A stretch of DNA of 64,000 bases from Candidatus Woesearchaeota archaeon (GTDB taxonomy: Archaea; Nanobdellota; Nanobdellia; Woesearchaeales; GW2011-AR9). Positions 1 through 64,000 of the stretch are shown one piece after another. The notes below the pieces were generated by a model. It searched no databases, had not been told where the DNA came from, and saw only the letters and a program-made list of their open reading frames with translations. Position numbers and translations under genes: made by a program. How positions within the stretch are numbered: the stretch's first letter is position 1; the number at the start of each line of letters is the position of its first letter. Where the stretch lies: assembly GCA_945861715.1 (NCBI GenBank), contig CAMAVK010000002.1, forward strand, positions 198,440-262,439, in the 5' to 3' direction.

Positions 1-394
1 TTTTATGGGTTCAAAACTTTATAAAAATAATATGGGTGTTCTTGCGGTTGTTCGACCTCATGGTATGCGAGGATATATTTTTGTTGAAGCTGCCAGTAGA
101 GCTGAAGCTGAAGTAGCTGTTGCTGGAGTTCCTTATGCTCGTGGCTTGCTTCCTGCTGAGGTACCGTATGCTGAGATTGAGCATATGCTTGAACAAGTTA
201 AAGTTGAGATGAATATCTTGAAGAATGACATTGTTGAAATCATTGCTGGTCCATTTAAACGGGAAGAAGCAAAGGTTATGCGTGTCAATAAACAAAAGGA
301 AGAAATTGTTGTTGAACTTCTTGAATCAGCTGTTCCAATTCCGATTACAGTTAAAATGGATGCGGTTAAGGTTATTCGTCGTGAAAGTGAGTAG
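1..394 (+). CDS. spt5: Transcription elongation factor Spt5 (NusG family), 5' truncated by window edge
   Basis: This is the C-terminal part of archaeal Spt5, which binds the RNA polymerase clamp (with Spt4) through its NGN domain and contacts nascent RNA or ribosomes through its KOW domain. Visible are the second half of NGN (RGYIFVEA, then VPYARGLLPAEVPYAEIEHML) and a full KOW domain (DIVEIIAGPFKREEAKV, then AAVPIPITV-like ending with AVPIPITVKMD). About 30 residues of NGN are missing and the frame is open to the left edge, so the ATG at position 5 is probably internal. The usual neighbour rpl11 does not follow. Family assignment is secure. Confidence 0.93.
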   Translation, partial: FMGSKLYKNNMGVLAVVRPHGMRGYIFVEAASRAEAEVAVAGVPYARGLLPAEVPYAEIEHMLEQVKVEMNILKNDIVEIIAGPFKREEAKVMRVNKQKEEIVVELLESAVPIPITVKMDAVKVIRRESE

Positions 395-682
395 GTTTAT
401 TGTTTTTCCTTTCTTAAAGTTTAATTTTTGTAAGGTAGAGTGTATTATTGAAATAGAACGTCTAGAGTTTAAGAGATACATAATAAAGTGTACACCGGGT
501 TACGTGGTTATATCATCTTCAAATCTTATGTTTTTATAATCCAGATTTTATGACTCATTTTTTATCTTATATGATACTGAAATTTAAAATCATACAAGAT
601 ATCCAAATTGGCTAAAATGAAGTAACCACTTTTAAGGAGTTATATAACTAACATTTAAGTAGAAGTTTATTATATTCAAACC

Positions 683-1012
683 ATGGACCCACAAATCACT
701 GATATTGTTGAAGCAATCATTTATGCCGCAGGAGCAGTAGGAGTAGCACATTTCTGGTACTGTAAGAAAAGATCAGATAATGAAACGTATGCGGCCAGGC
801 AAAGGTCACTCAATGAATCATTTGCCGCGAGAATTAAAGCAACGCAAGAATTACTGTCCGATCCAAATTATATACAATATTTACAACGAAGAACAGAAAT
901 CGCAGACAAAATACTCAAAGATGATCCAAAGTTTCTAGATAGATTTAATGCACCTAATGACGCACTTAGATACAGAATTGATGCGATAGTTGGTGATCAT
1001 AGAATAGAATAA
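683..1012 (+). CDS. Small membrane-anchored protein, unknown function
   Basis: A 109-residue protein with one hydrophobic segment near the N-terminus (about residues 8-26, ending HFWYC) followed by a long charged helical region rich in Arg, Lys, Asp and Asn. I do not recognise a family. The coding strand is A/C-rich, the reverse of the G/T-rich + strand seen almost everywhere else in the window, so the gene sits in a segment of different origin or orientation (about 540-1460). The start ATG lies in CCATGG with no obvious Shine-Dalgarno sequence. A genuine gene is likely but not certain. Confidence 0.55.
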   Translation: MDPQITDIVEAIIYAAGAVGVAHFWYCKKRSDNETYAARQRSLNESFAARIKATQELLSDPNYIQYLQRRTEIADKILKDDPKFLDRFNAPNDALRYRIDAIVGDHRIE

Positions 1013-1252
1013 TTAAGCTATTAATCGCTCACAATCAAAAAATGTTTCACCAATAAAGGGTATCAAACCAGTACCAATCTAACTAATAGTATTAACTCAC
1101 CTATTAGAAGCAGCCAAACAGGTTAACAACCTTTCACAAGTCGCAGGCACTGGAGCTGCAAATTTGGACAGACTTTTGAAAATACTATGTTATTTATTTT
1201 TAAGTTTTTAGGTCACATTATTCCAGAAAAGAAAAAAAGTTAGTGACCATTA

Positions 1253-1366
1253 TTAATTACAAATATCACCCTCACAACAAGGGGTAATATGGTGACAAGT
1301 AGGACAAACATACTTCTGTTTAGTTGATAACATCTCTGAACGACAAACATCACAAATAACTGGCAT
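1253..1366 (-). CDS. 37-residue zinc-ribbon microprotein
   Basis: A very short open frame on the minus strand starting MPVICDVCRSEM and containing CDVC, then CPTC, then PCCEGDIC. That is two CxxC pairs plus a Cys-rich tail, spacing typical of a small zinc ribbon of the rubredoxin-like 'CPxCxxxxPCCEGD' kind found in archaea. It is complete from ATG to TAA. Function is unknown; such proteins often accompany nucleic-acid or metal-handling systems. It lies in the skew-reversed segment, upstream of the eL37/LSm pair but separated from it. Confidence 0.6.
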   Translation of the reverse strand: MPVICDVCRSEMLSTKQKYVCPTCHHITPCCEGDICN

Positions 1367-1461
1367 ACATAGTAACCTCAATAACAAACAATAATGCTAC
1401 TCCCATAAAAATATTACTAAGAAAAGTGTCTTACTCAAAGAAATATTAAAAAAATAAAAAC

Positions 1462-1635
1462 TTATTTTGCGCAGTTCTTTTTATTCCAACTGTATTTTCG
1501 CATGGTTGTGGTTGCACCATATCCACATGATCCACAGCGTTTCTTTCGAATGTGGTAGGAATGGTTTCCGCAACGTCTGCATGGAATGTGGGTGACCTTT
1601 CCGGTCTTTTTACCCATACTATGTGTGCCTTTCAT
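1462..1635 (-). CDS. rpl37e: Large-subunit ribosomal protein eL37
   Basis: A 57-residue basic zinc-finger protein of the archaeal/eukaryotic 50S subunit. The order is as in the family: MKGTHSMGKKTGKVTH, then CRRCG, YHIRKKRC, CGYGA, and a final RKYSWNKK. The four zinc cysteines form CxxC-x11-CxxC (residues 19, 22, 34, 37). It lies 29 nt downstream of LSm on the same strand, the conserved archaeal LSm-eL37 arrangement. Length and motifs match the family closely. Confidence 0.95.
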   Translation of the reverse strand: MKGTHSMGKKTGKVTHIPCRRCGNHSYHIRKKRCGSCGYGATTTMRKYSWNKKNCAK

Positions 1636-1664
1636 GGTCGATCCTCAGTAGTGTTTTTTGGTTC

Positions 1665-1889
1665 TTAAGCTGGGGTGATGATGGTGATGGTGTCTCCTCG
1701 AATAAAGACTGTTCCAACTTTTCTTTTTAGCTCGCCGTTGTAGTATTCGTCAGCATCTTCAAGTACAGTATTTATATGTATATCAAATGCTTTTAATTTT
1801 CCAACATAACGGAAATTGTTCTTTAAGTCAACCATTACGGTTTTATTTCGTGCATGATTTAATGCGTCAAGAGGTCGTGATTCTTCCAT
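1665..1889 (-). CDS. Sm-like archaeal protein (LSm)
   Basis: An RNA-binding Sm-fold protein that forms heptameric rings on U-rich RNA. The Sm1 motif (VMVDLKNNFRYVGKLKAFDIHINTVLEDA) and the Sm2 motif (GTVFIRGDTITIITP, with the hallmark IRG) are both complete; the protein is 74 residues. I chose the ATG of MEESRPLD because a GGTGA sequence lies just upstream; a GTG three codons earlier overlaps that ribosome site and is less likely. It is followed by rpl37e in an apparent operon. Confidence 0.93.
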   Translation of the reverse strand: MEESRPLDALNHARNKTVMVDLKNNFRYVGKLKAFDIHINTVLEDADEYYNGELKRKVGTVFIRGDTITIITPA

Positions 1890-2134
1890 AATTTTCACCT
1901 ATAATATCGAATATCCTTTTTTACGATGGTTCATATATAAATGTTTTGCTTGGCTAGGAGTATTTTGGGATATTGGCGTTGGTTTTAGTATGATTTCTTA
2001 TGATTTAGCTTTTTTGTTGGTTGTGATTTGTATTGTTTAAAATTGGTTAAACTCGGTTGGTAGTTCATAGGATAATATATTACATCTGATTGGGAAGTAC
2101 AAAGGATTATAAACTGAAATATGTTTTGAATACT

Positions 2135-2710
2135 ATGGTTAACTTCTCTACATTACAAAAAGAATTTGCGCAATACGATTCAGAACGTGAAAAACTCATC
2201 AAAAAGAGTCGAGATGTTTTGAAGTTGAGTAAACAGGTCATTTATGCGGTGCATCGAGATGAGTTAAAGGATGCTGAGCGAATGATGAAGGAAATTGAGA
2301 AAGAACGTAAAGAACTTGATAAAATTGCGATGCATGATGCGAAGATGACATATGAGGGATCGTATAAAATTGCAATTCAGGAGTACGTTGAAGCAGCTCT
2401 TTATTTTTCATTTGTGAAGACGGGTAAATTAATTGATATTGATGTTCTGGCTGAGCATTATATTTTAGGATTGTGTGATTTGCCAGGTGAACTTAATCGT
2501 CGCGCAGTGTTTTTAGCTGGGAAGGGCAAGATTACTGAAGTCGGTGTGATTCGAGATATTGTTGATTCTATTTATGGTGAGATGTTGAAGTTTGATTTCA
2601 GAGATAATGAAATTCGTCGTAAAGTGGATGCGATTAAGTATGAACTTCGAAAGTTAGAGGATTTGATGCTTGATTTGAAATTGCGCGGTAGAATTGATGG
2701 GGAGCGGTAG
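2135..2710 (+). CDS. Translin-family protein
   Basis: A 191-residue all-helical protein matching the archaeal translin/TRAX family, which forms octameric barrels that bind or cleave RNA and single-stranded DNA. Recognisable blocks are SRDVLKLSKQVIYAVHRDEL near residue 30, QEYVEAALYFSFV near 100, the hallmark YILGLCDLPGELNRRAV near 125, and the FDFRDNEIRRKVDAIKY block at the C-terminus. The start is the ATG of MVNFSTLQ; an upstream in-frame TTG would add 15 unmatched residues. It is monocistronic here. The family call is good; nuclease activity cannot be judged. Confidence 0.85.
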   Translation: MVNFSTLQKEFAQYDSEREKLIKKSRDVLKLSKQVIYAVHRDELKDAERMMKEIEKERKELDKIAMHDAKMTYEGSYKIAIQEYVEAALYFSFVKTGKLIDIDVLAEHYILGLCDLPGELNRRAVFLAGKGKITEVGVIRDIVDSIYGEMLKFDFRDNEIRRKVDAIKYELRKLEDLMLDLKLRGRIDGER

Positions 2711-2756
2711 GGAGTTATTTCTTTAAACTTATTTTTTTAGTGTTTAAGACATCATT

Positions 2757-3563
2757 TTAATTTAATAAAGGTACATACTTTATGTTTTCATTTTTGGGAA
2801 GTAATGAGTGGTTTTGAATTTCGGCTAATGATTCAATAAAATATACAAATGAGTTTGTGATTATTTCTTGTGGATCATCGTAATTTTTGATTCTTAGATG
2901 TACTTCGTTTCGCAGGTCAAAAAATCCAGATGGTAAGTTTTGTGGATAATCACTTGAATTTGGAAAAGTATCGGATGGGTTTGATAACATTGGGCCTTGT
3001 GTTGTTAGATATGGGTGGTCTGCTAGACGAGTTGAGATTTCAAGTGGGTTCATGTCTGGTGAACGTATTTTGAGCCGTTCAACACGAAGATGATATGGTG
3101 CGATTACTTCAAGAAAGAGCATCCCTTCTTGGTTGAGTTGATGCCGGGCATGGTAAAGGTCATTGTTAGCGGAATAAACTATTAATTCTGCATTTCGTTT
3201 TGCGGGAGCAAAGCCATATTGTTCAATGCGGTTTCCTAAATCACGGTCCCATGTGAGATCAATTTTTCCTTGTTCTATGTACTGATTGAACTCTTGATGT
3301 GTTAAGAATGTGTTTTCAACCGTGTTATCGTTTTGTCGGCATGGCCTTGTTACATATCGTTTTGGAATGTCTATAATTCCTATTTTTGCTAGTCGTCCTT
3401 GTCGGAGTGCGTCAACTAATGTGGATTTTCCTGTGCAAGATGAGCCGACGATAACAACACTTTTTATCTGTGCGGGGAATTGGAGGAGGTCTTTGTTTGC
3501 TTTGATATATGGTCTATTACGTCGTAGATGTGAAGCGATAGTGGGAATGTAGATGGTGTCCAT
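2757..3563 (-). CDS. P-loop kinase, guanylate-kinase-like
   Basis: A 268-residue protein with a Walker A motif (IVGSSCTGKSTL, about residues 38-49) followed by KRYVTRPCR, which matches the RxxTRxxR nucleotide-binding segment of guanylate kinase and PhnN-type ribose-1,5-bisphosphokinases. The rest of the guanylate-kinase fold is not clearly conserved, and the C-terminal 90 residues are unassigned. The substrate is unknown. It is monocistronic, divergent from the phosphoesterase gene next door, and the N-terminal 30 residues carry no known domain. A kinase of some nucleotide or sugar phosphate is the reasonable limit of the call. Confidence 0.6.
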   Translation of the reverse strand: MDTIYIPTIASHLRRNRPYIKANKDLLQFPAQIKSVVIVGSSCTGKSTLVDALRQGRLAKIGIIDIPKRYVTRPCRQNDNTVENTFLTHQEFNQYIEQGKIDLTWDRDLGNRIEQYGFAPAKRNAELIVYSANNDLYHARHQLNQEGMLFLEVIAPYHLRVERLKIRSPDMNPLEISTRLADHPYLTTQGPMLSNPSDTFPNSSDYPQNLPSGFFDLRNEVHLRIKNYDDPQEIITNSFVYFIESLAEIQNHSLLPKNENIKYVPLLN

Positions 3564-3650
3564 TTCTTTGTTTTGTTTTCGTTTTATTTAATATTTTGCC
3601 CTTTTTATTTGCTGGTAATGTTTATAATGTTGTTCTGATTCTAATTCTTT

Positions 3651-4247
3651 ATGAGAATACTTGCATTGTCTGATGTTCATGGAGATCGGTCTTTTATTAA
3701 GCGTATGGCCGAGAGGGCGTTAACAGAGAAGGTTGATCTTGTTATTCTTGCTGGTGATGTGGCGGATGAGAATCATAGTGTTGATGGGATGGTTGGGCCA
3801 TTTAGAGCAAAAGGTCTTGAAGTTGCTGTGTTGCCAGGGAATCATGAGGGGATGGGTGAGATTGGTTTTCTTATTGATAAATATCAGGCTATTAATTTAC
3901 ATGGGTATGCGAAGAAGTTTGGTGATGTAGGAATTTTTGGTTGCGGTTATGGCGATATTGGTGTTCATCAACTCACCGAAGAACAGTTTTTTGAGACACT
4001 TAAACATGCTAGAGCGCAATTGAGTGGGGTTAAGAAGACACTGATGGTGACTCATGTTCAGCCGAGCGAGAGCATTTTAGGACTTGGTATGTTTCCTGGA
4101 AGTTCAGGAGTTCGTCGTGCGATCATGGAATTTAAGCCAGATATTCATGTTTGTGGGCATATTCATGAAACGCAGGGAATCGAAGAAATAATTGGCCAGA
4201 CACGCGTTGTGAATGTGGGGAAGAAAGGAATTATTATTGAGGTTTGA
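3651..4247 (+). CDS. Calcineurin-like metallophosphoesterase (YfcE/MJ0936-type)
   Basis: A 198-residue phosphoesterase with all metal-binding motifs in order: DVHGD (residues 8-12), GDVAD (about 36), GNHEG (about 62), THVQPSE (about 134), and CGHIHE (about 164). These bind the dinuclear metal centre that hydrolyses phosphodiesters or phosphomonoesters. Length suits the compact archaeal MJ0936/YfcE group. The start is the first ATG, directly after an AT-rich leader. It is probably expressed alone, with a tiny zinc-ribbon gene about 100 bases downstream. The physiological substrate is not predictable. Confidence 0.88.
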   Translation: MRILALSDVHGDRSFIKRMAERALTEKVDLVILAGDVADENHSVDGMVGPFRAKGLEVAVLPGNHEGMGEIGFLIDKYQAINLHGYAKKFGDVGIFGCGYGDIGVHQLTEEQFFETLKHARAQLSGVKKTLMVTHVQPSESILGLGMFPGSSGVRRAIMEFKPDIHVCGHIHETQGIEEIIGQTRVVNVGKKGIIIEV

Positions 4248-4345
4248 TCGCTTTTTGAGAGTAATTTTTGTGATGATAATATTGTGGATGAATTTTTTGT
4301 TCTCGTTTCGATAGTATTTTAAATCTTGTAAATATACTTGTTTTT

Positions 4346-4468
4346 ATGTTATATAATTGTCCGGACTGCAAACGAAAACTTCATGAAGGTCAGCATCAAT
4401 TTGCAGATGGAATGTTCTTTATGCAGTATTGTAAAGTGTGTGGGTTTCGATTCGAGAAAGCGTTGTAG
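4346..4468 (+). CDS. 40-residue zinc-ribbon microprotein
   Basis: A short complete frame, ATG to TAG, encoding MLYNCPDCKRKL and then QYCKVCGFRFEKAL. The two CxxC knuckles are 24 residues apart, as expected of a single zinc ribbon. Nothing else can be assigned. An AT-rich stretch upstream could serve as promoter. It is too short for default gene callers, but the paired cysteines and intact frame support a real gene. Confidence 0.6.
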   Translation: MLYNCPDCKRKLHEGQHQFADGMFFMQYCKVCGFRFEKAL

Positions 4469-4612
4469 TGTTATGTTTAAATTTTGATAGTTTGTTATTA
4501 TTTTTTTATATGGGTGTTTGTTCTATTCTCTAAATAGATGTTTGTTTTCTGTGTTCATATACCTTATTTTTGTTTCTGTTTGATTATATACACCCTTTGA
4601 GTTTTAGTTATT

Positions 4613-5470
4613 ATGAAAAAAACAAATGAAAGGAAAAATTTGCGTAGTTTAGACCGTGACAAAGCGCTTAGTTTATCGGGGGAGTTTGTTACCATTTCGC
4701 CTGATTTTGGTGCAAGTATTGGGGGTAGAGTTGGGGTTGTGACGGAGATTGTTCGATATGATGATCCTAATGTTGGATTTTTTAGTCAGGATGTTAGGTT
4801 TAAAATAAAATTTGTGGATACTCCATACCAATTCGCAACTATGATTGGTATTGATCATCTATCCTACCTTACTAAAACTAAGAAAAGTGAAGTATTGGAG
4901 TATATGGTGGATGTTGAAAGTAAGTCTAGGAAGATCACATTGGATTTGGATAACAAATTGAGTTTGCCAGAGATATTAGGTGCTTACCGACAGGCATGGA
5001 ACGCCTGCGAGATTATTTCATATGTTGAGAAACATGGTATCTCAGAGTCTCATAATCTTGTTTTGAATCGGCCTAGCCATTTGCTTGATATAGGGGGAGA
5101 TGTTCTACGACCAAAAACTGGACTGTATCTTATAGAAAGTTACTATAGGTCAAGTGGTGATGAAGGCATTTCTGGGATACAACCAGCTGACCAGGTAGCG
5201 TTAGTTCAAGATTTGAGTGGTGGTCCCAAACTTCGAGAAATTGTTTTAAGTGATTTGTTATTGAATGTTGCTCCTATGGGCTTTGGTTCTATTTCTTCCT
5301 TTTTTGAGCATAATCAGGAGAAATATGTGCTTAGTTCATATTCGGTTTTGGAATTGCCTTTTGCTGAATTTACACGGGATAAATTTTCAATTGATTTATT
5401 ATCATGCTTGACTAAATTTCCTATTCGTCAACTGTATGGAGATATTATTACCCTTGAACTAAATAAATGA
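4613..5470 (+). CDS. Conserved-looking protein of unknown function
   Basis: A 285-residue soluble protein without signal peptide or membrane segment. The N-terminal half has a small beta-barrel-like stretch (GEFVTISPDFGASIGGRVGVV, a KOW- or SH3-like pattern, about residues 23-43), followed by VRFKIKFVDTPYQF. The C-terminal half alternates helices and strands. I do not recognise a family. Codon choice follows the G/T-rich local skew, so the gene is native rather than recently acquired. It stands alone between a zinc-ribbon gene and a Nudix gene. Confidence 0.6.
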   Translation: MKKTNERKNLRSLDRDKALSLSGEFVTISPDFGASIGGRVGVVTEIVRYDDPNVGFFSQDVRFKIKFVDTPYQFATMIGIDHLSYLTKTKKSEVLEYMVDVESKSRKITLDLDNKLSLPEILGAYRQAWNACEIISYVEKHGISESHNLVLNRPSHLLDIGGDVLRPKTGLYLIESYYRSSGDEGISGIQPADQVALVQDLSGGPKLREIVLSDLLLNVAPMGFGSISSFFEHNQEKYVLSSYSVLELPFAEFTRDKFSIDLLSCLTKFPIRQLYGDIITLELNK

Positions 5471-5599
5471 ATTTTATTAAATAGAATTTTTTGTTTTAGA
5501 TTACTTTATTTTTTTGTCATTTTTATTTGAATTTGGTATTCTTTGTTACAATGTTATTATGAGGGGTAGTGTTATAAATAATTCTCCTTTATTCATGAT

Positions 5600-6040
5600 A
5601 TGGTTACTTCCCCATCACATAGGTTGATTTTATCTGGATGTTTTATAATTAACACCAAGCAAGAGATTTTGTTGTTGCATCGCAGAGACCATGCTCATTA
5701 TGAGACTCCTGGTGGAAAAGTTGATTTGACGGATTGCGTTGATGGCTATAACATTACGGAAGATGATCTTCTTAGAACAGCTGAACGTGAGTTGTATGAA
5801 GAATTAGGGTCGGGGTTTACATGTCAGAAATTATCATACTTTGGATCTGTTGAATTTACTATCCCCAATGGTCGTTTAGCGATTGCGCATAAGTTTATTA
5901 CACATATTATTTCAGGTCGAGCTGTTATTAATGAACCTGAATTGTTTGATGATTTAGAGTATCTTTCAATTGCAAGACTTGAAGAATATAAGATTTCACC
6001 TGATTTACAGTTATTTCTACCAAAACTGAAAGAAATGTAA
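5600..6040 (+). CDS. Nudix hydrolase with an expanded Nudix box
   Basis: A 146-residue Nudix-fold protein that probably hydrolyses a nucleoside diphosphate derivative. The Nudix box is recognisable as TPGGKVDL ... RTAERELYEELGSG, with the catalytic RExxEE helix intact. Two things are odd: about a dozen extra residues (TDCVDGYNITED) separate the GG turn from the helix, and the Glu that normally precedes the helix is replaced by Asp. This suggests a specialised loop rather than loss of function. The start ATG is 60 bases after an AT-rich, TATA-like stretch. Confidence 0.8.
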   Translation: MVTSPSHRLILSGCFIINTKQEILLLHRRDHAHYETPGGKVDLTDCVDGYNITEDDLLRTAERELYEELGSGFTCQKLSYFGSVEFTIPNGRLAIAHKFITHIISGRAVINEPELFDDLEYLSIARLEEYKISPDLQLFLPKLKEM

Positions 6041-6049
6041 ATGCATTAT

Positions 6050-6355
6050 TTATCGCATTTTGTTGAGTACACGTCGTACTGTTGGTAAATCACCTATTAT
6101 TACTCGGGTCATGGATTTACTTTGACGTTCAACATCACGTAAGTCGCTTTTTATGCGTTCGAAGTGTTGTTTGTCAAATGTTGCTGCATTTTTACCGCTT
6201 CCTTGTTTGTAGGCGGTGTCAACAAAATTGAGTTGGCCTCTTAGAATTTCGATTTTTCTTTTTAATGATTCAAGGTTATTCATGAGCGATCGGATATTTT
6301 TAATGTCTTGTTCATTTACCCATGTTAAACTTACACGTTCTTCTGGAGTGGCCAT
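6050..6355 (-). CDS. Coiled-coil protein, unknown function
   Basis: A 101-residue mostly helical protein. Residues 15-50 form a heptad-rich helix (IRSLMNNLESLKRKIEILRGQL) and a second charged helix spans about 60-85. A GGTGA ribosome site lies just before the start ATG (MATPEERVSLTWV). It converges with the Nudix gene with only 9 bases between them and lies downstream of SRP54 on the same strand, so it could be cotranscribed with SRP54. No function can be assigned. Confidence 0.6.
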   Translation of the reverse strand: MATPEERVSLTWVNEQDIKNIRSLMNNLESLKRKIEILRGQLNFVDTAYKQGSGKNAATFDKQHFERIKSDLRDVERQSKSMTRVIIGDLPTVRRVLNKMR

Positions 6356-6505
6356 GATTTCACCTTGATGTCTTTGAAACTTATATTTTGATATTGTTTT
6401 CCTTTATTCTGATAATGTTTAAACGTTGAGTTGCTTATTAAAGGATTCTTATTTGCTAGAGGTTAGGTTTGATTATATGTTTTTATAGATGTATCTCTTT
6501 GGTTG

Positions 6506-7849
6506 TTACCTGCCTTTTGGCATTTTGCCACCCATTTTTTTCATTAGTTTGTTGATGTCGCCTTCGCCTTTCATCATTTTCATCATTTTTTTACTTTGAC
6601 GGTATTGTTTTAACATGTCACGGATGTCATTTTGAGAGATGCCAGATCCATTTGAAATTCGTTGAAGATGTGTTGAACCCAGTATGTCGGGATCTTCGAG
6701 TTCTGTTTTTGTCATGGAGTTCATGGCGTGTTTCCACTTTTCAAGTTTTTCTTCTTGCACATCAAGGGCATCTTTAGGTAGTTTTAATGACCCCATACCC
6801 GGTATCATTTCGAGGATTTTTCCAAATGATCCCATTTTTTTCATGGATTCCATTTGTTCATATAAGTCCATAAGGTTGAAATTACCTTTCATGAATTTGG
6901 CTTGCATATCTTGAGCTTTGTCTTGATCGATTACATCTCGTGCCTTTTCAAGAAGTGTTTCGAGGTCTCCCATTCCAAGGAGGCGGCCAACGAATCGTTT
7001 CGGGTTGAATGGTTCGAGGTCGTCGATTTTTTCACCAACTCCTAGAAAAAGTATTGGTGCGTTTGTTACAGCACATGCGGAGAGTGCTCCTCCGCCTTTT
7101 GCTGTTCCTTCTAGTTTTGTGACTATTACCCCGCTTACGTTACAAGTGTCGTGGAACGCTTGTGCTTGCTTTTGTGCTGCTTGACCGATATCACCCGATA
7201 TTACAAGTAAACGTTCGTGTGGCTGGGAAGCTTTGTTTAGGGTGTTTAATTCTTCAATGAGATCATCTGAGAGCGCGTCACGACCGGCAGTATCGATAAT
7301 GATTACGTCATATTCTTTGAATTTTGGCTCAAATGTTTTGTATATCGTGGTTGGATTTTTTTCAGTTTTATTTCCAAAGAAGTCTACACCTACCGTTTTA
7401 GATAATTGTTCTAGTTGGTCGTATGCAGCTGGTCGCCATGTATCGGTTTGGATTACGGCTACTTTGTAGCCACGTTTTCGGTAATATTTTGCCAGTTTTC
7501 CTGTAGTAGTTGTTTTACCTGAACCAAAGAGACCTACCATCATTATTTTTGTGGGTTTGTGCTCTATTTTTATCTCTTTAGGTTCTTTTCCGAGGAATTC
7601 TGTTAGCTCTTCATATACAACGGTTATTAGCTGCTCTTTTTTGGTGATTCCAGCAGGTGGGTCTTGTTTTGCTCTTATTTTGATTTTTTCTGAGAGGGAG
7701 AATACCAGTTGTACATTAGTATCTGATTGTAGAAGTGCTCGCTGAATTTCTTTGATGAGTTCGTTTATTAATTTGTCATCAACAAAGAGAGATTTTGTGA
7801 TTTTACTTAGTGTGTCTTTTAGTGATTCACCGAGTTTTTCTAGGACCAT
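6506..7849 (-). CDS. srp54: Signal recognition particle GTPase SRP54
   Basis: This is the SRP subunit that binds signal sequences and 7S RNA and docks with FtsY at the membrane. It has 447 residues, the usual archaeal length. The N domain covers residues 1-90. The G domain has P-loop GLFGSGKTTTTGK (about 107-119), DTAGRD (G3), TKLEGTAKGGGA (G4 and following), and FVGRLLGMGD at the G/M junction. The C-terminal M domain is Met-rich (KKMMKMMKGEGDINKLMKKM). All catalytic motifs are intact. The ATG start is immediately preceded by an AT-rich promoter region. No SRP RNA was seen in the window. Confidence 0.96.
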   Translation of the reverse strand: MVLEKLGESLKDTLSKITKSLFVDDKLINELIKEIQRALLQSDTNVQLVFSLSEKIKIRAKQDPPAGITKKEQLITVVYEELTEFLGKEPKEIKIEHKPTKIMMVGLFGSGKTTTTGKLAKYYRKRGYKVAVIQTDTWRPAAYDQLEQLSKTVGVDFFGNKTEKNPTTIYKTFEPKFKEYDVIIIDTAGRDALSDDLIEELNTLNKASQPHERLLVISGDIGQAAQKQAQAFHDTCNVSGVIVTKLEGTAKGGGALSACAVTNAPILFLGVGEKIDDLEPFNPKRFVGRLLGMGDLETLLEKARDVIDQDKAQDMQAKFMKGNFNLMDLYEQMESMKKMGSFGKILEMIPGMGSLKLPKDALDVQEEKLEKWKHAMNSMTKTELEDPDILGSTHLQRISNGSGISQNDIRDMLKQYRQSKKMMKMMKGEGDINKLMKKMGGKMPKGR

Positions 7850-7923
7850 TTTATTATAAAAAGGGGGGGTGAGTTATAAACATTGTGAGCTGATTAATTA
7901 GATTTTGACATATAATTCTTCGC

Positions 7924-9087
7924 TTATTTTTGATATTGGCTGAGATTGACACCATACATATTCCATTGTTTTGATTTGGGTATGGCTTGGAAGTAATCAA
8001 GTGGTCCTAATATATTTGATGGTGTATTTCCTAAATTTCCTAATAGGTCAATCCAGTTTGGATTCATTTCACTTAGAAAGAGTCCATTGCCGTTACTTAC
8101 ATGCATTTCTTGACCATTTAATCCAAAAAGTACTCCCATTGAGATGAGCTGGGGCGGGGTTTTTCTCATGCGACTAAACACATCAAAGACTCTTCCTGAG
8201 TGGTTATGGTCTCCACCTAGGATGTATACATCAACATTTCCATGGTAAGCACGTAAACCTATAAGACCAAGGAGGTCGGAGCGATAATTCCAGTTTAAAT
8301 CTGCGAAATCTACATTGTTCGTTCCAATATTTGTATATTGGTGTTCTGTTTGCCGTGATCTTTCTAATGTGGGAAGAACATGGTTTCTTTGTAATTCGCT
8401 TAATGTTGTTCGGAATTCTTTTTCTCTTTGGAGTTTTGAGAAGGGAATAATTTCAATGGGTATACTATATATCTCATCCATTTTTCGAACGAATGATTCT
8501 ATTATTTTTAGCCTTCCATCAAGGTGTGGTATTTGGGTTTTTTCCACGAGAGAATCATTGAATCCAAGAGTAAATAAGGGAATTTTGTTTAATTTGTGGC
8601 ACACGTCGCGTGCAACTAGAGCACCGCCTGCAAGACTATACATATTTGCTATATGGATCTCACCACTAGGAGTGGTTCCCATCATGATATTTATTCTTTC
8701 TTTTGGTAGTATTTTTAGGTTTGCTTCTAGATTATGTTGACGTACATCAGATGCATTAAAAAGAGGTAAGCGTAATTCTCTTACTCCAGCTTCGAAGAGA
8801 ACATTTTGTACTTCATTATAATCTATTCCAAGTTGGTGGGAAAGTGCAGAAGGACAATATCCCTTCGCAAGACCAGCGGATATGAGCCCATACATTCGTG
8901 GATCGCCACTAAATAGATTTTCATTTGCTTGTCTTGAAATATCATTTCCAATTCTTAGATTGCGACATTCTTGACTTTGAGTAATGGCTTGTGAAAAACG
9001 TTGTGCGTCCTGCTGGAATGTCATTTTGCTTATTTTACTAGATTTCTTTAAAAGGCTTTCTTTTTGATAGTACTTCGAAGTAGTCAC
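7924..9087 (-). CDS. Class I lysyl-tRNA-synthetase-like catalytic domain, degenerate paralogue
   Basis: A 387-residue protein whose central and C-terminal parts follow the archaeal class I LysRS catalytic core: TTPSGEIHIANM (HIGH region, residues 138-149), a W-N-Y-R-S-D-LLGL segment (266-275), GGDHNHSGR (291-299, matching GKDHxxxGG), and MHVSNGNG (328-335, at the KMSKS position). HIGH reads HIAN, and the lysines of KMSKS are absent. The zinc and anticodon-binding regions of true LysRS are missing; residues 70-105 instead resemble a helix-turn-helix. Ordinary tRNA charging is unlikely; amino-acid activation for another purpose, or regulation, is possible. Start is GTG at 9087, with an in-frame ATG at 9024 as alternative. 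Confidence 0.65.
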   Translation of the reverse strand: MTTSKYYQKESLLKKSSKISKMTFQQDAQRFSQAITQSQECRNLRIGNDISRQANENLFSGDPRMYGLISAGLAKGYCPSALSHQLGIDYNEVQNVLFEAGVRELRLPLFNASDVRQHNLEANLKILPKERINIMMGTTPSGEIHIANMYSLAGGALVARDVCHKLNKIPLFTLGFNDSLVEKTQIPHLDGRLKIIESFVRKMDEIYSIPIEIIPFSKLQREKEFRTTLSELQRNHVLPTLERSRQTEHQYTNIGTNNVDFADLNWNYRSDLLGLIGLRAYHGNVDVYILGGDHNHSGRVFDVFSRMRKTPPQLISMGVLFGLNGQEMHVSNGNGLFLSEMNPNWIDLLGNLGNTPSNILGPLDYFQAIPKSKQWNMYGVNLSQYQK

Positions 9088-9182
9088 CTCGACCTTTATT
9101 GTTGGGATTTTTTAATTAAGAATTAACTGTATTCTTTGGTTTTAATTATGGGGCTTTATTATCCGAGCTAATTGGAAAGATC

Positions 9183-9806
9183 TTATGAATTTCGTGAAGG
9201 TGGTGGCGTTTTACTATTTGTAAAAGGTCGACGTTTAGCTGCTGGACTTGTAAAGGTGAACCAATCTTCACGTGTTATTGGATGGAAATGATCGGCCTCT
9301 TCAATTAAAATTCTTGCAGTGGTGTCTTCTACGGCTGCGATTTCAACCCGTACTCCTTCCGATTTTAAATGCCGTACTAATTCAACGTAATCTGAATCAC
9401 CAGACATGATGATAATAGTGTCAACCTTTGATGATAGTTGTGTTGCTTTAATTGAGAGTGGAATATCAGCGGATTTATGACATGCAACGACAGAGCCATA
9501 GTAATGTTCGTGCAAACGCTCTGCAAGTTTTGAGGAGATATTTTGTCCTTCTCGAAAATAAATTAGTCGATTGAGACCCCTGCCATCGAGAAGTTTTGGA
9601 ATGAGTGTGTCAAAGTTGACCATGGTGTTTGCTTGACCGGATTGGTCGTGGATACTTCGTTCGATGTTGTTTCCATCACATAGAATTGCAACGGATTGGT
9701 TAATAGTAATATTTTTTGGAACAGTCATCTGTTCTTGATGTTGTAGGTTGTTATAAATGTTTTGAGAATTAAACTTTTGATCTAGTTTATACTTCTTGTT
9801 GGACAC
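9183..9806 (-). CDS. NYN-domain (LabA/DUF88-type) RNase-like protein
   Basis: A 207-residue protein of the PIN-like NYN superfamily. Visible acidic sites are LCDGNNIERS (about 43-52) and the hallmark MSGDSDYVELVRHLKSEG (about 134-151), followed by GVRVEIAAVE and a strand-helix end. These residues would bind the catalytic metal of an RNA nuclease. The basic, proline-rich tail (AAKRRPFTNSKTPPPSRNS) may bind nucleic acid. It lies on the same strand as the LysRS-like gene downstream (95-base gap) and SRP54, and just downstream of the intron-bearing tRNA-Arg. The substrate is unknown. Confidence 0.82.
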   Translation of the reverse strand: MSNKKYKLDQKFNSQNIYNNLQHQEQMTVPKNITINQSVAILCDGNNIERSIHDQSGQANTMVNFDTLIPKLLDGRGLNRLIYFREGQNISSKLAERLHEHYYGSVVACHKSADIPLSIKATQLSSKVDTIIIMSGDSDYVELVRHLKSEGVRVEIAAVEDTTARILIEEADHFHPITREDWFTFTSPAAKRRPFTNSKTPPPSRNS

Positions 9807-9822
9807 AGTGGGTATAGATAAA

Positions 9823-9930
9823 TGAGCCTGTCCGGATTCGAACCGGAGTTCGCGGGTGTCATCAGATGAAACTTCCGAAGCCCACTGTCCTCTCTGGCAA
9901 TTATTTGTATCCAGGCTAGACTACAGGCCC
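9823..9930 (-). tRNA. tRNA-Arg(UCG) with two 17-nt introns
   Basis: The mature tRNA is 74 nt: acceptor GGGCCTG/CAGGCTC, D stem GTCT/GGAC, anticodon stem GTGGG/CCCGC, loop CTTCGGA, T arm TCCGG-TTCGAAT-CCGGA, discriminator A. The gene is 108 nt because of two 17-nt insertions. One interrupts the D loop (9892-9908): CTGG pairs with CCAG between bulges ATA and AGA, a bulge-helix-bulge whose cleavage restores CCTGGATAGGAC. The other lies at the canonical 37/38 site (9858-9874), with bulges GGA and ACA around a CTTC/GATG helix containing one mismatch. Removing both gives a normal cloverleaf. Confidence 0.88.
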
Positions 9931-10011
9931 ATTTCGTTTGGTATTGGGGGTTGTTTTTAAAAAGGTTATGGTGCGGAAATAATTATTAGAATTGAGATTT
10001 ACTCTGATTTA

Positions 10012-10818
10012 TTACTCTTTGTTTTTTCTTTTTGTTCGGCGTAGTAATCTGTTCTTTGAGTGTTTTATTCTTTCTCGTGATTGGTGTATCTTATGTTTTA
10101 TTTTGTATTTTAGGTTGGCACTCGCGTTTCTGACCTTTTCAACTATTTTTCGTTTTCGAAATAATTGAGGGTTGTTATCTACCATGCGATGTAGCATACG
10201 GTCAAATAGGAGAAAACCTCTTTTTGAGATGTAGAAATAACCTAGGATGCTTATTATTGTGGCACCAGCGGTATCAACTATTAAATCCCACATTGTGTCG
10301 TAGAGGCTGCTGTGTTGCATAGTGGTATTGATGCTTTGATCAAGTGTAAATTCTATTATCTCCCATATGCCACCCATAGCTACTGCGAATGCGAATGCGA
10401 AGAGACAAAGAAATTTAGGATTAAACATAAGGTTAATTTTTTTCTCTTCGTTTAGTACGTAAATTAATACAAATCCTGCAATGCCTAGCAGAAAACCTGA
10501 ACTTGTGTGTAAGACGATGTCCCACCACCAAAATTTTGTATAATAGGAGTGTATTTCTCCTAGGTATAACGCAAGAAAGATGAAGCAAACTGTGATAAGG
10601 TCAAATTCTACGGGGAGCATTACTTTGTATCCTTTTCGAACAATACTTGGGATCAGGGTGAGGAGGAGGATTCCTATGACAAGAAGTGCGTTAAGCCATT
10701 GTTCTTTATAACATAAATATGCTGCTGAACTAACAATAATTAATTGAAGTATATAGGATATTACTAGTTGAACTCTGTCAGCTGTATCAAGCTCTTTATG
10801 ATGTATGAGTAAATCCAT
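10012..10818 (-). CDS. Multi-pass membrane protein, DUF2238 (YjdF)-like
   Basis: A 268-residue protein with about six hydrophobic segments between residues 15 and 205, then a strongly basic cytoplasmic tail rich in Lys and Arg. Family-like motifs are PVEFDLITVCFIFLALYLGE, FWWWDIVLHTSSGF with His in the membrane, and MGGIWEIIEFTLD, which resemble the conserved D/H/E positions of DUF2238. Function is unknown; the buried polar residues hint at metal or lipid handling. The start is the first ATG (MDLLIHHKELD). It is transcribed toward the tRNA-Arg gene. Confidence 0.65.
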   Translation of the reverse strand: MDLLIHHKELDTADRVQLVISYILQLIIVSSAAYLCYKEQWLNALLVIGILLLTLIPSIVRKGYKVMLPVEFDLITVCFIFLALYLGEIHSYYTKFWWWDIVLHTSSGFLLGIAGFVLIYVLNEEKKINLMFNPKFLCLFAFAFAVAMGGIWEIIEFTLDQSINTTMQHSSLYDTMWDLIVDTAGATIISILGYFYISKRGFLLFDRMLHRMVDNNPQLFRKRKIVEKVRNASANLKYKIKHKIHQSRERIKHSKNRLLRRTKRKNKE

Positions 10819-10897
10819 ATATCAGAATGTATCTATTTGCCTTAATAAATGTTATTTTTTGTTGGTTTGTGTAAGGTGGTTTTTTGGTCAGTACGCG

Positions 10898-11665
10898 TTA
10901 TGGATTTATCATGATTTCAACTGGACAATGGTCGGATCCCATGGTTGTTTTGTGTATTTTGGCGCTGATTAGGTGTGGGCGCAAGGTTTTTGATATCAGG
11001 AAATAATCTATTCGCCAACCAATATCCTTTGCTCTTGCGTTCATCATGTAACTCCACCATGTGTAGTGACCACCTTTTTTTTCGAATTCTCGGAAGGTGT
11101 CGATGAAACCGTTGTCAATTAGGTTTTGGAATCCTTTTCGTTCTTCTGGGGTGAATCCGGCGTTTTGAGTATTATTTTTTGGTCTAGCTAAGTCGATTTC
11201 GGTGTGTGCTACGTTTAAATCTCCGCAGATGATTATCGGTTTTGTTTTTTCGAGTGTTTTGAGGAAGATGAGAAATCGGGAGTCCCAATCTTGCCTGAAC
11301 TCTAAACGTGTTAGTTCACGTTGGGCGTTTGGTGTATAGACGTTGATGAGGATGAAGGATTGATATTCTGCTGCGATAACACGTCCTTCAGTGTCGTTTA
11401 AGAGAGTATTTGCATAGGTTACTTGGATCGGTTCAGTTTTGGAAAAGATTGCTGTTCCGGAATATCCAGGTTTTTGTGCTGAGTGCCAGAAGTGATGTGG
11501 ATATTGTGTGAGGAGGGTATTAACTTGAGATGATTGTGCTTTCGTTTCTTGTAAACAAAGAATGTCGGGGTCTTCATTTTTTATGAATTCTTCGAATCCT
11601 TTTGTAAGAATGGCTCGAATTCCATTTACGTTCCATGAGATGAGTTTGAGAGGAGATGGTGTCAT
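10898..11665 (-). CDS. xth: Exodeoxyribonuclease III / AP endonuclease
   Basis: A 255-residue Mg-dependent AP endonuclease of base-excision repair. Motifs in order: ISWNVNGIRA (residues 9-18), CLQETKAQ with catalytic Glu (about 37-44), NVYTPNA (about 108), GDLNVAH with catalytic Asp/Asn (about 147), GFTPEERKGF (about 170), WRIDYFLIS, and the final GSDHCPVEI with the catalytic Asp-His. Length and order are those of ExoIII. It follows the membrane-protein gene on the same strand, with 79 bases between them, and may be expressed alone. Confidence 0.95.
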   Translation of the reverse strand: MTPSPLKLISWNVNGIRAILTKGFEEFIKNEDPDILCLQETKAQSSQVNTLLTQYPHHFWHSAQKPGYSGTAIFSKTEPIQVTYANTLLNDTEGRVIAAEYQSFILINVYTPNAQRELTRLEFRQDWDSRFLIFLKTLEKTKPIIICGDLNVAHTEIDLARPKNNTQNAGFTPEERKGFQNLIDNGFIDTFREFEKKGGHYTWWSYMMNARAKDIGWRIDYFLISKTLRPHLISAKIHKTTMGSDHCPVEIMINP

Positions 11666-11707
11666 GTTGCTTGTGGTTTTGTTAGGTTATTGGAATTGGT
11701 TTGTGTC

Positions 11708-11860
11708 TTAATCTTTTTGTTGTTTTGGTTGTTCAAAACAAGTAAAGCAGCGACCTTTTGGTGTAAGGTACGATTTGCAACAAGATGTTTTTACTTCTTT
11801 TGGGATGATTATTTTTAGATCTTCTAGATCTATGTCATCAAATGGGAAATATTGTTCCAT
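11708..11860 (-). CDS. 50-residue Cys-containing microprotein
   Basis: A complete short frame on the minus strand: MEQYFPFDDIDLEDLKIII followed by TSCCKSYLTPKGRCFTCFE. The CC-x8-CxxC pattern resembles small archaeal proteins of the 'SCCxKYxxKGKRCKxC' type, probable metal-binding peptides. The frame stays open upstream with more cysteines but no ATG, so the true start could be earlier with an unusual codon. It lies between the K+ channel and ExoIII genes on the same strand and may share their transcript. Confidence 0.5.
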   Translation of the reverse strand: MEQYFPFDDIDLEDLKIIIPKEVKTSCCKSYLTPKGRCFTCFEQPKQQKD

Positions 11861-11927
11861 TCTGTGGTAGGGGCTGTGGAAGCATTTAAGGATTTTGATA
11901 GTGATGCAACATTGTGTTTGTGTAGGG

Positions 11928-12581
11928 TCATTTTTTTTTAACTTCCTCTGGTTTGTTTTCCTTGAGTCGCATGTAGTTATTTAAGATGAGGGCGACAACT
12001 ATTACTGAGATGAGGTGACCCACAAGGGCGTTGAGTATTGCTGCGTATTTCATGATTCCCATTGGACAGATGTCTCCATAGCCAACAGTGAAGAAGGTTA
12101 CGGCTGAGAAATAGAAGTAGTCGTGTGAGACGATACTGTCTGGGATTTGGAAGTGTGGGTCATAGGAGTCAGAACAGCTTCCATATTGTAAGGCACCGAA
12201 TTTTCCTAGGTTTACAATACTAAATATTGTTGCAAATATAAGTATAACCATAATGACTAGAAATGCATATGCTCCAACTAAACTAAGGGTATTTTTTGGA
12301 TTTAATAGTCGATTTAGTTCTCGTCTTACTATGTAAATTATACCCATTACAAAATAAACTGCAATAGTGATGTTGATGATAATTGAGGTTATACTAATAA
12401 TGTTGTTTTCTGGATAGTATCCTGATAATTGGGTGAGGGTGAGGTTTATTAGTATGAAAATGATGAATTTTATGACGGGATGGTCGAAGAGACGGTGTTT
12501 TAGTTTAGAATCGCGAAATTTGTGAACCTCTGGACTTACCTCTTTTATTTTTTTGAGATGCTTTTCTATCTTCTTCTTCAT
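11928..12581 (-). CDS. Potassium channel, Ion_trans_2 type
   Basis: A 217-residue membrane protein with hydrophobic segments at about 36-54, 62-85, 101-126 and 178-205. The selectivity filter TVGYGD (residues 165-170) sits in a pore loop before the last helix, which identifies a K+-selective pore. The 28 residues after the signature and a short Lys/Glu-rich tail leave no room for an RCK domain, so gating would rely on the membrane part or on partner proteins. The N-terminal 30 residues are highly charged and cytoplasmic. Confidence 0.85.
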   Translation of the reverse strand: MKKKIEKHLKKIKEVSPEVHKFRDSKLKHRLFDHPVIKFIIFILINLTLTQLSGYYPENNIISITSIIINITIAVYFVMGIIYIVRRELNRLLNPKNTLSLVGAYAFLVIMVILIFATIFSIVNLGKFGALQYGSCSDSYDPHFQIPDSIVSHDYFYFSAVTFFTVGYGDICPMGIMKYAAILNALVGHLISVIVVALILNNYMRLKENKPEEVKKK

Positions 12582-12637
12582 GTATATTAGAAAGGAGAAT
12601 GGGTTTTTAAGTGCTGTGGTGGTCTTCTTGGGAGGGT

Positions 12638-12928
12638 TTACTTTGACATTTGAAAAATGTGCTTTTGGATGAGGTCATACACAGTTGTTGCTTGTTTTTG
12701 TTCGACGAAGATCAGTATTTAGCTCTGGCAAGTTATTAATTCTATTATGTTGATGTTATGAGTTGCAAATAAAAGTGTTAAGTGGGAAAGATAGCATGGT
12801 ATGTTTTTTGAGTTGCTTTTTTTATTCATACTTGTTTCATATAGTCCTAGGACGGCAAGGGATGAGTATATTTGTTTTGGTTTTGGTCGGGTGGATTTTG
12901 ATTGTGATATGTTCGCTTACAAATAAAC
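12638..12928 (-). pseudogene. Decayed partial copy of the 3' end of the 14931-15605 gene
   Basis: This stretch aligns with positions 14931-15214 over nearly 290 bases, with long identical runs, for example around TCCTAGGACGGCAAGGGATG and AGTTATTAATTCTATTATG. Read on the minus strand it would encode the last 95 or so residues of the intact protein. It has lost its coding ability by a one-base frameshift (the segment matching CACCTCACA...CTTGCC has 58 bases instead of 57) and an in-frame TAA (CAG AGC TAA where the intact gene has CAT AGC CAA). The homology begins exactly at the stop codon of the deacetylase gene. Confidence 0.85.
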
Positions 12929-14551
12929 CTATTCTTTCTCTATAGGCATATTATCTGGCCAAATTGGTACTTCGTCAGGTAGCGCAGGTGGTGCATGACC
13001 TCTTGCATGGTCTCTGGGGTTAGACACAACGGAATCCGTTTGCAGATCGGATGGACTCGTATAATCACGATTAACTGATGCACTTACTATAGTTGGATTT
13101 TCAGAGGCTGCAGCTGTACTAGATCCCCATGTTGCACCAAATAGATGTCCGGTATATCTCTTCCCAGAAGTATCCACCGTAGTATTCCCCCGGCCCTCAT
13201 TCATAAGCCATTCTCCAACTTTATTTGTATCGCGAAGAAAATAACTCTGAAATAATGCCATACTAGTATCATTTACTACATTAATACGACGTAAACTAAG
13301 ATATTCATTACCCGTTGTTGAAATGAAGTTATATGTGGGATTCATGCTGCCTTGCGTCCAACAAAGCGAGTAATATTCTCCACAAATCCGAGTGTATGTC
13401 TCGTTTGATTCATGAAAAGGAAAGACAAATGAGGAGGGTGTTTTGGCTGTATGAGTTGTTATATTTTTCTTTGCATCCAAAAGTTGAGTACGAAAGGCGG
13501 ATTCATTGAGCATCGACATATGCAAATGACTCATCCCATGCGATTCAATACTCCAACCATCACTTGAAAGATCTTCAATCTGAGTCCAATTCATATACCT
13601 CGTGGAAGGACCACCACGCGTGGCATAATTTGATACTGTCGCAACTGACCCCACGAATCCATATTGATCCATAATGGGTTTAGCTATATTATAAACTGAG
13701 GAAAAGCCATCATCAAAAACAATAATAACTGCTTTTTTTGGCATTGTATAAGTACCCTTTCGCCAATTGGCATAATGTCGTAAACTCACAGTTCTAAATC
13801 CATTTTGAGAAAGATATGCCATCTGATTACGAAATTGATCAGGCGTTACAATAGTTAGTTCTTTGTTACTAGTATTAATTTGATGATATACCAAAACCGG
13901 AATAGATTGTCCAAGAGCAGTCCCATAATCGCTTTCATTATATAAACGAAGAATTTGTTCACTCGTGAGGGCTTTATTATACATCGTAAACTCATCAACT
14001 GCACTTTTTAAATAAATCCCAGATCCGTTGCCCACACGCAGAGGCGCATTGGAATTTCGCAGTGAAGAATACAGGGTGCTATCCGTATCACAATATTTGC
14101 CATTGTGAAAATAGCGAATCGTTGTGCCGTTGTATGTAATTGAAAGCATCGTCCATTCATTATTATCTCGCAAACCACACGCTCTCTCAACAGCAGAAGT
14201 ATAAGCACGAGTCAAATTGCCATCCTGAGATAGAACAATAGACAAACTATTGGTAGATGATGTTCGAATGAGATAAGACCGACTACCAGTTCGCGCAGTA
14301 TACTTACTAATAATACCACCATTATTTACATATTGATTTTGTCGCAGCCAAATATTCCAAGTAGCACTAGTGAATCCATCAAGTAAAGGTGCATCGTTAA
14401 CTCTTACTTCCGAACTTCCGTTGAGCATAATCGAGCTTGATGCGGAAACGGAAGGAGCAATTATTATTATTATTATTATTATTACCATGAGTAGTAAAAA
14501 AACCGATAGATGCAATACACCAGTCCGGGGAATAAAATGTTTGGTTGTCAT
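12929..14551 (-). CDS. Secreted LamG-like / polysaccharide deacetylase protein
   Basis: A 540-residue surface or secreted protein. Residues 14-37 form a signal anchor containing a run of isoleucines. About 55-205 is a concanavalin/LamG-type lectin domain (WNIWLRQNQY ... VDEFTMYNKALTSEQI). About 217-420 is a NodB-type deacetylase with metal-site Asp pair FDDG (280-281) and SHGMSHLH (337-344). Near 440 a second LamG domain begins (EWLMNEGRGNTTVDTSGK) but breaks off, so the C-terminus looks truncated. Composition differs from the host skew and the gene ends at a duplicated gene fragment, indicating acquisition. Start is the ATG at 14551; an in-frame ATG at 14599 is possible. Confidence 0.82.
   Translation of the reverse strand: MTTKHFIPRTGVLHLSVFLLLMVIIIIIIIIAPSVSASSSIMLNGSSEVRVNDAPLLDGFTSATWNIWLRQNQYVNNGGIISKYTARTGSRSYLIRTSSTNSLSIVLSQDGNLTRAYTSAVERACGLRDNNEWTMLSITYNGTTIRYFHNGKYCDTDSTLYSSLRNSNAPLRVGNGSGIYLKSAVDEFTMYNKALTSEQILRLYNESDYGTALGQSIPVLVYHQINTSNKELTIVTPDQFRNQMAYLSQNGFRTVSLRHYANWRKGTYTMPKKAVIIVFDDGFSSVYNIAKPIMDQYGFVGSVATVSNYATRGGPSTRYMNWTQIEDLSSDGWSIESHGMSHLHMSMLNESAFRTQLLDAKKNITTHTAKTPSSFVFPFHESNETYTRICGEYYSLCWTQGSMNPTYNFISTTGNEYLSLRRINVVNDTSMALFQSYFLRDTNKVGEWLMNEGRGNTTVDTSGKRYTGHLFGATWGSSTAAASENPTIVSASVNRDYTSPSDLQTDSVVSNPRDHARGHAPPALPDEVPIWPDNMPIEKE
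14460..14484. repeat. (ATT)8 microsatellite inside the deacetylase signal anchor
   Basis: Eight perfect ATT units on the + strand read as repeated AAT/ATA-phase codons on the minus strand and encode a run of eight isoleucines in the hydrophobic anchor. Unit gain or loss would keep the frame and change anchor length by one residue each. Confidence 0.9.
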
Positions 14552-14930
14552 AGTAAAGAATGATAATGATATAACTGCTTGCAAAAAAGTAAATAACATA
14601 TTTATTACGCATTAAGACTATATAGGATTTACCTACATATGTCAAATTGAGTATATACTAAATGAGATTCACGTAAACTTAGATTATCAAAATCATAATT
14701 TATGAAGAATATATTTCTCACATTTTAGAGTCTAAATCTAGCACCTGCGTTGTGACATGTGCAACTGACTTCTTCGGTCGGGGATGTAAGTGTATAGTTT
14801 TGATAGTTGTTCGAGCCACTTTCTTATCGCTGGTAAAGTGGTGAGATTCATCACGCTAGGAACATTTTAACTGGAATCTACAGACTTAGTTGCAACGTAG
14901 TCAGTAGAAGTTCAGTTTGGTATTTTCACT
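14552..14930. other. Gene-free stretch with hairpins upstream of the deacetylase
   Basis: No convincing gene. The part next to the deacetylase is AT-rich and probably holds its promoter. At 14816-14841 there is a perfect 7-bp stem (CCACTTT/AAAGTGG, 12-nt loop), overlapped by a GTGA/TCAC hairpin, and GACT-loop-GGTC lies just before. The composition is less G/T-skewed than the flanks, consistent with belonging to the inserted 2 kb segment. It could be an untranslated leader, an attachment region or a structured RNA; I cannot choose. Confidence 0.4.
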
Positions 14931-15605
14931 TTATATTTGGGAAATGTGATTTTGGATGAGGTCATACGCAATGGTTGCTTGTTTTTGTTGTATAAATATC
15001 AGTATTTGGCTATGACAAGTTATTAATTCTATTATGTTGATGTTATGAGTTGCAAATAAAATGGTTAAATGGGAAAGATAGCCAGGTATGGTTTTTGAGT
15101 TACTTTTTTTGCTTATGTTTGTTTCATATAGTCCTAGGACGGCAAGGGATGAGTATGTCTGTTTTGGTTTTGGTAAGGTGGTTTTTGTTGTGAGGTGTTC
15201 GCTTACAAATAAACTGATTTGATCTCGATTTTCAGTAAGGATACTTAAACTGGAATCGGTGCGATGTTGTGTAAATTTGAGGAGTTGGTGTTGGTTATCT
15301 TTGGTTTTTTCAAACACTAGTTGATTGATGTTACTTGTTATAGTTAATTCTGTTGTTTTTAGTATTTGTTGTATTTGGTTGTTGATGTTGATGGATTTTT
15401 TTGGGATATTTCTTTGAATTGCTATGATGATTGATTCAATTCTTGCTTTAGGATTTTTTTGTTGTACTTGGGGAAGAAGTTGCCTCGCTAGAGCGGAGTA
15501 ATTTATGAGTCCTTGTTCAAGATAGTTTTGAAGAAGTGGGTTTTGATTGATGTATTCTTTTACTATTGAGGCGGTTGGATTGTCCATATGTATAATTATA
15601 GACAT
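14931..15605 (-). CDS. Protein with C-terminal ACT-like domain, possible regulator
   Basis: A 224-residue protein starting MSIIIHMDNPTASIVKEYI; the ATG six codons later (15587) is an alternative. The N-terminal half is helical (KEYINQNPLLQNYLEQGLINYSALARQLLP resembles a small DNA-binding or RHH-like helical region). The last 100 residues have the alternating strand/helix pattern of an ACT-like ligand domain (TYSSLAVLGLYE ... LSHLTILFATHNINIIELI ... QILIFIQQK). Its final roughly 285 bases are duplicated as a pseudogene at 12638-12928. Function is not known; ligand-responsive regulation is an inference from the fold pattern. Confidence 0.6.
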   Translation of the reverse strand: MSIIIHMDNPTASIVKEYINQNPLLQNYLEQGLINYSALARQLLPQVQQKNPKARIESIIIAIQRNIPKKSININNQIQQILKTTELTITSNINQLVFEKTKDNQHQLLKFTQHRTDSSLSILTENRDQISLFVSEHLTTKTTLPKPKQTYSSLAVLGLYETNISKKSNSKTIPGYLSHLTILFATHNINIIELITCHSQILIFIQQKQATIAYDLIQNHISQI

Positions 15606-15675
15606 TATGTATATATATATTTTGTGATTTATGAACCTGAGATGGTGGGGTTTGTTTTGGTGTTTGGAGGATACA

Positions 15676-16218
15676 ATGAAAGATATGAAAAAAATGTTGA
15701 GTTTATGGGGTGGTAACGAGTTGGATTTTGCTACGCATGCTGGAGCGGTATCATTCCCTAGTATTTCAAAACCTATGTATGTGCAATATGTTGATTCGGT
15801 CGGTGGTGATTTGTCAGTGAGTATTCCGTCTTTTTTACAGCAACACAAATGCTATGGGGCAGGACGTTCTGTTGATAATGGTATTTATGCGGTTTATGCG
15901 GGTGCATGGGAATTTCCATTTAAGTTGTATACCGGTAGTAATGGAGTTTTGTATCCTGCGGATGCATATTTTACCTTCAAAGAAATGAAGACATTGTGTA
16001 AGGTGCGTGCGTTGTTTGGAGAGGGGGATGAGGTAACGAAATTGCATTTGAAAATTAATTATAAGGGCAAGGCTTCGATGGATCTTGTTACCAAAAATGG
16101 ACGTGATTGCGAACCACTTGAGAATTTAGTGCAAGTATATGCAGGTGTTGAACCGCCGGCGTTGGATTCATTGGATGCGGATCATGAAGGATGGGATGGT
16201 GTTGGTAGGTTTAGGTGA
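15676..16218 (+). CDS. Protein of unknown function
   Basis: A 180-residue protein with no signal peptide or membrane helix, rich in Gly, Tyr, Val and Phe in predicted short strands (YAVYAGAWEFPFKLYTGSNGVLYPADAYFTF). The start at 15676 is chosen because a strong GGAGGA sequence lies 4-5 bases upstream, complementary to the 16S 3' end (CACCTCC). Upstream in-frame codons back to 15631 are probably untranslated. The gene diverges from the ACT-like gene; the two promoters share the AT-rich segment around 15605-15660. Confidence 0.6.
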   Translation: MKDMKKMLSLWGGNELDFATHAGAVSFPSISKPMYVQYVDSVGGDLSVSIPSFLQQHKCYGAGRSVDNGIYAVYAGAWEFPFKLYTGSNGVLYPADAYFTFKEMKTLCKVRALFGEGDEVTKLHLKINYKGKASMDLVTKNGRDCEPLENLVQVYAGVEPPALDSLDADHEGWDGVGRFR

Positions 16219-16278
16219 ATTGTTTTTTATTTTTTTAGTTTATGATGATGATTTTGGTTTTATCTCGTTAGAAAAAAG

Positions 16279-16403
16279 CGCCAGCGCCCGGATTTGAACC
16301 GGGAGTTCCTTGCGGAACAAGATCTCTTCACTTGGTTTTAGGTTTGTTGTACGCCCTTGTCAAGTTTCCAGTCTTGCGCATTACCGGGTTGTGCCACGCT
16401 GGC
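16279..16403 (-). tRNA. tRNA-Ser(GGA) with a 42-nt intron
   Basis: A class II tRNA with acceptor GCCAGCG/CGCTGGC, D arm with GG, anticodon stem CAAGA/TCTTG, loop CTGGAAA, long variable arm TTCC-GCAA-GGAA, T arm CCCGG-TTCAAAT-CCGGG and discriminator G, as in archaeal tRNA-Ser. A 42-nt intron (16324-16365) interrupts the loop at the canonical 37/38 site; its ends pair through CTTG/CAAG. The four-base central helix of the splice motif is weak (two mismatches), so this is a relaxed bulge-helix form. The mature length is 83 nt. Confidence 0.9.
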
Positions 16404-16462
16404 TTAATGTTTCTTTTTAAGGTTGCGTTATATAAAGATTTCTCTCTTTTAATTTTAGACGT

Positions 16463-17632
16463 TTAGGCGGATACTTGTGCGATAGTCTTTTTTGCCAATT
16501 TGTATTCAAATAATTCTGGGAATGATTCTTCAAGTCCGCGCATTTTTACTTGGTCACGTGCTTTTTTGAACCATTCTTTCAGGACAGATTTTGTTTTAAC
16601 TTTAGCTCGCAGTAGATCATCAGTGGTTATTTGTCTTCTATTCTTTGTGGTGATGCTTTCTTGTAAAACGCTATCTATAGCTTTTTCACAGAGTGATTTT
16701 AAGTCTGCTCCACTATATCCTTCGGTTATTTCAGCGAGGTAGTCATAGTTGATGTCTTTTGTTGGTTTATTTTTGAGATGGAGTTCAAGTATTGATTTTC
16801 TTGATTCTTGGTCTGGTGGGGGAATAAATAATGTGGATCCAAATCGTCCTTCACGACGTAATGCGGGGTCAATTGACCATGGTTCGTTGGTTGCTGCGAG
16901 TATTAAGAGTTGTTGATCTTTAGATTCTATTCCATCAATTTCAGTTAGAAGTTGGGCCACAAAGTTTTTTTCATGCGGCATGGAATTTGTTCTGTCTTGG
17001 CCCAATGATTCAAATTCGTCAAAGAAGATGATGGTTGGTTCTTCACGTGCTTTTGCGAAGAGTTCGTCGATGTTTTTTTCTGTCTCTCCAACATATTTGC
17101 TTTTAAGTGTTGAGGCTTTGATGTGTAGAAATTGTGCGTCGGCTTCGTTTGCAGTGGCTTTTGCAATGAGCGTTTTTCCACAACCTGGAGGCCCGTACAT
17201 GAGGATTCCTCCTCCTGCTTTTTTACCGTAGTAGGTGAATAAATCTGGATTTCGAAATGGTTCAATTATTTTGAAATTTATTTCATTCTTTAGTTCTTCT
17301 AATCCGCCAATGTCAGCAAAGGTGATGCCTTTCTTTTTTGAATAGTGTTGGGTTTTTGTTTGTGTTATGGTCGTTTGCTGCTGAACTTGTATTGCATGTT
17401 CATTAGATTGTGATTGAAATTTCGGTGAGGCCTGCTGAGGTTGTTGAAGGAGCATGGCTTTATCATATAGTTTATTAGCCATCATTTCTACTTGCTCTTG
17501 GTCTCCTTTTGTAACTGAATCCATCAGGGCTTGTGCTGCGAGAAGGTATTCTTTAGCTGCTTCTACTTTGTTGGTGTCTTCTAACTCCTTGGCTAGTTCA
17601 AGATGGAGCATTACTGTTTCTTTTCCGCACAT
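16463..17632 (-). CDS. Vps4/CdvC-like AAA ATPase with N-terminal MIT-like domain
   Basis: A 389-residue AAA ATPase. Residues 1-65 form a three-helix MIT-like domain (LHLELAKELEDTNKVEAAKEYLLAAQALMDS). A Q-rich linker leads to the ATPase: FADIGGLEELKNEI (about 105), Walker A GPPGCGKT (147-154), Walker B IIFFDEFE (201-208), sensor ILAATNEP, arginine-finger region RREGRFG, and a C-terminal helical end as in Vps4/katanin-like meiotic-clade enzymes. MIT plus meiotic-clade AAA is the CdvC/Vps4 layout, used to remodel ESCRT-III polymers. No ESCRT-III protein is recognisable nearby. Start chosen at MCGKE because the preceding gene's protein begins similarly (MCN); ATG at 17638 is possible. Confidence 0.82.
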   Translation of the reverse strand: MCGKETVMLHLELAKELEDTNKVEAAKEYLLAAQALMDSVTKGDQEQVEMMANKLYDKAMLLQQPQQASPKFQSQSNEHAIQVQQQTTITQTKTQHYSKKKGITFADIGGLEELKNEINFKIIEPFRNPDLFTYYGKKAGGGILMYGPPGCGKTLIAKATANEADAQFLHIKASTLKSKYVGETEKNIDELFAKAREEPTIIFFDEFESLGQDRTNSMPHEKNFVAQLLTEIDGIESKDQQLLILAATNEPWSIDPALRREGRFGSTLFIPPPDQESRKSILELHLKNKPTKDINYDYLAEITEGYSGADLKSLCEKAIDSVLQESITTKNRRQITTDDLLRAKVKTKSVLKEWFKKARDQVKMRGLEESFPELFEYKLAKKTIAQVSA

Positions 17633-17744
17633 GGTCATTTGATTTAGTTTTTTTTTATGGTAAATGTTTTTTGTTTGATGTTGGTTGCTTTTTTTGATTA
17701 TTTCATTTTTTTTGATAATCTGAGTGAAGTCTTTATATGGGCTG

Positions 17745-18065
17745 TTAATGGTGATGCGGTGTTGAATGACTGTGGGCCTTTTGATGATCCGTTTTTGCTT
17801 TGTTAACATGATCCAAGTCATGCAGGGTTGCGCGAGCAAGTTCTGGTATGGTAAGTTCTGGTTTTTGCGTTCCAATTATTTGGTGAGCTTTTTGGTAACA
17901 TTGATTAGCTTTTTGATGCAAGATAGTATTTTTTTCTTGTGCGGCAACGAGTGTGTAAATACTTGCGGCTTCTAGCATATGTTCGTGCGCTTTTTGGTCG
18001 TTGCCTTTTTCAAGATGAATTTTGGCTAATTTTTCGTGAGTATTTGCGTCGTGAGTATTACACAT
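17745..18065 (-). CDS. Stand-alone MIT/TPR-like helical protein
   Basis: A 106-residue protein whose first 65 residues (MCNTHDANTHEKLAKIHLEKG ... HMLEAASIYTLVAAQEKN) parallel the N-terminal MIT-like domain of the AAA ATPase encoded just downstream: same helix lengths, same LAK and AA(x)EYL-type positions. The C-terminal 40 residues are polar and His-rich. It overlaps the preceding gene by 8 bases and is followed 112 bases later by the ATPase gene, so the three are probably one operon. It may act as an adaptor or competitor for the same MIT-binding partner; that is inference. Confidence 0.6.
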   Translation of the reverse strand: MCNTHDANTHEKLAKIHLEKGNDQKAHEHMLEAASIYTLVAAQEKNTILHQKANQCYQKAHQIIGTQKPELTIPELARATLHDLDHVNKAKTDHQKAHSHSTPHHH

Positions 18066-18738
18066 AGAGTAGACCTCGCATTGGTTTTAGTTGGTTAACT
18101 GATTGTTGTTGATTTGTAGGTTTTTTATTTTCCATTTCGGCAACATTTTGATGGATTAATTGTTGTAATGATTCTTTTATTCTATCCCGAAGTGGTGTAG
18201 TTTGGTTTTGTGATGTGATTGGGCGTGGTATTTGCGCGTGATGGGTACTTTGTGTTGTGGCTCGTGGGTTGTATTCAATTTCACTGCGATATGAATAATT
18301 GCTATTTTGGTTTGTGTGAGTGGATTGTGTTGTGTGTGATGTTGCTTGTTTTTGGTTGGGTTTTGGAAGGTTTTGAAGGATGCTATCCAGTGATTTATTT
18401 GGCCCTGTAGGTTGATTTTCACTTTGCCCACCTTTTCCTGTTGTTTCTTGGGGATTTGGCATGTAGCCAAATGGAGATGTCCTGGTGGTGATGTATTCAC
18501 GAATGTAAATTCGTTGCACCTCGTATGCTTTAGAATCATCTTGAAATTGTTTGTAGGCTTGAACTTTACCGGACAGATCGCTTGAGGGTGATTGGTTCCG
18601 ATATCCGAATATTGGTGTTGTTGCTTGTGAGTATGATGTTTGGAATTGCGGTGCAGCGATTGGCATATCTCGATACGCGTTGATCGTTGCGAGGTATCCG
18701 ATTCCTGCTAATTGATTTTGATGGGGTGAGCAGACCAT
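18058..18738 (-). CDS. Low-complexity Q/N/T/P-rich protein in the MIT-ATPase cluster
   Basis: A 226-residue protein, largely disordered, rich in Gln, Asn, Thr, Ser, Pro and His, with an amphipathic helix near the end (RDRIKESLQQLIHQNVAEME). A short proline motif, ILQNLPKPNQK around residue 125, is of the kind that MIT domains bind in ESCRT-III tails (MIM2-like), but the match is only suggestive. The minus-strand Q/N/T/H bias partly follows from the strong strand skew of this region. It overlaps the downstream MIT-like gene by 8 bases. Function unknown. Confidence 0.55.
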   Translation of the reverse strand: MVCSPHQNQLAGIGYLATINAYRDMPIAAPQFQTSYSQATTPIFGYRNQSPSSDLSGKVQAYKQFQDDSKAYEVQRIYIREYITTRTSPFGYMPNPQETTGKGGQSENQPTGPNKSLDSILQNLPKPNQKQATSHTTQSTHTNQNSNYSYRSEIEYNPRATTQSTHHAQIPRPITSQNQTTPLRDRIKESLQQLIHQNVAEMENKKPTNQQQSVNQLKPMRGLLYV

Positions 18739-18918
18739 GTGACGTTTGCATAAACATATAGTCCCTTAAGAAAGTGAGACATATAAGTCTTATGGCTAAA
18801 GTGGGACATTTATAGCTAAATTTGAGATATGTAACTATCAGATATGATGAGGTAATATGAGAAAGAGTAGTAGAATGTTTTCTCTTGGTGTGTTTTGAGT
18901 TTAAATAGGGTTGATGTA

Positions 18919-19515
18919 TTAGAATCCTACTTTGGTAGTTGTTTTCACAGCTTGTTCTTGGAGTCGTTCTTGACGTATTTGTCCAATTTCTTTGCTTGTT
19001 TGTTGAAGTTCTTGATACACGGCATTGTATTGAGACTCAATTGTTTTGATGTTTATTTGAAGATTCCTTGCTTCTTCATTTATTCTATCCATTATTGCTT
19101 TTGTGTTTCTATCTGCTGAATATAATAAATGTGTTTCTTCTACGATCAACCTTTGAATTTCTTGGTTGGCACGGTATAACATGGGTGATATTTCTTTGTC
19201 AAGACGGTTAATGAGTTCAAATAAGGCGTATATCTTTTCTACATCAATTTCTGTAGTACGTTTTGTTTTTAAGAAACGTATTTTGTGTACTAATTCTTCT
19301 CGTTTTTTGTTGAGTTTATCGATTGATTCAACTAATTTTTCGGTATGCTGGAAATTGTGTTGTAAGTCAGATACTTCTTTTAATTGTCTGCGAATTTGAT
19401 CTTCATAATTGTTTAATTGGTATATTTCATTTTGGATTGTTTTTTCAATAGAATCTAGGGTGTGTTCCATTGGAAGAGATGATTCTGGTTCGATGCGAAA
19501 TCCTGCTTTGGCCAT
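18919..19515 (-). CDS. Coiled-coil protein upstream of the MIT-ATPase cluster
   Basis: A 198-residue protein, nearly all helical with heptad repeats between residues 20 and 185 and no membrane segment. It starts MAKAGFRIEPESSLPMEH. Size and helix content are like those of ESCRT-III or spectrin-like structural proteins, but I see no ESCRT-III sequence signature (basic N-terminus, acidic MIM tail). It is transcribed in the same direction as the downstream cluster, with a 180-base gap containing an AT-rich, TATA-like stretch. A structural or filament partner for the ATPase is a hypothesis only. Confidence 0.55.
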   Translation of the reverse strand: MAKAGFRIEPESSLPMEHTLDSIEKTIQNEIYQLNNYEDQIRRQLKEVSDLQHNFQHTEKLVESIDKLNKKREELVHKIRFLKTKRTTEIDVEKIYALFELINRLDKEISPMLYRANQEIQRLIVEETHLLYSADRNTKAIMDRINEEARNLQINIKTIESQYNAVYQELQQTSKEIGQIRQERLQEQAVKTTTKVGF

Positions 19516-19594
19516 CTGTTTGTGATTGCGTTGTTGTTTTTAAGGTTGTTGGCAGGTCAATTAAATGTATGTTGGAGAAAATTGGAAAAAAGCA

Positions 19595-19720
19595 TGGCGA
19601 AGGGGGGATTTGAACCCCCAACCTCCACGTAACCCAGTTTACGTACTAGTCATCGAACAATTGTTCTCATTGCTCATTTCATATGAGCGTGGCGCTATAA
19701 CCAGGTTAAGCTACTTCGCC
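19595..19720 (-). tRNA. tRNA-Met(CAU) (or Ile2) with a 51-nt intron
   Basis: Mature 75-nt tRNA: acceptor GGCGAAG/CTTCGCC, D arm GCTT...TAGC, anticodon stem CCACG/CGTGG, loop CTCATAA, T arm GGGGG-TTCAAAT-CCCCC, discriminator A. The CAT anticodon and ordinary G1-C72 pair indicate elongator Met, or Ile2 with a modified C34; the sequence alone does not decide. A 51-nt intron lies at 37/38 (19631-19681). The splice motif is perfect: central helix CTCA/TGGG with three-base bulges TAT and TTA. Confidence 0.9.
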
Positions 19721-19841
19721 ACGGGGGATTGGATGGGGTTTTTATAAAAAGGTTTTGATTATATTCTCTTGTTAAGGTTGTTTTTGATTGATGTTAACTT
19801 TATTTTTCCTTATTATTTAAAGGGGAGAAGGGTAAGTTGAT

Positions 19842-20615
19842 TTAGATATCGCTTGGTTTAATTTCTTTGACTTCTCTTGGTTTTAAATTGAGGTTTTCTA
19901 GGGACAGTTTTCCTATTTGAATACGTTCTAGTTTTACAACTGTTGTTCCGATGTAGGCCATCATTTTTCGTATTTGCCTATTTTTGCCTTCGCTAATTGT
20001 GATTTTATAGACATTTGGTATTTTACGTTCTTTTTGATCTGGTGCTGTTGGTTCGTTTTTGTATTCTTGAGGTATGATGACGCACGTTTGTAAGTCATCG
20101 TTGGCGAGTCGAATGCCGCGTTGTAGTTTCGCAATAGATCCGGGGGATAGGGGATCCTCGGTCCACACAAGATAGGTTTTTTCTAAGTGCGTTTCTGGGG
20201 CTAGGATCTGATCTTGCCATGCTCCGTCATTTGTGAATAGGAGGAGTCCTTGAGAGTCTTTATCGAGTCTGCCTACAGGAAAGAGCCAGGCGGTTTTATA
20301 TTTGTCTGGGAGAAGGTCGTATACTGTTTTTCTTCCGTGTTCGTCTAATTTGGTTGTGACAAATCCTCTTGGTTTGTACATTGCAAGGTAAATATTTTTT
20401 TTCCCGTTTTGGGGTTGCTGTGAATTGGTGCAACTCTTATTTGTTACTTGGTCAATTTTAATTTTGTCTAACTCGATATCCACCCACGCAAGAGATTTTG
20501 TTACAACTTTATTGTTAACGGTTACTTTGCCATCTTGAATATATTTTATTGCGTCAGTTCGAGAACAAAGTCCTAATTTTGAAAGTGCGCGGTTGAGTGT
20601 GGTTCGATTTCCCAT
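19842..20615 (-). CDS. RsuA/RluB-family pseudouridine synthase
   Basis: A 257-residue rRNA pseudouridine synthase of the bacterial RsuA/RluB/E/F family. An S4 RNA-binding domain occupies about residues 4-60 (LNRALSKLGLCSRTDAIKYIQDGKVTVN). The catalytic domain has MYKPRGFVTT, the active-site motif GRLDKDSQGLLLFTNDG with catalytic Asp (about 139), EKTYLV, and the conserved SEGKNRQIRKM near the C-terminus. This family is uncommon in archaea, so bacterial origin is likely. A second member lies at 40541-41305. The target uridine is not predictable. Confidence 0.9.
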   Translation of the reverse strand: MGNRTTLNRALSKLGLCSRTDAIKYIQDGKVTVNNKVVTKSLAWVDIELDKIKIDQVTNKSCTNSQQPQNGKKNIYLAMYKPRGFVTTKLDEHGRKTVYDLLPDKYKTAWLFPVGRLDKDSQGLLLFTNDGAWQDQILAPETHLEKTYLVWTEDPLSPGSIAKLQRGIRLANDDLQTCVIIPQEYKNEPTAPDQKERKIPNVYKITISEGKNRQIRKMMAYIGTTVVKLERIQIGKLSLENLNLKPREVKEIKPSDI

Positions 20616-20695
20616 GTTTTGGTTGCTTATTATTTTGAAAGTCTTTATTCTTTTGATGATCTTTCAATCTTTTGTTGTATTATGTGAATTTGGTG

Positions 20696-21118
20696 TTAGT
20701 TTTTGTTGGAGAATAGTTTGGCTATTTCTGCTACTGGTGTTGGGCCGGGATTTTTTATGATGGCATGGAAACTGTCACCACCATCACCCTCATACCTAGG
20801 AAATATATGGATGTGGAGATGAGGTACTACTTGTCCTGCAAGTTTTCCGTTGTTCCATCCGATGTTGAACCCACCAGGATGAAGTGTATTATTGATAATG
20901 TTCATTGTTTTTTGGATGTCTTGCATGATATGGGTTAGGATTGGTTCGGTTGCTTCTTCTAAGAGCACGATGTGTTGCTTTGGGATAATTACAGTGTGAC
21001 CTTTAACGTGTGGGTAAATGTCTAGAAATGAGATAGTGTGTTGTGTTTCGTGGATTTTGTGGCAGGGGATTTGGCCGGCGATAATGTTGCAGAAGATACA
21101 GTCTGTTTTTGGTTCCAT
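20696..21118 (-). CDS. HIT-family hydrolase
   Basis: A 140-residue histidine-triad protein (Hint-like nucleotide hydrolase or transferase). It has the N-terminal zinc-type segment CIFCNIIAGQIPC, a conserved GHTVIIPKQH (about 40-49), and the catalytic triad VPHLHIHIFPR (about 101-111). Length is standard. The likely substrates are AMP-linked compounds such as AMP-lysine or dinucleoside polyphosphates. It starts at ATG with an AT-rich leader and diverges from the 21171 gene; the two starts share about 50 bases. Confidence 0.93.
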   Translation of the reverse strand: MEPKTDCIFCNIIAGQIPCHKIHETQHTISFLDIYPHVKGHTVIIPKQHIVLLEEATEPILTHIMQDIQKTMNIINNTLHPGGFNIGWNNGKLAGQVVPHLHIHIFPRYEGDGGDSFHAIIKNPGPTPVAEIAKLFSNKN

Positions 21119-21170
21119 CTCTCTTTTAGATTCTAAACGTTTTTAAGGTTTGCTCTGTTCATGATTGTTT

Positions 21171-21659
21171 ATGGTTTTGGATTTTTCTTATTCATTGTCG
21201 CTTGGGTTGCAACGGATCGGGTTAATTGATACAGTTGATATTTTTGTGGACTCGGTTGATTTTGAGTATGGTGAAGCGAAGTGGGTAATTGTTGAGTCTA
21301 TTCGCCAACTCTATGGAGAGAGGTTAGTTGCTTCTGGGTTGCGGATTCCTGATTTGTATAATTGGCTTTTTGAGAGAATGGATGATGAGGTATCTTATTT
21401 TGTTTGTGAAGCTGGTGCCAATATATTGCATCATAGTGGCTTACCTGGAGCGGTCTTTAAGGTCTATTTTGGAGAGCGTGGCTTTGTTATATCGGTTTCA
21501 CAACAAGATAGTGGTTTTGATTGTGAGATTGTACTGCGTGATGAGTTAAAAAAGCAACATGGTGGTGGTTTTTCGTTTTTCAAGTCATGTTGTGGCATTG
21601 TTTTTTTTGATGATATTCATGCAGTAAAGACCGTTTATTATGCATACTTTTTTGAATAA
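21171..21659 (+). CDS. Possible GHKL (RsbW-like) ATPase-fold protein
   Basis: A 162-residue soluble protein. The segment CEAGANILHHS (about residue 82) resembles the N-box (ExxxNxxxHg) of anti-sigma kinases, and SQQDSGFDCE followed by GGGFSFFKSCCG resembles the D-x-G-x-G and G2 motifs of GHKL ATP-binding folds. The residues are not all canonical, so this is tentative. The start is the ATG of MVLDFSYS; a TTG two codons earlier is also in frame. It precedes truD on the same strand by 29 bases and is probably cotranscribed with it. Confidence 0.4.
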   Translation: MVLDFSYSLSLGLQRIGLIDTVDIFVDSVDFEYGEAKWVIVESIRQLYGERLVASGLRIPDLYNWLFERMDDEVSYFVCEAGANILHHSGLPGAVFKVYFGERGFVISVSQQDSGFDCEIVLRDELKKQHGGGFSFFKSCCGIVFFDDIHAVKTVYYAYFFE

Positions 21660-21688
21660 TACTCATTTTTCTTGCCTTGTGACTTACT

Positions 21689-22825
21689 ATGTATGTTTTG
21701 AAACACGTTCCTGCTGACTTTAAAGTTACTGAGATTAGTGCTCGCTTTCAAACTACTTCGAGTGTGAAAGTCGATGTTGTGAACTCTCATGGTGTGAACT
21801 CTGAACGTGTGGGTTCTAATAGTGTGACTGCAACTGGTATGAATTCAAATGGTGTACTTGATAAAGGACCATATTTGTATTTTAAGTTGACAAAATGTGA
21901 CTTTAACACTATTGATGCACTACGTAAGATTGCGTTTGCAGTTGGACTTGATCCAAAAGATTTTGGTTTTGCTGGGACCAAGGATAAAAATGCGATTACG
22001 ATGCAATATTGTTCAGCACGATTTGGAAAGAAAGATCGTTTTGAGAATTTAAAGCTAGATGGAATTTTAGTTGAGGTACTTGGCTTTGGTACAACACCTA
22101 TTTCTTTAGGTGATTTGGAGGGTAATGGTTTTGACATTATTGTTCGGAATTTAGATCGAGCCCAGAAAGTTCATTCTATTTCTTGTTTTGTGAATTATTT
22201 TGATGAGCAACGTTTTTCTGAGCATAATGCTGAGATTGGCAAACATATTTTAGGTGGGCGTTTTTTGGATGCAGCGAAACTCGTTGATATTCAAAAAGTG
22301 CAGGAGTCTTTATTGTTATATCCTACAGATGGTGCTAGGGCACTTCGAATTGTTCCTCCAAAACTTCTTCGTATGTTTGTGAATGCATATCAAAGTTTAC
22401 TTTGGAATCGTGTGGTATCACGGTTAATAATGACAAAGGTTGATATAGGAAAGATGATGGTGATTGGTCGCGAGGATTTGTTTTTCCCAAAAGATTTAGG
22501 GGTTGTTTGCGAGAAGATGGATTTGTTAGAAGTTCCACTGATGGGATTTGCTACTTCTATGCTTGAATTGCCTTTGGCTGTGCGGGAGTTGTATGGACAA
22601 ATATTTGTCGAAGAGGGAATACAGCAAAAACAATTTCTTATTCGAGCATTTCCAGAGATATCATGTGAAGGGAATATGAGAGATATTTTTTGTGTTTGTC
22701 AATCGCTTATAGTGGCGGATGCATGTGAAGATACTTTTTTTGATGGTCAACAATCTGTTCAAGTATCTTTTGTTCTTGGAAAGGGTTCTTATGCCACAAT
22801 GGCTGTTCGTTCGATGTTGGATTAG
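21689..22825 (+). CDS. truD: tRNA pseudouridine-13 synthase TruD
   Basis: A 378-residue TruD-family enzyme that modifies U13 (and possibly other sites) in tRNA. Motif order fits: N-terminal VLKHVPADFKVTEI, GPYLYFKLTKCDFNT (about 60), GFAGTKDKNA with catalytic Asp99, an LxGxGFD-like segment (LEGNGFDIIVRNL), NYFDEQRFSEHN, and the C-terminal ELYGQIFVEEG. An unusual low-complexity insert at residues 30-57 repeats NSxGV-type units. It is slightly short in the TRUD domain but complete. Overlap with the upstream small gene's transcript is likely. Confidence 0.9.
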   Translation: MYVLKHVPADFKVTEISARFQTTSSVKVDVVNSHGVNSERVGSNSVTATGMNSNGVLDKGPYLYFKLTKCDFNTIDALRKIAFAVGLDPKDFGFAGTKDKNAITMQYCSARFGKKDRFENLKLDGILVEVLGFGTTPISLGDLEGNGFDIIVRNLDRAQKVHSISCFVNYFDEQRFSEHNAEIGKHILGGRFLDAAKLVDIQKVQESLLLYPTDGARALRIVPPKLLRMFVNAYQSLLWNRVVSRLIMTKVDIGKMMVIGREDLFFPKDLGVVCEKMDLLEVPLMGFATSMLELPLAVRELYGQIFVEEGIQQKQFLIRAFPEISCEGNMRDIFCVCQSLIVADACEDTFFDGQQSVQVSFVLGKGSYATMAVRSMLD

Positions 22826-22924
22826 GTGATTTCTGAAGGTTTAGATAGTCTTTTCGTTCATTGTGCTCTATATTTTTTGATGTTTTTATGTTGCGTATCT
22901 TTTTATACCTCTTTGTCCTTTTGG

Positions 22925-23584
22925 ATGTATATGACTGGTGGTTATGCTATAGCGACAGATCCGGAAATTATTAGGTTGTATCATTCTATTTCAACGATTT
23001 TAAGAAATAAGGATAAAGGTGCAGTTAAAAATGGAAATTCTAGTTTAACTAAACCTTATTTTTCTGTTGCTGAACGTGGAGGACTTTTTACGTTTGATAC
23101 TCTGCGTGTAAGTGTTCCGTTTCTTACAAATGTCATTTCATCAGCCGATACATGGACTAATGCTAATAGTTCTATTCGGTTTCTTAGTGATAGGGTTGAG
23201 GCAACGTTGAAGGATGTGAGTAATCCTATTCTGGATAGATGTCGCTCTAAATGGGGGCTTGCTATTCGAGATATAGATGTGGGTTATCGAATGTCTGCTC
23301 CGTTTCAGGTAAAGGTGAATAATATTGATTATGTGTTTAGATCCGATGCTGTGATGGCAGGAATTGATTATTCCAAAGGTAATCAGAATCGGTTGGTCTA
23401 TATTTTTTTGCAGGAGGCTAATTTTGCTCATCCTCGTCGAGGGCTATGTCAAGTTCAAAGGGTGACCGGAAAAGAATCAATTTTAGAGGCGGCGTTTTGT
23501 GTATATCCAGGTTATAGTCAGACAAAAGTTTTTTCGCTTAGGGATAAAAATTATTTTACGGGAATAGAAAGTTCTTTGGTTTAG
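22925..23584 (+). CDS. Protein of unknown function
   Basis: About 220 residues, starting MYMTGGYAIATDPEIIRLY. The frame is open back to 22826, immediately after truD, with a hydrophobic stretch that would be a membrane anchor if translation began there with GTG. I prefer 22925 because a TATA-like stretch precedes it. The body has regular strands (PFQVKVNNIDYVFRSDAVMAG, NRLVYIFLQEANF) and no recognised motif. Native G/T-skewed composition. It may be cotranscribed with truD. Confidence 0.55.
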   Translation: MYMTGGYAIATDPEIIRLYHSISTILRNKDKGAVKNGNSSLTKPYFSVAERGGLFTFDTLRVSVPFLTNVISSADTWTNANSSIRFLSDRVEATLKDVSNPILDRCRSKWGLAIRDIDVGYRMSAPFQVKVNNIDYVFRSDAVMAGIDYSKGNQNRLVYIFLQEANFAHPRRGLCQVQRVTGKESILEAAFCVYPGYSQTKVFSLRDKNYFTGIESSLV

Positions 23585-23586
23585 TC

Positions 23587-23635
23587 TTCCTTGATTTCTT
23601 ATCTATTCCTTGATTTCTTATCTATTCCTTGATTA
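23587..23635. repeat. 19-bp tandem repeat, 2.6 copies
   Basis: The unit TTCCTTGATTTCTTATCTA occurs twice exactly, followed by a third partial copy TTCCTTGATT, directly after the stop codon of the preceding gene. It is a simple replication-slippage repeat, without spacers. Confidence 0.9.
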
Positions 23636-23691
23636 AATGCAATATTGATATTTAGTGGTATTGTTTTTTCTCATCAGATTCTGTTCAAAAC

Positions 23692-23701
23692 CTTTTTATA
23701 G
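23692..23701 (+). promoter_or_regulatory. TATA box of the histone-fold gene
   Basis: CTTTTTATAG is preceded by AAAAC, a fair BRE/TATA match, and lies 22 bases before the ATG. The transcript would start at or very near the ATG, so it is probably leaderless. Confidence 0.55.
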
Positions 23702-23722
23702 GTTGGTTGTTTAGATTGTTTT

Positions 23723-23899
23723 ATGCTGGTTGTTCGTGTTCAGGTCAAAGAAATATTAAAAGAAGCTGGTCTTGGTGTAGATAATATTTCGTCTGATTTC
23801 TTAGAAAGACTTGATGAAGAAGTGAAAGCGATGATTATTCGATCTGTTAATCGGGCTAAGGAAAATAGTCGACGAACAGTCATGGCTCGGGATCTCTAA
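23723..23899 (+). CDS. Singlet histone-fold protein
   Basis: A 58-residue protein too short for default gene calling. VKEILKEAGL, then DFLERLDEEVKAMIIRSVNRAKENSRRTVMARDL, is the helix-loop-helix-loop-helix of an archaeal histone-like fold: the final RRTVMARDL corresponds to the conserved R-T-V/L-xxxD end that binds DNA and closes the fold. It is close to the DUF1931/histone-fold singlets that dimerise. It is likely a chromatin or DNA-binding protein. A TATA box directly upstream supports it being a real, separately transcribed gene. Confidence 0.8.
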   Translation: MLVVRVQVKEILKEAGLGVDNISSDFLERLDEEVKAMIIRSVNRAKENSRRTVMARDL

Positions 23900-23947
23900 C
23901 TTTTGTGTGTGATAGTTTTTATTTTAGGTGTTATTTTTTATTCTCTT

Positions 23948-24856
23948 CTACACTTGTTTTTTTGGTGGTGGAGCTAGAGAAAATGATTTGTTTGACGCCC
24001 TATCTTTGATCGATGCTGGAATTCCGTCCGGCTGTGACGGGGGTGGTGGAGTACTTAGAAGGATGGTATGTTTTATTTCTGATTTTTGAGGTGGTGGAAG
24101 ATGAGTAAGCGATGGTGATGGAATATTTTGAGGAGGAGATAGATTTGTTTGCCTTTCTAGAGGATGTCGGGGTGGAATAGTTTGGTTTTCTTCACTTTGG
24201 ACGTTTGTTGATGTGGTGTTTAGTATGGGGTTGTTCCAATGAGGTCTGATATGTAATCCCAATTTTATTTCTAGTAAGTGGATTTTTTCTTCTATAATTT
24301 GAATGGATGTTTGATCTAGGATTGTTTTTTTAGACTCTAGTTGTGTTTTTAGTCTGTCTACTTGCTGTTGAAGTACAGTTGAACGGGTGTGATCTTTGTC
24401 TTTGTTGTGTTGATTTGATGAGGTGTGTTGTGTTGATTGTTGGTGGATTTGTTTGGAAGAACGTATATGGTGGATGTCCTGTGCTACTCTTTTTTTAATG
24501 ATATGTTCGGCTAATATACTGCTTAATCGTTCTACTTTTTTATGGATTGCTTTGTCTTTTCCAATTTCAAGTTGATGCTCTAATTGGGCAATCCGTTTTT
24601 TTAGAAGGGATTCTTTTTGAGATTGTTTTTTGCGTTCGTCACCGAGATTTTTTTGTAGGTCGAATACTCCTTCTAGTTTGTTCTCAAGTGATTGAATTTC
24701 GTGTTTTATGGATTGTTTGGATGCTTTTTTATGATCTGCAAGATATTTAATTTCATTGATTTTATTTGTGATTTCTACTTTGGATAGAGCATTTGATTTA
24801 CTTTCATAGAGTTGGGCTGAACGTACAAGGAGACGTTTTGCAAACTCGGTATTCAT
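23948..24856 (-). CDS. Coiled-coil protein with proline-rich tail
   Basis: A 302-residue protein. Residues 1-190 are a long charged coiled coil (for example DERKKQSQKESLLKKRIAQ); residues 210-302 are disordered and rich in Pro, Ser and Thr (PPSQPDGIPAS, APPPKKQV). There is no signal peptide. Its start codon overlaps the stop of the preceding 24853-25428 gene by the ATGA type, so the two are translationally coupled. Both proteins combine a coiled coil and a proline-rich end. Function unknown; DPANN-restricted by my impression. Confidence 0.6.
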   Translation of the reverse strand: MNTEFAKRLLVRSAQLYESKSNALSKVEITNKINEIKYLADHKKASKQSIKHEIQSLENKLEGVFDLQKNLGDERKKQSQKESLLKKRIAQLEHQLEIGKDKAIHKKVERLSSILAEHIIKKRVAQDIHHIRSSKQIHQQSTQHTSSNQHNKDKDHTRSTVLQQQVDRLKTQLESKKTILDQTSIQIIEEKIHLLEIKLGLHIRPHWNNPILNTTSTNVQSEENQTIPPRHPLERQTNLSPPQNIPSPSLTHLPPPQKSEIKHTILLSTPPPPSQPDGIPASIKDRASNKSFSLAPPPKKQV

Positions 24857-25428
24857 TTGAATAGGCCACGTCGTTTGGGTCCACTCGTCATTCCTGGCGG
24901 TGGTGGCGGAAAATCATCTTCGTCCTGTCCTGATGCTGATGGGGTGAGGGGTGGTAATTCTGCAAAGTTAGGTTGTGGGGCCATGCGAGAGGGACCGCCC
25001 ATAGGTGGCATACCCATGTTTATTTGTGGGGATGGTGATTGGGATGTATAATTTTGCGGTTGGAAATTTCCTTGGGTTGGCATTTGCATAGGTGATCTAT
25101 TTTGTTTGCTTACAAAGTCATCTACTTTGTCGGCAATAGCCACCATACCTTTTGCGATGGTTTCGTTTTGTTGCATTAAGATGTCAATTTTGGATGATGA
25201 GTCATCAAGTTTCTTACTATGAGTGTTATCATCGCCCTTAACTTCAGCTAATGCTTGTTGGAAGATTGAATGCAAGTCATGCATGGATTCTTTCATGCTT
25301 TCAAGTTCGAGGATTAATTCGTTGATTTTAGCGTCTGGAGCTGAAAGTCGCTTTTTTAGCGCTTCTACTTCGTATTTTAAATCTTGAATTACTTGTTGAG
25401 GAAGAAGTTCGTAGTCATCACTCGTCAT
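24853..25428 (-). CDS. Coiled-coil protein with Pro/Met/Gly-rich tail
   Basis: A 191-residue protein starting MTSDDYELLPQQVIQDLKYE. Residues 1-100 form a coiled coil (LKYEVEALKKRLSAPDAKINELILELESM). Residues 115-180 are low-complexity with MGMPPMGGPSRMAPQP and a polyproline PPPPPG, ending in a basic KRRGLFK. The ATG at 25428 is chosen because GGTGA lies 5 bases upstream; the GTG at 25437 is part of that site. This N-terminus is one I associate with conserved Woesearchaeota/Pacearchaeota hypotheticals. It is coupled by overlap to the downstream coiled-coil gene. Confidence 0.65.
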   Translation of the reverse strand: MTSDDYELLPQQVIQDLKYEVEALKKRLSAPDAKINELILELESMKESMHDLHSIFQQALAEVKGDDNTHSKKLDDSSSKIDILMQQNETIAKGMVAIADKVDDFVSKQNRSPMQMPTQGNFQPQNYTSQSPSPQINMGMPPMGGPSRMAPQPNFAELPPLTPSASGQDEDDFPPPPPGMTSGPKRRGLFK

Positions 25429-25524
25429 ACATATCACCTGTTTTTATGGTTGGTCGGTATTTTGCGTATATAAATGTTTTGCGGGGGTTGGTTTTATGTT
25501 TTTTGACTTGTGGACTGAGGCTCA

Positions 25525-25995
25525 TTAACTCGAGTGGATCACAATCATGCTTTGGGTTTTTTCTATTCCTTCGACTAATTGGAGTTTACCTAATAGGACT
25601 TCATCGAATTCTTTGACGTCTTTTACTCGTACAATCGCTACTATGTCGGTTCCACCGGAGACGATGTCAACGCGCTCGATGAATGGGAATTTTCTGAGGT
25701 CACGTGCTAGGTCGTGCTGGGTGCGTTTCTTTTCTTTGAGGATGTGGAGGTTGGCTGTAATGAGGATGTAGGCTCGGAAGTTTTGATTTAGTTTTTCGTA
25801 GTTGAGCTTGATGGTGAATTTTTTTATGATACCTTCTGTTTTTAGTTTTTTGATGCGATTGTGGATAGTGGTGATAGGGAGAAGTGTTTTTTTAGCAATC
25901 TGTCTTGTGGTGTATTCCGCATGGTCTTTTAATATTTCAAGGATTTTTTGGTCTTTTTCGTCTATTATTGTGGTCATATGGAACATATGTTTCAT
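25525..25995 (-). CDS. Lrp/AsnC-family transcriptional regulator
   Basis: A 156-residue (or 150, from ATG at 25977) regulator. The N-terminal winged helix is clear (TTIIDEKDQKILEILKDHAEYTTRQIAKKT ... TTIHNRIKKLKTEGIIKKF, about 7-60), followed by the RAM ligand-binding domain with VDIVSGGTDIVAIVRVKDVKEFDEVL and a final TQSMIVIHSS. The GGTDIVA turn is the RAM effector-site signature. It is monocistronic. It probably responds to an amino acid and may regulate itself or the neighbouring translation genes; the target is not visible. Confidence 0.92.
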   Translation of the reverse strand: MKHMFHMTTIIDEKDQKILEILKDHAEYTTRQIAKKTLLPITTIHNRIKKLKTEGIIKKFTIKLNYEKLNQNFRAYILITANLHILKEKKRTQHDLARDLRKFPFIERVDIVSGGTDIVAIVRVKDVKEFDEVLLGKLQLVEGIEKTQSMIVIHSS

Positions 25996-26109
25996 TTCTT
26001 TATTAAATTTTGGGTTTTTTCTATGTTTTTTTCATTTATTTTGGGATTTACTTATTAATCGGTGTTGGTCTTGAAATGTTGGTTTAGAGAATGATATGTG
26101 GAGATAACA

Positions 26110-26706
26110 ATGGAAATGACTGATATTGGTTCACGTTTTGAAGGAATGCCTGCTTGGCTTGATTCGGAACAAGAATATGCTGCAAGTGGTAGAGATTTTG
26201 CTGTTACGACTAGAGTTTATGGTGCGTCACTTGTTCAGGATGGATATATTTCAGGTCATGCGAAGGCAGCAGTTATGGGTTGGGATCTGTCACAAATGGT
26301 GTGCGCATTATATCTGGAAGATGCTGGATCATTTATTGGACTCATTGCTCCGATGAGCGTTGGAAAAATTAATCAACGGTCTGTTTTACCTAAGGCGATT
26401 GAGGGTATGAGTCGAAGTTGCGCGAAACGATATTCGACTAAAGATGTACTTCCAACGGGGATGGAGCGGGGAACGTGTACTCCGTTGGTTTATGGTTGTG
26501 ATGTTTCCACTCCGGTTAAACACATTTTATTTCATGATGAACCTGCTTTAGATGATACTGTGGTTGATATTTCCCTTGGAGGGAGGGGGGAACTTGCTCA
26601 GCGAACTTCGGCTCAATTGCGATATGGGGATTTGTATTCCCTGCTCGTTGAAAAATTTGGGCAAGGTGTCGTTCGTCGGGTTGATATGCGCGTTGGTTCA
26701 TCTTGA
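26110..26706 (+). CDS. YbaK-like aminoacyl-tRNA deacylase domain protein (tentative)
   Basis: A 198-residue protein starting MEMTDIGSRFEG; the ATG is preceded at 7 bases by GGAG. The segment GTCTPLVYGCDVSTPVKHILFHDEPALDDTVVDISLGG followed by SAQLRYGDLYSLL parallels the YbaK/ProX core (G-x-x-TPF ... DE-x-L ... VxxxxG ... DL). It is 60 bases upstream of asnS on the same strand, so an editing role linked to tRNA charging is plausible. The N-terminal lysine typical of the family is not obvious in the right place, so the call is tentative. Confidence 0.45.
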   Translation: MEMTDIGSRFEGMPAWLDSEQEYAASGRDFAVTTRVYGASLVQDGYISGHAKAAVMGWDLSQMVCALYLEDAGSFIGLIAPMSVGKINQRSVLPKAIEGMSRSCAKRYSTKDVLPTGMERGTCTPLVYGCDVSTPVKHILFHDEPALDDTVVDISLGGRGELAQRTSAQLRYGDLYSLLVEKFGQGVVRRVDMRVGSS

Positions 26707-26765
26707 GGTAATTATATATCAGCTAGGAGCGTAATATTTTAATAGTCAATGGGGAAGGAAGCGTT

Positions 26766-28067
26766 ATGGCACAAAAATATGTTTCAATTTTACAAGCAAT
26801 GCAGCAAGGTAGTGGATCTGTTTCAATTCATGGCTGGGTTTGGCGTGAACGTGGTTCAAATAAATTGAAGTTTGTTACTCTTCGTGATTCTACCCAAGTT
26901 ATTCAATGTGTGTTTGAAGCGGTTGATTTTGCGTCGCGTTGGTCGGAAATTGATAAAATCCAAGTTGAGGCAGCTCTCGAAATTACTGGAGAGATTAAGA
27001 AGGATGAACGGGCTCCAACAGGATATGAAATTCATGTTACGGATTTTACTGTTGTTGGAAAATCTGAAAACTTTCCAATAGGAAAAGATCTGTCTGTTGA
27101 GTTCCTTGCTGATAATAGGCATTTGTGGCTTCGATCTCGTAAGATGACAGCTATGCTTAAGATTCGTTCTACTGTGTTTGGCGCAATTGATGAGTATTTC
27201 AAAGGGGAAGGGTTTTATGAATATCATTCTCCTATTTTTCAAGCAGTGCAGTGTGAGGGTGGTTCTGAGTTGTTTAAAGTAGATTATTTTGGTCGCAAAG
27301 ATATTTTTCTTGCTCAAACGTGGCAGTTGTATGCTGAACCTGCGATTTTTGCTCTTGAGAAGATTTATACTATTGCTCCTTCGTTTCGAGCTGAGAAATC
27401 GGTGACGTCACGTCATTTAACGGAGTATTGGCATGCGGAGATGGAGATGGCATGGTCAACTTTTGCTGATATTCAAATGCATGGGGAGAAGTTGTTGAAG
27501 CATATTTTTACTCGGGTTCTTGAGAAGAATCGAGGTGAGCTTGAGATTTTAGGTCGCGATGTGTCTAAGTTGGAGCCAATAGTAACAAAACCATTTATTC
27601 ATATGACTTATACGGATGCATTGAAGATACTGAAGGAGAAATGTGGTATGGATATTGAATGGGGCAAGGATTTGCGAACTATTGAGGAAGAGCGGTTGAG
27701 TAGTTTGTATGATGTGCCGGTGATTTGTTCCAATTATCCGAAGAAAGTGAAGGCGTTTTACATGAAAGAAGATCCGGCGGATCCACGTACGGTTCAGGGT
27801 TGTGATTTCCTTGCGCCTGAAGGGTTTGGGGAGATTATTGGTGGATCGCAACGTGAAGAGGATCTTGAAGAGATTAAGAAACGACTTGTTGAACAAGGTG
27901 AAAAGCCGGAGGAGTATGAGTTTTATTTAGATACTCGCCGGTATGGATCCGTTCCGCACGGAGGATTTGGTCTTGGAGTTGAACGCGTGATTCGTTGGGT
28001 GTGTGGATTTGATACGATTAAGGATGCAATACCGTTTCCTAGGAATCCGGAGAGATTTAAACCTTAG
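26766..28067 (+). CDS. asnS: Asparaginyl-tRNA synthetase
   Basis: A 433-residue class IIb synthetase that charges tRNA-Asn. The OB-fold anticodon domain is at about 16-105 (VSIHGWVWRERGSNKLKFVTLRD). Class II motif 1 is around EYFKGEGFYEYHSPIF, motif 2 is FRAEKSVTSRHLTEYWHAEMEM, and motif 3 is GGFGLGVERVIRWVCG. The ending DTIKDAIPFPRNPERFKP and the motif 2 loop are those of AsnRS rather than AspRS. No residues are missing. It probably forms an operon with the preceding YbaK-like gene. Confidence 0.95.
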   Translation: MAQKYVSILQAMQQGSGSVSIHGWVWRERGSNKLKFVTLRDSTQVIQCVFEAVDFASRWSEIDKIQVEAALEITGEIKKDERAPTGYEIHVTDFTVVGKSENFPIGKDLSVEFLADNRHLWLRSRKMTAMLKIRSTVFGAIDEYFKGEGFYEYHSPIFQAVQCEGGSELFKVDYFGRKDIFLAQTWQLYAEPAIFALEKIYTIAPSFRAEKSVTSRHLTEYWHAEMEMAWSTFADIQMHGEKLLKHIFTRVLEKNRGELEILGRDVSKLEPIVTKPFIHMTYTDALKILKEKCGMDIEWGKDLRTIEEERLSSLYDVPVICSNYPKKVKAFYMKEDPADPRTVQGCDFLAPEGFGEIIGGSQREEDLEEIKKRLVEQGEKPEEYEFYLDTRRYGSVPHGGFGLGVERVIRWVCGFDTIKDAIPFPRNPERFKP

Positions 28068-28158
28068 GTTCTGGGGTTAATTTTTTTCTTTTTTGGTGTG
28101 CTAAGGGGTGAGTGAAGTTAATTTAAGGATGATCGAAGAAACTCTGTGGTTCGTATAC

Positions 28159-28674
28159 CTAATTAAAGATAACAAAGTCTTCAACATGTGAATTTACAAA
28201 TTTAAATAGTGAAGTATATCTTTTATCATCAAACTTGTAAAATTTTTTATCGAGTTGAGCTAATTTAGCATCTTCCTTCTCTGAAAAAGGTGCATTAAGA
28301 TTTCTACCTGAAAGGAAATCTATATTTTCATGATATATTTTAATGGCCTCTTCGAATATTTTGGCAGTTTTAGTGTCATTAATTGTCTTGAACGCTATTA
28401 TTCCATCTTTAAAATATTCATCTTGTGTATTTTGGAATAATTGAACAAACCCTCCGTTTCCTACATCCCCAACGATGATGAAAATAGAACTAAGAATCTT
28501 TTGGCTATCGTTCATTTGTGAAAAATCTAACCTATTCTTAGATTTATTCCAAAAGGTATTAATGAGGTATTCATGGATTTTTTGACATTTATCAGAATCT
28601 TCTAATTTATCAAATTTAGTTCTTCGAATATGTAATTTCGAATCTTTAGGCTTTTTTCTGAAAAAATGGAGCAT
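28159..28674 (-). CDS. DUF4375 (DMP19-like) protein
   Basis: A 171-residue acidic helical protein. The segment GDVGNGGFVQLFQNTQDEYF followed by AFKTIND is the hallmark of DUF4375 (N-GG-F-Q-[FY]-[FY]-N then a helix). This family is mainly bacterial and includes the DNA-mimic DMP19. The base composition lacks the strong G/T strand skew of the flanks, so the gene is probably a recent acquisition. It is followed at 68 bases by a TPR gene on the same strand with the same composition. Role unknown; an antagonist or immunity-type function is only a guess. Confidence 0.7.
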   Translation of the reverse strand: MLHFFRKKPKDSKLHIRRTKFDKLEDSDKCQKIHEYLINTFWNKSKNRLDFSQMNDSQKILSSIFIIVGDVGNGGFVQLFQNTQDEYFKDGIIAFKTINDTKTAKIFEEAIKIYHENIDFLSGRNLNAPFSEKEDAKLAQLDKKFYKFDDKRYTSLFKFVNSHVEDFVIFN

Positions 28675-28742
28675 CAGTTAAAAATAAGGCATGCGGTTTA
28701 TAAAAAGCCTTTGACTTAAAACTTTTATTTTGTTGTACCAAT

Positions 28743-29441
28743 TTAGCGAGAAAGTCTAATTCTAGAGATTATTTTATCAATAAATGACTCTTTCTTAATT
28801 ATAGTTTCAATTTTCCGATATAAAAAAGAATTCTTATTTTTCACCAGTCCATATGATTTATGATATTTAAACCCTGAATCTGTTCTATTTGCGGCGTTGT
28901 GTGCTTTTATAGCAAATGATTTTGATTTTTCACTATCCTTTTTAAAATCATAAACAATAGCTTTAACACTATTTATTAAAAAATCATCATGGGCTAAATA
29001 AATTGGTTGTTCTTTTTCATATAATTCAGCCATTCTAAGAGCATCATTAAATTTTTTAGTTAAATTCCTTTCAAGAATGTATTGACAATAAAGAATGACT
29101 GCATTTGTTCGGTTGTTCGGAAACTTTTTTTGAGTTTCAATTGAGAGCTTAAAATACTTTTCAGATTTATTCCAATCTTTAAGGTAATAATATGCTTGAG
29201 CAAGTTCCAAATATGCACTACTAAGGGATGCTTCATCTGGGTATTTATCCGCTAGTAGCACCAGTAATTGAATCCCTTTGTGAATATTTGGGAGTTTAGA
29301 AGTGTCAATTAAAATTGTCGCTTGAATTCTTAGGTATTGCGCTTTGTGGAAGGCTCCTTTGCTTCTATTAAATCGTTCATAGAATTCTTTTTCTATATTC
29401 TCGGACCAGCTAGTTTTTCTATACCAATCCTGCTGTCCCAT
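28743..29441 (-). CDS. TPR-containing protein
   Basis: About 232 residues from the ATG of MGQQDWYRKTSW (an ATG at 29504 would add 21). It starts with a conserved-looking DWYRKTSWSENIEKEFYERFNRS and then has helical repeats with TPR spacing (SAYLELAQAYYYLKDWNKSEKYFKLSI, about 95-120). A basic tail follows. I associate this layout with bacterial TPR proteins encoded near toxin or immunity genes. Composition matches the neighbouring DUF4375 gene and not the rest of the window; the two form a small accessory island. The binding partner is unknown. Confidence 0.65.
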   Translation of the reverse strand: MGQQDWYRKTSWSENIEKEFYERFNRSKGAFHKAQYLRIQATILIDTSKLPNIHKGIQLLVLLADKYPDEASLSSAYLELAQAYYYLKDWNKSEKYFKLSIETQKKFPNNRTNAVILYCQYILERNLTKKFNDALRMAELYEKEQPIYLAHDDFLINSVKAIVYDFKKDSEKSKSFAIKAHNAANRTDSGFKYHKSYGLVKNKNSFLYRKIETIIKKESFIDKIISRIRLSR

Positions 29442-29754
29442 ATATTCAGTTAAGACATCCTGATACTTAAAGATTATCAAAATTGTTGGCACTTTTTTGT
29501 ACATAACATGGTTAAATTTTTACAATCTAGCAGACAAAATCAAATAAAAATTGGAGTGGTTAAGGATTGCGTTGAAACAGCCTATCAGTTAAAGTATATT
29601 AATGAATTATATTTGCGTTAAGTCTTTAATTAACAAAGAGGAGTATTTCATCATATTTTTAACAATAACTTATCTCGCTGTTGTATAGTTGAAATGTGGT
29701 TATTTTTTGTCAATGTTTAGCTATGTTTTTATACTTGTTCTATTTGGTTATTTT

Positions 29755-30315
29755 ATGGATGGACAAAAGGAAATAAAATCAAAATATCTTGTTTGGATTG
29801 ATACTGAGGCTACTGGTCTTGAGTTTGAGTCAGATATTCTTCTTGAAGTATCATGTATTATTACTGATAATCAATTGAATATTGTGGATTCTTGTGGTCC
29901 ATTTGTAATTCATTGCGATGAGAAAAGACTGAGTGCGATGAAGGAATGGCCAGTTAAACAGCATAAGGTTTCAGGTTTGTGGGATGAGTGTGTTAAATCC
30001 AAACTAACTGTTGCTGAAGTTGATTCGAAGGTGTCAGATTTTATTTTCGAATATTCAGCTCCTGGGGTGGCTCCATTATGTGGTAATTCTGTTTCATTTG
30101 ATCGTGAAATGATTCGTTTGCATATGCCTGAAACATTTAATATGTTGCATTACCGAATTATTGATGTGAGCACTATAAAAGAGTTGGTTCATCGGTGGGA
30201 TGGTGCTGCGTATGTGTATACGAAGAGGAATACCCATCGCGCAATGGAAGATATTAAGGAATCGATTGCGGAGTTGAAATGGTATAAGGAGAAAGTGTTT
30301 GTTAAGATAAACTAG
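29755..30315 (+). CDS. orn: Oligoribonuclease (DEDDh 3'-5' exonuclease)
   Basis: A 186-residue enzyme that degrades short oligoribonucleotides. DEDDh residues appear as WIDTEATGLE (Exo I), CGNSVSFDREMI (Exo II), and HRAMEDIKESIAEL (Exo III with the His). The end DIKESIAELKWYKE is characteristic of Orn. The start is the ATG of MDGQKEIK; upstream in-frame codons back to 29689 would add a hydrophobic stretch that is not part of the family. Orn is typical of Proteobacteria and eukaryotes and scattered in archaea, so lateral origin is likely. It neighbours the accessory island but has native G/T skew. Confidence 0.9.
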   Translation: MDGQKEIKSKYLVWIDTEATGLEFESDILLEVSCIITDNQLNIVDSCGPFVIHCDEKRLSAMKEWPVKQHKVSGLWDECVKSKLTVAEVDSKVSDFIFEYSAPGVAPLCGNSVSFDREMIRLHMPETFNMLHYRIIDVSTIKELVHRWDGAAYVYTKRNTHRAMEDIKESIAELKWYKEKVFVKIN

Positions 30316-30375
30316 TTGTTTTTACTTTTTCTATTACTGTGGTTTTTTTTATATGGTGATTTTTTATTTCTTTTT

Positions 30376-30957
30376 TTAGCGTCTTTTTAGAAGCGCTGTT
30401 AGATCAATTATAGATTGTTCTTGTATGTATTTCTCGCCTAATATTTGGTTTTCTTCTGTGTAGTCCTCTGGGTCGATAAACCGAAGTTCTCGGTAGTTTT
30501 CCGTTCTAACCCAGCATGTTTCGTGGTTTGGTCCATCAATTATGTCTACTTTTTTTCCGAGTGATAGATCTTCTGTAATCATTGCGTATACGTCTTGTTC
30601 TTTTATTTTGGTTCTGATTGCACAGACAAAATAAGGGGGATTTCTTCCTTGGAGGTATGCTGCTTCAAATGCTCCTAATTCATATGCAAGGGGATACTGA
30701 TTTGTGAGGTGGTATTTGTATCGCTGCCTTAAGGCAAGGTATAATTCTTGATCTTTGGAGATATCAATTTTCCCAATCGCACAGACTGTGTGCATAGTTC
30801 CTTGCCCTAATATCGATTTTTTAGAAACAATTTTCTGACTGTAAATTTTTTGTATATTATATTCAATAGTTGTTAGAATTTCTCTGTTTGATTCAATTAT
30901 TGGTTTTATTTCTATTGTTCTTTGATAATATGTTGGATTGTCATTATATGCATTCAT
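30376..30957 (-). CDS. Protein of unknown function
   Basis: A 193-residue soluble protein. Its middle part (GTMHTVCAIGKIDIS ... YFVCAIRTKIKEQDVYAMITEDLS) looks like a beta-sheet domain, and a KVDIIDGPNHETCWVRTENYRELRFIDPEDYTEENQILG region follows. I do not recognise a family. Native skew. It converges with orn (60 bases between) and may be cotranscribed with the large gene upstream (31003-32661), 45 bases away. Confidence 0.55.
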   Translation of the reverse strand: MNAYNDNPTYYQRTIEIKPIIESNREILTTIEYNIQKIYSQKIVSKKSILGQGTMHTVCAIGKIDISKDQELYLALRQRYKYHLTNQYPLAYELGAFEAAYLQGRNPPYFVCAIRTKIKEQDVYAMITEDLSLGKKVDIIDGPNHETCWVRTENYRELRFIDPEDYTEENQILGEKYIQEQSIIDLTALLKRR

Positions 30958-31002
30958 TTGTTTTGCGAGTTATACTTTATTTAAAAACTGTAAGTTACAA
31001 AA

Positions 31003-32661
31003 TTATTCTTTGGCTAATTCTTCTTCAAAGATTGGTTTCATTTTTTTCCACAAATGAGGGGGGATGTTGAATTGTCTTGATATACTAAAGAAATAATTTC
31101 GTAGTTCTTGTTCTCGTTGGGTGGCTTCTTCTATGTGGTTTTCTTTGAAGTTGTCAATTAATTCTCCTGTTGCTCCTTTTTTAGCTGCGAGGTGGAACGC
31201 GAATAATAATTCGTCGCGGACAAGGCCACTTGAATAGTATGTTCGTCCTTCTTTTACGTCTGTGAAGAGGGGGAATAATTCTTTGTACTCATTTGAGAGC
31301 ATATCAGGAAGACCAGCTAGGGTTGGGTCAAACCCAAGTGCTTTCATGAAGATGAAACAACATGCGCATTTTGAGCATTTAGTGCACCAGCGTTGTGTTT
31401 TTGCACCGTCTGGGCATGACATTTGGTATTTTGCAATTTCAGGATAGCGTTGATATAATACTTTACAGACAGCAATTTCATGAAGTGGTTGTACTAGTGA
31501 TGTTGCTTGCACTTCAGATTGGGTCACATTATGAAGCATGGTATTCATGTGTTTCATCCATTCTTTAGTTTGTTCATATGATGGATTACACCTGAATCCG
31601 TCTTTTGTGAGGTAATAACATTCATCGTTTTCATTTCCAAATATCATGTATTTGGCTTCTTCTTTGTAATGTATAGGTAATAGTAAGAAGAGATACTGCG
31701 TTAAAATACTTGACCAACCTAAATCGGTTTCATCAAAACCCCAGTTGGCGTAGCAGCGGATTTCTCCTAAGTCGTTCATAATTTTGTATACTTTAGTGTT
31801 AAATTCCTTTTCGAATATTGGAATAAGGGCATTTTTGTGTTTGTTTTCGTAGGTGATGATGCGTTCCCCTTGATTTGTCATGGTGTTTAAGTCGGGTTCT
31901 ATTATAGTTACTGGGACGGGGTCGAGCCCGAGTTCTTTAGCTAACGCATACCCTAGGAGACTTTCTTTGCCAAATGTTAAGGTGTTAATGCTTCGTTCTT
32001 TTGTTTCTTTTCCAAATGTACATGGAGGTGAGTGATTTCCTTTGAATGAGAGTTCTAAATTACACAGTCGTGTGATATATTCTACTGTTTTTACTGAGTC
32101 ACAATCCCCATAGAATAGGAGGTTTCGTAAAATGACTTCCATGAAAAATGATTTGAATAGGGGTAAGGGGGTATCATAACTTAATTTTTTGATGTTATGC
32201 ATAATGCCTAGGTCGAGAAATGAGAGATGTGCTAAATTGTCTCGCATTAATAGTTTGTAATTGTATGGGAATTCTTTCCATGTTTCTTCGGGGAAATTGA
32301 TATCGTATTCGTGTTGTTGCGATCCCGTTTTGAATGAGAAATGTAATCCTTTTTCGGTGATAGTGGTATTGATATTGAATACTTTTGGTTTGAATAATCT
32401 GTTGATTCTTATTTTAAGAGATACTTTTTGTTTTGGTTTCTCGTCAATTATTACCTTTGTGGATATTGACTTGATGGTTTTTTTAGCAACTGGGGTTGTA
32501 TCATTTTGATTTTCAGAAATGTTTTTTTCTTGTAATTCGGAAATGTTAATCTCTTGTGGTACTGGGAATTTTTTTTCTTCTTTCTTGATGTTTTCTATTG
32601 TTGGCGTGCTAGAAATTGGGGTAACCACTGATACTTTCGTTGCATTTGTAATTTCTAGCAC
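31003..32661 (-). CDS. Possible PP-loop/MurL-like enzyme
   Basis: A 552-residue protein. The first 80 residues are low-complexity and charged. From about 215 the pattern resembles PP-loop ATP pyrophosphatase-type proteins: LTFGKESLLGYALAKELGLDPVPVTIIEP (in the place of SGGxDSxxxxxL), then GNENDECYY, then SCPDGAKTQRWCTKCSKCACCFIF (C-x2-C-x2-C with an extra Cys), as in families with a C-terminal CxxCxxC such as MurL or QueC relatives. The Ser-Gly-Gly loop is replaced by TFGKES. Enzymatic role is uncertain; an ATP-dependent amidation, epimerisation or thiolation enzyme are options. Native skew. Confidence 0.4.
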   Translation of the reverse strand: MLEITNATKVSVVTPISSTPTIENIKKEEKKFPVPQEINISELQEKNISENQNDTTPVAKKTIKSISTKVIIDEKPKQKVSLKIRINRLFKPKVFNINTTITEKGLHFSFKTGSQQHEYDINFPEETWKEFPYNYKLLMRDNLAHLSFLDLGIMHNIKKLSYDTPLPLFKSFFMEVILRNLLFYGDCDSVKTVEYITRLCNLELSFKGNHSPPCTFGKETKERSINTLTFGKESLLGYALAKELGLDPVPVTIIEPDLNTMTNQGERIITYENKHKNALIPIFEKEFNTKVYKIMNDLGEIRCYANWGFDETDLGWSSILTQYLFLLLPIHYKEEAKYMIFGNENDECYYLTKDGFRCNPSYEQTKEWMKHMNTMLHNVTQSEVQATSLVQPLHEIAVCKVLYQRYPEIAKYQMSCPDGAKTQRWCTKCSKCACCFIFMKALGFDPTLAGLPDMLSNEYKELFPLFTDVKEGRTYYSSGLVRDELLFAFHLAAKKGATGELIDNFKENHIEEATQREQELRNYFFSISRQFNIPPHLWKKMKPIFEEELAKE

Positions 32662-33076
32662 CCCTTTATTGAATCATTTTTTTACTTTTTGTAATTTTGT
32701 TAAGTACTGCTACTATAAATTACTTTGTACTTTAGAAAATTTATTTGAATAATGATTATTTTTTTTAAATTTCCTTTTCGTTATGTTTGACGTCGGAAAA
32801 TTGTTTGAACCTTGTTTCCTTTTTTGTAGAGTTCGAGTTTCTTTAATCTTGTGCTGATTAAATTTTTCAATTAATTGTACTATGAGGTACTGTTTTGTAT
32901 CACCGTTGGGGATAATTAATCTAGTTTCGTTTTGTCTTCATTGTTTGTAGGAAATTAAATGTAACTGGTATGGATTATTATTTGGTTGTAATGCTGGATG
33001 AATTGAATTTTTTATTGTTGATGTATAGTGTGGGTTTCAGAAAGATTTATAAAAGAACCCTATTATGTGAGCTTAG
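32662..33076. other. AT-rich intergenic region with an eL41 promoter at its right end
   Basis: About 415 bases without a convincing gene. The left part (32662-32760) is a T-rich leader or terminator zone for the 31003-32661 gene. The remainder has several short T-tracts but no structure I trust. At its right end is the promoter of the eL41-like gene. Confidence 0.5.
33044..33055 (+). promoter_or_regulatory. TATA box of the eL41-like gene
   Basis: GATTTATAAAAG preceded by CAGAAA is a near-consensus BRE/TATA element 21 bases before the ATG at 33077, so transcription would begin at or near the start codon. Confidence 0.6.
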
Positions 33077-33184
33077 ATGAAGAGAAGTTCACGACGCTGG
33101 AAAAAGAAAGGTCAAATGCGCTGGAAATGGCAGCGCAAGAAGCTTAAGAAAGCTAAACGCAGACGTAAAATTCAAGCTGCTTAG
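33077..33184 (+). CDS. rpl41e: eL41-like basic ribosomal peptide
   Basis: A 35-residue extremely basic peptide: MKRSSRRWKKKGQMRWKWQ then RKKLKKAKRRRKIQAA. The W-K/R-rich core WKWQRKKLKKAKRRRK resembles eL41 (consensus MRxKWRKKRxRRLKRKRRK), which sits at the bridge between ribosomal subunits. The N-terminal extension is longer than in classical eL41. Too short for default gene callers, but the strong promoter and composition support it. Confidence 0.7.
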   Translation: MKRSSRRWKKKGQMRWKWQRKKLKKAKRRRKIQAA

Positions 33185-33352
33185 TTCCTAGTATATTATT
33201 TATTGGGTGGTTCTTTATTGCTTTTTGCTTATTTACTTATAGTATTATCTGTTTTATTTTTCTTAATGTTTTTATTCGTTTTGTCTTATGTATTATGGGC
33301 TGCTATTTTCTATTTCATAACTTTTATAACATTATGATTCACATTTTATTGA

Positions 33353-33841
33353 ATGGATACTAAATTTGTTACGTTGGGTAAAGATGCATATTATGGTGCC
33401 TTTGTAAATTCTCAGTTTTGGCCCACTTCAACTAATAATTATGCTCTAGATAATCTCTTTATTTCTTCACCAGTTAGAAAATTTCCTTTTAGGTCTATGG
33501 TCCCTGAATCTGGATTGCACGTTGTTAACACTTTTTCTGCTGGATATTATCGGGAACCGGTTGTACTTTGTGTGGCTCAACTTGAAACCGAAGTTGAGCG
33601 TTATATTTCAGATCTTTCATCACAGGTAGTTCTTGCGTATGCTACGTCTGTCATCACTCATCCTTTTTTTGATAATCAATTTGATGAAATCGTTTCTATG
33701 TATGGGGAGAATTATTTACAGAAATGGAGATACGACATTCAATTTGCGTTTCAAGTTTTAAATTTTGTCGGGTTAGAGGATCAATTAAATTTACCCTTTC
33801 CTCTTTCCTTATCCTCTTTTTCTTCTACATTAAACAATTAA
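33353..33841 (+). CDS. Protein of unknown function
   Basis: A 162-residue soluble protein with a mix of strands and helices (LHVVNTFSAGYYREPVVLCVAQLETEVERYI). It ends in a Ser/Leu-rich tail. No family recognised. It is the last gene before the rRNA operon on the + strand, with native skew. Confidence 0.5.
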   Translation: MDTKFVTLGKDAYYGAFVNSQFWPTSTNNYALDNLFISSPVRKFPFRSMVPESGLHVVNTFSAGYYREPVVLCVAQLETEVERYISDLSSQVVLAYATSVITHPFFDNQFDEIVSMYGENYLQKWRYDIQFAFQVLNFVGLEDQLNLPFPLSLSSFSSTLNN

Positions 33842-34219
33842 ATTATCTAAATAATTATTGTTTGTTTTTAATTCAAATATTTTTTTACTGTTATTGTTTT
33901 TTATTTTTTTATAATTTCTTTTTTTAGAGTTTGATATTAATGCTTATTTTTCTTTTTCGACGTGAAATGTGATGTATCATTTGCATTTTAGTTATTTGTC
34001 TGTTTTTATTGATGCTGTTTATACCTTGTTTTGTTGCAGGTATATTCAAATTATAAAGTATTGCGAATAGAAAACTTTATAAATAACCCTGTTTCTTTCG
34101 AGGATTACATGTGTGTGCTCAATGAAAGTTGAGTATGAATTAGGTGATCCAATTTACTTGTAGAAATAATAAACTTTAAGTTTTAGTAGCGACCAGAAAC
34201 GACCGAAGGATCCGAGAAT
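33842..34219 (+). promoter_or_regulatory. rRNA operon promoter and leader
   Basis: A 378-base T-rich spacer. The promoter is GCGAATAGAAAACTTTATAAATAACC: a BRE-like GAAAAC followed by TATA box CTTTATAAAT at 34074-34083. The expected start is near 34108. The rest to 34219 is a leader that would pair with sequence after 16S in precursor processing. No gene in this stretch. Confidence 0.65.
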
Positions 34220-35797
34220 TAGTTCCCGTTGATCCTGCGGGGGAGTGCTGCTATGGGAGTTCGGCTAAGCCATGCAAGTCAGAGGATTCGCAAGAGTCCA
34301 GGCTGAATGCTCAGTAACACGTCAATAATCTGCCCTTAGGTCGGGGATAACCTTGGGAAACTGAGGGTAAAACCCGATAGGTAAGGAATACTGGAATGTT
34401 TTCTTATTCAAAATTAGCCTAAGGATGAGTTGGCGGCTGATTAGGCTGTTGGTAGTGTAACGGACTACCAAACCTACGATCAGTACGGGCCGTGAGAGCG
34501 GTTGCCCGGAGAAGGGTACTGAGACACTGACCCTAGCCCTACGGGGTGCAGCAGGCGCGAAAACTTTCCAATGTGCGCAAGCGCGAGAAGGGAACTCCCA
34601 GTGCTCATGTTTTACATGGGCTTTTGCTAAGTGTAAATAGCTTGGCGAATAAGTGGTGGGTAAGACGGGTGCCAGCCGCCGCGGTAACACCTGCGCCACA
34701 AGTGGCATTCGCGTTTATTTGGCCTAAAGCGTTCGTAGCCGGATCTGTAAGTCCTGAGTGAAATCGTTGCGCTTAACAAAACGGCGTGCTCGGGATACTG
34801 CAAATCTAGGGATTGGGAGGAGTCGGGGGTATTTTCGAGGGAGCGGTAAAATGCTATAATCTCGAGAGGACCACCTGTGGCGAAGGCGCCCGACTAGAAC
34901 AAGTCCGACGGTGAGGAACGAAAGCTAGGGGAGCAAACCGGATTAGATATTAAGAATCCTGCTAGATTTTCTGAAGAGTATTTTCACATAGTTTGCAAAG
35001 CTACGAAGTGTGAAATGAAAAACTGATTATCGTTAATGAGGATGATTAACTAATTACCCGAGTAGTCCTAGCCGTAAACGCTGTGAACTAGATGTTGCGT
35101 ATTCTTCGTGAATATGCAGTGTCGGCGTGAAGACATTAAGTTCACCGCCTGGGAAGTACGGTCGCAAGGCTGAAACTTAAAGGAATTGGCGGGAGAGCAC
35201 CACAAGGGGTGCGGCGTGCGGTTTAATCCAACTCTACGCGGTGAATCTCACCAGCAGCGACGGCAGGATGAAGGTCAGGTTGAATGTCTTACCCAACGAG
35301 CCGAGAGGTATTGCATGGCCGTCGTCAGCTCGTGCCGTAAGGTGTCCTCTTAAGTGAGGTAACGAGCGAGACCCATGCCCATAATTGCTAACAGGCTCTC
35401 TGGAGTGTCTGAGCACCTTATGGGGACTGCTGTGGAAACACAGAGGAAGGTGTGGGCAACGGTAGGTCTGTATGGTCCGAATCTGCTGGGCTACACGCGC
35501 GCAACAATGGCCGGAACAATGGGATGCAACACCGAAAGGTGGAGCTAAACCTCGAAATCCGGTCTTAGTTTGGATTGAGGGTTGTAACTCACCCTCATGA
35601 CAACGGAATCCCTAGTAATCGGGCTTCATCACGGCCCGGTGAATATGTCCCTGCTCTTTGCACACACCGCCCGTCAAACCAACCGAGTTGGGTTCGGGTG
35701 AGATCCAGCTTCTAGCTGTATCAAATCCGGATTCGGTGAGGTGGGTTAAGTCGTCACAAGGTATCCGTAGGGGAACCTACGGATGGATCACCTCCTT
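34220..35797 (+). rRNA. 16S ribosomal RNA, interrupted by one intron
   Basis: Archaeal small-subunit rRNA from near GTTCCCGTTGATCCTGC to GGATCACCTCCT. Diagnostic sites are present: GTGCCAGCCGCCGCGGTAA (34670), AAACTTAAAGGAATTGGCGG (35173), TTGCACACACCGCCCGT (35658), and the anti-Shine-Dalgarno CACCTCC. The first site has TTCCCG...CGGGG where most archaea have TTCCGG...CCGGA, a compensated change in helix 1. A 107-nt intron (34949-35055) interrupts GATTAGATACCC. Without it the mature RNA is about 1.47 kb. Start and end are estimated from conserved ends. Confidence 0.96.
34949..35055 (+). other. 107-nt bulge-helix-bulge intron in 16S rRNA
   Basis: The universal GGATTAGATACCC sequence is split between T34948 and A35056. 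The junctions form an archaeal splice motif: exon TTAG pairs with intron CTAA (four bp), flanked by three-base bulges ATA and TTA; cutting after the second bulge base (AT^A, TT^A) restores GGATTAGAT|ACCCGAG exactly. Inside, TTAA/TTAA and ATCC/GGAT extend the helix. The location corresponds to between E. coli positions 793 and 794. There is no endonuclease gene in it; it is too short. Confidence 0.9.
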
Positions 35798-35849
35798 TTT
35801 TTTTATTTACTTTATTGTGTCTAAATGTAAATAGAAACCATGTACTCTT

Positions 35850-35962
35850 GGGCCCGTAGCTCAGGGGTAGAGCGCCTGCCTTGCAGGATGTGAATAATAT
35901 GAATAATATTACTGTTCATCTAAGTGAGCAGGAGGCCTCGGGTTCAAATCCCGACGGGTCCA
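35850..35962 (+). tRNA. tRNA-Ala(UGC) with a 41-nt intron, in the rRNA spacer
   Basis: Acceptor GGGCCCG/CGGGTCC, D arm GCTC/GAGC, anticodon stem CCTGC/GCAGG, loop CTTGCAA after splicing, T arm with TTCAAAT, discriminator A. tRNA-Ala between 16S and 23S is the standard archaeal arrangement. A 41-nt intron (35886-35926) lies at 37/38. The splice motif is perfect: central helix CTTG/TAAG with bulges CAG and TGA, and inner helix GATG/CATC. Mature length 72 nt. Confidence 0.95.
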
Positions 35963-36159
35963 TTCCTTGAGAAAGGAAAGTAAAGGTCCCAAAAGGGCCA
36001 AAACGTCTTCGAGAACGGCAGTTCTTGGCGACGTAGGTTAGATATGAGTGATTTGCAGTCGAGTGAGCACTGTTTAAATCCATCCCAACTTCATATTGAT
36101 GAGCCATAAGTAGGTTGTAATGTGTTTGAATAAATGTGAGAAATCACAAATTTTCTACG

Positions 36160-39035
36160 TACGCTGCTAGATGGATGACTAGGCTCAAGATGCCGAAGAA
36201 GGACGTGACAAGCTACGAAATGCCTCGGCGAGTTGAACGTGGGCGTTGAACCGAGGATGTCCGAATGAGACTTCTCTTTAAGAACCCGTATGGGTTAGGG
36301 AACGCAGGGAATTGAAGCGTCTTAGTACCTGCAGGAAAAGAAATCAATTGAGATGCCGTTAGTAACAGCGAGCGAAAGCGGCTCAGTTCAAACCGAATCC
36401 GTTGCAGTAATGTAACGGGAATGTGGTGTTGTGGACTCTTTTTTAAGCCAACATGTTGACTCGAAGTCTGCTGGAACGCAGCACAGTATAGGGTGATAGT
36501 CCCGTAGAGGTAAACAAGTTGGTTGTAAGAGTATCCTGAGTACCATACCTTGAAATTGGTGTGGGAATCTGGGGAGCATTAATCTCTAAAACTAAATACG
36601 TCTTGAGACCGATAGCATATCAGTACCGCGAGGGAAAGTTGAAAAGAACCCGTAAAAGGGTGTTAAAAGATCTGAAATCTAGCAGTTATAGAATGATAGG
36701 GCCCTTTGGGGTTCTATCGTGCTTTTTGAATAAAGCGCCAGGGAGTTTTCTTCAGTGGCAAGGATAACTCGTAAAGAGGTATCCGAAGCGAAAGCAAAAT
36801 CCCGCAGGTAACGAGGGGAGTCGTATGAAAGTGCGATAAGTCACTGGGGACAGACCCGAAACCGAGCGATCTATTCCTGGGCAGGCTGAAGCGAGGGTAA
36901 GACCTTGTGGAGGGCCGCAGAGGTTCTACGTGCAAGTGTTCTTCTGACTTGGGAATAGGGGTGAAAAGCCAATCGAGCTCGGCGATAGCGGGTTCCTGCC
37001 GAAATTGACCTTAGTCAAGTCTCGGACGAGATGGTTATGGTTGTAGAGCGACGGATAGGGGGCTTAGGCGGGGAAACCTGTCGGCTCTTTGTCCAACTCC
37101 AAATGCTGTAACATTGTAGACTCCGGGAAACAGGGAATGTTGGGGTAAACTTCATTTCCGCGAAGGGAACAACCTAGACTACAGTTAAGGCCCCTAAATA
37201 CCGACTCAGTGATAAAGGGTGAACGGTGTCCGTGATCTGAGACAGCGAGGAGGTTGGCTTAGAAGCAGCCATCCTTTAAAAAGTGCGTAACAGCTTACTC
37301 GTTGAGGTCGTGGGCCCGGAAAATTGACGGGTCTAAGTCGGTTGCCGATACTGTAGGCCACGATAAGTGGAGGTAGGCAGGCGTGCTCGTAGGGTAGAAG
37401 CTTTTTCGTAAGAAGAGGTGGACCTGCAAGCAATGAATATCCTGGTGGTAGTAGGATCTTAGCAGTGTGTGAATCACTGCCGTCGTAAGGGCAAGGGTTC
37501 CTTGGCAATGTCTGTCAGCCAAGGGTTAGTCGATCCTAACCTAACTCGTAACTGAGGAAGGGGAAAGGGAAAGCGGTTAATATTCCGCTACTATTGTCAT
37601 ATGTGCGGTGACGCAAGTTTTATTTCTGACGCTTCGGAATAGGTTGACACATCTTGTCTGGTGTGCCAACGCGAATAATGGTGGGGAGTATCGTAATGAT
37701 GAGAACCAGCATAAAGCGCGGACGAGCGGGTCTATGACTCGTTCAATTGATTTCTGGAGTCCTTGAAAAGGGAATAAAAATAAATTGATGATAATCGTAC
37801 CCAGAACCAGCACTGGTGCCCCTAGGTGAGAAGCCTAAGACGTGTGAGTTTAAACTAGTTCAGGGAATTCGGCAAATTGGTCCCGTATCTTCGGTATAAG
37901 GGATCCCTAATTTCGTATTCGTATGAGTGCGATTGTAGGGCGCAGAGACCAAGGTGGTCCGACTGTTTAACAAAAACTTAACATTCTGCGAGGCTGTGAA
38001 GCTGTGTATAGAATGTGACATCTGCCCAGTGCCAGTACTTTAAGCTTCGTTTCAACGGGGTGAAGAGCTGGTAAACGGCGGGAGTAACTATAACTCTCTT
38101 AAGGTAGCGTAATACCTTGTCGATTGAATGTCGACTTGCATGAATGGTGTAACGAGATTGCCACTGTCCCGAACTAGTGTCTCCCGAACACTCCGTTCTG
38201 GTGTAAAGGCCAGAGATTTCCAGTGGGAAGCGAAGACCCCGTGAAACTTTACTGTAGCCTGTCGCTGTGGTGTGAATTTTGTTGTATAGTGTAAGTGGGA
38301 GCTGCTTGAGGCCATAGGCGTTAGCTGGTGGTTTAGGCGATAATGTAACACCACTCTCCAGAATTTACATCACTCACCCGATAAGGGGACACCGATTGGT
38401 GGACAGTTTGGCTGGGGTGGCACGCAGTTGAAAGGATATCAATTGCGCCCAAAGGTTGACTCATCCGGTTTAGAAATCCGGAGTGGAGTGCAAAGGCATA
38501 AGTCAGCCTGATTGGACTTTAAACATAACAAATTCCAAACGCGAAAGCGTGGCTTAGCGAACTCCTGTGCCTTCTTAATGAGGGCCAGGAATGACTGAAA
38601 AGTTACTCCGGGGATAATTGAGTTGTCGCGCCCGAGAGTTCATATCGACGGCGCGGTTTGCTTCTTCGATGTCGGCTCATCCTATCCTGGCGGTGCAGAA
38701 GCTGCCAAGGGTGGGGGTGTTCACCCATTAAAAGGGTTCGTGAGCTGGGTTCAGAACGCTGTGAGGCAGTTTGTTTGATATCTACTGGGAATGTTGGGTA
38801 TCTGAAAGGAAGGATCTTTTAGTACGAGAGGAACGAAGGTTCGTTGCCTCTGGTGTACCGGTTGTCTGATAAGGCACGCCGGGCAGCTACGCAATAAGTG
38901 ATAAATGCTGAACGCATCTAAGCATGAAGCACACCTTGAAATGAGATACCCTAGGGCACGGCAAGAACAGCCGTTTGATAGAAGTGAGGTGTACGCACGA
39001 AGGCAACGACGTGTTGAGCCTGCACTTACTAACGC
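36160..39035 (+). rRNA. 23S ribosomal RNA
   Basis: Archaeal large-subunit rRNA, about 2.88 kb. Conserved sites are all present and uninterrupted: CGGCGAGTTGAACGTGGGC (36223), AACTATAACTCTCTTAAGG with the 1920-1940 region (38086), GAAGACCCCGTG (38232), peptidyl-transferase GGGGATAATTGAGTTGTCGCG (38610), TTCGATGTCGGCTCATCCT (38667), and the sarcin-ricin AGTACGAGAGGAACG (38821). Ends are estimated. No intron was found, unlike the 16S. No 5S follows within the window. Confidence 0.95.
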
Positions 39036-39480
39036 CCATATCTTTTCACATTACAATCTACTTATGGCTTTCATCATTTTTTTCTTTGTTATTAATCATT
39101 ATTTTATTGTAGCTTTAGCTATGGTGTCTTTTTGAACATAATGATTTTCTTGAGAAATATTTTATGTAGCGAGAGCTCTGCTTTTAGATGCGTTTTGGTT
39201 CAACGTTTTTCTCGTTTTGTTTTAGTGGATTTGATACCCAACATGGTGTTTATTGGTTAGTAAACTGCCTCATATTCGGATTTGGTATTTTTTAGGAACC
39301 CTTTTTTGTGAATTTTACGTCGTTACCCCACCCTTTTGATTTGGTATTGGGTGTTTATATCTCTTAATTTAGTGCAATTTGGATGAGCCGACGTCGAAAG
39401 AATTATAATTGCTTGGTTGGTTTTTGGTTTACGGATTTATTGAGTAATTTTGGTGAGAATTATTTATATATTGATTATCG
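39036..39480. other. Gene-free T-rich spacer after 23S
   Basis: About 445 bases holding no convincing gene, no 5S rRNA and no tRNA. Several T-tracts just after the 23S end are likely terminators. An AT-rich segment before 39481 should contain the promoter for the deacylase gene. Confidence 0.55.
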
Positions 39481-39492
39481 GGAGGTATTGTG

Positions 39493-39984
39493 ATGAATAC
39501 CGAAGTTGAGCTATATTTGAAGAAGTGTAATTTGGCACCTGTTGTGTATGAACATCCTGCGGTGTTTTCCGTCGATGAAGCAGAAATTCATTGCAAACAC
39601 GTTAAAGGGATGCATTGTAAAAATCTATTTTTAAAGGAAAAGGAATGTGTGGTCCCTCGTTATTTTCTTGTTGTGATGGATGCGTTTAAACGACTTAATA
39701 TTAATCAACTTGCAAAGTTACTCGGTGTTAAGAAATTGACTTTTGGTAGTCCAGATGAGTTATTTTCTTATTTGGGACTTACTCCAGGTTCTGTGTCTCC
39801 ATTGGGGCTTATTAACAATACAAATCATGAGGTTGTCGTAATTGTTGATCATGATGTGTGGGATGCTGCATCGGTTAATTTTCATCCTAACATTAATACT
39901 GCGTCACTTGAGTTTACTCGTGAACAGTTTCATTTATTGATGGAGTCGTTTGCAAATGAGAAGAAGGTGGTGAAGTTGGAATAA
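39493..39984 (+). CDS. YbaK/PrdX-type aminoacyl-tRNA deacylase
   Basis: A 163-residue editing protein that hydrolyses mischarged aminoacyl-tRNA such as Ala-tRNA-Pro. It has HPAVFSVDEA (about 20), KNLFLKEK (the conserved Lys, about 42), YFLVVMDAFKRLNI, GSPDELFSYLGLTPGSVSPLGLIN (the signature, about 90-112), and VVVIVDHDVWD. The start is the ATG of MNTEVEL, preceded by GGGAGG at the right distance; a GTG one codon earlier is in frame. It stands alone after the rRNA operon. A second, more divergent YbaK-like protein is at 26110-26706. Confidence 0.9.
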   Translation: MNTEVELYLKKCNLAPVVYEHPAVFSVDEAEIHCKHVKGMHCKNLFLKEKECVVPRYFLVVMDAFKRLNINQLAKLLGVKKLTFGSPDELFSYLGLTPGSVSPLGLINNTNHEVVVIVDHDVWDAASVNFHPNINTASLEFTREQFHLLMESFANEKKVVKLE

Positions 39985-40008
39985 AAAGTTTGAACTTTAA
40001 CTTTATAC

Positions 40009-40419
40009 TTACCATTCAAATTTCCATAGTGGATCTTGCATTTTTAGTTCTGCTTCGTCTTTGTGGCCGGACTTTGCGGCGTCGTCTAAGAGATGTTTTG
40101 CAATTATTTTGAGTCGTTCTTTGTTGATTTCGACGTCGTCTTCAAATGAGGAGTATCGCTCTAGTATGTCTTCAAATAGAGTCATTCTTGTTTTTGCATT
40201 CATTTTGGATGCTGTGTGGCGAGTGATGTGACTTTCACGATGAAGGTTTTCAAAGTTTTTGAGAAGTTCTTCGAGTTCTTTTAGGTCTCTTTTTGCGTCG
40301 TCACAGAATTCTCGTATGGCATCAATATCTGTATCTATGTTGATTCTCTTTTTTTCTGTTTCTTTTTTGAAGAGTTTTTCCCACCAGGTTGGTTTTGGCT
40401 CTGTTGATTGATTACTCAT
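40009..40419 (-). CDS. Coiled-coil protein of unknown function
   Basis: A 136-residue soluble, mostly helical protein, highly charged, with heptads at about 30-65 (AKRDLKELEELLKNFENLH) and a W-rich N-terminus (PTWWEKLFKKE) that may be amphipathic and membrane-associating. It ends DPLWKFEW. It converges with the deacylase gene (24 bases between). No function assigned. Confidence 0.55.
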   Translation of the reverse strand: MSNQSTEPKPTWWEKLFKKETEKKRINIDTDIDAIREFCDDAKRDLKELEELLKNFENLHRESHITRHTASKMNAKTRMTLFEDILERYSSFEDDVEINKERLKIIAKHLLDDAAKSGHKDEAELKMQDPLWKFEW

Positions 40420-40540
40420 GTGTTGTATAGGATGGGCATATTAATTTATATAGTTTGCTTATTGTGAAGACTAAATTAGGCGATTAAAGGGTTGCGTTTT
40501 AGCAATTTGTGGGTTATAGATTTTTTTGGTAGGGTTTCAT

Positions 40541-41305
40541 ATGTCTAAAAAGCAGAAAATTCATCAATTTTTACGTGAAAGTGGACTATTTACTTCAAAG
40601 GGCGAAATACTTCGTGTGCTTGAAGCTGGTCGAGTTGAAATTGCTGGTGTTGTTGTGAAGAATCCAGAGTATCAATTCAAGTTGCGTGAAGAAGTTTTTG
40701 TTGATCGAAAGAGAGTATCTGGTAAAGAAGAACATTTGTATCTTTTATTGCATAAACCGGCTGGGTATGTATGTCATAAATTAAATGCAATACAGAAACA
40801 GGCTGGTAAAAAAAGTATTTTTAGTATTTTGCCCGTATCAACTTCTTTTGAGGATTTGAATCGTTTGACGTGTGTTGGACGATTGGACGAAGATACAACG
40901 GGGTTATTGATTATTACATCAGATGGGAAATTGAATCATTTTATCACCAATCCGATGCATTCTGTTGAGAAAACATATCGGGTAGTGCTTGATAAACCCT
41001 TATCGTCGGAAGCGAGAGCGAGAATTGAAGAAGGATTAATTATTGTTTTGGAGGAGGATGGTGAGGTTTTTAAGTATAAGACGAAACCAGCCAAAATCAC
41101 TATGGGTCGTGATGCGTGTTCACTTGAGATTACTATTTCTGAAGGTAAGAAGCGTGTTGTTCGCAGGTCATTTGAAGCTGTGAATAATCAAGTAGTAGAT
41201 TTGTGTCGTGTGCGAATTGGTAAATTAGTGTTAGATACAGAAGTTCCTCGAGTTGGTGATGTTAAGAAAGTGTATAAGGAGTATATTATGGAGCGCGTAC
41301 AGTAA
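40541..41305 (+). CDS. RsuA-family pseudouridine synthase, second copy
   Basis: A 254-residue enzyme from the ATG of MSKKQKIHQFL (an in-frame TTG at 40526 is less likely). The S4 domain is at about 5-55. Catalytic part: LLHKPAGYVCHK, then VGRLDEDTTGLLIITSDG with catalytic Asp (about 115), EKTYRV, then ISEGKKRVVRRSFEAVNN, which replaces the usual RQVRRMFEA. Together with 19842-20615 this makes two RsuA-type enzymes, probably of bacterial origin, in one archaeal window. They are too different from each other to be a recent duplication. Confidence 0.88.
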   Translation: MSKKQKIHQFLRESGLFTSKGEILRVLEAGRVEIAGVVVKNPEYQFKLREEVFVDRKRVSGKEEHLYLLLHKPAGYVCHKLNAIQKQAGKKSIFSILPVSTSFEDLNRLTCVGRLDEDTTGLLIITSDGKLNHFITNPMHSVEKTYRVVLDKPLSSEARARIEEGLIIVLEEDGEVFKYKTKPAKITMGRDACSLEITISEGKKRVVRRSFEAVNNQVVDLCRVRIGKLVLDTEVPRVGDVKKVYKEYIMERVQ

Positions 41306-41440
41306 GTTTTTCTTAGGAATTTCTTGTTAGTGTTAAATTTTAAATATTTCTTTAAGGTATTCGTTTTTGGTGGAAAGTTTTATATACTTAATGTTAACTA
41401 TTCTTTACATTAAGTTGTGTTAATTTGACTTGGAGAAACT

Positions 41441-41833
41441 ATGGAACAAAAAAAGTTGTATGCTTTATTAGTGGCTTGTTTGCTTAGTGTAATTGGTTTG
41501 CCTTTTTCAGTTGTTGATTTTGGATGGATTTGGGCAGTTATTATGATGGTTATTGAAATTCCGGTTATTTATTTTCTCTATCTTAAGTTTGGTTATTCCG
41601 TTCAAGATAAAATGTACGGAAAACATGCTGATAAAGATGAGCGACTTCGGTATTGTCATATGTATTCTGCGTCTGTTAGTTTGATGGTTCTTGTGAGTGT
41701 TCTTACTCTGTATATTTACTTTTATCAATTTTGGGTGATTGATATTGGTTCCTTGGCTTTAGCCTCTGGTTCTATTCTTTTTGCCCTTTTGGTATTTGGG
41801 ATTACATTTGTTATAAAATCTCGGTGGGGATGA
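41441..41833 (+). CDS. Four-helix membrane protein, DUF2178-like
   Basis: A 130-residue protein with four hydrophobic segments (about 6-26, 29-47, 75-97, 103-124) separated by a charged loop (DKMYGKHADKDERLRYCHMYS). The ATG is preceded by GGAG. The next gene, a small HTH regulator, begins 4 bases after the stop, and such membrane-protein/HTH pairs are common in archaea. They probably form a sensor-regulator unit. No enzymatic motif is visible. Confidence 0.7.
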   Translation: MEQKKLYALLVACLLSVIGLPFSVVDFGWIWAVIMMVIEIPVIYFLYLKFGYSVQDKMYGKHADKDERLRYCHMYSASVSLMVLVSVLTLYIYFYQFWVIDIGSLALASGSILFALLVFGITFVIKSRWG

Positions 41834-41837
41834 ATTT

Positions 41838-42041
41838 ATGAAGAATAGGATGAAAGAACTTCGTGCTCGTCACAGTCTTACTCAGGAGAATTTAGCGGAG
41901 TTAGTTTGTGTTACTCGTCAGACGATATTGGCTATTGAAGCAGGAAAGTATTCTCCTTCACTTGATCTTGGGTTTATGATTGCTCGTGCGTTGCAGTCAA
42001 AAATAGATGAAGTTTTTTTATTTGAATCTGGTGAAAAATAA
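41838..42041 (+). CDS. XRE-family (YozG-type) transcriptional regulator
   Basis: A 67-residue helix-turn-helix protein: MKELRARHSLTQENLAELVCVTRQTILAIEAGKYSPSLDLGFMIARAL is a complete Cro/C1 fold with the TQxxLA and RQTIxxIExGKxxPS signature. It ends KIDEVFLFE, as in the YozG/YgzD type. It is translationally coupled to the upstream membrane protein. A strongly structured intergenic region follows and could be an operator or downstream RNA. Confidence 0.9.
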   Translation: MKNRMKELRARHSLTQENLAELVCVTRQTILAIEAGKYSPSLDLGFMIARALQSKIDEVFLFESGEK

Positions 42042-42060
42042 ATTATTGCTTACTTGTTTG

Positions 42061-42139
42061 AAAAAAACCTGGCCTGCCGCAGCAGGTGGGGAAAATGGTA
42101 CACCGGAAAGGAAGGGGGGTTAGTATCCCGGTGCGCCAT
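42061..42139 (-). ncRNA. Two-hairpin element ending in T7, possible small RNA or terminator
   Basis: Read on the minus strand, a 12-bp stem (ATGGCGCACCGG / CCGGTGTACCAT, one A-C mismatch, 21-nt loop) is followed by a second perfect hairpin CCTGC-TGCG-GCAGG, then CCAGG and a run of seven T. Neither tRNA nor a known riboswitch fits. It may be a transcription terminator for the XRE gene or a minus-strand small RNA of about 80 nt. Structure is clear; identity is not. Confidence 0.4.
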
Positions 42140-42224
42140 AACTGTGATTTTTGAATTTGGTGATTTACTTTTGCTGATTTTATTTTTTGGAAGATGTTGA
42201 TTATTTTTTTGAGGATGTTGTTTA

Positions 42225-42360
42225 ATTGAGAACTTTGCATAATTCATATTTTCATGGCAAAGTTATCAAAGAGCACTTTGCAATGGCTCGATTTAATCTT
42301 ATTTCAGCGCCTCATGGCGCTGTATAAATGTGACAAATCGATTTTTGCAAAGTTCTCTAT
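42225..42360. repeat. Nested palindromic element with four ACTTTGCA motifs
   Basis: Outer arms GAGAACTTTGCA (42228-42239) and TGCAAAGTTCTC (42346-42357) form a 12-bp perfect inverted repeat (15 bp with one mismatch). Inside are another inverted pair, GCAAAGTT (42257-42264) and ACTTTGCA (42275-42282), and a perfect hairpin CAGCGCC-TCAT-GGCGCTG (42305-42322). The right arm runs into the stop codon of the minus-strand gene 42357-43142. A 130-bp size with terminal inverted repeats suggests a MITE-like remnant or a folded RNA; no transposase is nearby and target duplications are not evident. Confidence 0.6.
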
Positions 42361-43142
42361 TGTTGAAATAAGGTTCGTGGTACTCGTTGTTGTTCAATTA
42401 TTTGTACTTGGTCGTTTACAGGACGTAGGGTTTGTAGATATCCTGTGAGCCCACGTGATTCATCAATAAATGGTCCGGACGTGTTTGGTTCGTGTTTTAG
42501 GAGGAATCGTTGTGTTAATCCGTTAGGGGTGTAGTGGTTTACCGTGCCCATACCTAGTTCGCCATATGCTGATTGTTTGATTTGATAGGCTTGGACGTTG
42601 GAGTCTACTGTACTGTATACATGTGGCAGTATAAGGGCTAATGAAGTGCGTCGCCCAATTTTATTTTCTAAATCTGGCAGTGAAAGTGAGGTCCCTTGCT
42701 CTTCTACAAATTGAGGATGCACTAGGTGATGGCGTTTCGGAGCGATCTGGTTATATCTTGCTTTTATTTCTGGTGTCCCATCTGGTTCGTCGTTTACCCA
42801 ATTCGCTCTGGCAATTTTTTGTTCGGTTCCATTATAAAAAAATACACCATCATGTTTACGTGCAGCGGTAAAGTAATTTTTCATTGATTGTTGTGAGGGA
42901 ACGTGTTCAAATTGAGGATATGATACATCTTTAATCACTCTATCTTGTACTAAGCGGTCGGCTAAGGTATTTCCATCAGCAAATATTATTATTCCTTGAA
43001 TATATTTGTTTTCACCTCCTTCTTCGTGTGGTTCGTTTGTTAATATGTCTGGTACTCTGCCATCGCGTATGTTTTTTGTGGCATTTGGGAGACTTTGGTC
43101 TAGGTAGTAATTGACCAATGCATTGAACATATCCAAAACCAT
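42357..43142 (-). CDS. Possible diadenylate cyclase (DisA_N-like) domain protein
   Basis: A 261-residue soluble protein. DGVFFYNGTEQKIARANWV (about residue 100) looks like the DGA strand of DisA_N, and IGRRTSLALILPHVYSTVD (about 165) resembles the G-x-RHR(S/T)A motif that binds ATP, followed by strand-turn AYGELGMG. Both are near misses, so the assignment is tentative. If correct it would make c-di-AMP, a signal that often controls K+ channels; an unlinked K+ channel is at 11928. Stop codon lies inside the right arm of the palindromic element. Confidence 0.35.
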   Translation of the reverse strand: MVLDMFNALVNYYLDQSLPNATKNIRDGRVPDILTNEPHEEGGENKYIQGIIIFADGNTLADRLVQDRVIKDVSYPQFEHVPSQQSMKNYFTAARKHDGVFFYNGTEQKIARANWVNDEPDGTPEIKARYNQIAPKRHHLVHPQFVEEQGTSLSLPDLENKIGRRTSLALILPHVYSTVDSNVQAYQIKQSAYGELGMGTVNHYTPNGLTQRFLLKHEPNTSGPFIDESRGLTGYLQTLRPVNDQVQIIEQQRVPRTLFQQ

Positions 43143-43258
43143 ATGATTTCAGTGGCCGAGGTTCTATTTATAGATTACTTTGCTAATTGTTTTATTTTTT
43201 GGTAAAATAAATCGATAAATTAATAAAATGTAAAATAATTTGGGCTTTTGGTGGTTTT

Positions 43259-44266
43259 TTGGTAATTTATGATAAACAGTTTAATCGGGATGTTTTATTT
43301 TTATATGGTGAGAATGCGCGTATAAAATTAAAGGATTTAGCGGTGGGTTTGAAAAAAAGTTCTCAGTTGCTAAAACATACCACAGAACGTTTGGTACATT
43401 CTTCTGTGCTGATTCTGCCACATGCAATTATAGATTATTCCCAATGTGGTTTATTGTTGTTTCGGGTTTACTTTAAAGGGGCTTATATTAGTGATCGAGA
43501 TAAAATTGCAATTATGCAAGAATTGTCTCAAAATCCCTATATTACTGCAACTTATGAACTTGAGGGTGAGTATGATCTCGTTGCTGAATTTATGACTCCA
43601 AACCCATCTCGGTTTAATAAGGAAATAAAAAAGTTGGCAAGTATTATTCCCACATTAAATAATTATAAAGTTCTGTTGACTGTGGTGACGCATATTTATC
43701 CTCGTTTCTATTTGCCTCGTAATCCTGTGTTAGTTGAATTAGTTGGAAATGAAGTCATTGTTGGGGGAGATAGAAAAGTTGTTGAATTTACAGCTGATGC
43801 GCGAAATGTGTTAAAGTGTTTATCTCTTGAACCACAAATTCGATATTCTTCGCTTGCGATTAAAACTGGTTTGAATATTAAAACTGCAACTAAATTACTT
43901 CATGATTTAGAGAAGGAAAAGATTATTCGTGGATATAAGTATACGCTTGCTATTTCTAAGTTGGGAGGTTATCATTTTCGACTGTTTTTGAGTTTACATA
44001 ACGTAAGTGCTGAGCGTGAGAGCGATTTAAATCATTATTTTTCTCGTTGTAAAGAGGTTGTGCAAGTGAGTAAAACCATTGGGGATTGGGATGTTGAAGT
44101 TGATATTGAAGCATTAGATAAGTCACGCATTCGTTTTTTGACCTTAGAAATTCGGGAAAAATTTAAGGATATAATTCAAAGTTTTAACATCATGGAGATA
44201 TATGATTTTTATAGCCGAAAGTACTTGCCGGATTCGTATTTTGATGAGACACACATCGGTAAATAA
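43259..44266 (+). CDS. Tandem Lrp/AsnC-type regulator
   Basis: A 335-residue protein with two successive HTH plus RAM-like modules: HTH at about 8-60 (ENARIKLKDLAVGLKKSSQLLKHTTERL), ligand domain to about 150, second HTH at about 185-240 (EPQIRYSSLAIKTGLNIKTATKLLHDLEKEKII), then a second ligand domain (IGDWDVEVDIEAL). The double-module layout is one I know from DPANN archaea. The start is an unusual TTG at 43259 because no in-frame ATG exists upstream of conserved sequence. It is monocistronic. The regulon is unknown. Confidence 0.75.
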   Translation: MVIYDKQFNRDVLFLYGENARIKLKDLAVGLKKSSQLLKHTTERLVHSSVLILPHAIIDYSQCGLLLFRVYFKGAYISDRDKIAIMQELSQNPYITATYELEGEYDLVAEFMTPNPSRFNKEIKKLASIIPTLNNYKVLLTVVTHIYPRFYLPRNPVLVELVGNEVIVGGDRKVVEFTADARNVLKCLSLEPQIRYSSLAIKTGLNIKTATKLLHDLEKEKIIRGYKYTLAISKLGGYHFRLFLSLHNVSAERESDLNHYFSRCKEVVQVSKTIGDWDVEVDIEALDKSRIRFLTLEIREKFKDIIQSFNIMEIYDFYSRKYLPDSYFDETHIGK

Positions 44267-44300
44267 GATAAACTTAGAAAAGGTAATTAAAAAGAAAAAA

Positions 44301-44675
44301 TTAATTTTTTTGGATTACTTTGATGTTTCCTTTAGCACAATATGGGCAGTTACCTTGCCAACCGGTTTTTCGTTGGAATGAATAACTGCATACATTGCAT
44401 TTATATGCTGTGTAACCTGAAGCGACTTCAGTCATTCTATCTTCTTGTCGAGGTACAATTTTTTGAAGTGACGCTGTTGAAGTTGGCGCAGGAACGGATA
44501 CTTTTCGTTCCGCAAGTGGTTTGTCTTTAAGAACTTTCATTCTACTGTTTGGAAATGATAGACAGTTTACACACATTAACATGTTACTTTGCGGCTCAAG
44601 TTTTAACTCGGTTGCGTAAAACTTTAAGTGGCAGTTGTTACAATCCATTATTAAATCAGAAAAGTTCTCATCCAT
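44301..44675 (-). CDS. Double zinc-ribbon protein
   Basis: A 124-residue protein starting MDENFSDLIMDC (an ATG three codons earlier is possible). The N-terminal ribbon is CNNC ... CVNC (about 12-37) and the C-terminal ribbon CNVC ... CPYC (about 93-116), joined by a Lys/Pro/Ser-rich linker. Two ribbons flanking a disordered linker suggest a nucleic-acid or ribosome-associated adaptor. It converges with the tandem Lrp gene with 34 bases between. Function unknown. Confidence 0.7.
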   Translation of the reverse strand: MDENFSDLIMDCNNCHLKFYATELKLEPQSNMLMCVNCLSFPNSRMKVLKDKPLAERKVSVPAPTSTASLQKIVPRQEDRMTEVASGYTAYKCNVCSYSFQRKTGWQGNCPYCAKGNIKVIQKN

Positions 44676-44868
44676 TCTCTTCACCTATCTCTTTTTTTTT
44701 GACTACTCTTGACTGTTAGTTGAGAAAAATGGGCGCTCGGTCTCTTATAAACTTTTCTGTATCCCAGTAGGTATTGCCGAAAGGCTATGAATTAGGATAT
44801 TCGTTTTTGACTATGATCTAGTTGATTTTGATACAGTATGTATCTGTGGAGAAGATGCTCTATTATTA

Positions 44869-45135
44869 TTATTTTTTTCTAATTTTTTCAAGTTCAGTGA
44901 TTTCCGCCTTTTTAATTTCCAACATTGTTTGAGATAATTTTTCTAAAAGTTCTGTTTGTCTGCGAGATCTGTCAGTTTGACTCATCAGAAGGAATATGAT
45001 CACAAGTGCTTCAATGAGAAGTATTATTATTATCACTACCAGGACTAATAGTAACTCTGCAAGTGGGACATCTACACCAAATATAATCATTTTTAATGGA
45101 TTGTAATTTTTTGGGTTTTTAAATCTTTGTGGCAC
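44869..45135 (-). CDS. Single-pass membrane protein with cytoplasmic coiled coil
   Basis: An 88-residue protein with one long hydrophobic helix (about 22-51, LLLVLVVIIIILLIEALVIIFLL) then a charged coiled coil (RRQTELLEKLSQTMLEIKKAEITELEKI). The coding strand contains short ATT/AAT runs in the membrane helix. Function unknown; such proteins can anchor partners at the membrane. It is divergent from the Lon-like protease gene. Confidence 0.6.
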   Translation of the reverse strand: MPQRFKNPKNYNPLKMIIFGVDVPLAELLLVLVVIIIILLIEALVIIFLLMSQTDRSRRQTELLEKLSQTMLEIKKAEITELEKIRKK

Positions 45136-45214
45136 GGCGTTTTCATCTTAATTTATAGTTTGACATCAATATCTTTATAATCCTCTTTATTTTATTCTCT
45201 TTGGTGCTCACCTG

Positions 45215-47116
45215 ATGATGAAAAAATCTCCTTTTGTGTTAATGCTTTACTGTATATTTTTGACCTCACTATGTATTGTGACTTCCGTTAGTGCGGTGTC
45301 GAGTGAACAGTATCATCTTAAACTTCTTGCAGTTGAAGAGGATGGAGCTGGTGTTATGCATGGAACGGACGCGGATGTATTTTTAGAGGTTAGGCCAGGA
45401 AGGGGACGCGTTTTTTTAGATACATATCCCGCAACGAAAATGGATACACAAATCTCTACACGTTACGCTAAAGATATTGCGTGCGAGATTGCTCGTGTTG
45501 ATTGTTCTGGGTTTGATTTTACGTATACTATTCAAGCTAAAACAAGTATTATCGGAGGTCCAAGTGCGGGTGCAGCTGTGAGTGCTATTACTACGATTGC
45601 ATTGTTAGACTTGCCTTATTCAGATGATGTTGCTGTTACTGGTACTATTAATAGTGGCGGGATTGTTGGTCCAGTTGGGGGAGTTAAGCAAAAGATTGAG
45701 GCAGCGTCGGATGTTGGTCTTTCAAAAGTTTTAATCTCACAAGGAAGTGCGAATGATAGCTCGTATTCTAATGTTACTAATCAAACCTCATATCTTGATT
45801 TAGTGCAGTATGGACATGACAATTTGTCTATTGAAGTTATTGAAGTTACATCTTTGCAAGAAGTTGTTTATTATTTGACAGGTAAGAACATTACTTCAAC
45901 GCATTCCGATGTCGTTAAAAATAATGAGTATTCATTGATTATGGGTCAAGTTCGCGAGAAATTATGTGCTCGGTCAATGATGTTGAATTTATCTTATTCT
46001 CAGCTGCCTTTGCAGTTTAGGGTGCCTTTGCAAAATGCTCTTCTACAAAGTGAAAATGATTCATTGAATCAAAATCAGACAAATATTAGTTTAGCCGTTT
46101 TCAAAACTTTTGAAGAACAAATTAGTGAACGATTTAACAAGTCAATATCTGCTCAAGAGTTAGGTAATGATTATAGTGCTGCTAGTTTTTGTTTTGGGAT
46201 TAATATAGAACTGCAAAATCAGTTGCTTGAATATGAAAATTTATCCGTTGATGCATTGGATGATGGGTTTTCAAGATTGGCTGTAAATGTTTCTCTTTTC
46301 GGGAGCGAACTTGGAAATAGAACCATTCATACTATTTCTGATTTGCAGACCAAAATGATAGTAGAGGAACGTCTTAATGATGTATCAAATACTCTTTCTA
46401 GTCCTGATAAAAATGTGCGATTGCTTGCATATGGGATAGAGCGTTTTCAAACAGCGCAGATTTGGCAAGATTTTTTTATGATGAAGGGTGAGAAAGTCAA
46501 TGTTGATGAAAATACTCTCATACTTGCTTGTAATGCCAAGTTGACAGAAGCATTAGAGCGAATACAATATACTGAGTTGTTTTTGCCTCCGGCGATGGTA
46601 AGCGGGATTCGAGAGAAAATAGGTTTTGCTGTTACGGCACGGGATAATGGATTGTATTCTTTGTGTTTAAGTATAGCATCACAAGCAAAGGCTGATTCTA
46701 ATGCGATTCTTACTTCTATTGGATTATCGCATTCTAGTGTTCGTGATTTTATATTAGGGAAACAACGTGCAGTGGAACAGATTATTGCGTTACAGTCTGA
46801 GGAAGGAAAGTTCCCTATTTTAGGATATTCCTACTACGAATATGCAAAAACTTTGAGTTCTACTGATCCGTTTACATCACTTGTGTATATGGAATATGCT
46901 TTGGAGTTAAGTGATTTGTCGTTATATTTTCCTTCTTCGAATGGTAATGTGGGTATTGTAAAGGATTATTTTATCCCCATACTGAGTACAAGGGAAAGGT
47001 ACCTTGCAATATTTGGTTTTGGGCTCGGAATAATTTGTTCTGTGATAGTGTATCTGTTGTTGCAATTTCGAATATTTAGACGAGAACAACGTGAGAGGTA
47101 TAGATGGAAGAAATAG
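45215..47116 (+). CDS. Secreted/membrane-anchored Lon-like serine protease (S16), no AAA domain
   Basis: A 633-residue protein with a signal sequence (residues 3-28, ending VSAVSS), an S16 protease domain at about 30-215, a long helical region, and a C-terminal membrane helix (about 600-622) followed by a basic tail, so it is anchored with the domain outside. Catalytic Ser117 is in GGPSAGAA and Lys158 in VGGVKQKIEAA, the Lon Ser-Lys dyad with normal spacing. It lacks the ATPase domain, so it probably processes unfolded or specific exported proteins. A TATA box lies about 40 bases upstream. Confidence 0.88.
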   Translation: MMKKSPFVLMLYCIFLTSLCIVTSVSAVSSEQYHLKLLAVEEDGAGVMHGTDADVFLEVRPGRGRVFLDTYPATKMDTQISTRYAKDIACEIARVDCSGFDFTYTIQAKTSIIGGPSAGAAVSAITTIALLDLPYSDDVAVTGTINSGGIVGPVGGVKQKIEAASDVGLSKVLISQGSANDSSYSNVTNQTSYLDLVQYGHDNLSIEVIEVTSLQEVVYYLTGKNITSTHSDVVKNNEYSLIMGQVREKLCARSMMLNLSYSQLPLQFRVPLQNALLQSENDSLNQNQTNISLAVFKTFEEQISERFNKSISAQELGNDYSAASFCFGINIELQNQLLEYENLSVDALDDGFSRLAVNVSLFGSELGNRTIHTISDLQTKMIVEERLNDVSNTLSSPDKNVRLLAYGIERFQTAQIWQDFFMMKGEKVNVDENTLILACNAKLTEALERIQYTELFLPPAMVSGIREKIGFAVTARDNGLYSLCLSIASQAKADSNAILTSIGLSHSSVRDFILGKQRAVEQIIALQSEEGKFPILGYSYYEYAKTLSSTDPFTSLVYMEYALELSDLSLYFPSSNGNVGIVKDYFIPILSTRERYLAIFGFGLGIICSVIVYLLLQFRIFRREQRERYRWKK

Positions 47117-47226
47117 TTTTTTTGAATTTTATTCGGGTGTTAATTTGATTGACTTTTGTCATATATATCATGTTTAACGATATATGGCATTAACTTGTCT
47201 TTTTTTAATTTTAATTCAATTAAAAT

Positions 47227-47745
47227 TTAATTCTGTTCTTGCTCTTCCCGATAATTTTTTATGAGAGCCATGTCTTTTTCATTGCATTTAAGTTGGATTT
47301 TCTTGCCCGTTTTAGGATTTTGAAGTACTACTTTATCTTGGAGAAGTTTCACTTCGTACGTTTCGCCTTTGTACATAACTAAATCTCCGCGTTTGAAGTG
47401 TGGTGCTCGATATAAGACAGTGAGTCGGTAAATTGTTCGGCCATCTTTTTCTGAGAATAATTTTGCTGTTACAAGATATATTCCACCATATTTTTTTTGC
47501 AGGTTTTTTGCGGCTGCTTTGGTAGTTTTAGCATCTGCTGAATAGAGGTCTATTCCTGTTTTTTGTTCTACTGTTTTTGGTATGGGAACTTTAGCTTTAT
47601 CATGGATATTTACTGCTCTTTGTACATGTTCAATTTGTACATTTCGTAGTTGCATAATAGCTTCGAAGTATAATGGATGTTTTCCTTCCCATGCTTTTGG
47701 TTTAGCGTTTTTTCTGGGGGCTAGTTCGACTGCGTGGAATTTCAT
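47227..47745 (-). CDS. NMD3-like protein lacking the zinc-ribbon region
   Basis: A 172-residue basic protein whose core (HPLYFEAIMQLRNVQIEHV ... FSEKDGRTIYRLTVLYRAPHFKRGDLVMYKGETYEV) is the middle and C-terminal part of archaeal NMD3, a 50S biogenesis or ribosome-associated factor. The usual N-terminal paired CxxC zinc fingers are missing: the protein starts MKFHAVELAP directly, with no cysteine before residue 100 and only one near the end. Either a zinc-free variant or a broken gene with the N-terminus elsewhere. The frame has no frameshift signs. Confidence 0.75.
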   Translation of the reverse strand: MKFHAVELAPRKNAKPKAWEGKHPLYFEAIMQLRNVQIEHVQRAVNIHDKAKVPIPKTVEQKTGIDLYSADAKTTKAAAKNLQKKYGGIYLVTAKLFSEKDGRTIYRLTVLYRAPHFKRGDLVMYKGETYEVKLLQDKVVLQNPKTGKKIQLKCNEKDMALIKNYREEQEQN

Positions 47746-47863
47746 GTTTTGAGTTATCTCTTGTATTTTTGTTAATATTTTGAGTTTGTGGAGACTTTAA
47801 CCTGTATTTTTAAGAGTATATTTGAGGGTAAGCTTTATATATGTTCTTCTTTAAAATTTTAAG

Positions 47864-48790
47864 ATGGCAGCTGAAAAACAATCTATATTTTCCTATATTC
47901 TCATTGGTCTTGCAGTTCTTGCAGTGTTCATTGGTCTTCCTGTTCTTTTCTTTACTTACTTTGGAGCGGGAGATGTGCATGGACAAGGTAGGGTTGCATT
48001 AATTCCTATTGATGGAGTTATTATGACTTCATCGGGGTCTAGTTTCGGAGAATCCTATGTTGGGTCTGATGATGTTGTGAGTTATATAGAAGATGCAGCG
48101 AGTGATCCTACAATTGATATGATCATGCTGGAAATTAATAGCCCAGGTGGGTCGGCAGTTGCGTCTGATGAGATTGCATCTGCTGTTTTGAAAGTGGATA
48201 AACCAGTTGTAGCGGTTATACGTGAAGCAGGAGCGTCTGGTGGGTATTGGGTTGCCTCTTCAGCAGATTATGTGATTGCAAATAAAATGTCTATAACCGG
48301 AAGTATTGGTGTTATTTCGTCATACTTAGAATTCTCTGGGTTGATGGAACAATATGGTGTTCGTTATGAACAGTTGACAGCTGGGGAGTATAAAGATATG
48401 GGTACTCCGTATCGGGCATTAACTTATGAGGAAAAGAATAAAATGACATCAAAGTTGGATCGAGTTCATGAGTTTTTCATTCAAGAAGTTGCTAAAAATC
48501 GAAATATGACCCTTGAAGCTGTGCGCGAATTGGCTACAGGAGAGTTTTATTTAGGTGTTGAAGCTAAGGAGTTAGGACTTGTTGATGAACTTGGTGGGCA
48601 AGATGAGGCTGAGAAATATTTGAAAACTCGAGGAAATTATAGTTCAATTACATATGAGGTATATCAAAGAGATCCTAGTTTTTTTGATATTTTGTCTGGT
48701 GTTGTAACACATATGTCGATGTCGGTTGGAAAAGGTATTATCTCTGGAATGACGGAATCCTCTCAGAGCGTTAGAGCGGATTTACGTTAA
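47864..48790 (+). CDS. sppA: Signal peptide peptidase SppA (S49)
   Basis: A 308-residue membrane serine protease that clears signal peptides. One N-terminal membrane helix (about 9-32), then the ClpP-like S49 domain. The catalytic Ser125 is in GASGGYWV and the general base Lys177 in AGEYKDMG, both at the spacing of archaeal SppA. It is the short single-domain type. The gene ends immediately before the channel-like gene at 48801 with a GGTGA site in the junction, so the two form an operon. Confidence 0.92.
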   Translation: MAAEKQSIFSYILIGLAVLAVFIGLPVLFFTYFGAGDVHGQGRVALIPIDGVIMTSSGSSFGESYVGSDDVVSYIEDAASDPTIDMIMLEINSPGGSAVASDEIASAVLKVDKPVVAVIREAGASGGYWVASSADYVIANKMSITGSIGVISSYLEFSGLMEQYGVRYEQLTAGEYKDMGTPYRALTYEEKNKMTSKLDRVHEFFIQEVAKNRNMTLEAVRELATGEFYLGVEAKELGLVDELGGQDEAEKYLKTRGNYSSITYEVYQRDPSFFDILSGVVTHMSMSVGKGIISGMTESSQSVRADLR

Positions 48791-48800
48791 GGTGAACTTC

Positions 48801-49772
48801 ATGAAAATGTCAAGACGAGCTTTGTTGTTTGCTTTTATACTTACTTTAGTTGTCGCTTGTGTAGCTGCTGATTCTGTTGATGTTAATTCGAGTGACGGTG
48901 CAGTTGTGTCAGAAGATGTGGCGGTGGTTGAATCTTTAGAGCCGCAGCAAGTTAAGGTTGGACTTTATCTGTTAAATCTTGGCAAGTTTGATGTGTCCTC
49001 GGGTTCGTACACTGCGGATTTTTACATGTCTCTTACTTGTGAGACTGAATGTGATCCAAAGTTTGAGTTTATGAATGGCCGCGCATCGAGTGTTGAGAAG
49101 ATTACAGATGAACCAAATTCTAAGTTTTATCGAATTCAGGCAAATTTGAATAATCGCGTTGATTTGAAGCAGTTTCCTTTTGATTCGCAACGGTTGACTA
49201 TTTTACTTGAAGATAAAGAGAAGACGGTTGATGAGTTGGTGTATATTGCTGATTTGAATCAAAGTGGAATTGATCCATCTATTGCGTTTACTGGTTGGGA
49301 TTTGAAGGGGTTTGATGCGACCGTGAGTGAGCACGAATATCCTATTTATGGTGAGACGTATTCGCAGTATGAATTTGGGCTGCCAATTAGTCGGATTATG
49401 TGGAATTCTTTTTTGAAGACGTTTTTACCTGTTATTTTTATTGTGCTCATCGTGTTGTTTAGTTTTATTTTGGATCCAGATAAGGTTGCGACTCGTCTGG
49501 CTATGGCAGGATCGTCTTTGATTGCATCAGTTATGTTTCATATATCCATTACAAATCAAATTCCACCAGTTGGGTATTTGACGTTTGCGGATAAGTTTAT
49601 GGCACTAACGTATTTTGTGTTGCTTCTTGCGTTTGTGATTAATATTACATTACTTGAGTTGCAAGAGAGAAAGAAAACTGAGCTGGTTGAGAAGATACAT
49701 CGGAGGACAGAGTTCACGATGTTTATACTTGTTCCGTTATTGTATTTGTTGTTGTTTTTGTTTGGATTTTAG
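48801..49772 (+). CDS. Pentameric ligand-gated ion channel (Cys-loop family) homologue
   Basis: A 323-residue protein with a signal peptide, an extracellular beta-sandwich (about 45-215) and four C-terminal membrane segments. The family signature is LKQFPFDSQRLTILLED (about 122-138) with the FPFD motif, followed by the TM1-TM2 region (FLPVIFIVLIVLF ... KVATRLAMAGSSLIASVMFHISITNQIPPVGYLTFADKF), whose Pro and D/K positions match GLIC-like channels. Such channels are rare in archaea. Start at the ATG after GGTGA. It probably forms a proton- or ligand-gated cation pore; partner sppA may be coincidental. Confidence 0.85.
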   Translation: MKMSRRALLFAFILTLVVACVAADSVDVNSSDGAVVSEDVAVVESLEPQQVKVGLYLLNLGKFDVSSGSYTADFYMSLTCETECDPKFEFMNGRASSVEKITDEPNSKFYRIQANLNNRVDLKQFPFDSQRLTILLEDKEKTVDELVYIADLNQSGIDPSIAFTGWDLKGFDATVSEHEYPIYGETYSQYEFGLPISRIMWNSFLKTFLPVIFIVLIVLFSFILDPDKVATRLAMAGSSLIASVMFHISITNQIPPVGYLTFADKFMALTYFVLLLAFVINITLLELQERKKTELVEKIHRRTEFTMFILVPLLYLLLFLFGF

Positions 49773-49838
49773 TGGTGTTCTATTTTTTTATTATCTATTT
49801 TCGATAGTTTTTTATTTTGAATTATTTCCTTTTTAATT

Positions 49839-50570
49839 ATGGGATATGCTTCGTTGGTTACTGAGTTGGAAGGGTTGAAGTCTGAGTCGAAGAAGAAAGT
49901 GTTATCCTCTTTTTTTAAGACGGGCCCTGGGCAGTATGGTGAAGGAGATGTATTTTTGGGAATTACTGTGCCGGTGTTGCGTTCGGTTGCATTGCGGTAT
50001 CCTATGCTGGGGTTTGATGATATTTCAAAGTTACTTGGGTCTGTTGTGCATGAGCATCGGTATGTAGGGTTGGCGTTGCTTTGTACTCGATATACTAAAG
50101 GAGATTTGGTTGTGAAGAAGGAATGTTATGATTTTTATGTGGCTCATTTCTCTTGTGTAAATAACTGGGATTTAGTGGATACGTCGGCTCCTGTTGTTGT
50201 GGGTGAGTATTTGTTTAGTCATCCTGAGTTACGAGGCGCGTTGTTTGAGTGGGCAGGATCATCACGAATGTGGACTCGTCGTGTTGCTGTTGTGTCACAG
50301 TATTATGCTATTAAACGCGGACACTTTAATGAAATTTTGAAGTTGTGTTTTTTGCTGCTTGATGATAAAGAGGATTTAATGCATAAAGCGTGTGGATGGA
50401 TGCTTCGTGAAGTGGGGAAGAAGGATGCATCGGTGTTGCGCCGATTTTTAGATGAGCATGCCGTGCTGATGCCGCGGACAATGTTACGATATGCTATTGA
50501 GAAGTTTGATGCTGATGAGAGGAGGAAGTATTTGGGGATGAGAGGCCTGAGGATGAAGAAGTTAAGATAG
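49839..50570 (+). CDS. alkD: AlkD-like DNA glycosylase
   Basis: A 243-residue HEAT-repeat protein of the AlkD family, which removes bulky alkylated bases from DNA. Recognisable segments are GEGDVFLGITVPVLRSVA, the conserved WDLVDTSAPVVVGEYLF (about 110), SRMWTRRVAVVSQ (about 145), and DLMHKACGWMLREVGKKD (about 185). Length is typical. It stands alone between the channel gene and an unknown gene. The assignment is safe; substrate range is unknown. Confidence 0.9.
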   Translation: MGYASLVTELEGLKSESKKKVLSSFFKTGPGQYGEGDVFLGITVPVLRSVALRYPMLGFDDISKLLGSVVHEHRYVGLALLCTRYTKGDLVVKKECYDFYVAHFSCVNNWDLVDTSAPVVVGEYLFSHPELRGALFEWAGSSRMWTRRVAVVSQYYAIKRGHFNEILKLCFLLLDDKEDLMHKACGWMLREVGKKDASVLRRFLDEHAVLMPRTMLRYAIEKFDADERRKYLGMRGLRMKKLR

Positions 50571-50598
50571 TGGATGGTAGTGTGTTAATTTGTTGGTG

Positions 50599-51432
50599 TT
50601 ATTGACTTGAATCAATATTATCTTGTGCCACGATGGCATAACTATCCATTACTAAACCCATTGTTGGGCCTAGTTTCATTTCTCGCATGGGTATACTTTT
50701 TGTGTATTTTCCAGTTCCCATATTTTTGGTTTTTTCAGATAGAGAGTAGGTGAATACACCTAGCCCGATTGGAATTTTTTCATATGTTGGAGATTGCAGC
50801 ATGTGTAGTCTTTTATCCATTCTGTGGTTTGGCTCACGGAGTATGTCTCCTTTTCGCGGGTTTACAGATAAGATGTTTTCAAGTGGTTGAAGCGGTGAGA
50901 CATATTGCTGTGGATATGTTGGTATTTCTTTGTATCGTGCGGTTTTGGTGTTTATTACTGTTTTTGTTAGTTTGTCGTTTTCCACATTTGTTTCTTGATC
51001 CGTTTTTATGTCCCATGCTATCACATCACTGTTAAGTTTTGTGTCTAGGTATGTTTGGGTGCTATTTGCGGTTATGATTAATCCTAGTGGAACGTGACGT
51101 GGCATATATGGTTCTTTTGGATTTAGCGGGATTTCCCCATTTATGGCTTGGATGTAGTCCCATGTCTCTCTGGGGTTTGCTAGGCGCAGTCCGTTGTATT
51201 TGTCTTGGTTGCCTTGTAGAAATGTGTTGAGTGCTGCGATTTGCTTGTAATTTTTGAATACTACTGGGTCGTTGCGTTCTGTTTGATTGATGCGTTGGCA
51301 TTCGTATATTGGGAAGAAGTTGTTTATTTCATCAAGAAGAGAAGGGACTTGAATTTGTTCGCTGTTTGGAAATGTGTTATTGATTCGAAGAAGGTTATAT
51401 CTCGTATTTCCAATGATGATACTTGTATCCAT
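50599..51432 (-). CDS. Protein of unknown function
   Basis: A 277-residue soluble protein, N/T/Q/P-rich in line with the minus-strand skew. It has the recurring pattern PxNPKEPYMPRHVPLGLIITAN and PTYEKIPIGLGVFTYSLSE that suggests beta-structure, but no motif I know. It converges with alkD (28 bases between) and diverges from the next minus-strand gene's end. Native composition. Confidence 0.5.
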   Translation of the reverse strand: MDTSIIIGNTRYNLLRINNTFPNSEQIQVPSLLDEINNFFPIYECQRINQTERNDPVVFKNYKQIAALNTFLQGNQDKYNGLRLANPRETWDYIQAINGEIPLNPKEPYMPRHVPLGLIITANSTQTYLDTKLNSDVIAWDIKTDQETNVENDKLTKTVINTKTARYKEIPTYPQQYVSPLQPLENILSVNPRKGDILREPNHRMDKRLHMLQSPTYEKIPIGLGVFTYSLSEKTKNMGTGKYTKSIPMREMKLGPTMGLVMDSYAIVAQDNIDSSQ

Positions 51433-51502
51433 TTGGTGTTAAGAATAAGGGTACTTTTTAAGAGTTCGGGGTGAAATACTTCACCGCATTGCAACTATCT
51501 TC

Positions 51503-51955
51503 TTATTCCATGAAGCTTTGCAGGGAGAGGTTGACGAGGTTTTCTTTGGCTTGTAATTCTCTGAATTGTGGGCTTAGGCGAAAGAATAATTTTGACTCTA
51601 TATATGAGCGTTGTAGTGGAATTCCTTTTTGTGCGAGCATGGTGAGGCATTCTGGGATACAGGGCGTTGGTAGATTTGTTCGCTTTGCAATTTCTTCAAA
51701 GGTTAGTGGAGCTTCTTGAGTATAGAGAACGAGAAATATTTGTCGCTCGAGTTTGTTGAGTGGAGCAATAATTTGTTTTTGTATTGGTTGACCGTGTGCA
51801 AGTTGCATTTGGTCCATGCGATCTTTTAGTTTGTCTAGTTTAGTTTCTACTTCGTGTACGTAGTCGAATATGGCTTGTATTTCAAGACTGTTATCGTTAA
51901 TTGCACTGAGGTGTTCTTCAAGTACATTTTTAATATCGTTGAGTTGCTGTTCCAT
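51503..51955 (-). CDS. Coiled-coil plus winged-helix protein
   Basis: A 150-residue protein with an N-terminal coiled coil (about 1-50, DNSLEIQAIFDYVHEVETKLDKLKDRMDQM) and a C-terminal winged-helix domain (about 65-125, LNKLERQIFLVLYTQEAPLTFEEIAKRTNLPTPCIPECLTML). It probably dimerises through the coil and binds DNA. It is preceded by a 240-base region with a possible promoter. I associate the layout with DPANN regulators. Confidence 0.65.
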   Translation of the reverse strand: MEQQLNDIKNVLEEHLSAINDNSLEIQAIFDYVHEVETKLDKLKDRMDQMQLAHGQPIQKQIIAPLNKLERQIFLVLYTQEAPLTFEEIAKRTNLPTPCIPECLTMLAQKGIPLQRSYIESKLFFRLSPQFRELQAKENLVNLSLQSFME

Positions 51956-52209
51956 AGTTTCACCTACTTGGATAATGTTTGTATTTTCAGAGTCTTGAAG
52001 TTCTCTTCAGGATTCAATGGCTGATACTTTTGATTCTCATGCAATTTGGTGCTTGTTGCATGTACACCCCAATAATAATTACATTGTTATGGTTTAAATA
52101 GATTTCGCAAAGTGAGTATGAGTACTTTTCTGTGACATGCATTTTTGTTATTATTTTGTAAAATATGTAATCAAAAAGATTATAAGGGGTTGAAATATTG
52201 TTTTTCTTT

Positions 52210-53205
52210 ATGGGTCTTTTTAGCTCGATAAAATCATTTCTTGGGATTGGTAGTTCATCTGTTGATGAGAAGGTGGTTGTAAATTCTTCTCATAGTGGAA
52301 ATCCGGTTGCCCAAAGTAAAAATTATGTTTTGTATGCAGAATCACTTTTGGAATATTCACTTAGAGCATCTAAGGAGTATCGGATTAGCTTTGATAGAAC
52401 AATAAAAAATGAGTATCGTACTCCGGTGTTACGTGCGTTAATTAAACGGTATCATGATTATGTCGTATTATCTTACTTAGGAACTCTGAAGAAAATGCGT
52501 AATCATTCTGGTCTTACAGGACTAAGGATGTATCATTCACTTCCTTCGGCAATTATTGAGGAAAATTATTTTAATTTGCAGTTAGCTAAACTTGGTGCTA
52601 TGTTAGACATTGAGAAAAACTTAGATGTTAAAGAGGTGGGCTTAATTGTTTATGAAGGGTTAAACCGAATTGACGCTAGCTGTGATAAATTGATGTCTGA
52701 ATGTTTACATATGCGACATGATGAAAGTCGTTTGGGTGAAGCAAAGCGGGTACAAGATATTGGGGTTATGATTAAGGTTAAACTTGCCAAACATGGTCGC
52801 GAGGCAGCGAGTTGGCAAATGGATTTTGAGAGAGTTACTACCCTTAATGTTCTTTCTAAAAGTTCTCGTCTTGAGGCGGCTATATCACTTACTGCTCGAG
52901 CCTATCAAGACTATAAAGAGTCACTTAGCACTGCGAAGTTAACTCAACCTGCAGTTTTGAGGGTGGTTGAATATTGTGATGAGTGTAATAGATCATTTGT
53001 GTCTTGGGTTGCAAATTATGCTCGCATGCGAAATAGTATGCAGCGAAGCCTTGCTACTACAGGTAAGTATACTCCAGATACGATTGCGGATTTTTCTGAT
53101 TTTTCTGCTCGATTTGTATCCGAATGTAAGGTTCGTGATTCTAAGTTGTCTTTGATGCTTGATGATTTGACGGTAAAAAGTTTGATTTCACGTAAAGCAG
53201 CGTAG
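52210..53205 (+). CDS. Helical protein of unknown function
   Basis: A 331-residue protein beginning MGLFSSIKSFLGIGSSS, an amphipathic start that can associate with membranes. The remainder is almost all helix with several H-R rich stretches (CLHMRHDESRLGEAKRVQ). No family recognised. The ATG at 52210 is preferred over an in-frame TTG at 52198. It is followed by an unknown gene on the same strand; native skew. Confidence 0.55.
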   Translation: MGLFSSIKSFLGIGSSSVDEKVVVNSSHSGNPVAQSKNYVLYAESLLEYSLRASKEYRISFDRTIKNEYRTPVLRALIKRYHDYVVLSYLGTLKKMRNHSGLTGLRMYHSLPSAIIEENYFNLQLAKLGAMLDIEKNLDVKEVGLIVYEGLNRIDASCDKLMSECLHMRHDESRLGEAKRVQDIGVMIKVKLAKHGREAASWQMDFERVTTLNVLSKSSRLEAAISLTARAYQDYKESLSTAKLTQPAVLRVVEYCDECNRSFVSWVANYARMRNSMQRSLATTGKYTPDTIADFSDFSARFVSECKVRDSKLSLMLDDLTVKSLISRKAA

Positions 53206-53306
53206 TGTTTCATTTTTGATTATTAACTTTATTGATTCAATTTTGGGCAGGATTTCGGGTTTTTTGTTTCTTAACCTTTATAAATGGGGTTGGGTGGTGT
53301 TTTGTT

Positions 53307-53753
53307 ATGGCTGTTACTTCGTTTCCTCGGATTGTTTCTATTGCTGAGAGAGGTTTGTTTTATGATTACATGCGTCAAACTCGTCATGCAGTTGAGTATG
53401 ATGTTATTTTACGAGGTGTAGCTCGAGATAATATGATGATTGTTTCTGATGAAATACGAGCTTTAGTCTTGGGTGGGGATACATATATCGGTCAAGGTCG
53501 TGAGCGTCTTCGGTTTGAACTTAAGGGAAATTCTTTAGAGGAATGTATTGATTATGAGGGGCGTGAACGTTTTTTAAGTGGTGCGGTTTCTATGATGAAG
53601 TGGGTGTCTCGTATGGGAAGTGCTCCTGCTGGGTTGTATTTTGATGCCAAGGGGTTGTCAACTGCGCTTACTATTCATGCACGGATGCCGATTTTACGAG
53701 TTGATCCTAGTTTGTTGCCTGCGACGGAGCGATATAGTTGTCCGTATCAGTGA
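53307..53753 (+). CDS. Protein of unknown function
   Basis: A 148-residue protein from the ATG of MAVTSFPRIVSIAERG; upstream in-frame codons back to 53232 would encode a hydrophobic leader but probably are not translated, since a T-rich promoter-like stretch is there. It has a VSDEIRALVLGGDTYIGQGRERLRFELKG segment of strands. No family recognised. Confidence 0.5.
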   Translation: MAVTSFPRIVSIAERGLFYDYMRQTRHAVEYDVILRGVARDNMMIVSDEIRALVLGGDTYIGQGRERLRFELKGNSLEECIDYEGRERFLSGAVSMMKWVSRMGSAPAGLYFDAKGLSTALTIHARMPILRVDPSLLPATERYSCPYQ

Positions 53754-53837
53754 GTGCGTTCAGTTTTTGATTATTAATTTTTGTACTTTTAGTTTTGAAG
53801 CGTAATAATTATAATGTATTCATTCTTTTCATGTGAT

Positions 53838-54461
53838 ATGTCGTTTTCATCGAAGCGAGAATTTGAACTAGTGCTCTCTAAAGTAGCTGATTTTACGAAA
53901 CCTCAAATGCGGCTTGAACAGTATGCAACTCCCGCGTCTATTGTGTCTTCGTGGTTATGGGGCATGGCAATGCGCGATGAGATTCAAGATAAGGTTGTGC
54001 TTGATGCAGGATGTGGTCCTGGGATTATTGGTCTTGGGTGTTTACTTCTTGGGGCTAAACGTGTATATTTTGTAGATTGCGATTCGGTTTGTGTTGAGCA
54101 ATCTCGAGCGCAGTATGCTGCACTTGCGTTGGAGTATGAGTTAGGCGAGGCTGAGTTTATTGTTGGTTCTATTACTCAATTTGAAGTTCTGGTTGATGTG
54201 GTAGTACAGAATCCGCCGTTTGGAACAAAGGTAAAACATGCGGATAAATTCTTTTTAGAGAAAGCGTTTGGTGTGTCTTCGTTGGTCTACAGTTTGCATA
54301 AATTTACGACATCATCATTTGTACTTGCGATTGCGCGTGATTATTCTTTTAATGCTGCGGTTATAGAACGTTTTTCATATCCTCTTCGAGCACAATTTGC
54401 GTTTCATAAAAAGAAGGTTGAGAAGATTGATGTTAGTCTATGGCGATTTGAGAAGATCTGA
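53838..54461 (+). CDS. METTL5-like N6-adenine methyltransferase
   Basis: A 207-residue Rossmann-fold methyltransferase. SAM-binding motif I is VLDAGCGPGIIGLGCLLLGAKRVYFVD (about 45-72); the catalytic motif IV is VVQNPPFGTKVKHAD (about 120-134), the NPPF + KHAD pattern being diagnostic of the METTL5/MJ0882-type group that makes m6A in small-subunit rRNA or related RNA. N-terminal EQYATPASIVS is also conserved. Start at the ATG of MSFSSKREFE; an ATG eight codons earlier is possible. Confidence 0.88.
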   Translation: MSFSSKREFELVLSKVADFTKPQMRLEQYATPASIVSSWLWGMAMRDEIQDKVVLDAGCGPGIIGLGCLLLGAKRVYFVDCDSVCVEQSRAQYAALALEYELGEAEFIVGSITQFEVLVDVVVQNPPFGTKVKHADKFFLEKAFGVSSLVYSLHKFTTSSFVLAIARDYSFNAAVIERFSYPLRAQFAFHKKKVEKIDVSLWRFEKI

Positions 54462-54522
54462 ACTTGTGAAATTTGAGAAAAAACTGAATAGGATAAGAAG
54501 TTATGTTGATTTTGGTTTGTTA

Positions 54523-54972
54523 TTAGTTTAATAATCTGTCTAATGCGATGTCTGCGTCAATGTTTCTTTGCATGTTAGCTATTGCTTGGTCTGCGAGATT
54601 TTGGATTTCTGGGGAGGTGTTTGTGTATGGTGTTTTTGCTTGGATAATTTCGTAGAGAGTGTTTGTGTTTGTTGTTGGTAGATTTGTGTCTAATAGAAAT
54701 CGTTCGAGACGCCATTGTGTAAGATAGGGGTATTGTAGTGTGTTTGGGTGAGGATGTTGTAGACTATTATCTTTCCAAATTTCTAAGGAGTTACGAATAC
54801 CTATTTCTACTTCCAGATATGGTTTTGTATCGGAGAAGGTTGTTTGTAATCTTGGTGGTGTTGTTATTGAATCGTATGGATACAGAATTCTTTTCGCTGC
54901 AGACCATTCTGCGAAGTGGTGAATTGAGGTGAGTTCGACTGGTTCTGGTATGGTTGAAGTGGATTTTGCCAT
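54523..54972 (-). CDS. Protein of unknown function
   Basis: A 149-residue soluble, mostly helical protein, N/T/P/Q-rich in keeping with the minus-strand bias. It contains SIHHFAEWSAAKRILYPYD and ends NIDADIALDRLLN. No family recognised. It lies directly downstream of tRNA-Tyr on the same strand. Confidence 0.5.
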   Translation of the reverse strand: MAKSTSTIPEPVELTSIHHFAEWSAAKRILYPYDSITTPPRLQTTFSDTKPYLEVEIGIRNSLEIWKDNSLQHPHPNTLQYPYLTQWRLERFLLDTNLPTTNTNTLYEIIQAKTPYTNTSPEIQNLADQAIANMQRNIDADIALDRLLN

Positions 54973-55007
54973 GTTGAATTTGTGTGTTTAGTCAGAAAAT
55001 AAAAGAG

Positions 55008-55167
55008 TCCCCTCTCCCGGAAAGTCAAGTATCGTTCAGTTTTTTAGACGATAGTTTTTGAACCGGGGATCACTCGGTATCGGCTGATCGTGTTTCATCC
55101 AAGCATCCTAGATGCCAATCGCACAATATGCTACAGCCGAGGGTTCTAGCCGCTAAACTAAGAGGGG
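55008..55167 (-). tRNA. tRNA-Tyr(GUA) with two introns, one in the T loop
   Basis: Mature 73-nt tRNA: acceptor CCCCTCT/AGAGGGG (C1-G72 as in archaeal Tyr), D arm GTTT/GAAC, anticodon stem CTCGG/CCGAG, loop CTGTAGA, T arm CCCGG-TTCAAAT-CCGGG, discriminator A. Intron 1 (52 nt, 55079-55130) is at 37/38, with bulges AGC and ATA. Intron 2 (35 nt, 55022-55056) interrupts the T loop between A59 and T60: bulges AAA and TTT, inner stem TATCGT/ACGATA; excision restores TTCAAAT. The central helices each have one mismatch. A T-loop intron is non-canonical. Confidence 0.87.
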
Positions 55168-55337
55168 GCTATAGTTTAGGTTTCGTGAGTAATTTATAAA
55201 GCTTTTTCTTGTTTATGAATTGTAGGTGTTATCAGAGGTGGTTTTGGTGGTGGATATGGTGATGTAGTACTTATTATAGGTTGATTTAAGGCTATTTTTA
55301 GGAAATGTTTTTAATAGGAATTGTATTTCTTTATGAT

Positions 55338-55628
55338 ATGGGATTTATTCGAAGAGTTATTGTGAGTTTTATTGCACTAATTGTTATCATTGTCGTTTTG
55401 GTTGTATTGTTTAATTTGTTTATTATTGCGATTATTGGCGGTATTTTGATTGCGATTGTTGCAATTATTGTTGGCTTGTTTAAGCGAATGCAGCGAACGA
55501 AGTTTGAGAAGACAATGAAGGAGTCGGCAGCTGAGCGAAAAGCGGCATCGGTTAAGAAAGTGGTGGATGTAGAGTATAAAGTGAAGGATAAAGCTAAAGA
55601 GAAAGTTACTGTTGATAGTAAGGAGTAA
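55338..55628 (+). CDS. Small membrane protein with basic tail
   Basis: A 96-residue protein from the ATG of MGFIRRVIVSF (an upstream ATG at 55305 is possible). Two hydrophobic segments (about 6-26 and 28-45) are followed by a highly charged Lys/Glu/Ala-rich tail (KKVVDVEYKVKDKAKEKV). No motif known. It precedes tpiA by 80 bases on the same strand. Confidence 0.55.
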   Translation: MGFIRRVIVSFIALIVIIVVLVVLFNLFIIAIIGGILIAIVAIIVGLFKRMQRTKFEKTMKESAAERKAASVKKVVDVEYKVKDKAKEKVTVDSKE

Positions 55629-55711
55629 GTATTTTTACTTGTAGGTTGTTTATTTGCTTTTGTTTTTAGTTTGCGTGGAGTATGATGTTTGGGGTGGTTG
55701 ATGTGGGATTT

Positions 55712-56341
55712 ATGCTGTTTGTGAATTGTAAGCAATACGATTTGGTAATGGGTTCTAAGGGGGTTTCTTTTGCTCGAAGTTTAGCTTCGGAAAAATCAGT
55801 TATTGTTATTCCTAGTCTTCCAATGCTTTCTTCTGTTGCTAATGTGTTGCCTGGTCGCGTTTGTGCTCCGCATGCTGATGCGGTTGTAGCGGGTGCGTTT
55901 ACTGGGTACGTGTCTCCAGTTGAGTTGAAGAAGTTGGGTGTGGGATATGTTTTGTTGAATCATAGTGAACACAGGTTGCCTTATTTTGTTCTGAAAGAAA
56001 CGGTAGCTCTTTGTTTGAAGCAGAAATTGAAAGTAATTATTTGCGCGCAAACGATGGGGGAGATTATTCGGTATGTTTCTCTGAATCCATATGCTGTGGC
56101 ATTTGAACCTCATGAACTCATTGGAAAAAATGTGTCGGTCATTGAGAAATATCCGCATATGATTCAATGTATTGTTGCTGTATCACGACGAACTGGTGTT
56201 AAGATGTTTGTTGGTGCGGGTATACATTCTGTGTCTGATGTTACTGGTGCTCGGATGCTTGGGTGTGATGGTGTGTTATTAAGTCATATTGTTGTTGGTG
56301 CACGAAATCCGAAGAAGGTTGTTAAGGAGTTACTTGGATAG
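55712..56341 (+). CDS. tpiA: Triosephosphate isomerase, archaeal type
   Basis: A 209-residue glycolytic/gluconeogenic enzyme interconverting DHAP and G3P. Substrate Asn/Lys are in VNCKQY (about 5), catalytic His in LLNHSEHRLP (about 83), catalytic Glu in AFEPHELIG (about 130), and phosphate-loop GAGIHS (about 171) plus LGCDGVLLSHIVV. It is the short archaeal form. The start is placed at MLFVNCKQY; an ATG ten codons earlier is in frame. It is the only carbohydrate-pathway enzyme in the window. Confidence 0.93.
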   Translation: MLFVNCKQYDLVMGSKGVSFARSLASEKSVIVIPSLPMLSSVANVLPGRVCAPHADAVVAGAFTGYVSPVELKKLGVGYVLLNHSEHRLPYFVLKETVALCLKQKLKVIICAQTMGEIIRYVSLNPYAVAFEPHELIGKNVSVIEKYPHMIQCIVAVSRRTGVKMFVGAGIHSVSDVTGARMLGCDGVLLSHIVVGARNPKKVVKELLG

Positions 56342-56376
56342 TAGAAAGTCTGTTTTTTTAATTAAAATTGTTTTTT

Positions 56377-56949
56377 TTATTTTATTTGGATAGTGAAGGG
56401 TTGCGTTCTACCGTATGGTTGGTCTTGGATGTCAGTTACTTTAGTTTTGAATACATATTCTCCTTTAGGAGCGTTTTTTGGGATTGCAATATTAATTCCT
56501 TCTTTGGTATATTCTCCACTTTGCATTGTAATTAGTTGGTCGTTGTAAAGAGGCCAGTCTGATGGGGTCATTTCTATTCCTTCCATTTCTTTGTCGTCAA
56601 TGGTGTACATTGTTCCACCGGGAGTAGTCATGCGGTCGAAGGTAACTTGAATGGTGAATGTTTGCTCCATATCTAAGGTGTTTCGGATTCCTAAACCAAA
56701 GAGTAGATTTCCTCCTGCTTCGCCAATTTTTGTTTGAATTGGCATTGCGGTTTGACGTCCTTCATCGATTAAAATACGTTCAATTTCTTGCTGTGTTTGG
56801 CCATCTAGATCTGTTTGAATATCGGTTGCACTGCCAATAAATTTGTAGAGGAGGGTTACTCCGCTACCTACTATTACTAATGAGAGGATGATTACAACCA
56901 TCATGTTGATGGATAGCTCGATTGCTCCTTTTTGATTGAGATGTTTCAT
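56377..56949 (-). CDS. Pilin/archaellin-like secreted protein
   Basis: A 190-residue protein with a class III-type (type IV pilin) N-terminus: KGAIELSINMMVVIILSLVIVGSG, where a short basic leader precedes a hydrophobic stalk helix, as in archaellin/pilin precursors cut by FlaK/PibD-type peptidase. The rest is an extracellular beta-rich domain (TFTIQVTFDRM, KGEYVFKTKVTDIQ). A related gene is at 59252-59848. It could be a structural pilin or a stalk-anchored surface protein. Confidence 0.7.
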   Translation of the reverse strand: MKHLNQKGAIELSINMMVVIILSLVIVGSGVTLLYKFIGSATDIQTDLDGQTQQEIERILIDEGRQTAMPIQTKIGEAGGNLLFGLGIRNTLDMEQTFTIQVTFDRMTTPGGTMYTIDDKEMEGIEMTPSDWPLYNDQLITMQSGEYTKEGINIAIPKNAPKGEYVFKTKVTDIQDQPYGRTQPFTIQIK

Positions 56950-57041
56950 GGTTTGGATGTTTTTTATTTTTTAGCATGTTTCTGGTCTAAACTAGATTTA
57001 GGGTCATAATGTTTATAAACTTCTAGTACTATTTTTGGGTT

Positions 57042-58838
57042 ATGAAAACGACCTCTTTTCCTCAAAATCTTGCTTTTATTTCAGCTCTTGCTGCAATGTC
57101 TTGTAGTGGGTCTGGCTCATCGGGTAAGCCTGGTTGTAAAACTGATGGAGATTGTCCGGGTGAGGAGGTCTGTGTCTCTGGTACGTGTTCTGGTGGTGAG
57201 GCTGAAGGTCCTTCTCAACTTGAACAATTGGTATTTGAGGAAGGAGTGACGGATTCTGCTGGACGCGTTATGCTTGGTGATATTGCTGTTCGTGTTGTTC
57301 ACAAAAATGCTGGTGTTTCTAATGTGCGTGTTGTTTCTTATTTTAATGGTCTGCGGTCTGATGTTATTGCGATTCCGGATTCTTCGTATGTTGCAAATAT
57401 GGTGACGGTTCCGGTTGAAGTGTCAGAGAGTAACGCGAGTTCTGCTTTGATAATGCAGCAGAATTCTGAGTTTGAGATGTTGCTACAAGCTGTGCGGGCT
57501 GAAACAGTTATTAGTCTTGAGACGATTGAGGAACTGGGCAATACGTATACTGCTCTGAAAGATGCTCGGCAGGGTACTGTTCTTCGTGATTCTCGCTATA
57601 CTGTAAAAGTATGTATGACGCGTGCTGAAGTAGAGCATTCGATTGTGGCTGTGCCAAATGCGATTCTTGATTTTGCTGGTTTAGGAGAACGTGTGGGTAC
57701 GTTTGCTGGTTATTTTTCTAGTTTTAAGGGTATGATGTTTGAAGCTATGGTTCCTCAGTTTGGAGAGTATGGTGATGTTGAGGGGTATGTTGTGTCTCTT
57801 CCTCAAGTTGCGGTGGCGTTTGATGCTCCAGAATTTATATCAGATCCTGTGACGAAGGTGTTGTATGGTGGCTCGATTAGTTTTCTTGGATCGCAAATAG
57901 AGAGAGCGGGTGTGTGGAGTATTGTTGGAAGTTGTTCACCGGGGGATAATTCGGATTGTTCTTATACTGCTGGTAAAGTGTGTGGCGGTGTAAATAATTC
58001 TATTGTATTTGAGCGAGATGCATGTGGGACTCAATATGAGCTGAGTCGCTGTGGGTTTGAAGAGATTTGTTCGTCTGGCAGATGTCGAAGTGTAGATGAT
58101 GAGGGAGTTCCTGAGTGTGCACGAGATAGTACTATTCGGGATTTGTATTGTGCTTCGTCCCAAGTGATTGGAACGAATGCGTGTGGCGAATCTGTTCATG
58201 TTGATGATTGTTATGAACGGCGTGATGCTCAGGATCATCGTATGGTATGTCGCGATGGTCACTGTGTAGATCGAGCAGGTACTGTATGTTCTGTTCAGGG
58301 TCGAAGTTGTATTGATGATCGTGTTGTTGAAACGGATTCTTGTGGTAATTCTCGAGATATTGAAGTGTGTGATACTTCAAGGAATTTGTATTGTGTAAAC
58401 GGTGCTTGTTCTGAACGGGCAGTTGAAGTTTTAAATGGTCAAGATGATGATGGTGATGGGCAAATTGATGAAGGTCTAGTTGGAACTGGGGATCTTCAAG
58501 TTACGTTGTTTTGGGGAGGTGTTCCTGATTTAGATTTGAAGGTACGTTCTCCAGATGGATGTGATATTTCGTTTCGAGATAGGGAATGTGGCCAGGGTGT
58601 GTTAGATCGCGATGCACGTTCTAATTGTGATGTTGATGCACTTACACCACCTGAAAATATTCTATTTAACACTCCTGTATCAGGGCAGTATATTATTACT
58701 GTTGATCATTACAAGAGTTGTGGAAATGATGGAATTATTCCATTTAGAGTAGGTCTTGCAATGGGTGGTCAAGTGAGTATGTTTAATGGACAAGTGGGAC
58801 CTAATCAGATGGTAGAAGTGATAAGGTTTAATTATTAG
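57042..58838 (+). CDS. Large Cys-rich surface protein with bacterial-style modules
   Basis: A 598-residue exported protein. The N-terminus has a lipoprotein-like sequence (LAAMSCSGSGSSG). CKTDGDCPGEEVCVSGTC (about 32-49) and later CDTSRNLYCVNGACSER are Cys-rich units of the kind found in Myxobacterial surface proteins. DDDGDGQIDEG (about 467) is the Ca-binding hinge seen in the same proteins. The last 100 residues (DLQVTLFWGGVPDLDLKVRSPDG ... TVDHYKSCG) match a DUF2135/YfaP-like beta domain. It is likely of bacterial origin but has native skew. Possibly an adhesin. Confidence 0.7.
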   Translation: MKTTSFPQNLAFISALAAMSCSGSGSSGKPGCKTDGDCPGEEVCVSGTCSGGEAEGPSQLEQLVFEEGVTDSAGRVMLGDIAVRVVHKNAGVSNVRVVSYFNGLRSDVIAIPDSSYVANMVTVPVEVSESNASSALIMQQNSEFEMLLQAVRAETVISLETIEELGNTYTALKDARQGTVLRDSRYTVKVCMTRAEVEHSIVAVPNAILDFAGLGERVGTFAGYFSSFKGMMFEAMVPQFGEYGDVEGYVVSLPQVAVAFDAPEFISDPVTKVLYGGSISFLGSQIERAGVWSIVGSCSPGDNSDCSYTAGKVCGGVNNSIVFERDACGTQYELSRCGFEEICSSGRCRSVDDEGVPECARDSTIRDLYCASSQVIGTNACGESVHVDDCYERRDAQDHRMVCRDGHCVDRAGTVCSVQGRSCIDDRVVETDSCGNSRDIEVCDTSRNLYCVNGACSERAVEVLNGQDDDGDGQIDEGLVGTGDLQVTLFWGGVPDLDLKVRSPDGCDISFRDRECGQGVLDRDARSNCDVDALTPPENILFNTPVSGQYIITVDHYKSCGNDGIIPFRVGLAMGGQVSMFNGQVGPNQMVEVIRFNY

Positions 58839-58936
58839 AATTTGTTTCTTTTTTAGTTTTTGCTTCTGTGGGATGTTTTGAATTTTTTTAAGAATTTGAA
58901 TAAAAGGTTAAATAAAAAATATAGTTAATGTTATAT

Positions 58937-59197
58937 TTATTTCCAGATTTCGTATTCCTTTACAATTAATAGTAGGAAGATGATTAAGAGTACTCCGCCT
59001 GCTATCATGTACCATAATCCAGATGTGATGCTTGCGTCTGTTAAGGATTTATACATTCCCCAACCCATTACGATGAAGCCTAACCAGAGGAATTTATCAA
59101 GGACTAATTTCATTATTTCAAATTCTTGATCTTCGGTGAGTTTTCGTTTATCGGTTTTTCCAAAGGATGCGAATCGTTGTTTTTGTTTTGTTGCCAT
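58937..59197 (-). CDS. Small membrane protein
   Basis: An 86-residue protein with two hydrophobic segments (about 33-50 and 60-78) and a basic N-terminus MATKQKQRFASFGKTDKRK, so both ends are probably cytoplasmic. It is followed by nothing on the same strand for a long distance. No function; such short proteins are common in Woesearchaeota. Confidence 0.6.
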   Translation of the reverse strand: MATKQKQRFASFGKTDKRKLTEDQEFEIMKLVLDKFLWLGFIVMGWGMYKSLTDASITSGLWYMIAGGVLLIIFLLLIVKEYEIWK

Positions 59198-59251
59198 GAG
59201 TTTTACCTTTTTTGATTTTATGGATCGTTGTTTGATTTGACGTTATTTTAT

Positions 59252-59848
59252 TTAGCTGACCTTTACGAAAAAGGTGGTTGAGTCGTATGCAATACAACTT
59301 GCTTCTGTGCCTAATGTACAATCAGATCCAACTGGGGCGGAGATTACTTGAGCTTGGTATAAATAGTTTCCAGATGCGCTTCCGGTGGTGGTAATTGTTA
59401 TTGGGATTACATCACCATCGGTTGGAGATAGTTCCTTGTCCACAACATCATTGTAAAAGAAAGTTACTTCATTTGGCATATCCGTTTTTAATCCGGGGGT
59501 GCCGTCTGTATTTTGTTTCTTTAATTCAACGATTTTTATTCCAAATTTGGATGTGGTTGTTCCTGTGTTAACAACACCAATATTGACTGCTTTTGAGTCG
59601 CCACGTTCCATTATTACTTCTCGGTCCACGGATAATTTTTTCCCTGAACTTCTCATGGATTCTAATATTTGGTCTTTAATTTGACTTGATACTTGGGTTG
59701 ATGTATCGGAAAAACTTTTGAATTGGTTTTTAACGAATCCTAAACCAAGTCCTAGAACAGTAAATGCGATTACGACTACTACGATAGCTTCTATGGATAG
59801 ATTGAGTGATGCTTTTTTGGAAAATTTTCTTGGAAATATCATCTGCAT
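59252..59848 (-). CDS. Pilin-like secreted protein
   Basis: A 198-residue protein with KKASLNLSIEAIVVVVIAFTVLGLGLGF at the N-terminus, a type IV pilin-like stalk, and an extracellular beta domain with a C-terminal Cys pair (DCTLGTEASC). It resembles the 56377-56949 protein in layout. Both flank the Cys-rich surface protein and could build one surface structure. The peptidase and assembly ATPase are not in the window. Confidence 0.65.
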   Translation of the reverse strand: MQMIFPRKFSKKASLNLSIEAIVVVVIAFTVLGLGLGFVKNQFKSFSDTSTQVSSQIKDQILESMRSSGKKLSVDREVIMERGDSKAVNIGVVNTGTTTSKFGIKIVELKKQNTDGTPGLKTDMPNEVTFFYNDVVDKELSPTDGDVIPITITTTGSASGNYLYQAQVISAPVGSDCTLGTEASCIAYDSTTFFVKVS

Positions 59849-60030
59849 ACCTCTTTTTTATTGTTACTTAGGGATAAATGATTATTTTTGCCTATAAAAA
59901 GGTTTCGAAAAGGTAGTTTGTGGGATATAGGTTTGTAAGGTTGTGAAAATAGGAGTTGTTGTTTAGGTGAATTTGCTAGGCGGGATAAAGTTGGAGAAGA
60001 AAAAAAAGTATTTTTTAGTTATAGTTGATC

Positions 60031-61155
60031 TTAATTCATGAAGTCGATTCCGAGTTCATTGGACATTTTGGCTTTTCTATTATCTTGATGAGAATTTACT
60101 TCTCCAAAGATGTGTTCTGATCGGACGCCGGTGATGATAATCATTGTCCTTACGGTTCGTTCCAAGTCTTTGTAGATTTGGGCGCCCCAGATGATTTTAG
60201 CTTTTTTGGAGAGTCGTTTGCTAATTGTTTCTACTATTTGGCGTGATTCATCAAGAGTGAGATTTTCTCCACCTGAAATATTGATAAGCGCGCCTGTTGC
60301 GTTTGAAATGTCAATATCAATTAAAGGATTTTCAAGAGCCTTGGTCACTGATTCCATTGCGCGATGTTCTCCGTCTGACTCGCCTACTCCAATCATTGCG
60401 GTTCCACCTTCACTCATGATGGTTTTTACATCGGCAAAATCGAGATTGACTAGTCCTGTTTTAGTAACGAGTTCAGCGATTCCTTTAACTGAATTAGTTA
60501 ATATTTCATCTGCTACTTTGAATGCAGTTTGTAGTGGTAGATGTGGAGCTAATTCTAAGAGTTTTTCGTTTGGAATAACAATGAGGGTATTGACACTTTG
60601 TTCAAGTTTTTCAAGTCCAATCATGGCGTTTTCAAATCTGTGTGAGCCTTCCATACTAAATGGCATGGTTACGATGGCAACAGTGAGAATGTTCATTTTT
60701 CGTGCGATGTGGGCAACGTATGGGGCTGAACCTGTTCCTGTTCCACCACCAAGGCCACAAGTAATGAAAATCAAGTCTGAGCCGTCTAATAATTTTTTTA
60801 TGTCTTGCTCACTTTCTTTTGCTGATTCTTCACCAATTTTCGGGTTTGATCCTGCGCCTAATCCGTGCGTAAGTTCTTTTCCTATGAGCAGTTTTTTATC
60901 GCATGAGGTATAGAGAAGGTCTTGAGCGTCGGTATTAATTGCGATGGTTTCTACTCCTTTAATTCCTACTTCGGAGATTCGGTTAATGGTGTTGTTTCCA
61001 CCGCCGCCGCATCCGATTACTTTAATACGAGTTTTTTGAGAAGCAATGAGGCGTTCGAGTTCTTCGTCGACTTCAATAGTTGCTTTGCCACGAACCATTT
61101 CAGAAGTAGTTATGCCACGCTTGAGCACTTGTCGATCGTCAATATATGTATCCAT
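60031..61155 (-). CDS. ftsZ: Cell division protein FtsZ
   Basis: A 374-residue tubulin-like GTPase that forms the division ring. GTP-binding motifs: VIGCGGGGNNTINRI (about 46), AINTDAQDL, the tubulin signature GGGTGTGSAPYVA (about 140), and the T7 synergy loop NLDFADVKTIM (about 240). An archaeal FtsZ1/2-type N-terminal extension of about 40 residues is present; the C-terminus is short without a clear FtsA-binding tail. GGAG occurs upstream of the ATG. A separate MIT-AAA cluster in the window suggests more than one membrane-remodelling system. Confidence 0.96.
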   Translation of the reverse strand: MDTYIDDRQVLKRGITTSEMVRGKATIEVDEELERLIASQKTRIKVIGCGGGGNNTINRISEVGIKGVETIAINTDAQDLLYTSCDKKLLIGKELTHGLGAGSNPKIGEESAKESEQDIKKLLDGSDLIFITCGLGGGTGTGSAPYVAHIARKMNILTVAIVTMPFSMEGSHRFENAMIGLEKLEQSVNTLIVIPNEKLLELAPHLPLQTAFKVADEILTNSVKGIAELVTKTGLVNLDFADVKTIMSEGGTAMIGVGESDGEHRAMESVTKALENPLIDIDISNATGALINISGGENLTLDESRQIVETISKRLSKKAKIIWGAQIYKDLERTVRTMIIITGVRSEHIFGEVNSHQDNRKAKMSNELGIDFMN

Positions 61156-61255
61156 CCTCGTACCTCTCCTTGTTGTTTTAAGAGTGGTTTTGTTTATAAG
61201 GTTTATTGCGATGTACTATGCGAAATGATGGTGATTGGTGGTGGTTTGTCGTCTA

Positions 61256-61603
61256 TTATTCGTCTGCTCTAGAGCAGGCACTTTTTAGCTGTAATTCACA
61301 GAGGGCTTCCAGATTTAAAGAGAAGGTGAATCTAATGTAATTTGATATGGTACGAGTTTCAAGAACATTGGCTAGAATTATGTCACGGTAGGATACATAC
61401 ATTATCCGGTTATCGGTGACGAGTTGACTATCTCGTGCGAGTTGATAGGAGTCAATTTGGAATCCTATTTTGTCTACTTTATAATTATCTGACACGTAGT
61501 CCCTTATTGCGAGAAAAAAATTATCGATTGTTTCGTAGATTTCTGTGTTTGCATCTGTGTTTGCTGTTATTGGATTTGGGATTGTTGGCGGTGCTGATGT
61601 CAT
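61256..61603 (-). CDS. Small protein of unknown function
   Basis: A 115-residue soluble protein with two helices and strands (VDKIGFQIDSYQLARDSQLV). It is 100 bases upstream of ftsZ on the same strand and 92 bases downstream of cmk, so it may share their transcript. No family recognised. Confidence 0.5.
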   Translation of the reverse strand: MTSAPPTIPNPITANTDANTEIYETIDNFFLAIRDYVSDNYKVDKIGFQIDSYQLARDSQLVTDNRIMYVSYRDIILANVLETRTISNYIRFTFSLNLEALCELQLKSACSRADE

Positions 61604-61695
61604 TTCTATTTTTGAGTTACAGTTTGCATTTTAAGTATTTATGAAGTCCAGTAGTTGTGATGTTTTTTTACGATTTAGACTGCACGGATTGATAA

Positions 61696-62259
61696 TTAGG
61701 CTAAATATTCTTTTAGTTGATCTGCTGCTTCTTGGGCTGTTATTGATCCTGTGTCGATGACTAAATCATAATTTTTGGGATTTAGGTAGTCTACTTCATA
61801 GAGTTTTAAGAGACGTTCTTTATCTTCTTGCATGCGTTTGATGGTGGCTTTTAAAACTTGGTCAATGCTCTGTGGATTGCCTTCGTTTCGCTCGGTGTTT
61901 GTCTTGTTGTTTTTGAGGTCTTCGTATATTCGGTTTGCCCCAATTTCGGGGGATACGGTAATAAAGACTTTTATTGATTTGTGTAGTAAGTGGAATTGTA
62001 TTCTCCCTTCAACGATGATGATATTTGATCGTTCATCTTTTTGTAGAGCTAACCTGGCGACTTGATTGTCTATCTCCTTGTCAATGGATGGGTTTTTTTG
62101 TGCTTCATCAATATATTGTTGTAGTGTTTTGTTTTGTTTTCTTGCATTCTCACGCATTATTTGTCCAACGTAGATTCGTTCTGCTTTAAGGTCGCGTTCT
62201 AGAATTTTTGCGATGGTGCTTTTGCCTGAACCGGGAGTTCCTGAAATAGTAATTATCAT
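61696..62259 (-). CDS. cmk: Cytidylate kinase, archaeal type
   Basis: A 187-residue P-loop NMP kinase that phosphorylates CMP/dCMP. ISGTPGSGKSTIAKILER (Walker A, residues 4-21) is followed by YVGQIMRENARKQNKTLQQYIDEAQ and IIIVEGRI, matching archaeal Cmk; the lid and base-specific part (NRIYEDLKNNKTNTERNEGNPQSI) and a final VIDTGSITAQEAADQL are also typical. It starts the apparent cmk-61256-ftsZ run. ATG preceded by an AT-rich leader. Confidence 0.92.
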   Translation of the reverse strand: MIITISGTPGSGKSTIAKILERDLKAERIYVGQIMRENARKQNKTLQQYIDEAQKNPSIDKEIDNQVARLALQKDERSNIIIVEGRIQFHLLHKSIKVFITVSPEIGANRIYEDLKNNKTNTERNEGNPQSIDQVLKATIKRMQEDKERLLKLYEVDYLNPKNYDLVIDTGSITAQEAADQLKEYLA

Positions 62260-62417
62260 CTTTTCCTCTTTTACTGAGAGCTTAGCATATTTGCAAAGGT
62301 CTCAACTGTATATGCTATTAGGTAGGTCGTATTTATTGTTTGTTGTAGTGTAGAATGCAGAATTGATGTCTTAATATGGATTTTTCGGGTTTGTTGAGAT
62401 AATGAGTTCTTTTATTT

Positions 62418-64000
62418 TTATTCGAAGTCTACATCAAATGAATTTTCTACTAACATGATGTCTCCTTTGTAGATTCTCGCAATTACTTTATGAGGACCGT
62501 GGTATTGTGATTCTTGGTAGGATAGTTGTTGTGCGAAAATAAATGATTGTTTTTCTTTTAAATCATATGGTCCGTATAAATCTGAAAATGCGGTTTTGGT
62601 TTCAGGTTGGTTTTTGGTGAATGTTTTGCTGATGCTAAAGAGTCCCGGCATTGAAGCTGGGTTCTTATTCTGAATGTCTGTTTGGATGACGGGGTTAATT
62701 TGCAGTTCGAAAAAGAACTGATCTGGTGTTTTAATATCTGTAACGGCTCCACCAGTAATCTTGTTGGATTCTTTGGCATAATACTCTTCTAATTTTTCGG
62801 TAAGGTCAGCTGGAACAAATAAGGCGTAGATATCAATTACATTTTTGTCTGTATCTAAATCAATAGCTGTTCCGGTAAATGATTTTTTTTGTGCTTTTTC
62901 TGTCAAGTCTTCTTCAAATACATTTTCTCCCAGCGTGGTGAATTGTATTTTGATTTGTTTTGGGGAACCTAGTCCTTCTTTGATTTCTATTTTTTTGTTT
63001 ATCTTTTCACCAGGTTGCAAGATAATTTGTTCTGGATTTACGACTGTTGCTTTGAGAAGTCGGCCTGCTATAGGATCGTTTGAATAACTGATTTTGGATA
63101 TTTTTTCTGATAAGGATCCTTTTGTTGCTAGTGTTTTTTTGGTTACGATATAATATGGGTCGTCTATATCTTGAAATAATTCAGGTAAGAGTCGCATCTC
63201 TTTTGTTCCAGTATTTTCAAATTGAATTTGAACTTCGAGACTTTTTGTATCTAGTCTTGCGGAGCTGATTTCGCGTTTCAGGAATTTATTTGTGTCAGAT
63301 GCTGTGTATATTTCTTGTGTTGTTTCTTTCGTGTTTTCAGAGGTTTGGTGATTCTTATTTTCAGTTTGTGGTGCTGCTGGTGCAACTGCCGGGGTTTCAG
63401 CTGGTGCTGCTATTGCTGCTGCTGAACTACTACTGCTTCCGCCTCCACTTGTTGTGCTGCTTGAGGGTGCACCCACTTGGACTTCAGTGACGCAGGTTTG
63501 AATTTTTGGTCCGAAATCTTGCGCGAAACCTGCTATTTTAGTACTTACGGTGCTGTTCATTGGGTAGTCTGTACCTGATAAATTTGTATCGGCGTATCCA
63601 TCGCCGTTGTTGTCTTTACCTTTATTACAGTAGTCGTCATATGCGTTTCCACGTGTGGTAATATTTACGCTCCAATTTTGAGTGAGGTTGAATGAGTTGG
63701 TGATGTTTCGAATGTAGTCAGCTTGTGATCCGGGATCATTTGGTCCGCCGTAGTAACTGATGTGATATGTGCTACTGTCTGAGAATGTGTTGTTGTATAT
63801 GATTGTTTCATTGGAACGAATTTGTTCCCATCCGGATGCAAATCGAATTCCCGCAGTGTTATCGTCAAAAGTGGAGTTGGTTATGTTCATGCGGTCACTG
63901 TGATCTAATTCTAGGGCATAGTTACCACTGTTGTCTTCAAATCTGTTATTATGGATGAAGGCATCGTGTGAGATGTAAAAATAGAGAGTTGAGGCTGAGA
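62418..64000 (-). CDS. Parallel beta-helix surface protein, 5' end beyond the window
   Basis: At least 527 residues, open to the right window edge. The visible N-terminal part consists of short N-rich repeats of a right-handed beta helix (FIHNNRFEDNSGNYALELDHS, NITNSTFDDNTAGIRFASG, TIIYNNTFSDSS), as in NosD-type periplasmic or surface proteins. Next comes a Ser/Ala/Pro-rich linker (about 145-195 of the last 490 residues) and a beta-rich C-terminal domain with several Ig-like strands. It is probably a cell-envelope glycoprotein. Minus-strand N/T/Q bias partly reflects strand skew. Confidence 0.75.
   Translation of the reverse strand, partial: SASTLYFYISHDAFIHNNRFEDNSGNYALELDHSDRMNITNSTFDDNTAGIRFASGWEQIRSNETIIYNNTFSDSSTYHISYYGGPNDPGSQADYIRNITNSFNLTQNWSVNITTRGNAYDDYCNKGKDNNGDGYADTNLSGTDYPMNSTVSTKIAGFAQDFGPKIQTCVTEVQVGAPSSSTTSGGGSSSSSAAAIAAPAETPAVAPAAPQTENKNHQTSENTKETTQEIYTASDTNKFLKREISSARLDTKSLEVQIQFENTGTKEMRLLPELFQDIDDPYYIVTKKTLATKGSLSEKISKISYSNDPIAGRLLKATVVNPEQIILQPGEKINKKIEIKEGLGSPKQIKIQFTTLGENVFEEDLTEKAQKKSFTGTAIDLDTDKNVIDIYALFVPADLTEKLEEYYAKESNKITGGAVTDIKTPDQFFFELQINPVIQTDIQNKNPASMPGLFSISKTFTKNQPETKTAFSDLYGPYDLKEKQSFIFAQQLSYQESQYHGPHKVIARIYKGDIMLVENSFDVDFE

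Follow-up and report, generated by a model that had tools for sequence, protein, structure and literature searches.

DPANN archaea are largely uncultured symbionts in which few machines for cell-surface or vesicle work have been recognized. Among described AAA systems, ESCRT provides the precedent for an N-domain that reads the tails of its clients, in the pairing of ESCRT-III with MIT domains (PMC9477494), and for an adaptor that acts on the ATPase, as the MIT adaptor Vta1 stimulates Vps4 (PMC5141497). A 2024 survey of archaeal ESCRT systems leaves DPANN unmentioned in its main text (PMC10936438). Our own literature search found nothing specific on ESCRT in DPANN or on the pairing of a TPR-AAA ATPase gene with a TPR protein gene, which is very common in bacteria, is undescribed as far as we found, and is the nearest kin of the locus reported here. 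Two further AAA families enter the comparison: Cdc48/p97/VAT, with two AAA modules and a double-psi barrel N-domain, and IetA of the IetAS system, with a single AAA module and a helical N-terminal region.

The locus lies in a stretch of 64,000 nt, hereafter the window, on contig CAMAVK010000002.1 of a Candidatus Woesearchaeota archaeon (GCA_945861715.1); all coordinates are those of the window. A first-pass annotation described four genes running in one direction and partly overlapping. The ORF list agrees on direction, with all four on the minus strand within 16463-19515 (Table 1). On overlap, the description is right for the genes of a probably disordered protein (IDP) and a stand-alone helical protein (the solo protein), which share 8 nt (18058-18065), an arrangement that fits translational coupling. 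It fails for the solo and ATPase genes once the ATPase start is corrected. A 470-aa ATPase frame from an upstream TTG (17875) was rejected because relatives start at an MCGKE-type methionine (alignment A3); this puts the gene at about 17632-16463 (389 aa), clear of the solo gene.

Table 1. Genes and features of the locus, in window coordinates.
Feature	Coordinates	Strand	Basis
Gene 1: IDP (low complexity, probably disordered), 226 aa, starts MVCSPHQ	18058..18738	-	ORF; homologs; alignment A2; composition
N-terminal motif MVCSPHQ of IDP, Cys3 conserved	18718..18738	-	alignment A2; N-terminus survey of 26
C-terminal amphipathic helix of IDP (DRIKESLQQLIHQNVAEMEN), candidate docking helix	18127..18186	-	L191, L194 and I195 invariant (alignment A2)
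Gene 2: solo three-helix (MIT/TPR-class) protein with fourth helix and His-rich tail, 106 aa, starts MC	17745..18065	-	alignment A1; AF2
Gene 3: AAA+ ATPase of 389 aa (start MCGKE), with helical N-domain and one classical AAA module	16463..17632	-	Pfam; alignment A3; AF2
ATPase N-domain, residues 1-65, three helices, homologous to solo protein	17438..17632	-	AF2; alignment A7
Walker A GPPGCGKT, residues 147-154	17171..17194	-	alignment A3; motif table, 26 members
Coiled-coil gene, neighbour judged outside the module	18919..19515	-	search across the order; no other cluster genome has it

In relatives across the window's class, the IDP gene lies directly upstream of the ATPase gene in every one of the 26 loci read, often overlapping the gene that follows, and this recurrence makes the adjacency more than chance. 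The solo gene sits between the two in a single derived clade of 13 genomes, including that of the window, and was gained once (clade support 99/94); several relatives have the IDP-ATPase pair without it. The three genes form a real conserved operon, confined to the window's DPANN class as far as we searched. Clustering in relatives, whose absence the annotation had named as refuting its idea, is seen for these three genes and not for the coiled-coil gene. A search of 353 genomes from the order found the latter in 12 and, among cluster genomes, in the window's own only. We rejected it as a member because it does not co-occur with the cluster outside the window. Its product had been suggested as a counterpart of ESCRT-III, an idea that we abandon since the gene is unlinked to the cluster and the protein has no Snf7 match.

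The ATPase matches Pfam AAA (6.8e-40) and AAA_lid_3 (1.7e-11), and its AF2 model has a mean pLDDT of 86. Downstream of Walker A, the Walker B DE pair (205-206), the pore-loop aromatic Y180 and the arginines at 260 and 263 are intact. Walker A, the Walker B DE, the sensor 1 asparagine, the arginine fingers and the aromatic pore loop are invariant in alignment A3, and all 26 members of the family have Walker B and a pore loop of the SK[YF]VG type. Judged by these motifs, the ATPase is catalytically intact and has the makeup of a classical AAA+ unfoldase.

The annotation had taken this enzyme for a Vps4/CdvC-like ATPase, which the trees, an AU test, profile scores and the missing Vps4_C domain all contradict. 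Two trees place its AAA domain with the TPR-AAA ATPases of bacteria and archaea, at support values of 98/97 and 100/98. These ATPases, the GGGhhhYGPPGCGKT family (for example L117 Chitinophaga, L099 Neobacillus and L115 Burarchaeum), uncharacterized as far as we found, are its sister group at 100/98. Grouping with the eukaryotic Vps4 clade, for which mouse VPS4B and yeast Vps4 were the only references, is rejected by the AU test (p=0.004). Vps4_C (PF09336) is absent from the window genome, with the controls S. acidocaldarius and M. jannaschii both positive, and the model contains neither a beta-domain insert nor any strand after residue 270. On the ATPase, the NCBIfam CdvC profile reaches 191 bits against a cut-off of 650, and CDC48 220 bits. 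Both Foldseek and phmmer match the AAA module best to Cdc48/p97/VAT proteins, but our ATPase has one module and no barrel, and a true Cdc48 is encoded separately in relatives and in the window genome (a two-AAA frame of 836 aa). The sequence comparisons show that the ATPase and eukaryotic Vps4 descend separately.

The PADLOC IetA profile matches the ATPase (residues 32-380, 1.4e-44), which might suggest phage defence in the manner of IetAS. This is a match of the sort that AAA proteins give in general: the CDC48, PAN, FtsH and CdvC profiles all outscore IetA, NCBIfam IteA/IetA gives 143 bits against a cut-off of 510, and no IetS-type protease was recognized beside any locus read, the cluster itself included. 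We regard a defence role of this kind as very improbable and rejected it.

Could the locus still be a highly diverged but true ESCRT, in which a Vps4 homolog and an unrecognized ESCRT-III, either the coiled-coil or the disordered protein, remodel membranes? The gene layout would suit this, as would the helix lengths of the N-domain (18/22/17, nearer MIT than the 14-residue TPR helix), a Vps4-like NxPWxxDxALRR motif in the ATPase, and a weak profile match to 2mpk, the chitin synthase 1 N-terminal domain, which we take to be an MIT domain. We nevertheless consider it improbable, given the AU result, the absent Vps4_C and beta domain, the CdvC score far under its cut-off and the unlinked coiled-coil gene. 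The annotation was also correct that no canonical ESCRT-III is evident: Snf7 (PF03357) matched in none of the 20 cluster genomes, in a search of limited sensitivity that, among the controls, matched S. acidocaldarius only, below cut-off.

AF2 predicts three helices for the ATPase N-domain (3-17, 22-38 and 45-63; pLDDT 90-97 up to residue 60). Pfam MIT (PF04212), expected of Vps4/CdvC, matches nothing in the window genome. Compared with Pfam, 31 N-domains gave 12 weak TPR_2 matches and two weak MIT matches, with TPR_2 below cut-off. A Foldseek search with the N-domain returned no significant fold match, and profile-profile comparison, a PDB profile search and Foldseek together do not separate MIT from TPR. 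We describe the domain as a predicted three-helix unit of the MIT/TPR class. The TPR-AAA ATPases, in contrast, carry canonical TPR arrays.

The solo protein is modeled with helices at 2-19, 23-44, 47-63 and 73-98 (pLDDT 94-97 over residues 11-80), and many of its homologs end in His-rich tails (alignment A1). Its resemblance to the ATPase N-terminus, noticed in the annotation, proves to be homology. The solo-protein profile matches the ATPase's own N-domain in several relatives (E about 1e-6 to 1e-7), and in one genome (G293) the two are fused into a single protein of 484 aa. The solo protein is a duplicate of the ATPase N-domain, the two having a common origin.

The third component, the window IDP, is rich in Q, S, N and P and has a single cysteine, at residue 3; the call of disorder rests on composition, and a charge-hydropathy rule classes only about half of its homologs as disordered, which counts against the reading given below. 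Homologs range from about 120 to 230 aa, and only their ends are conserved (alignment A2). At the N-terminus, M1, V2, C3 and H6 are invariant in nine sequences, and nearly all of 26 IDPs start M[VSAT]C. Outside the cluster genes, none of 212 ORFs at these loci has a cysteine at position 2 or 3, and the eight matches listed were all cluster genes. Solo proteins share this cysteine, as do 16 of the 26 ATPases. Most IDPs have one cysteine only, several carry extra ones near the N-terminus (MACHLDGGICPH, MSCGNECH), and some have His-rich tails. The C-terminal helix follows a family pattern, KxxLxxLIxxEL, and 21 of 27 sequences have their best amphipathic window within 65 residues of the C-terminus. 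An LPKP motif proposed earlier as the MIT-binding peptide occurs in the window protein only and was dropped. With Cys3 and the LxxLIxxEL tail as its sole conserved parts, the IDP is conserved in the way expected of a disordered client that docks.

The reading that we favor, with moderate confidence, is an AAA+ protein-remodelling module, Vps4/Vta1-like in outline, in which the N-domain docks the tail helix of a client, the IDP. The ATPase would form a hexamer and thread substrates through a pore lined by its aromatic loop. Its N-domain would hold the C-terminal amphipathic helix, so that the tail delivers the IDP to the ATPase; in the derived clade, the solo copy may dock the same tail, an adaptor to the ATPase much as Vta1/LIP5 is to Vps4. 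The IDP would be a dedicated client whose variable middle assembles or changes freely and whose N-terminal cysteine anchors it to metal, lipid or a partner thiol, and ATP hydrolysis would extract or disassemble it. We infer these steps, and with them any process that the module serves, from the locus and its relatives.

The layout of an ATPase beside a separate helical-repeat protein counts for this module, as it is shared by many bacterial TPR-AAA loci, where a long TPR protein is encoded next door; an IDP with an N-terminal cysteine was not noticed there. The likeness to ESCRT extends to the single AAA module, the small three-helix N-domain, a stand-alone protein of N-domain type in a candidate adaptor role, and a partner with a C-terminal amphipathic helix of MIM1-like pattern; ESCRT differs in its ESCRT-III, undetected in the 20 cluster genomes, and in lacking the conserved N-terminal cysteine. 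Of the ESCRT-type remodelling that the annotation proposed, a Vps4-like way of working, with an N-domain that recruits a partner's tail and a pore that threads it, survives as a fair analogy, and membership in Vps4/CdvC does not. Counting against the module is its occurrence without the solo protein in several relatives. The IDP might also act in regulation and not as a client.

A pure disassembly role, moreover, leaves unexplained the genes coupled to the ATPase in some genomes. Five genomes from four lineages encode a radical SAM/SPASM protein of the peptide-maturase/heme-maturase type directly downstream of the ATPase and overlapping it, and these proteins are their genomes' best matches to one another. 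They invite a RiPP-like interpretation, in which the short Cys-bearing protein is a peptide substrate that the radical SAM enzyme modifies and the ATPase unfolds or releases. We find this improbable: 21 of the 26 members have no such linked gene, no homolog turns up in the window genome at E<=1e-8, the IDP is long and has no leader/core split, and neither a protease nor an exporter accompanies it. In three genomes the coupled gene is a permease: in G190 and G191 it is NicO-like and overlaps the stop of the ATPase gene, and in G019 it is DsbD_2-like. Together with the radical SAM genes, the cysteines at positions 2-3 in all three proteins, the extra IDP cysteines and the His-rich tails, these permeases raise the prospect of metal or cofactor handling. 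Here the N-terminal cysteine, with nearby His or Cys, and the tails would bind a metal or cluster that a maturase-type AAA loads or releases, with the permease or radical SAM as occasional partner. Such a role is unlikely, if less so than the RiPP-like one. The NicO scores fall below the curated cut-off, in the window genome the cluster has no permease next to it and the linked radical SAM has no homolog, most IDPs have just one cysteine, and the module includes no gene for an enzyme client.

Extending the favored remodelling module, we suggest more tentatively that it is a previously undescribed AAA+ system of DPANN that arose from TPR-AAA rather than Vps4 and converged on the ESCRT plan: an ATPase with an N-domain, a stand-alone adaptor of N-domain type, and a disordered client that evolves fast, docks by a helix in its tail, carries a cysteine anchor at its N-terminus and is possibly modified by radical SAM enzymes in some lineages. 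The ATPase-client pair offers sharp handles (Cys3, KxxLxxLIxxEL and a single three-helix domain) that make convergence on the Vps4 plan testable. It also cautions that an archaeal AAA protein with a helical N-domain is not always an ESCRT ATPase. When all genomes were scanned with a DNA pattern for the Walker A region, the matches listed were mostly bacterial TPR-AAA genes, plus two named members.

Three minus-strand genes recur together in relatives of the window's organism, encoding a probably disordered protein, a stand-alone helical protein (the solo protein) and an AAA+ ATPase. The disordered protein lies ahead of the ATPase in all 26 loci with enough sequence; the solo gene stands between them in 13 genomes, the window's included, and is missing from that place in 13 further genomes. 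In an additional genome, G051, the cluster genes are split across contig ends. Among 60 relatives, the ATPase subfamily occurs in 9 genomes besides the window's at 55-69% identity, clearly separate from Cdc48 matches (about 38-47%), and the solo protein occurs in 9, almost the same set. In our sampled genome census, the ATPase is present in 18 of 371 genomes across the phylum, some within the order and some in further families of its class. The solo profile matches 18 of 353 genomes of the order, some solely through the ATPase's own N-domain. Named members among the matches listed include loci L126 (contig JAHFSD010000046.1, 'archaeon isolate nzgw59') and L098 (JAGVZM010000015.1, 'Candidatus Woesearchaeota archaeon isolate RIFCSPHIGHO2_02_FULL_29_10'). 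In G293, the solo protein and ATPase form a single 484-residue protein, a natural fusion that argues for their physical association.

The first-pass annotation had also placed the neighboring coiled-coil gene in the cluster. This patchy family (also at loci L237-L243) is carried by 12 of the 353 genomes of the order, none of them a cluster genome other than the window's. Its occurrence is unrelated to the cluster, and we exclude it. The disordered-protein and solo genes overlap by 8 nt. An overlap had likewise been claimed between the solo and ATPase genes, since the ATPase reading frame can be extended to a TTG at 17875. However, relatives begin at a Met-Cys aligned with 17632, so this second overlap is not real; gene starts here are those given by alignment. 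The intron-bearing tRNA genes on either side were found by Rfam and missed by ARAGORN. The whole genome spans 1.3 Mb in 8 contigs.

Coordinates of the cluster, its neighbors and related loci
Feature	Locus	Coordinates	Strand
Coiled-coil gene	window	19515-18919	minus
Disordered (low-complexity) protein	window	18738-18058	minus
Solo protein, 106 aa	window	18065-17745	minus
AAA ATPase (start by relatives' alignment)	window	17632-16463	minus
Flanking tRNA gene	window	19720-19595	
Flanking tRNA gene	window	16403-16279	
Deacetylase-like gene	window	14599-12929	
ATT/AAT repeat run	window	~14440-14480	
Overlapping coiled-coil gene pair	window	23948-25437	
Same pair, nzgw59 genome	L044	3949-5315	
Solo-ATPase fusion, G293	L077	7623-9077	
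Radical SAM/SPASM-type gene	L052	8820-9815	
Radical SAM/SPASM-type gene	L226	5131-6243	
Radical SAM/SPASM-type gene	L231	3193-4176	
Radical SAM/SPASM-type gene	L233	5417-6316	
Radical SAM/SPASM-type gene	L234	5533-6444	
NicO-/DsbD-like membrane protein	L048	4483-5103	
NicO-/DsbD-like membrane protein	L082	5144-5671	
NicO-/DsbD-like membrane protein	L083	5433-5960	

Walker A (GPPGCGK[ST]), Walker B (FFDE), the sensor Asn and the Arg residues are invariant across nine aligned ATPases, and Walker B and an aromatic pore loop are found in all 26 members. The AF2 model has a mean pLDDT of 86, with three N-terminal helices at 90-97 and a linker below 50; only two rows of its 26-row alignment cover the N-domain. 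Its AAA module lacks the extra strands expected of the Vps4 beta domain, and Foldseek ranks p97/Cdc48 first. In the AAA-domain tree, the family (100/100) adjoins bacterial and archaeal TPR-AAA ATPases (98/97; 100/98 without two doubtful rows). Grouping the family with Vps4, represented by mouse and yeast sequences from PDB alignments in a tree lacking archaeal CdvC, fails the AU test (p=0.004). Vps4_C is absent from the window genome. With the CdvC profile, whose cut-off is 650 bits, the ATPase reaches 191 bits, less than with the CDC48 profile. On these results we reject the initial assignment of the ATPase to Vps4/CdvC. Across many bacterial loci (L086-L165), a TPR-AAA ATPase with the GGGhhhYGPPGCGKT motif directly adjoins a stand-alone TPR protein, a widespread pair seen in Bacteroidota, Planctomycetota, Verrucomicrobiota, Bacillota and others; the papers searched gave no account of it.

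Judged by sequence, the solo protein and the ATPase N-domain (residues 1-65) are homologous. AF2 predicts solo helices at 2-19, 23-44, 47-63 and 73-98, with pLDDT about 94-97 over residues 11-80, from a thin four-row alignment; the N-domain alignments were likewise thin. The MIT fold first proposed is one of two candidates: three N-terminal helices are predicted in the ATPase, and the modeled solo helix 2 equals that of MIT domains in length and exceeds that of TPRs. However, N-domain sequences lean to TPR, with weak matches to TPR_2 in 12 of 31 members and to MIT in 2 of 31. Foldseek with the solo model gave nothing below E=0.1. In a profile search, 2mpk was the sole natural PDB chain with E<0.01; this N-terminal domain of chitin synthase 1 we take to be an MIT domain. 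Profile-profile comparisons were weak both ways, and we assign the fold to the MIT/TPR class, no finer. The family tree places a single gain of the solo gene (99/94), which makes the three-gene set of the window a derived form of an older two-gene module.

Conservation of the disordered protein is limited to both ends. Nearly all homologs carry Cys at residue 3 (M[VSAT]C); the odd ones, in G486 and G438, have it at residues 2 and 5, respectively, with uncertain starts. Cys at either of positions 2 and 3 is absent from all 212 other ORFs (≥120 aa, cluster genes excluded) in the same loci. A Met-Cys start is shared by the solo proteins and by 16 of 26 ATPases, G089 being counted from an internal Met. 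This cysteine may be a metal site, lipid anchor or thiol link. The tail bears the motif KxxLxxLIxxEL, and 21 of 27 sequences have their best amphipathic window in the final 65 residues. Between the ends, the protein is rich in Q, S, N, P and Y and barely alignable; the charge-hydropathy rule scores the window protein as disordered and splits the family. The LPKP motif singled out earlier is found in the window protein only.

The combination of a threading-pore ATPase, its small helical N-domain, a spare copy of this domain and a low-complexity partner, translationally linked and with a conserved helix at its tail, suggests adaptor-assisted remodelling of a dedicated client. The N-domain or solo protein would bind the disordered protein's tail helix, and the ATPase would then pull this client apart or out. 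Vps4 with Vta1 handles ESCRT-III in such a way (PMC5141497, PMC9477494). The cluster would work alike in outline, yet by our tests is not a member of that system. The ESCRT-III Pfam model, modestly sensitive in archaea (1 of 14 controls matched, below cut-off), found none in 20 cluster genomes.

The main rival, which we keep open, is a metal or cofactor role, because of His-rich tails and permease and radical SAM neighbors. A radical SAM/SPASM-type gene overlaps the ATPase stop in five genomes from four lineages of the family tree (G055, G075, G362, G233 and G232). These genes share ~30-43% identity, and all five relatives lack the solo protein. In three relatives, a NicO- or DsbD-like membrane protein gene overlaps the stop by a few bases. 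Neither kind of gene adjoins the cluster in the window genome, which has no homolog of the linked radical SAM genes at E≤1e-8.

Elsewhere in the window, the ATT/AAT run encodes poly-Ile in a predicted N-terminal membrane segment of the deacetylase-like gene and is a possible slippage site. Upstream of the cluster lies an overlapping coiled-coil gene pair, which recurs ~1.3 kb upstream of the cluster in the nzgw59 genome.

Follow-up and report, generated by a model that had tools for sequence, protein, structure and literature searches.

Introns of the bulge–helix–bulge (BHB) type are usually described by the motif found at their splice sites. For archaeal 16S rRNA genes, a survey of introns records 13 sites, including 374, 548, 722, 781, 803, 901, 908, 919, 1093, 1205, 1213 and 1391 (PMC4496867). 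Site 793 is absent from these 13 (the nearest are 781 and 803), and a paper on archaeal group I introns lists no intron at 793 (PMC6125680). A search limited to the open-access literature found nothing on this site.

We analysed an intron at site 793 in a stretch of 64,000 nucleotides of DNA from a Candidatus Woesearchaeota archaeon (hereafter the window). It goes beyond an ordinary BHB intron in its complementarity to the exons, in the complementarity of an internal segment to its own ends, and in the discordance between introns and hosts in a family without any member longer than 205 nt. The coordinates of its parts are collected in Table 1.

The interrupted 16S rRNA gene and its splice motif

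The 1.3-Mb Woesearchaeota-type genome (98% complete) gave a single SSU match, on contig C2: the window's 16S rRNA gene, recognized by RF01959 (Rfam archaeal SSU rRNA) with 1409 bits and followed downstream by an intron-bearing tRNA-Ala and then by the 23S gene (36147–39051). Positions 34940–35066 read GGATTAGAT^107 nt^ACCCGAGTAGTCC. The initial annotation had placed a 107-nt insertion at 793/794 (E. coli numbering), within a universal site of this gene, and had proposed that cleavage restores the canonical sequence. All this is borne out: exact removal of the 107 nt leaves the junction GGATTAGAT^ACCC and gives back the conserved GGATTAGATACCC, the same site is empty in relatives, and the RF01959 match and the consensus fold (see below) agree with the sequence on the position. 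The predicted consequence for the 785F/806R primers, namely that PCR would miss the organism or give an oversized product, holds on these same three grounds (sequence, RF01959 match and consensus fold). The segments complementary to the exons, the segment matching the intron's own ends and the discordance of introns and hosts are additions to that annotation. Since the intron blocks primers across 785–806, amplicon surveys undercount these archaea: where the site can be read, it is occupied in 43 and empty in 93 of the order's genomes, so that about one third are not amplifiable with such primers.

At the ends of the insertion, a TTAG/CTAA helix flanked by the three-base bulges ATA and TTA had been proposed. 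RNAalifold, run on 36 aligned homologous sites without any structural hint, recovered exactly this arrangement: G785–G786 paired with C796–C797, a bulge of three bases on each side, UUAG (788–791) paired with CUAA, and an intron helix of 4 bp with changes on both sides in 14, 17, 17 and 15 of the 36 sequences. The canonical BHB, i.e. a 4-bp central helix and opposite three-base bulges, is present in 44/44 long introns. In a block alignment of these 44 introns, the inward extension P1 is paired in 97.7% of cases, compared to at most 49% in slid registers, with 77 double-changed cells.

Table 1. Features of the 793 intron and of its host gene (positions refer to the window)
Feature	Position	Strand	Basis
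16S rRNA gene, interrupted, sole copy found	34222..35796	+	RF01959 match
BHB intron of 107 nt, at E. coli 793/794	34949..35055	+	sequence; relatives with empty site
e5: exon GCAAAC, E. coli 778–783, helix 24 5' strand	34933..34938	+	complement of i5
BHB central helix, exon strand UUAG (788–791)	34943..34946	+	pairs with 35050–35053; 44/44 and 36/36 homologues
BHB 5' three-base bulge AU^A, carries 5' splice site	34947..34949	+	consensus structure
Intron helix P1, 5' strand UUAA, extends inward	34950..34953	+	44-intron alignment
s1-y segment, degenerate in window copy	34964..34983	+	complements joined intron ends in many relatives
Hairpin H3, 5' arm, presents i5/i3	34984..34989	+	44-intron alignment
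i5: intron GUUUGC, fully complementary to e5	34991..34996	+	6/6 Watson–Crick
i3: intron GCUACG, consensus ACUACU	35000..35005	+	5/6 pairs with e3 in window copy
Hairpin H3, 3' arm	35008..35013	+	44-intron alignment
Intron helix P1, 3' strand UUAA	35046..35049	+	44-intron alignment
BHB central helix, intron strand CUAA	35050..35053	+	homologue pairing, consensus structure
BHB 3' three-base bulge UU^A, carries 3' splice site	35054..35056	+	consensus structure
e3: exon AGUAGU, E. coli 799–804, helix 24 3' strand	35061..35066	+	sequence, complementarity

The genome itself encodes the splicing machinery: a splicing endonuclease, EndA, represented by one protein (217 aa, PF01974, E = 2.4e-29) that most resembles 1a79 of M. 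jannaschii in sequence, and the ligase RtcB (PF01139, E = 2.1e-168). A single-subunit (alpha) endonuclease of the M. jannaschii type needs a canonical BHB, and the invariance of the motif fits this requirement. An indirect sign that BHB splicing is at work in the cell is the tRNA-Ala(UGC) of the 16S–23S spacer, which carries an intron of its own (RF00005, 60.5 bits across 113 nt, 35850..35962, + strand). Altogether, the element is very probably a spliced BHB intron, and the mature 16S rRNA would then lack the 107 nt.

The window has three tRNA matches, each of them interrupted and 113–126 nt in length (16279–16403 and 19595–19720 on the − strand, 35850–35962 on the + strand), and ARAGORN in its default mode found zero tRNAs in the window; the tRNAs of this genome may be intron-rich.

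Complementarity of the intron to both exons

Most introns of 80–145 nt carry the hairpin H3 (paired in 96% of cases, with 150 double-changed cells among 44 introns), and the segments i5 and i3, complementary to the exon segments e5 and e3, lie in its loop. Complementarity between e5 and i5 is perfect (6/6) in 26 of the 44 homologues, as in the same-gene pairs GCAAAC/GTTTGC, GCAATC/GATTGC and GCGATC/GATCGC; other genes hold further combinations, such as GCGAAC/GTTCGT. The positions of i5 were set partly by complementarity itself, and when i5 was placed without reference to e5, it fell in the wrong spot in many introns and the signal became much weaker, so that the main support for e5–i5 is a permutation with free search. 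In this analysis, the exon hexamers were shuffled among introns and each was left free to choose its best place: the observed score was 234.5, compared to 184.4 ± 7.0 for the permuted hexamers (maximum 204.5), and none of 300 permutations reached the observed value. When the exon hexamer was shifted from −8 to +8, the score had its maximum exactly at 778–783. On the 16S tree, the type of exon hexamer changed about 18 times and exon position 780 about nine times, yet this position is paired in 44/44 introns.

The second pairing, e3–i3, is found in 90% of cells, compared to at most 35% in slid registers. It rests mostly on conservation, because e3 hardly varies; one compensated exon change is found in L053, where exon AGTCGT is matched by intron ACGACT.

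H3 adjoins i5 without a linker in 32/44 introns and i3 in 31/44, which would make an almost perfect four-way junction. Covariation supports the pairing of i5 and i3 with the exons; the nearly linker-free geometry is putative. In mature helix 24, 778–783 lies opposite 799–804, so that both intron pairings compete with the mature fold. Docking is not required for splicing as such, since introns of 20–59 nt without i5/i3 occur at the same site.

A predicted second fold of the intron ends

Many introns hold an internal A?TTAG motif (y) that is complementary to the last 6–8 bases of the intron. In the window copy y is degenerate, with approximately 6 of 8 pairs possible with the intron 3' end. In 19 of the 19 introns with a single motif, the base that varies in y is the complement of the one that varies at the 3' splice site, CTAA?T, and four types of pair are represented (y/splice-site base T–A in 10 introns, C–G in 4, G–C in 2 and A–T in 3). 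BHB splicing leaves this match unexplained, as the matched base is an unpaired bulge base in the BHB. Directly upstream of y lies s1, which pairs with the first intron bases (s5); in the BHB fold, s5 pairs with s3, near the intron 3' end. In introns of the L052 type, s1-y is the complement of the joined intron ends, with one base bulged.

Compared with permuted partners, z was 14.5 for s5–s3, 10.9 for s5–s1, 6.8 for the 3' end with y and 11.9 for the joined ends with s1-y, all values being inflated by the relatedness of the sequences; the control pairing of the 3' end with a downstream segment gave 0.0. Both folds are supported by covariation in about half of the introns. They are mutually exclusive, since CUAA cannot serve the exon and y together. 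In silico, the BHB fold is favoured over the y-paired state by 5.2 kcal/mol on average (19 introns), and the y-paired fold is the predicted circular optimum in only about five introns with a perfect y; a switch between the two would therefore have to be kinetic or protein-assisted. Circular-fold energies from a forced-pair model were set aside because forcing the pairs suppressed helix H1. In the 3' exon, only five bases separate the splice site from e3; we estimate that these are too few for the y helix together with H3, so that docking and the y fold are probably exclusive as well.

Two short introns, L126 (55 nt) and L108 (46 nt), have no docking hairpin and keep an internal complement of their own 3' end; complementarity to the ends can thus exist apart from exon docking.

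These pairings suggest the following order of events, an account that we consider evenly balanced between right and wrong as a whole. While the 3' exon is being transcribed, y would mask the 3' splice site until e3 appears. H3 would then fold back, i5 and i3 pairing with e5 (778–783) and e3 (799–804), the weak middle of helix 24; this docking would tie the intron to its exons, hold the two strands of helix 24 apart there for as long as the intron remains, and free the 3' splice site from y, whereupon the BHB could form. EndA would cut the intron of the 790 loop out of the precursor and RtcB would seal the exons, as the BHB motif and the encoded enzymes suggest. In the competing fold, the intron 3' end would pair with the internal UUAG copy (y) and the 5' end with the adjacent s1; the freed intron may refold in this manner, bringing its ends together for circularization. 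The s1-y pairings are supported, whereas the role given to them here is putative. An intron that covaries both with its exon and with its own ends points to a coupling of rRNA folding, splicing and intron release.

The same data can be read more simply: the element could be a BHB intron like any other, in a 16S site that is new, whose complementary segments merely aid the folding of the precursor, with neither a switch nor any special circularization. The best supported helices are the BHB and P1, most precursors are predicted to be most stable in the BHB fold, and short introns without i5/i3 are present at the 793 site, all of which agrees with such a reading. However, i5 tracks exon changes, and in 19/19 introns y tracks the base that the bulge leaves unpaired at the 3' splice site, a match that BHB splicing alone does not need. 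We regard the simpler reading as somewhat doubtful, and prefer the docking and switch account.

Distribution, apparent movement and relation to known systems

Occupied sites were searched with the 3'-junction pattern CTAANTACCCNNGTMGTCC, which introns with other 3' ends escape. Within the order, the 793 site is occupied in 43 of 353 genomes and intact and empty in 93, the rest showing neither state. In a sample of the class, 21 of 378 genomes match the 3'-junction pattern, 6 of them outside the order. A collection of 84,980 species yielded 58 matching contigs, nearly all with DPANN labels (Woesearchaeota, Pacearchaeota, Aenigmatarchaeota, Micrarchaeota, Parvarchaeota or Nanoarchaeota); the few labelled bacterium, Aminicenantes or Euryarchaeota look like label errors. 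Among 40 relatives searched for 16S genes, several sites were empty and others carried 28–135 nt at the identical base. In total, 61 distinct introns of 20–205 nt were gathered at the site. Very short ones measure 20 nt (L111), 28 nt (L050, from the window organism's own family), 35 nt (L127) and 46 nt (L102 and L108), and that of L111, ATAGAAAAATTCTACTAAAT, retains the BHB ends.

In several relatives (L017–L020 and L028–L030, from genomes G037, G010, G023 and G007), the contigs stop at nearly one and the same point, about 100 bases past 16S model position 828–857, perhaps through a recurrent assembly break or a further insertion.

The similarity of the introns does not follow that of their hosts: across 946 pairs, intron identity shows no correlation with the 16S identity of the hosts (r = 0.00), and shuffled introns gave 0.50 ± 0.04. 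The introns of L059 and L072 are 81% alike at a 16S identity of 83.7%, those of L035 and L036 are 60% identical at a 16S identity of 96.3%, and the best intron match differs from the nearest host in 37 of 44 introns. Occupied and empty sites are found together in three genera. These observations point to lateral exchange of the intron between hosts, a reading tempered by the small size of the introns, by possible chimeras among the 16S contigs and by trees of moderate quality.

Such spread would use a route that is not encoded in the intron itself. No intron of homing-endonuclease size was found among the 61 at the 793 site (the longest has 205 nt), and the window intron, with 107 nt, is too short to hold an ORF or endonuclease, a LAGLIDADG gene included. 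Lateral spread without an encoded endonuclease reopens the question of how such introns move. Elsewhere in the genome, outside the rRNA genes, a free-standing 158-aa ORF matches LAGLIDADG_3 (E = 1.9e-7; L140:1746–2222, − strand, on contig C3, at about 42.1 kb); it may be a homing endonuclease that acts in trans or what is left of one. A search for ectopic intron copies gave none that was convincing in this genome or in 60 relatives; a pattern search of viral contigs gave none either, the phage matches covering 16S exon only.

The intron RNA could itself be the mobile agent. The excised, perhaps circular, RNA would recognize helix 24 of an intron-less 16S rRNA through i5, i3 and CUAA, EndA and RtcB would reverse-splice it, and a DNA copy would follow. 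The discordance between introns and hosts, the presence and absence of the intron inside single genera, the absence of 793 introns longer than 205 nt, and the way in which i5, i3 and CUAA read helix 24 like exon-binding sites would all agree with this route. On the other hand, we know of no reverse transcription step for BHB introns, no second intron copy was found in the genome, and a trans-acting homing endonuclease is a simpler explanation, the genome having the free-standing LAGLIDADG-like ORF; we consider RNA-based mobility unlikely. We give equally little credence to a broader reading that joins the parts, in which ORF-less rRNA introns across DPANN would find their target by base pairing that clamps helix 24 on its two strands, a splint inside the intron, aligned with the joined ends, would switch between a spliceable and an excised or circular state, and the same pairing would let the excised RNA invade the intron-less 16S of other lineages. 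If this is true, a BHB intron that is spliced by proteins would recognize its exons in a group-II-like manner and move as RNA.

Less probable still, the insert might persist as an unusual expansion segment of the mature ribosome, or the 16S rRNA might be fragmented there in its mature form. Insertions in rRNA, retained or excised, have precedents elsewhere, but the invariant canonical BHB with its exact three-base bulges and the presence of the splicing genes argue against retention here, and an insert in the P-site's 790 loop should block function. Finally, an assembly or binning artefact can practically be dismissed: although metagenomic 16S genes assemble poorly and one MAG (G076) shows an occupied and an empty 16S site (contigs C46 and C19; a mixed bin or two alleles), independent assemblies of MAGs from many unrelated projects have introns with covarying structure at the same base, and this conservation across multiple genomes excludes chance.

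Other RNA classes were considered and rejected. A group I or group II intron gave no Rfam match, even at a relaxed threshold. In an H/ACA guide, the order would be the reverse of that seen here (i5 with the 5' exon, i3 with the 3' exon), and the targets are 15 nt apart. As for a C/D-box guide, the CUGA- and UGAUGA-like strings of the window intron are not conserved in relatives, and a snoR64 match lies on the other strand with 16 bits against a threshold of 45. A model with only 10 base pairs, mostly exon (R1), was left out of the searches.

By its testable features, the 793 element is a BHB intron, set apart as a variant by the proposed exon docking and by end complementarity. With the 16S BHB introns of Thermoproteales and Desulfurococcales (PMC4496867) it shares the BHB ends, a position in functional loops of the 16S rRNA, a conflict with universal primers and a patchy occurrence, and some of those introns are likewise small and ORF-less. 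It differs from them by its unlisted site, its DPANN hosts, the absence of homing-endonuclease-sized members among 61 introns, and the conserved segments complementary to the exons and to its own ends. The BHB introns of tRNAs have the same motif and presumably the same EndA and RtcB; by contrast, the 793 intron has an rRNA host and long-range complementarity to its two exons, in covariation with the host gene. Archaeal group I introns (PMC6125680) are alike in one respect, the pairing of intron segments with both exons, whereas the 793 introns have no match to a catalytic core in Rfam, end in a BHB, measure 20–205 nt and would bind exon segments 5–10 nt away from the splice sites. Finally, as in bistable RNA switches, the same strands take part in two exclusive pairings, each of them conserved; unlike in those switches, no ligand is implied, the proposed input being the transcription of the 3' exon.
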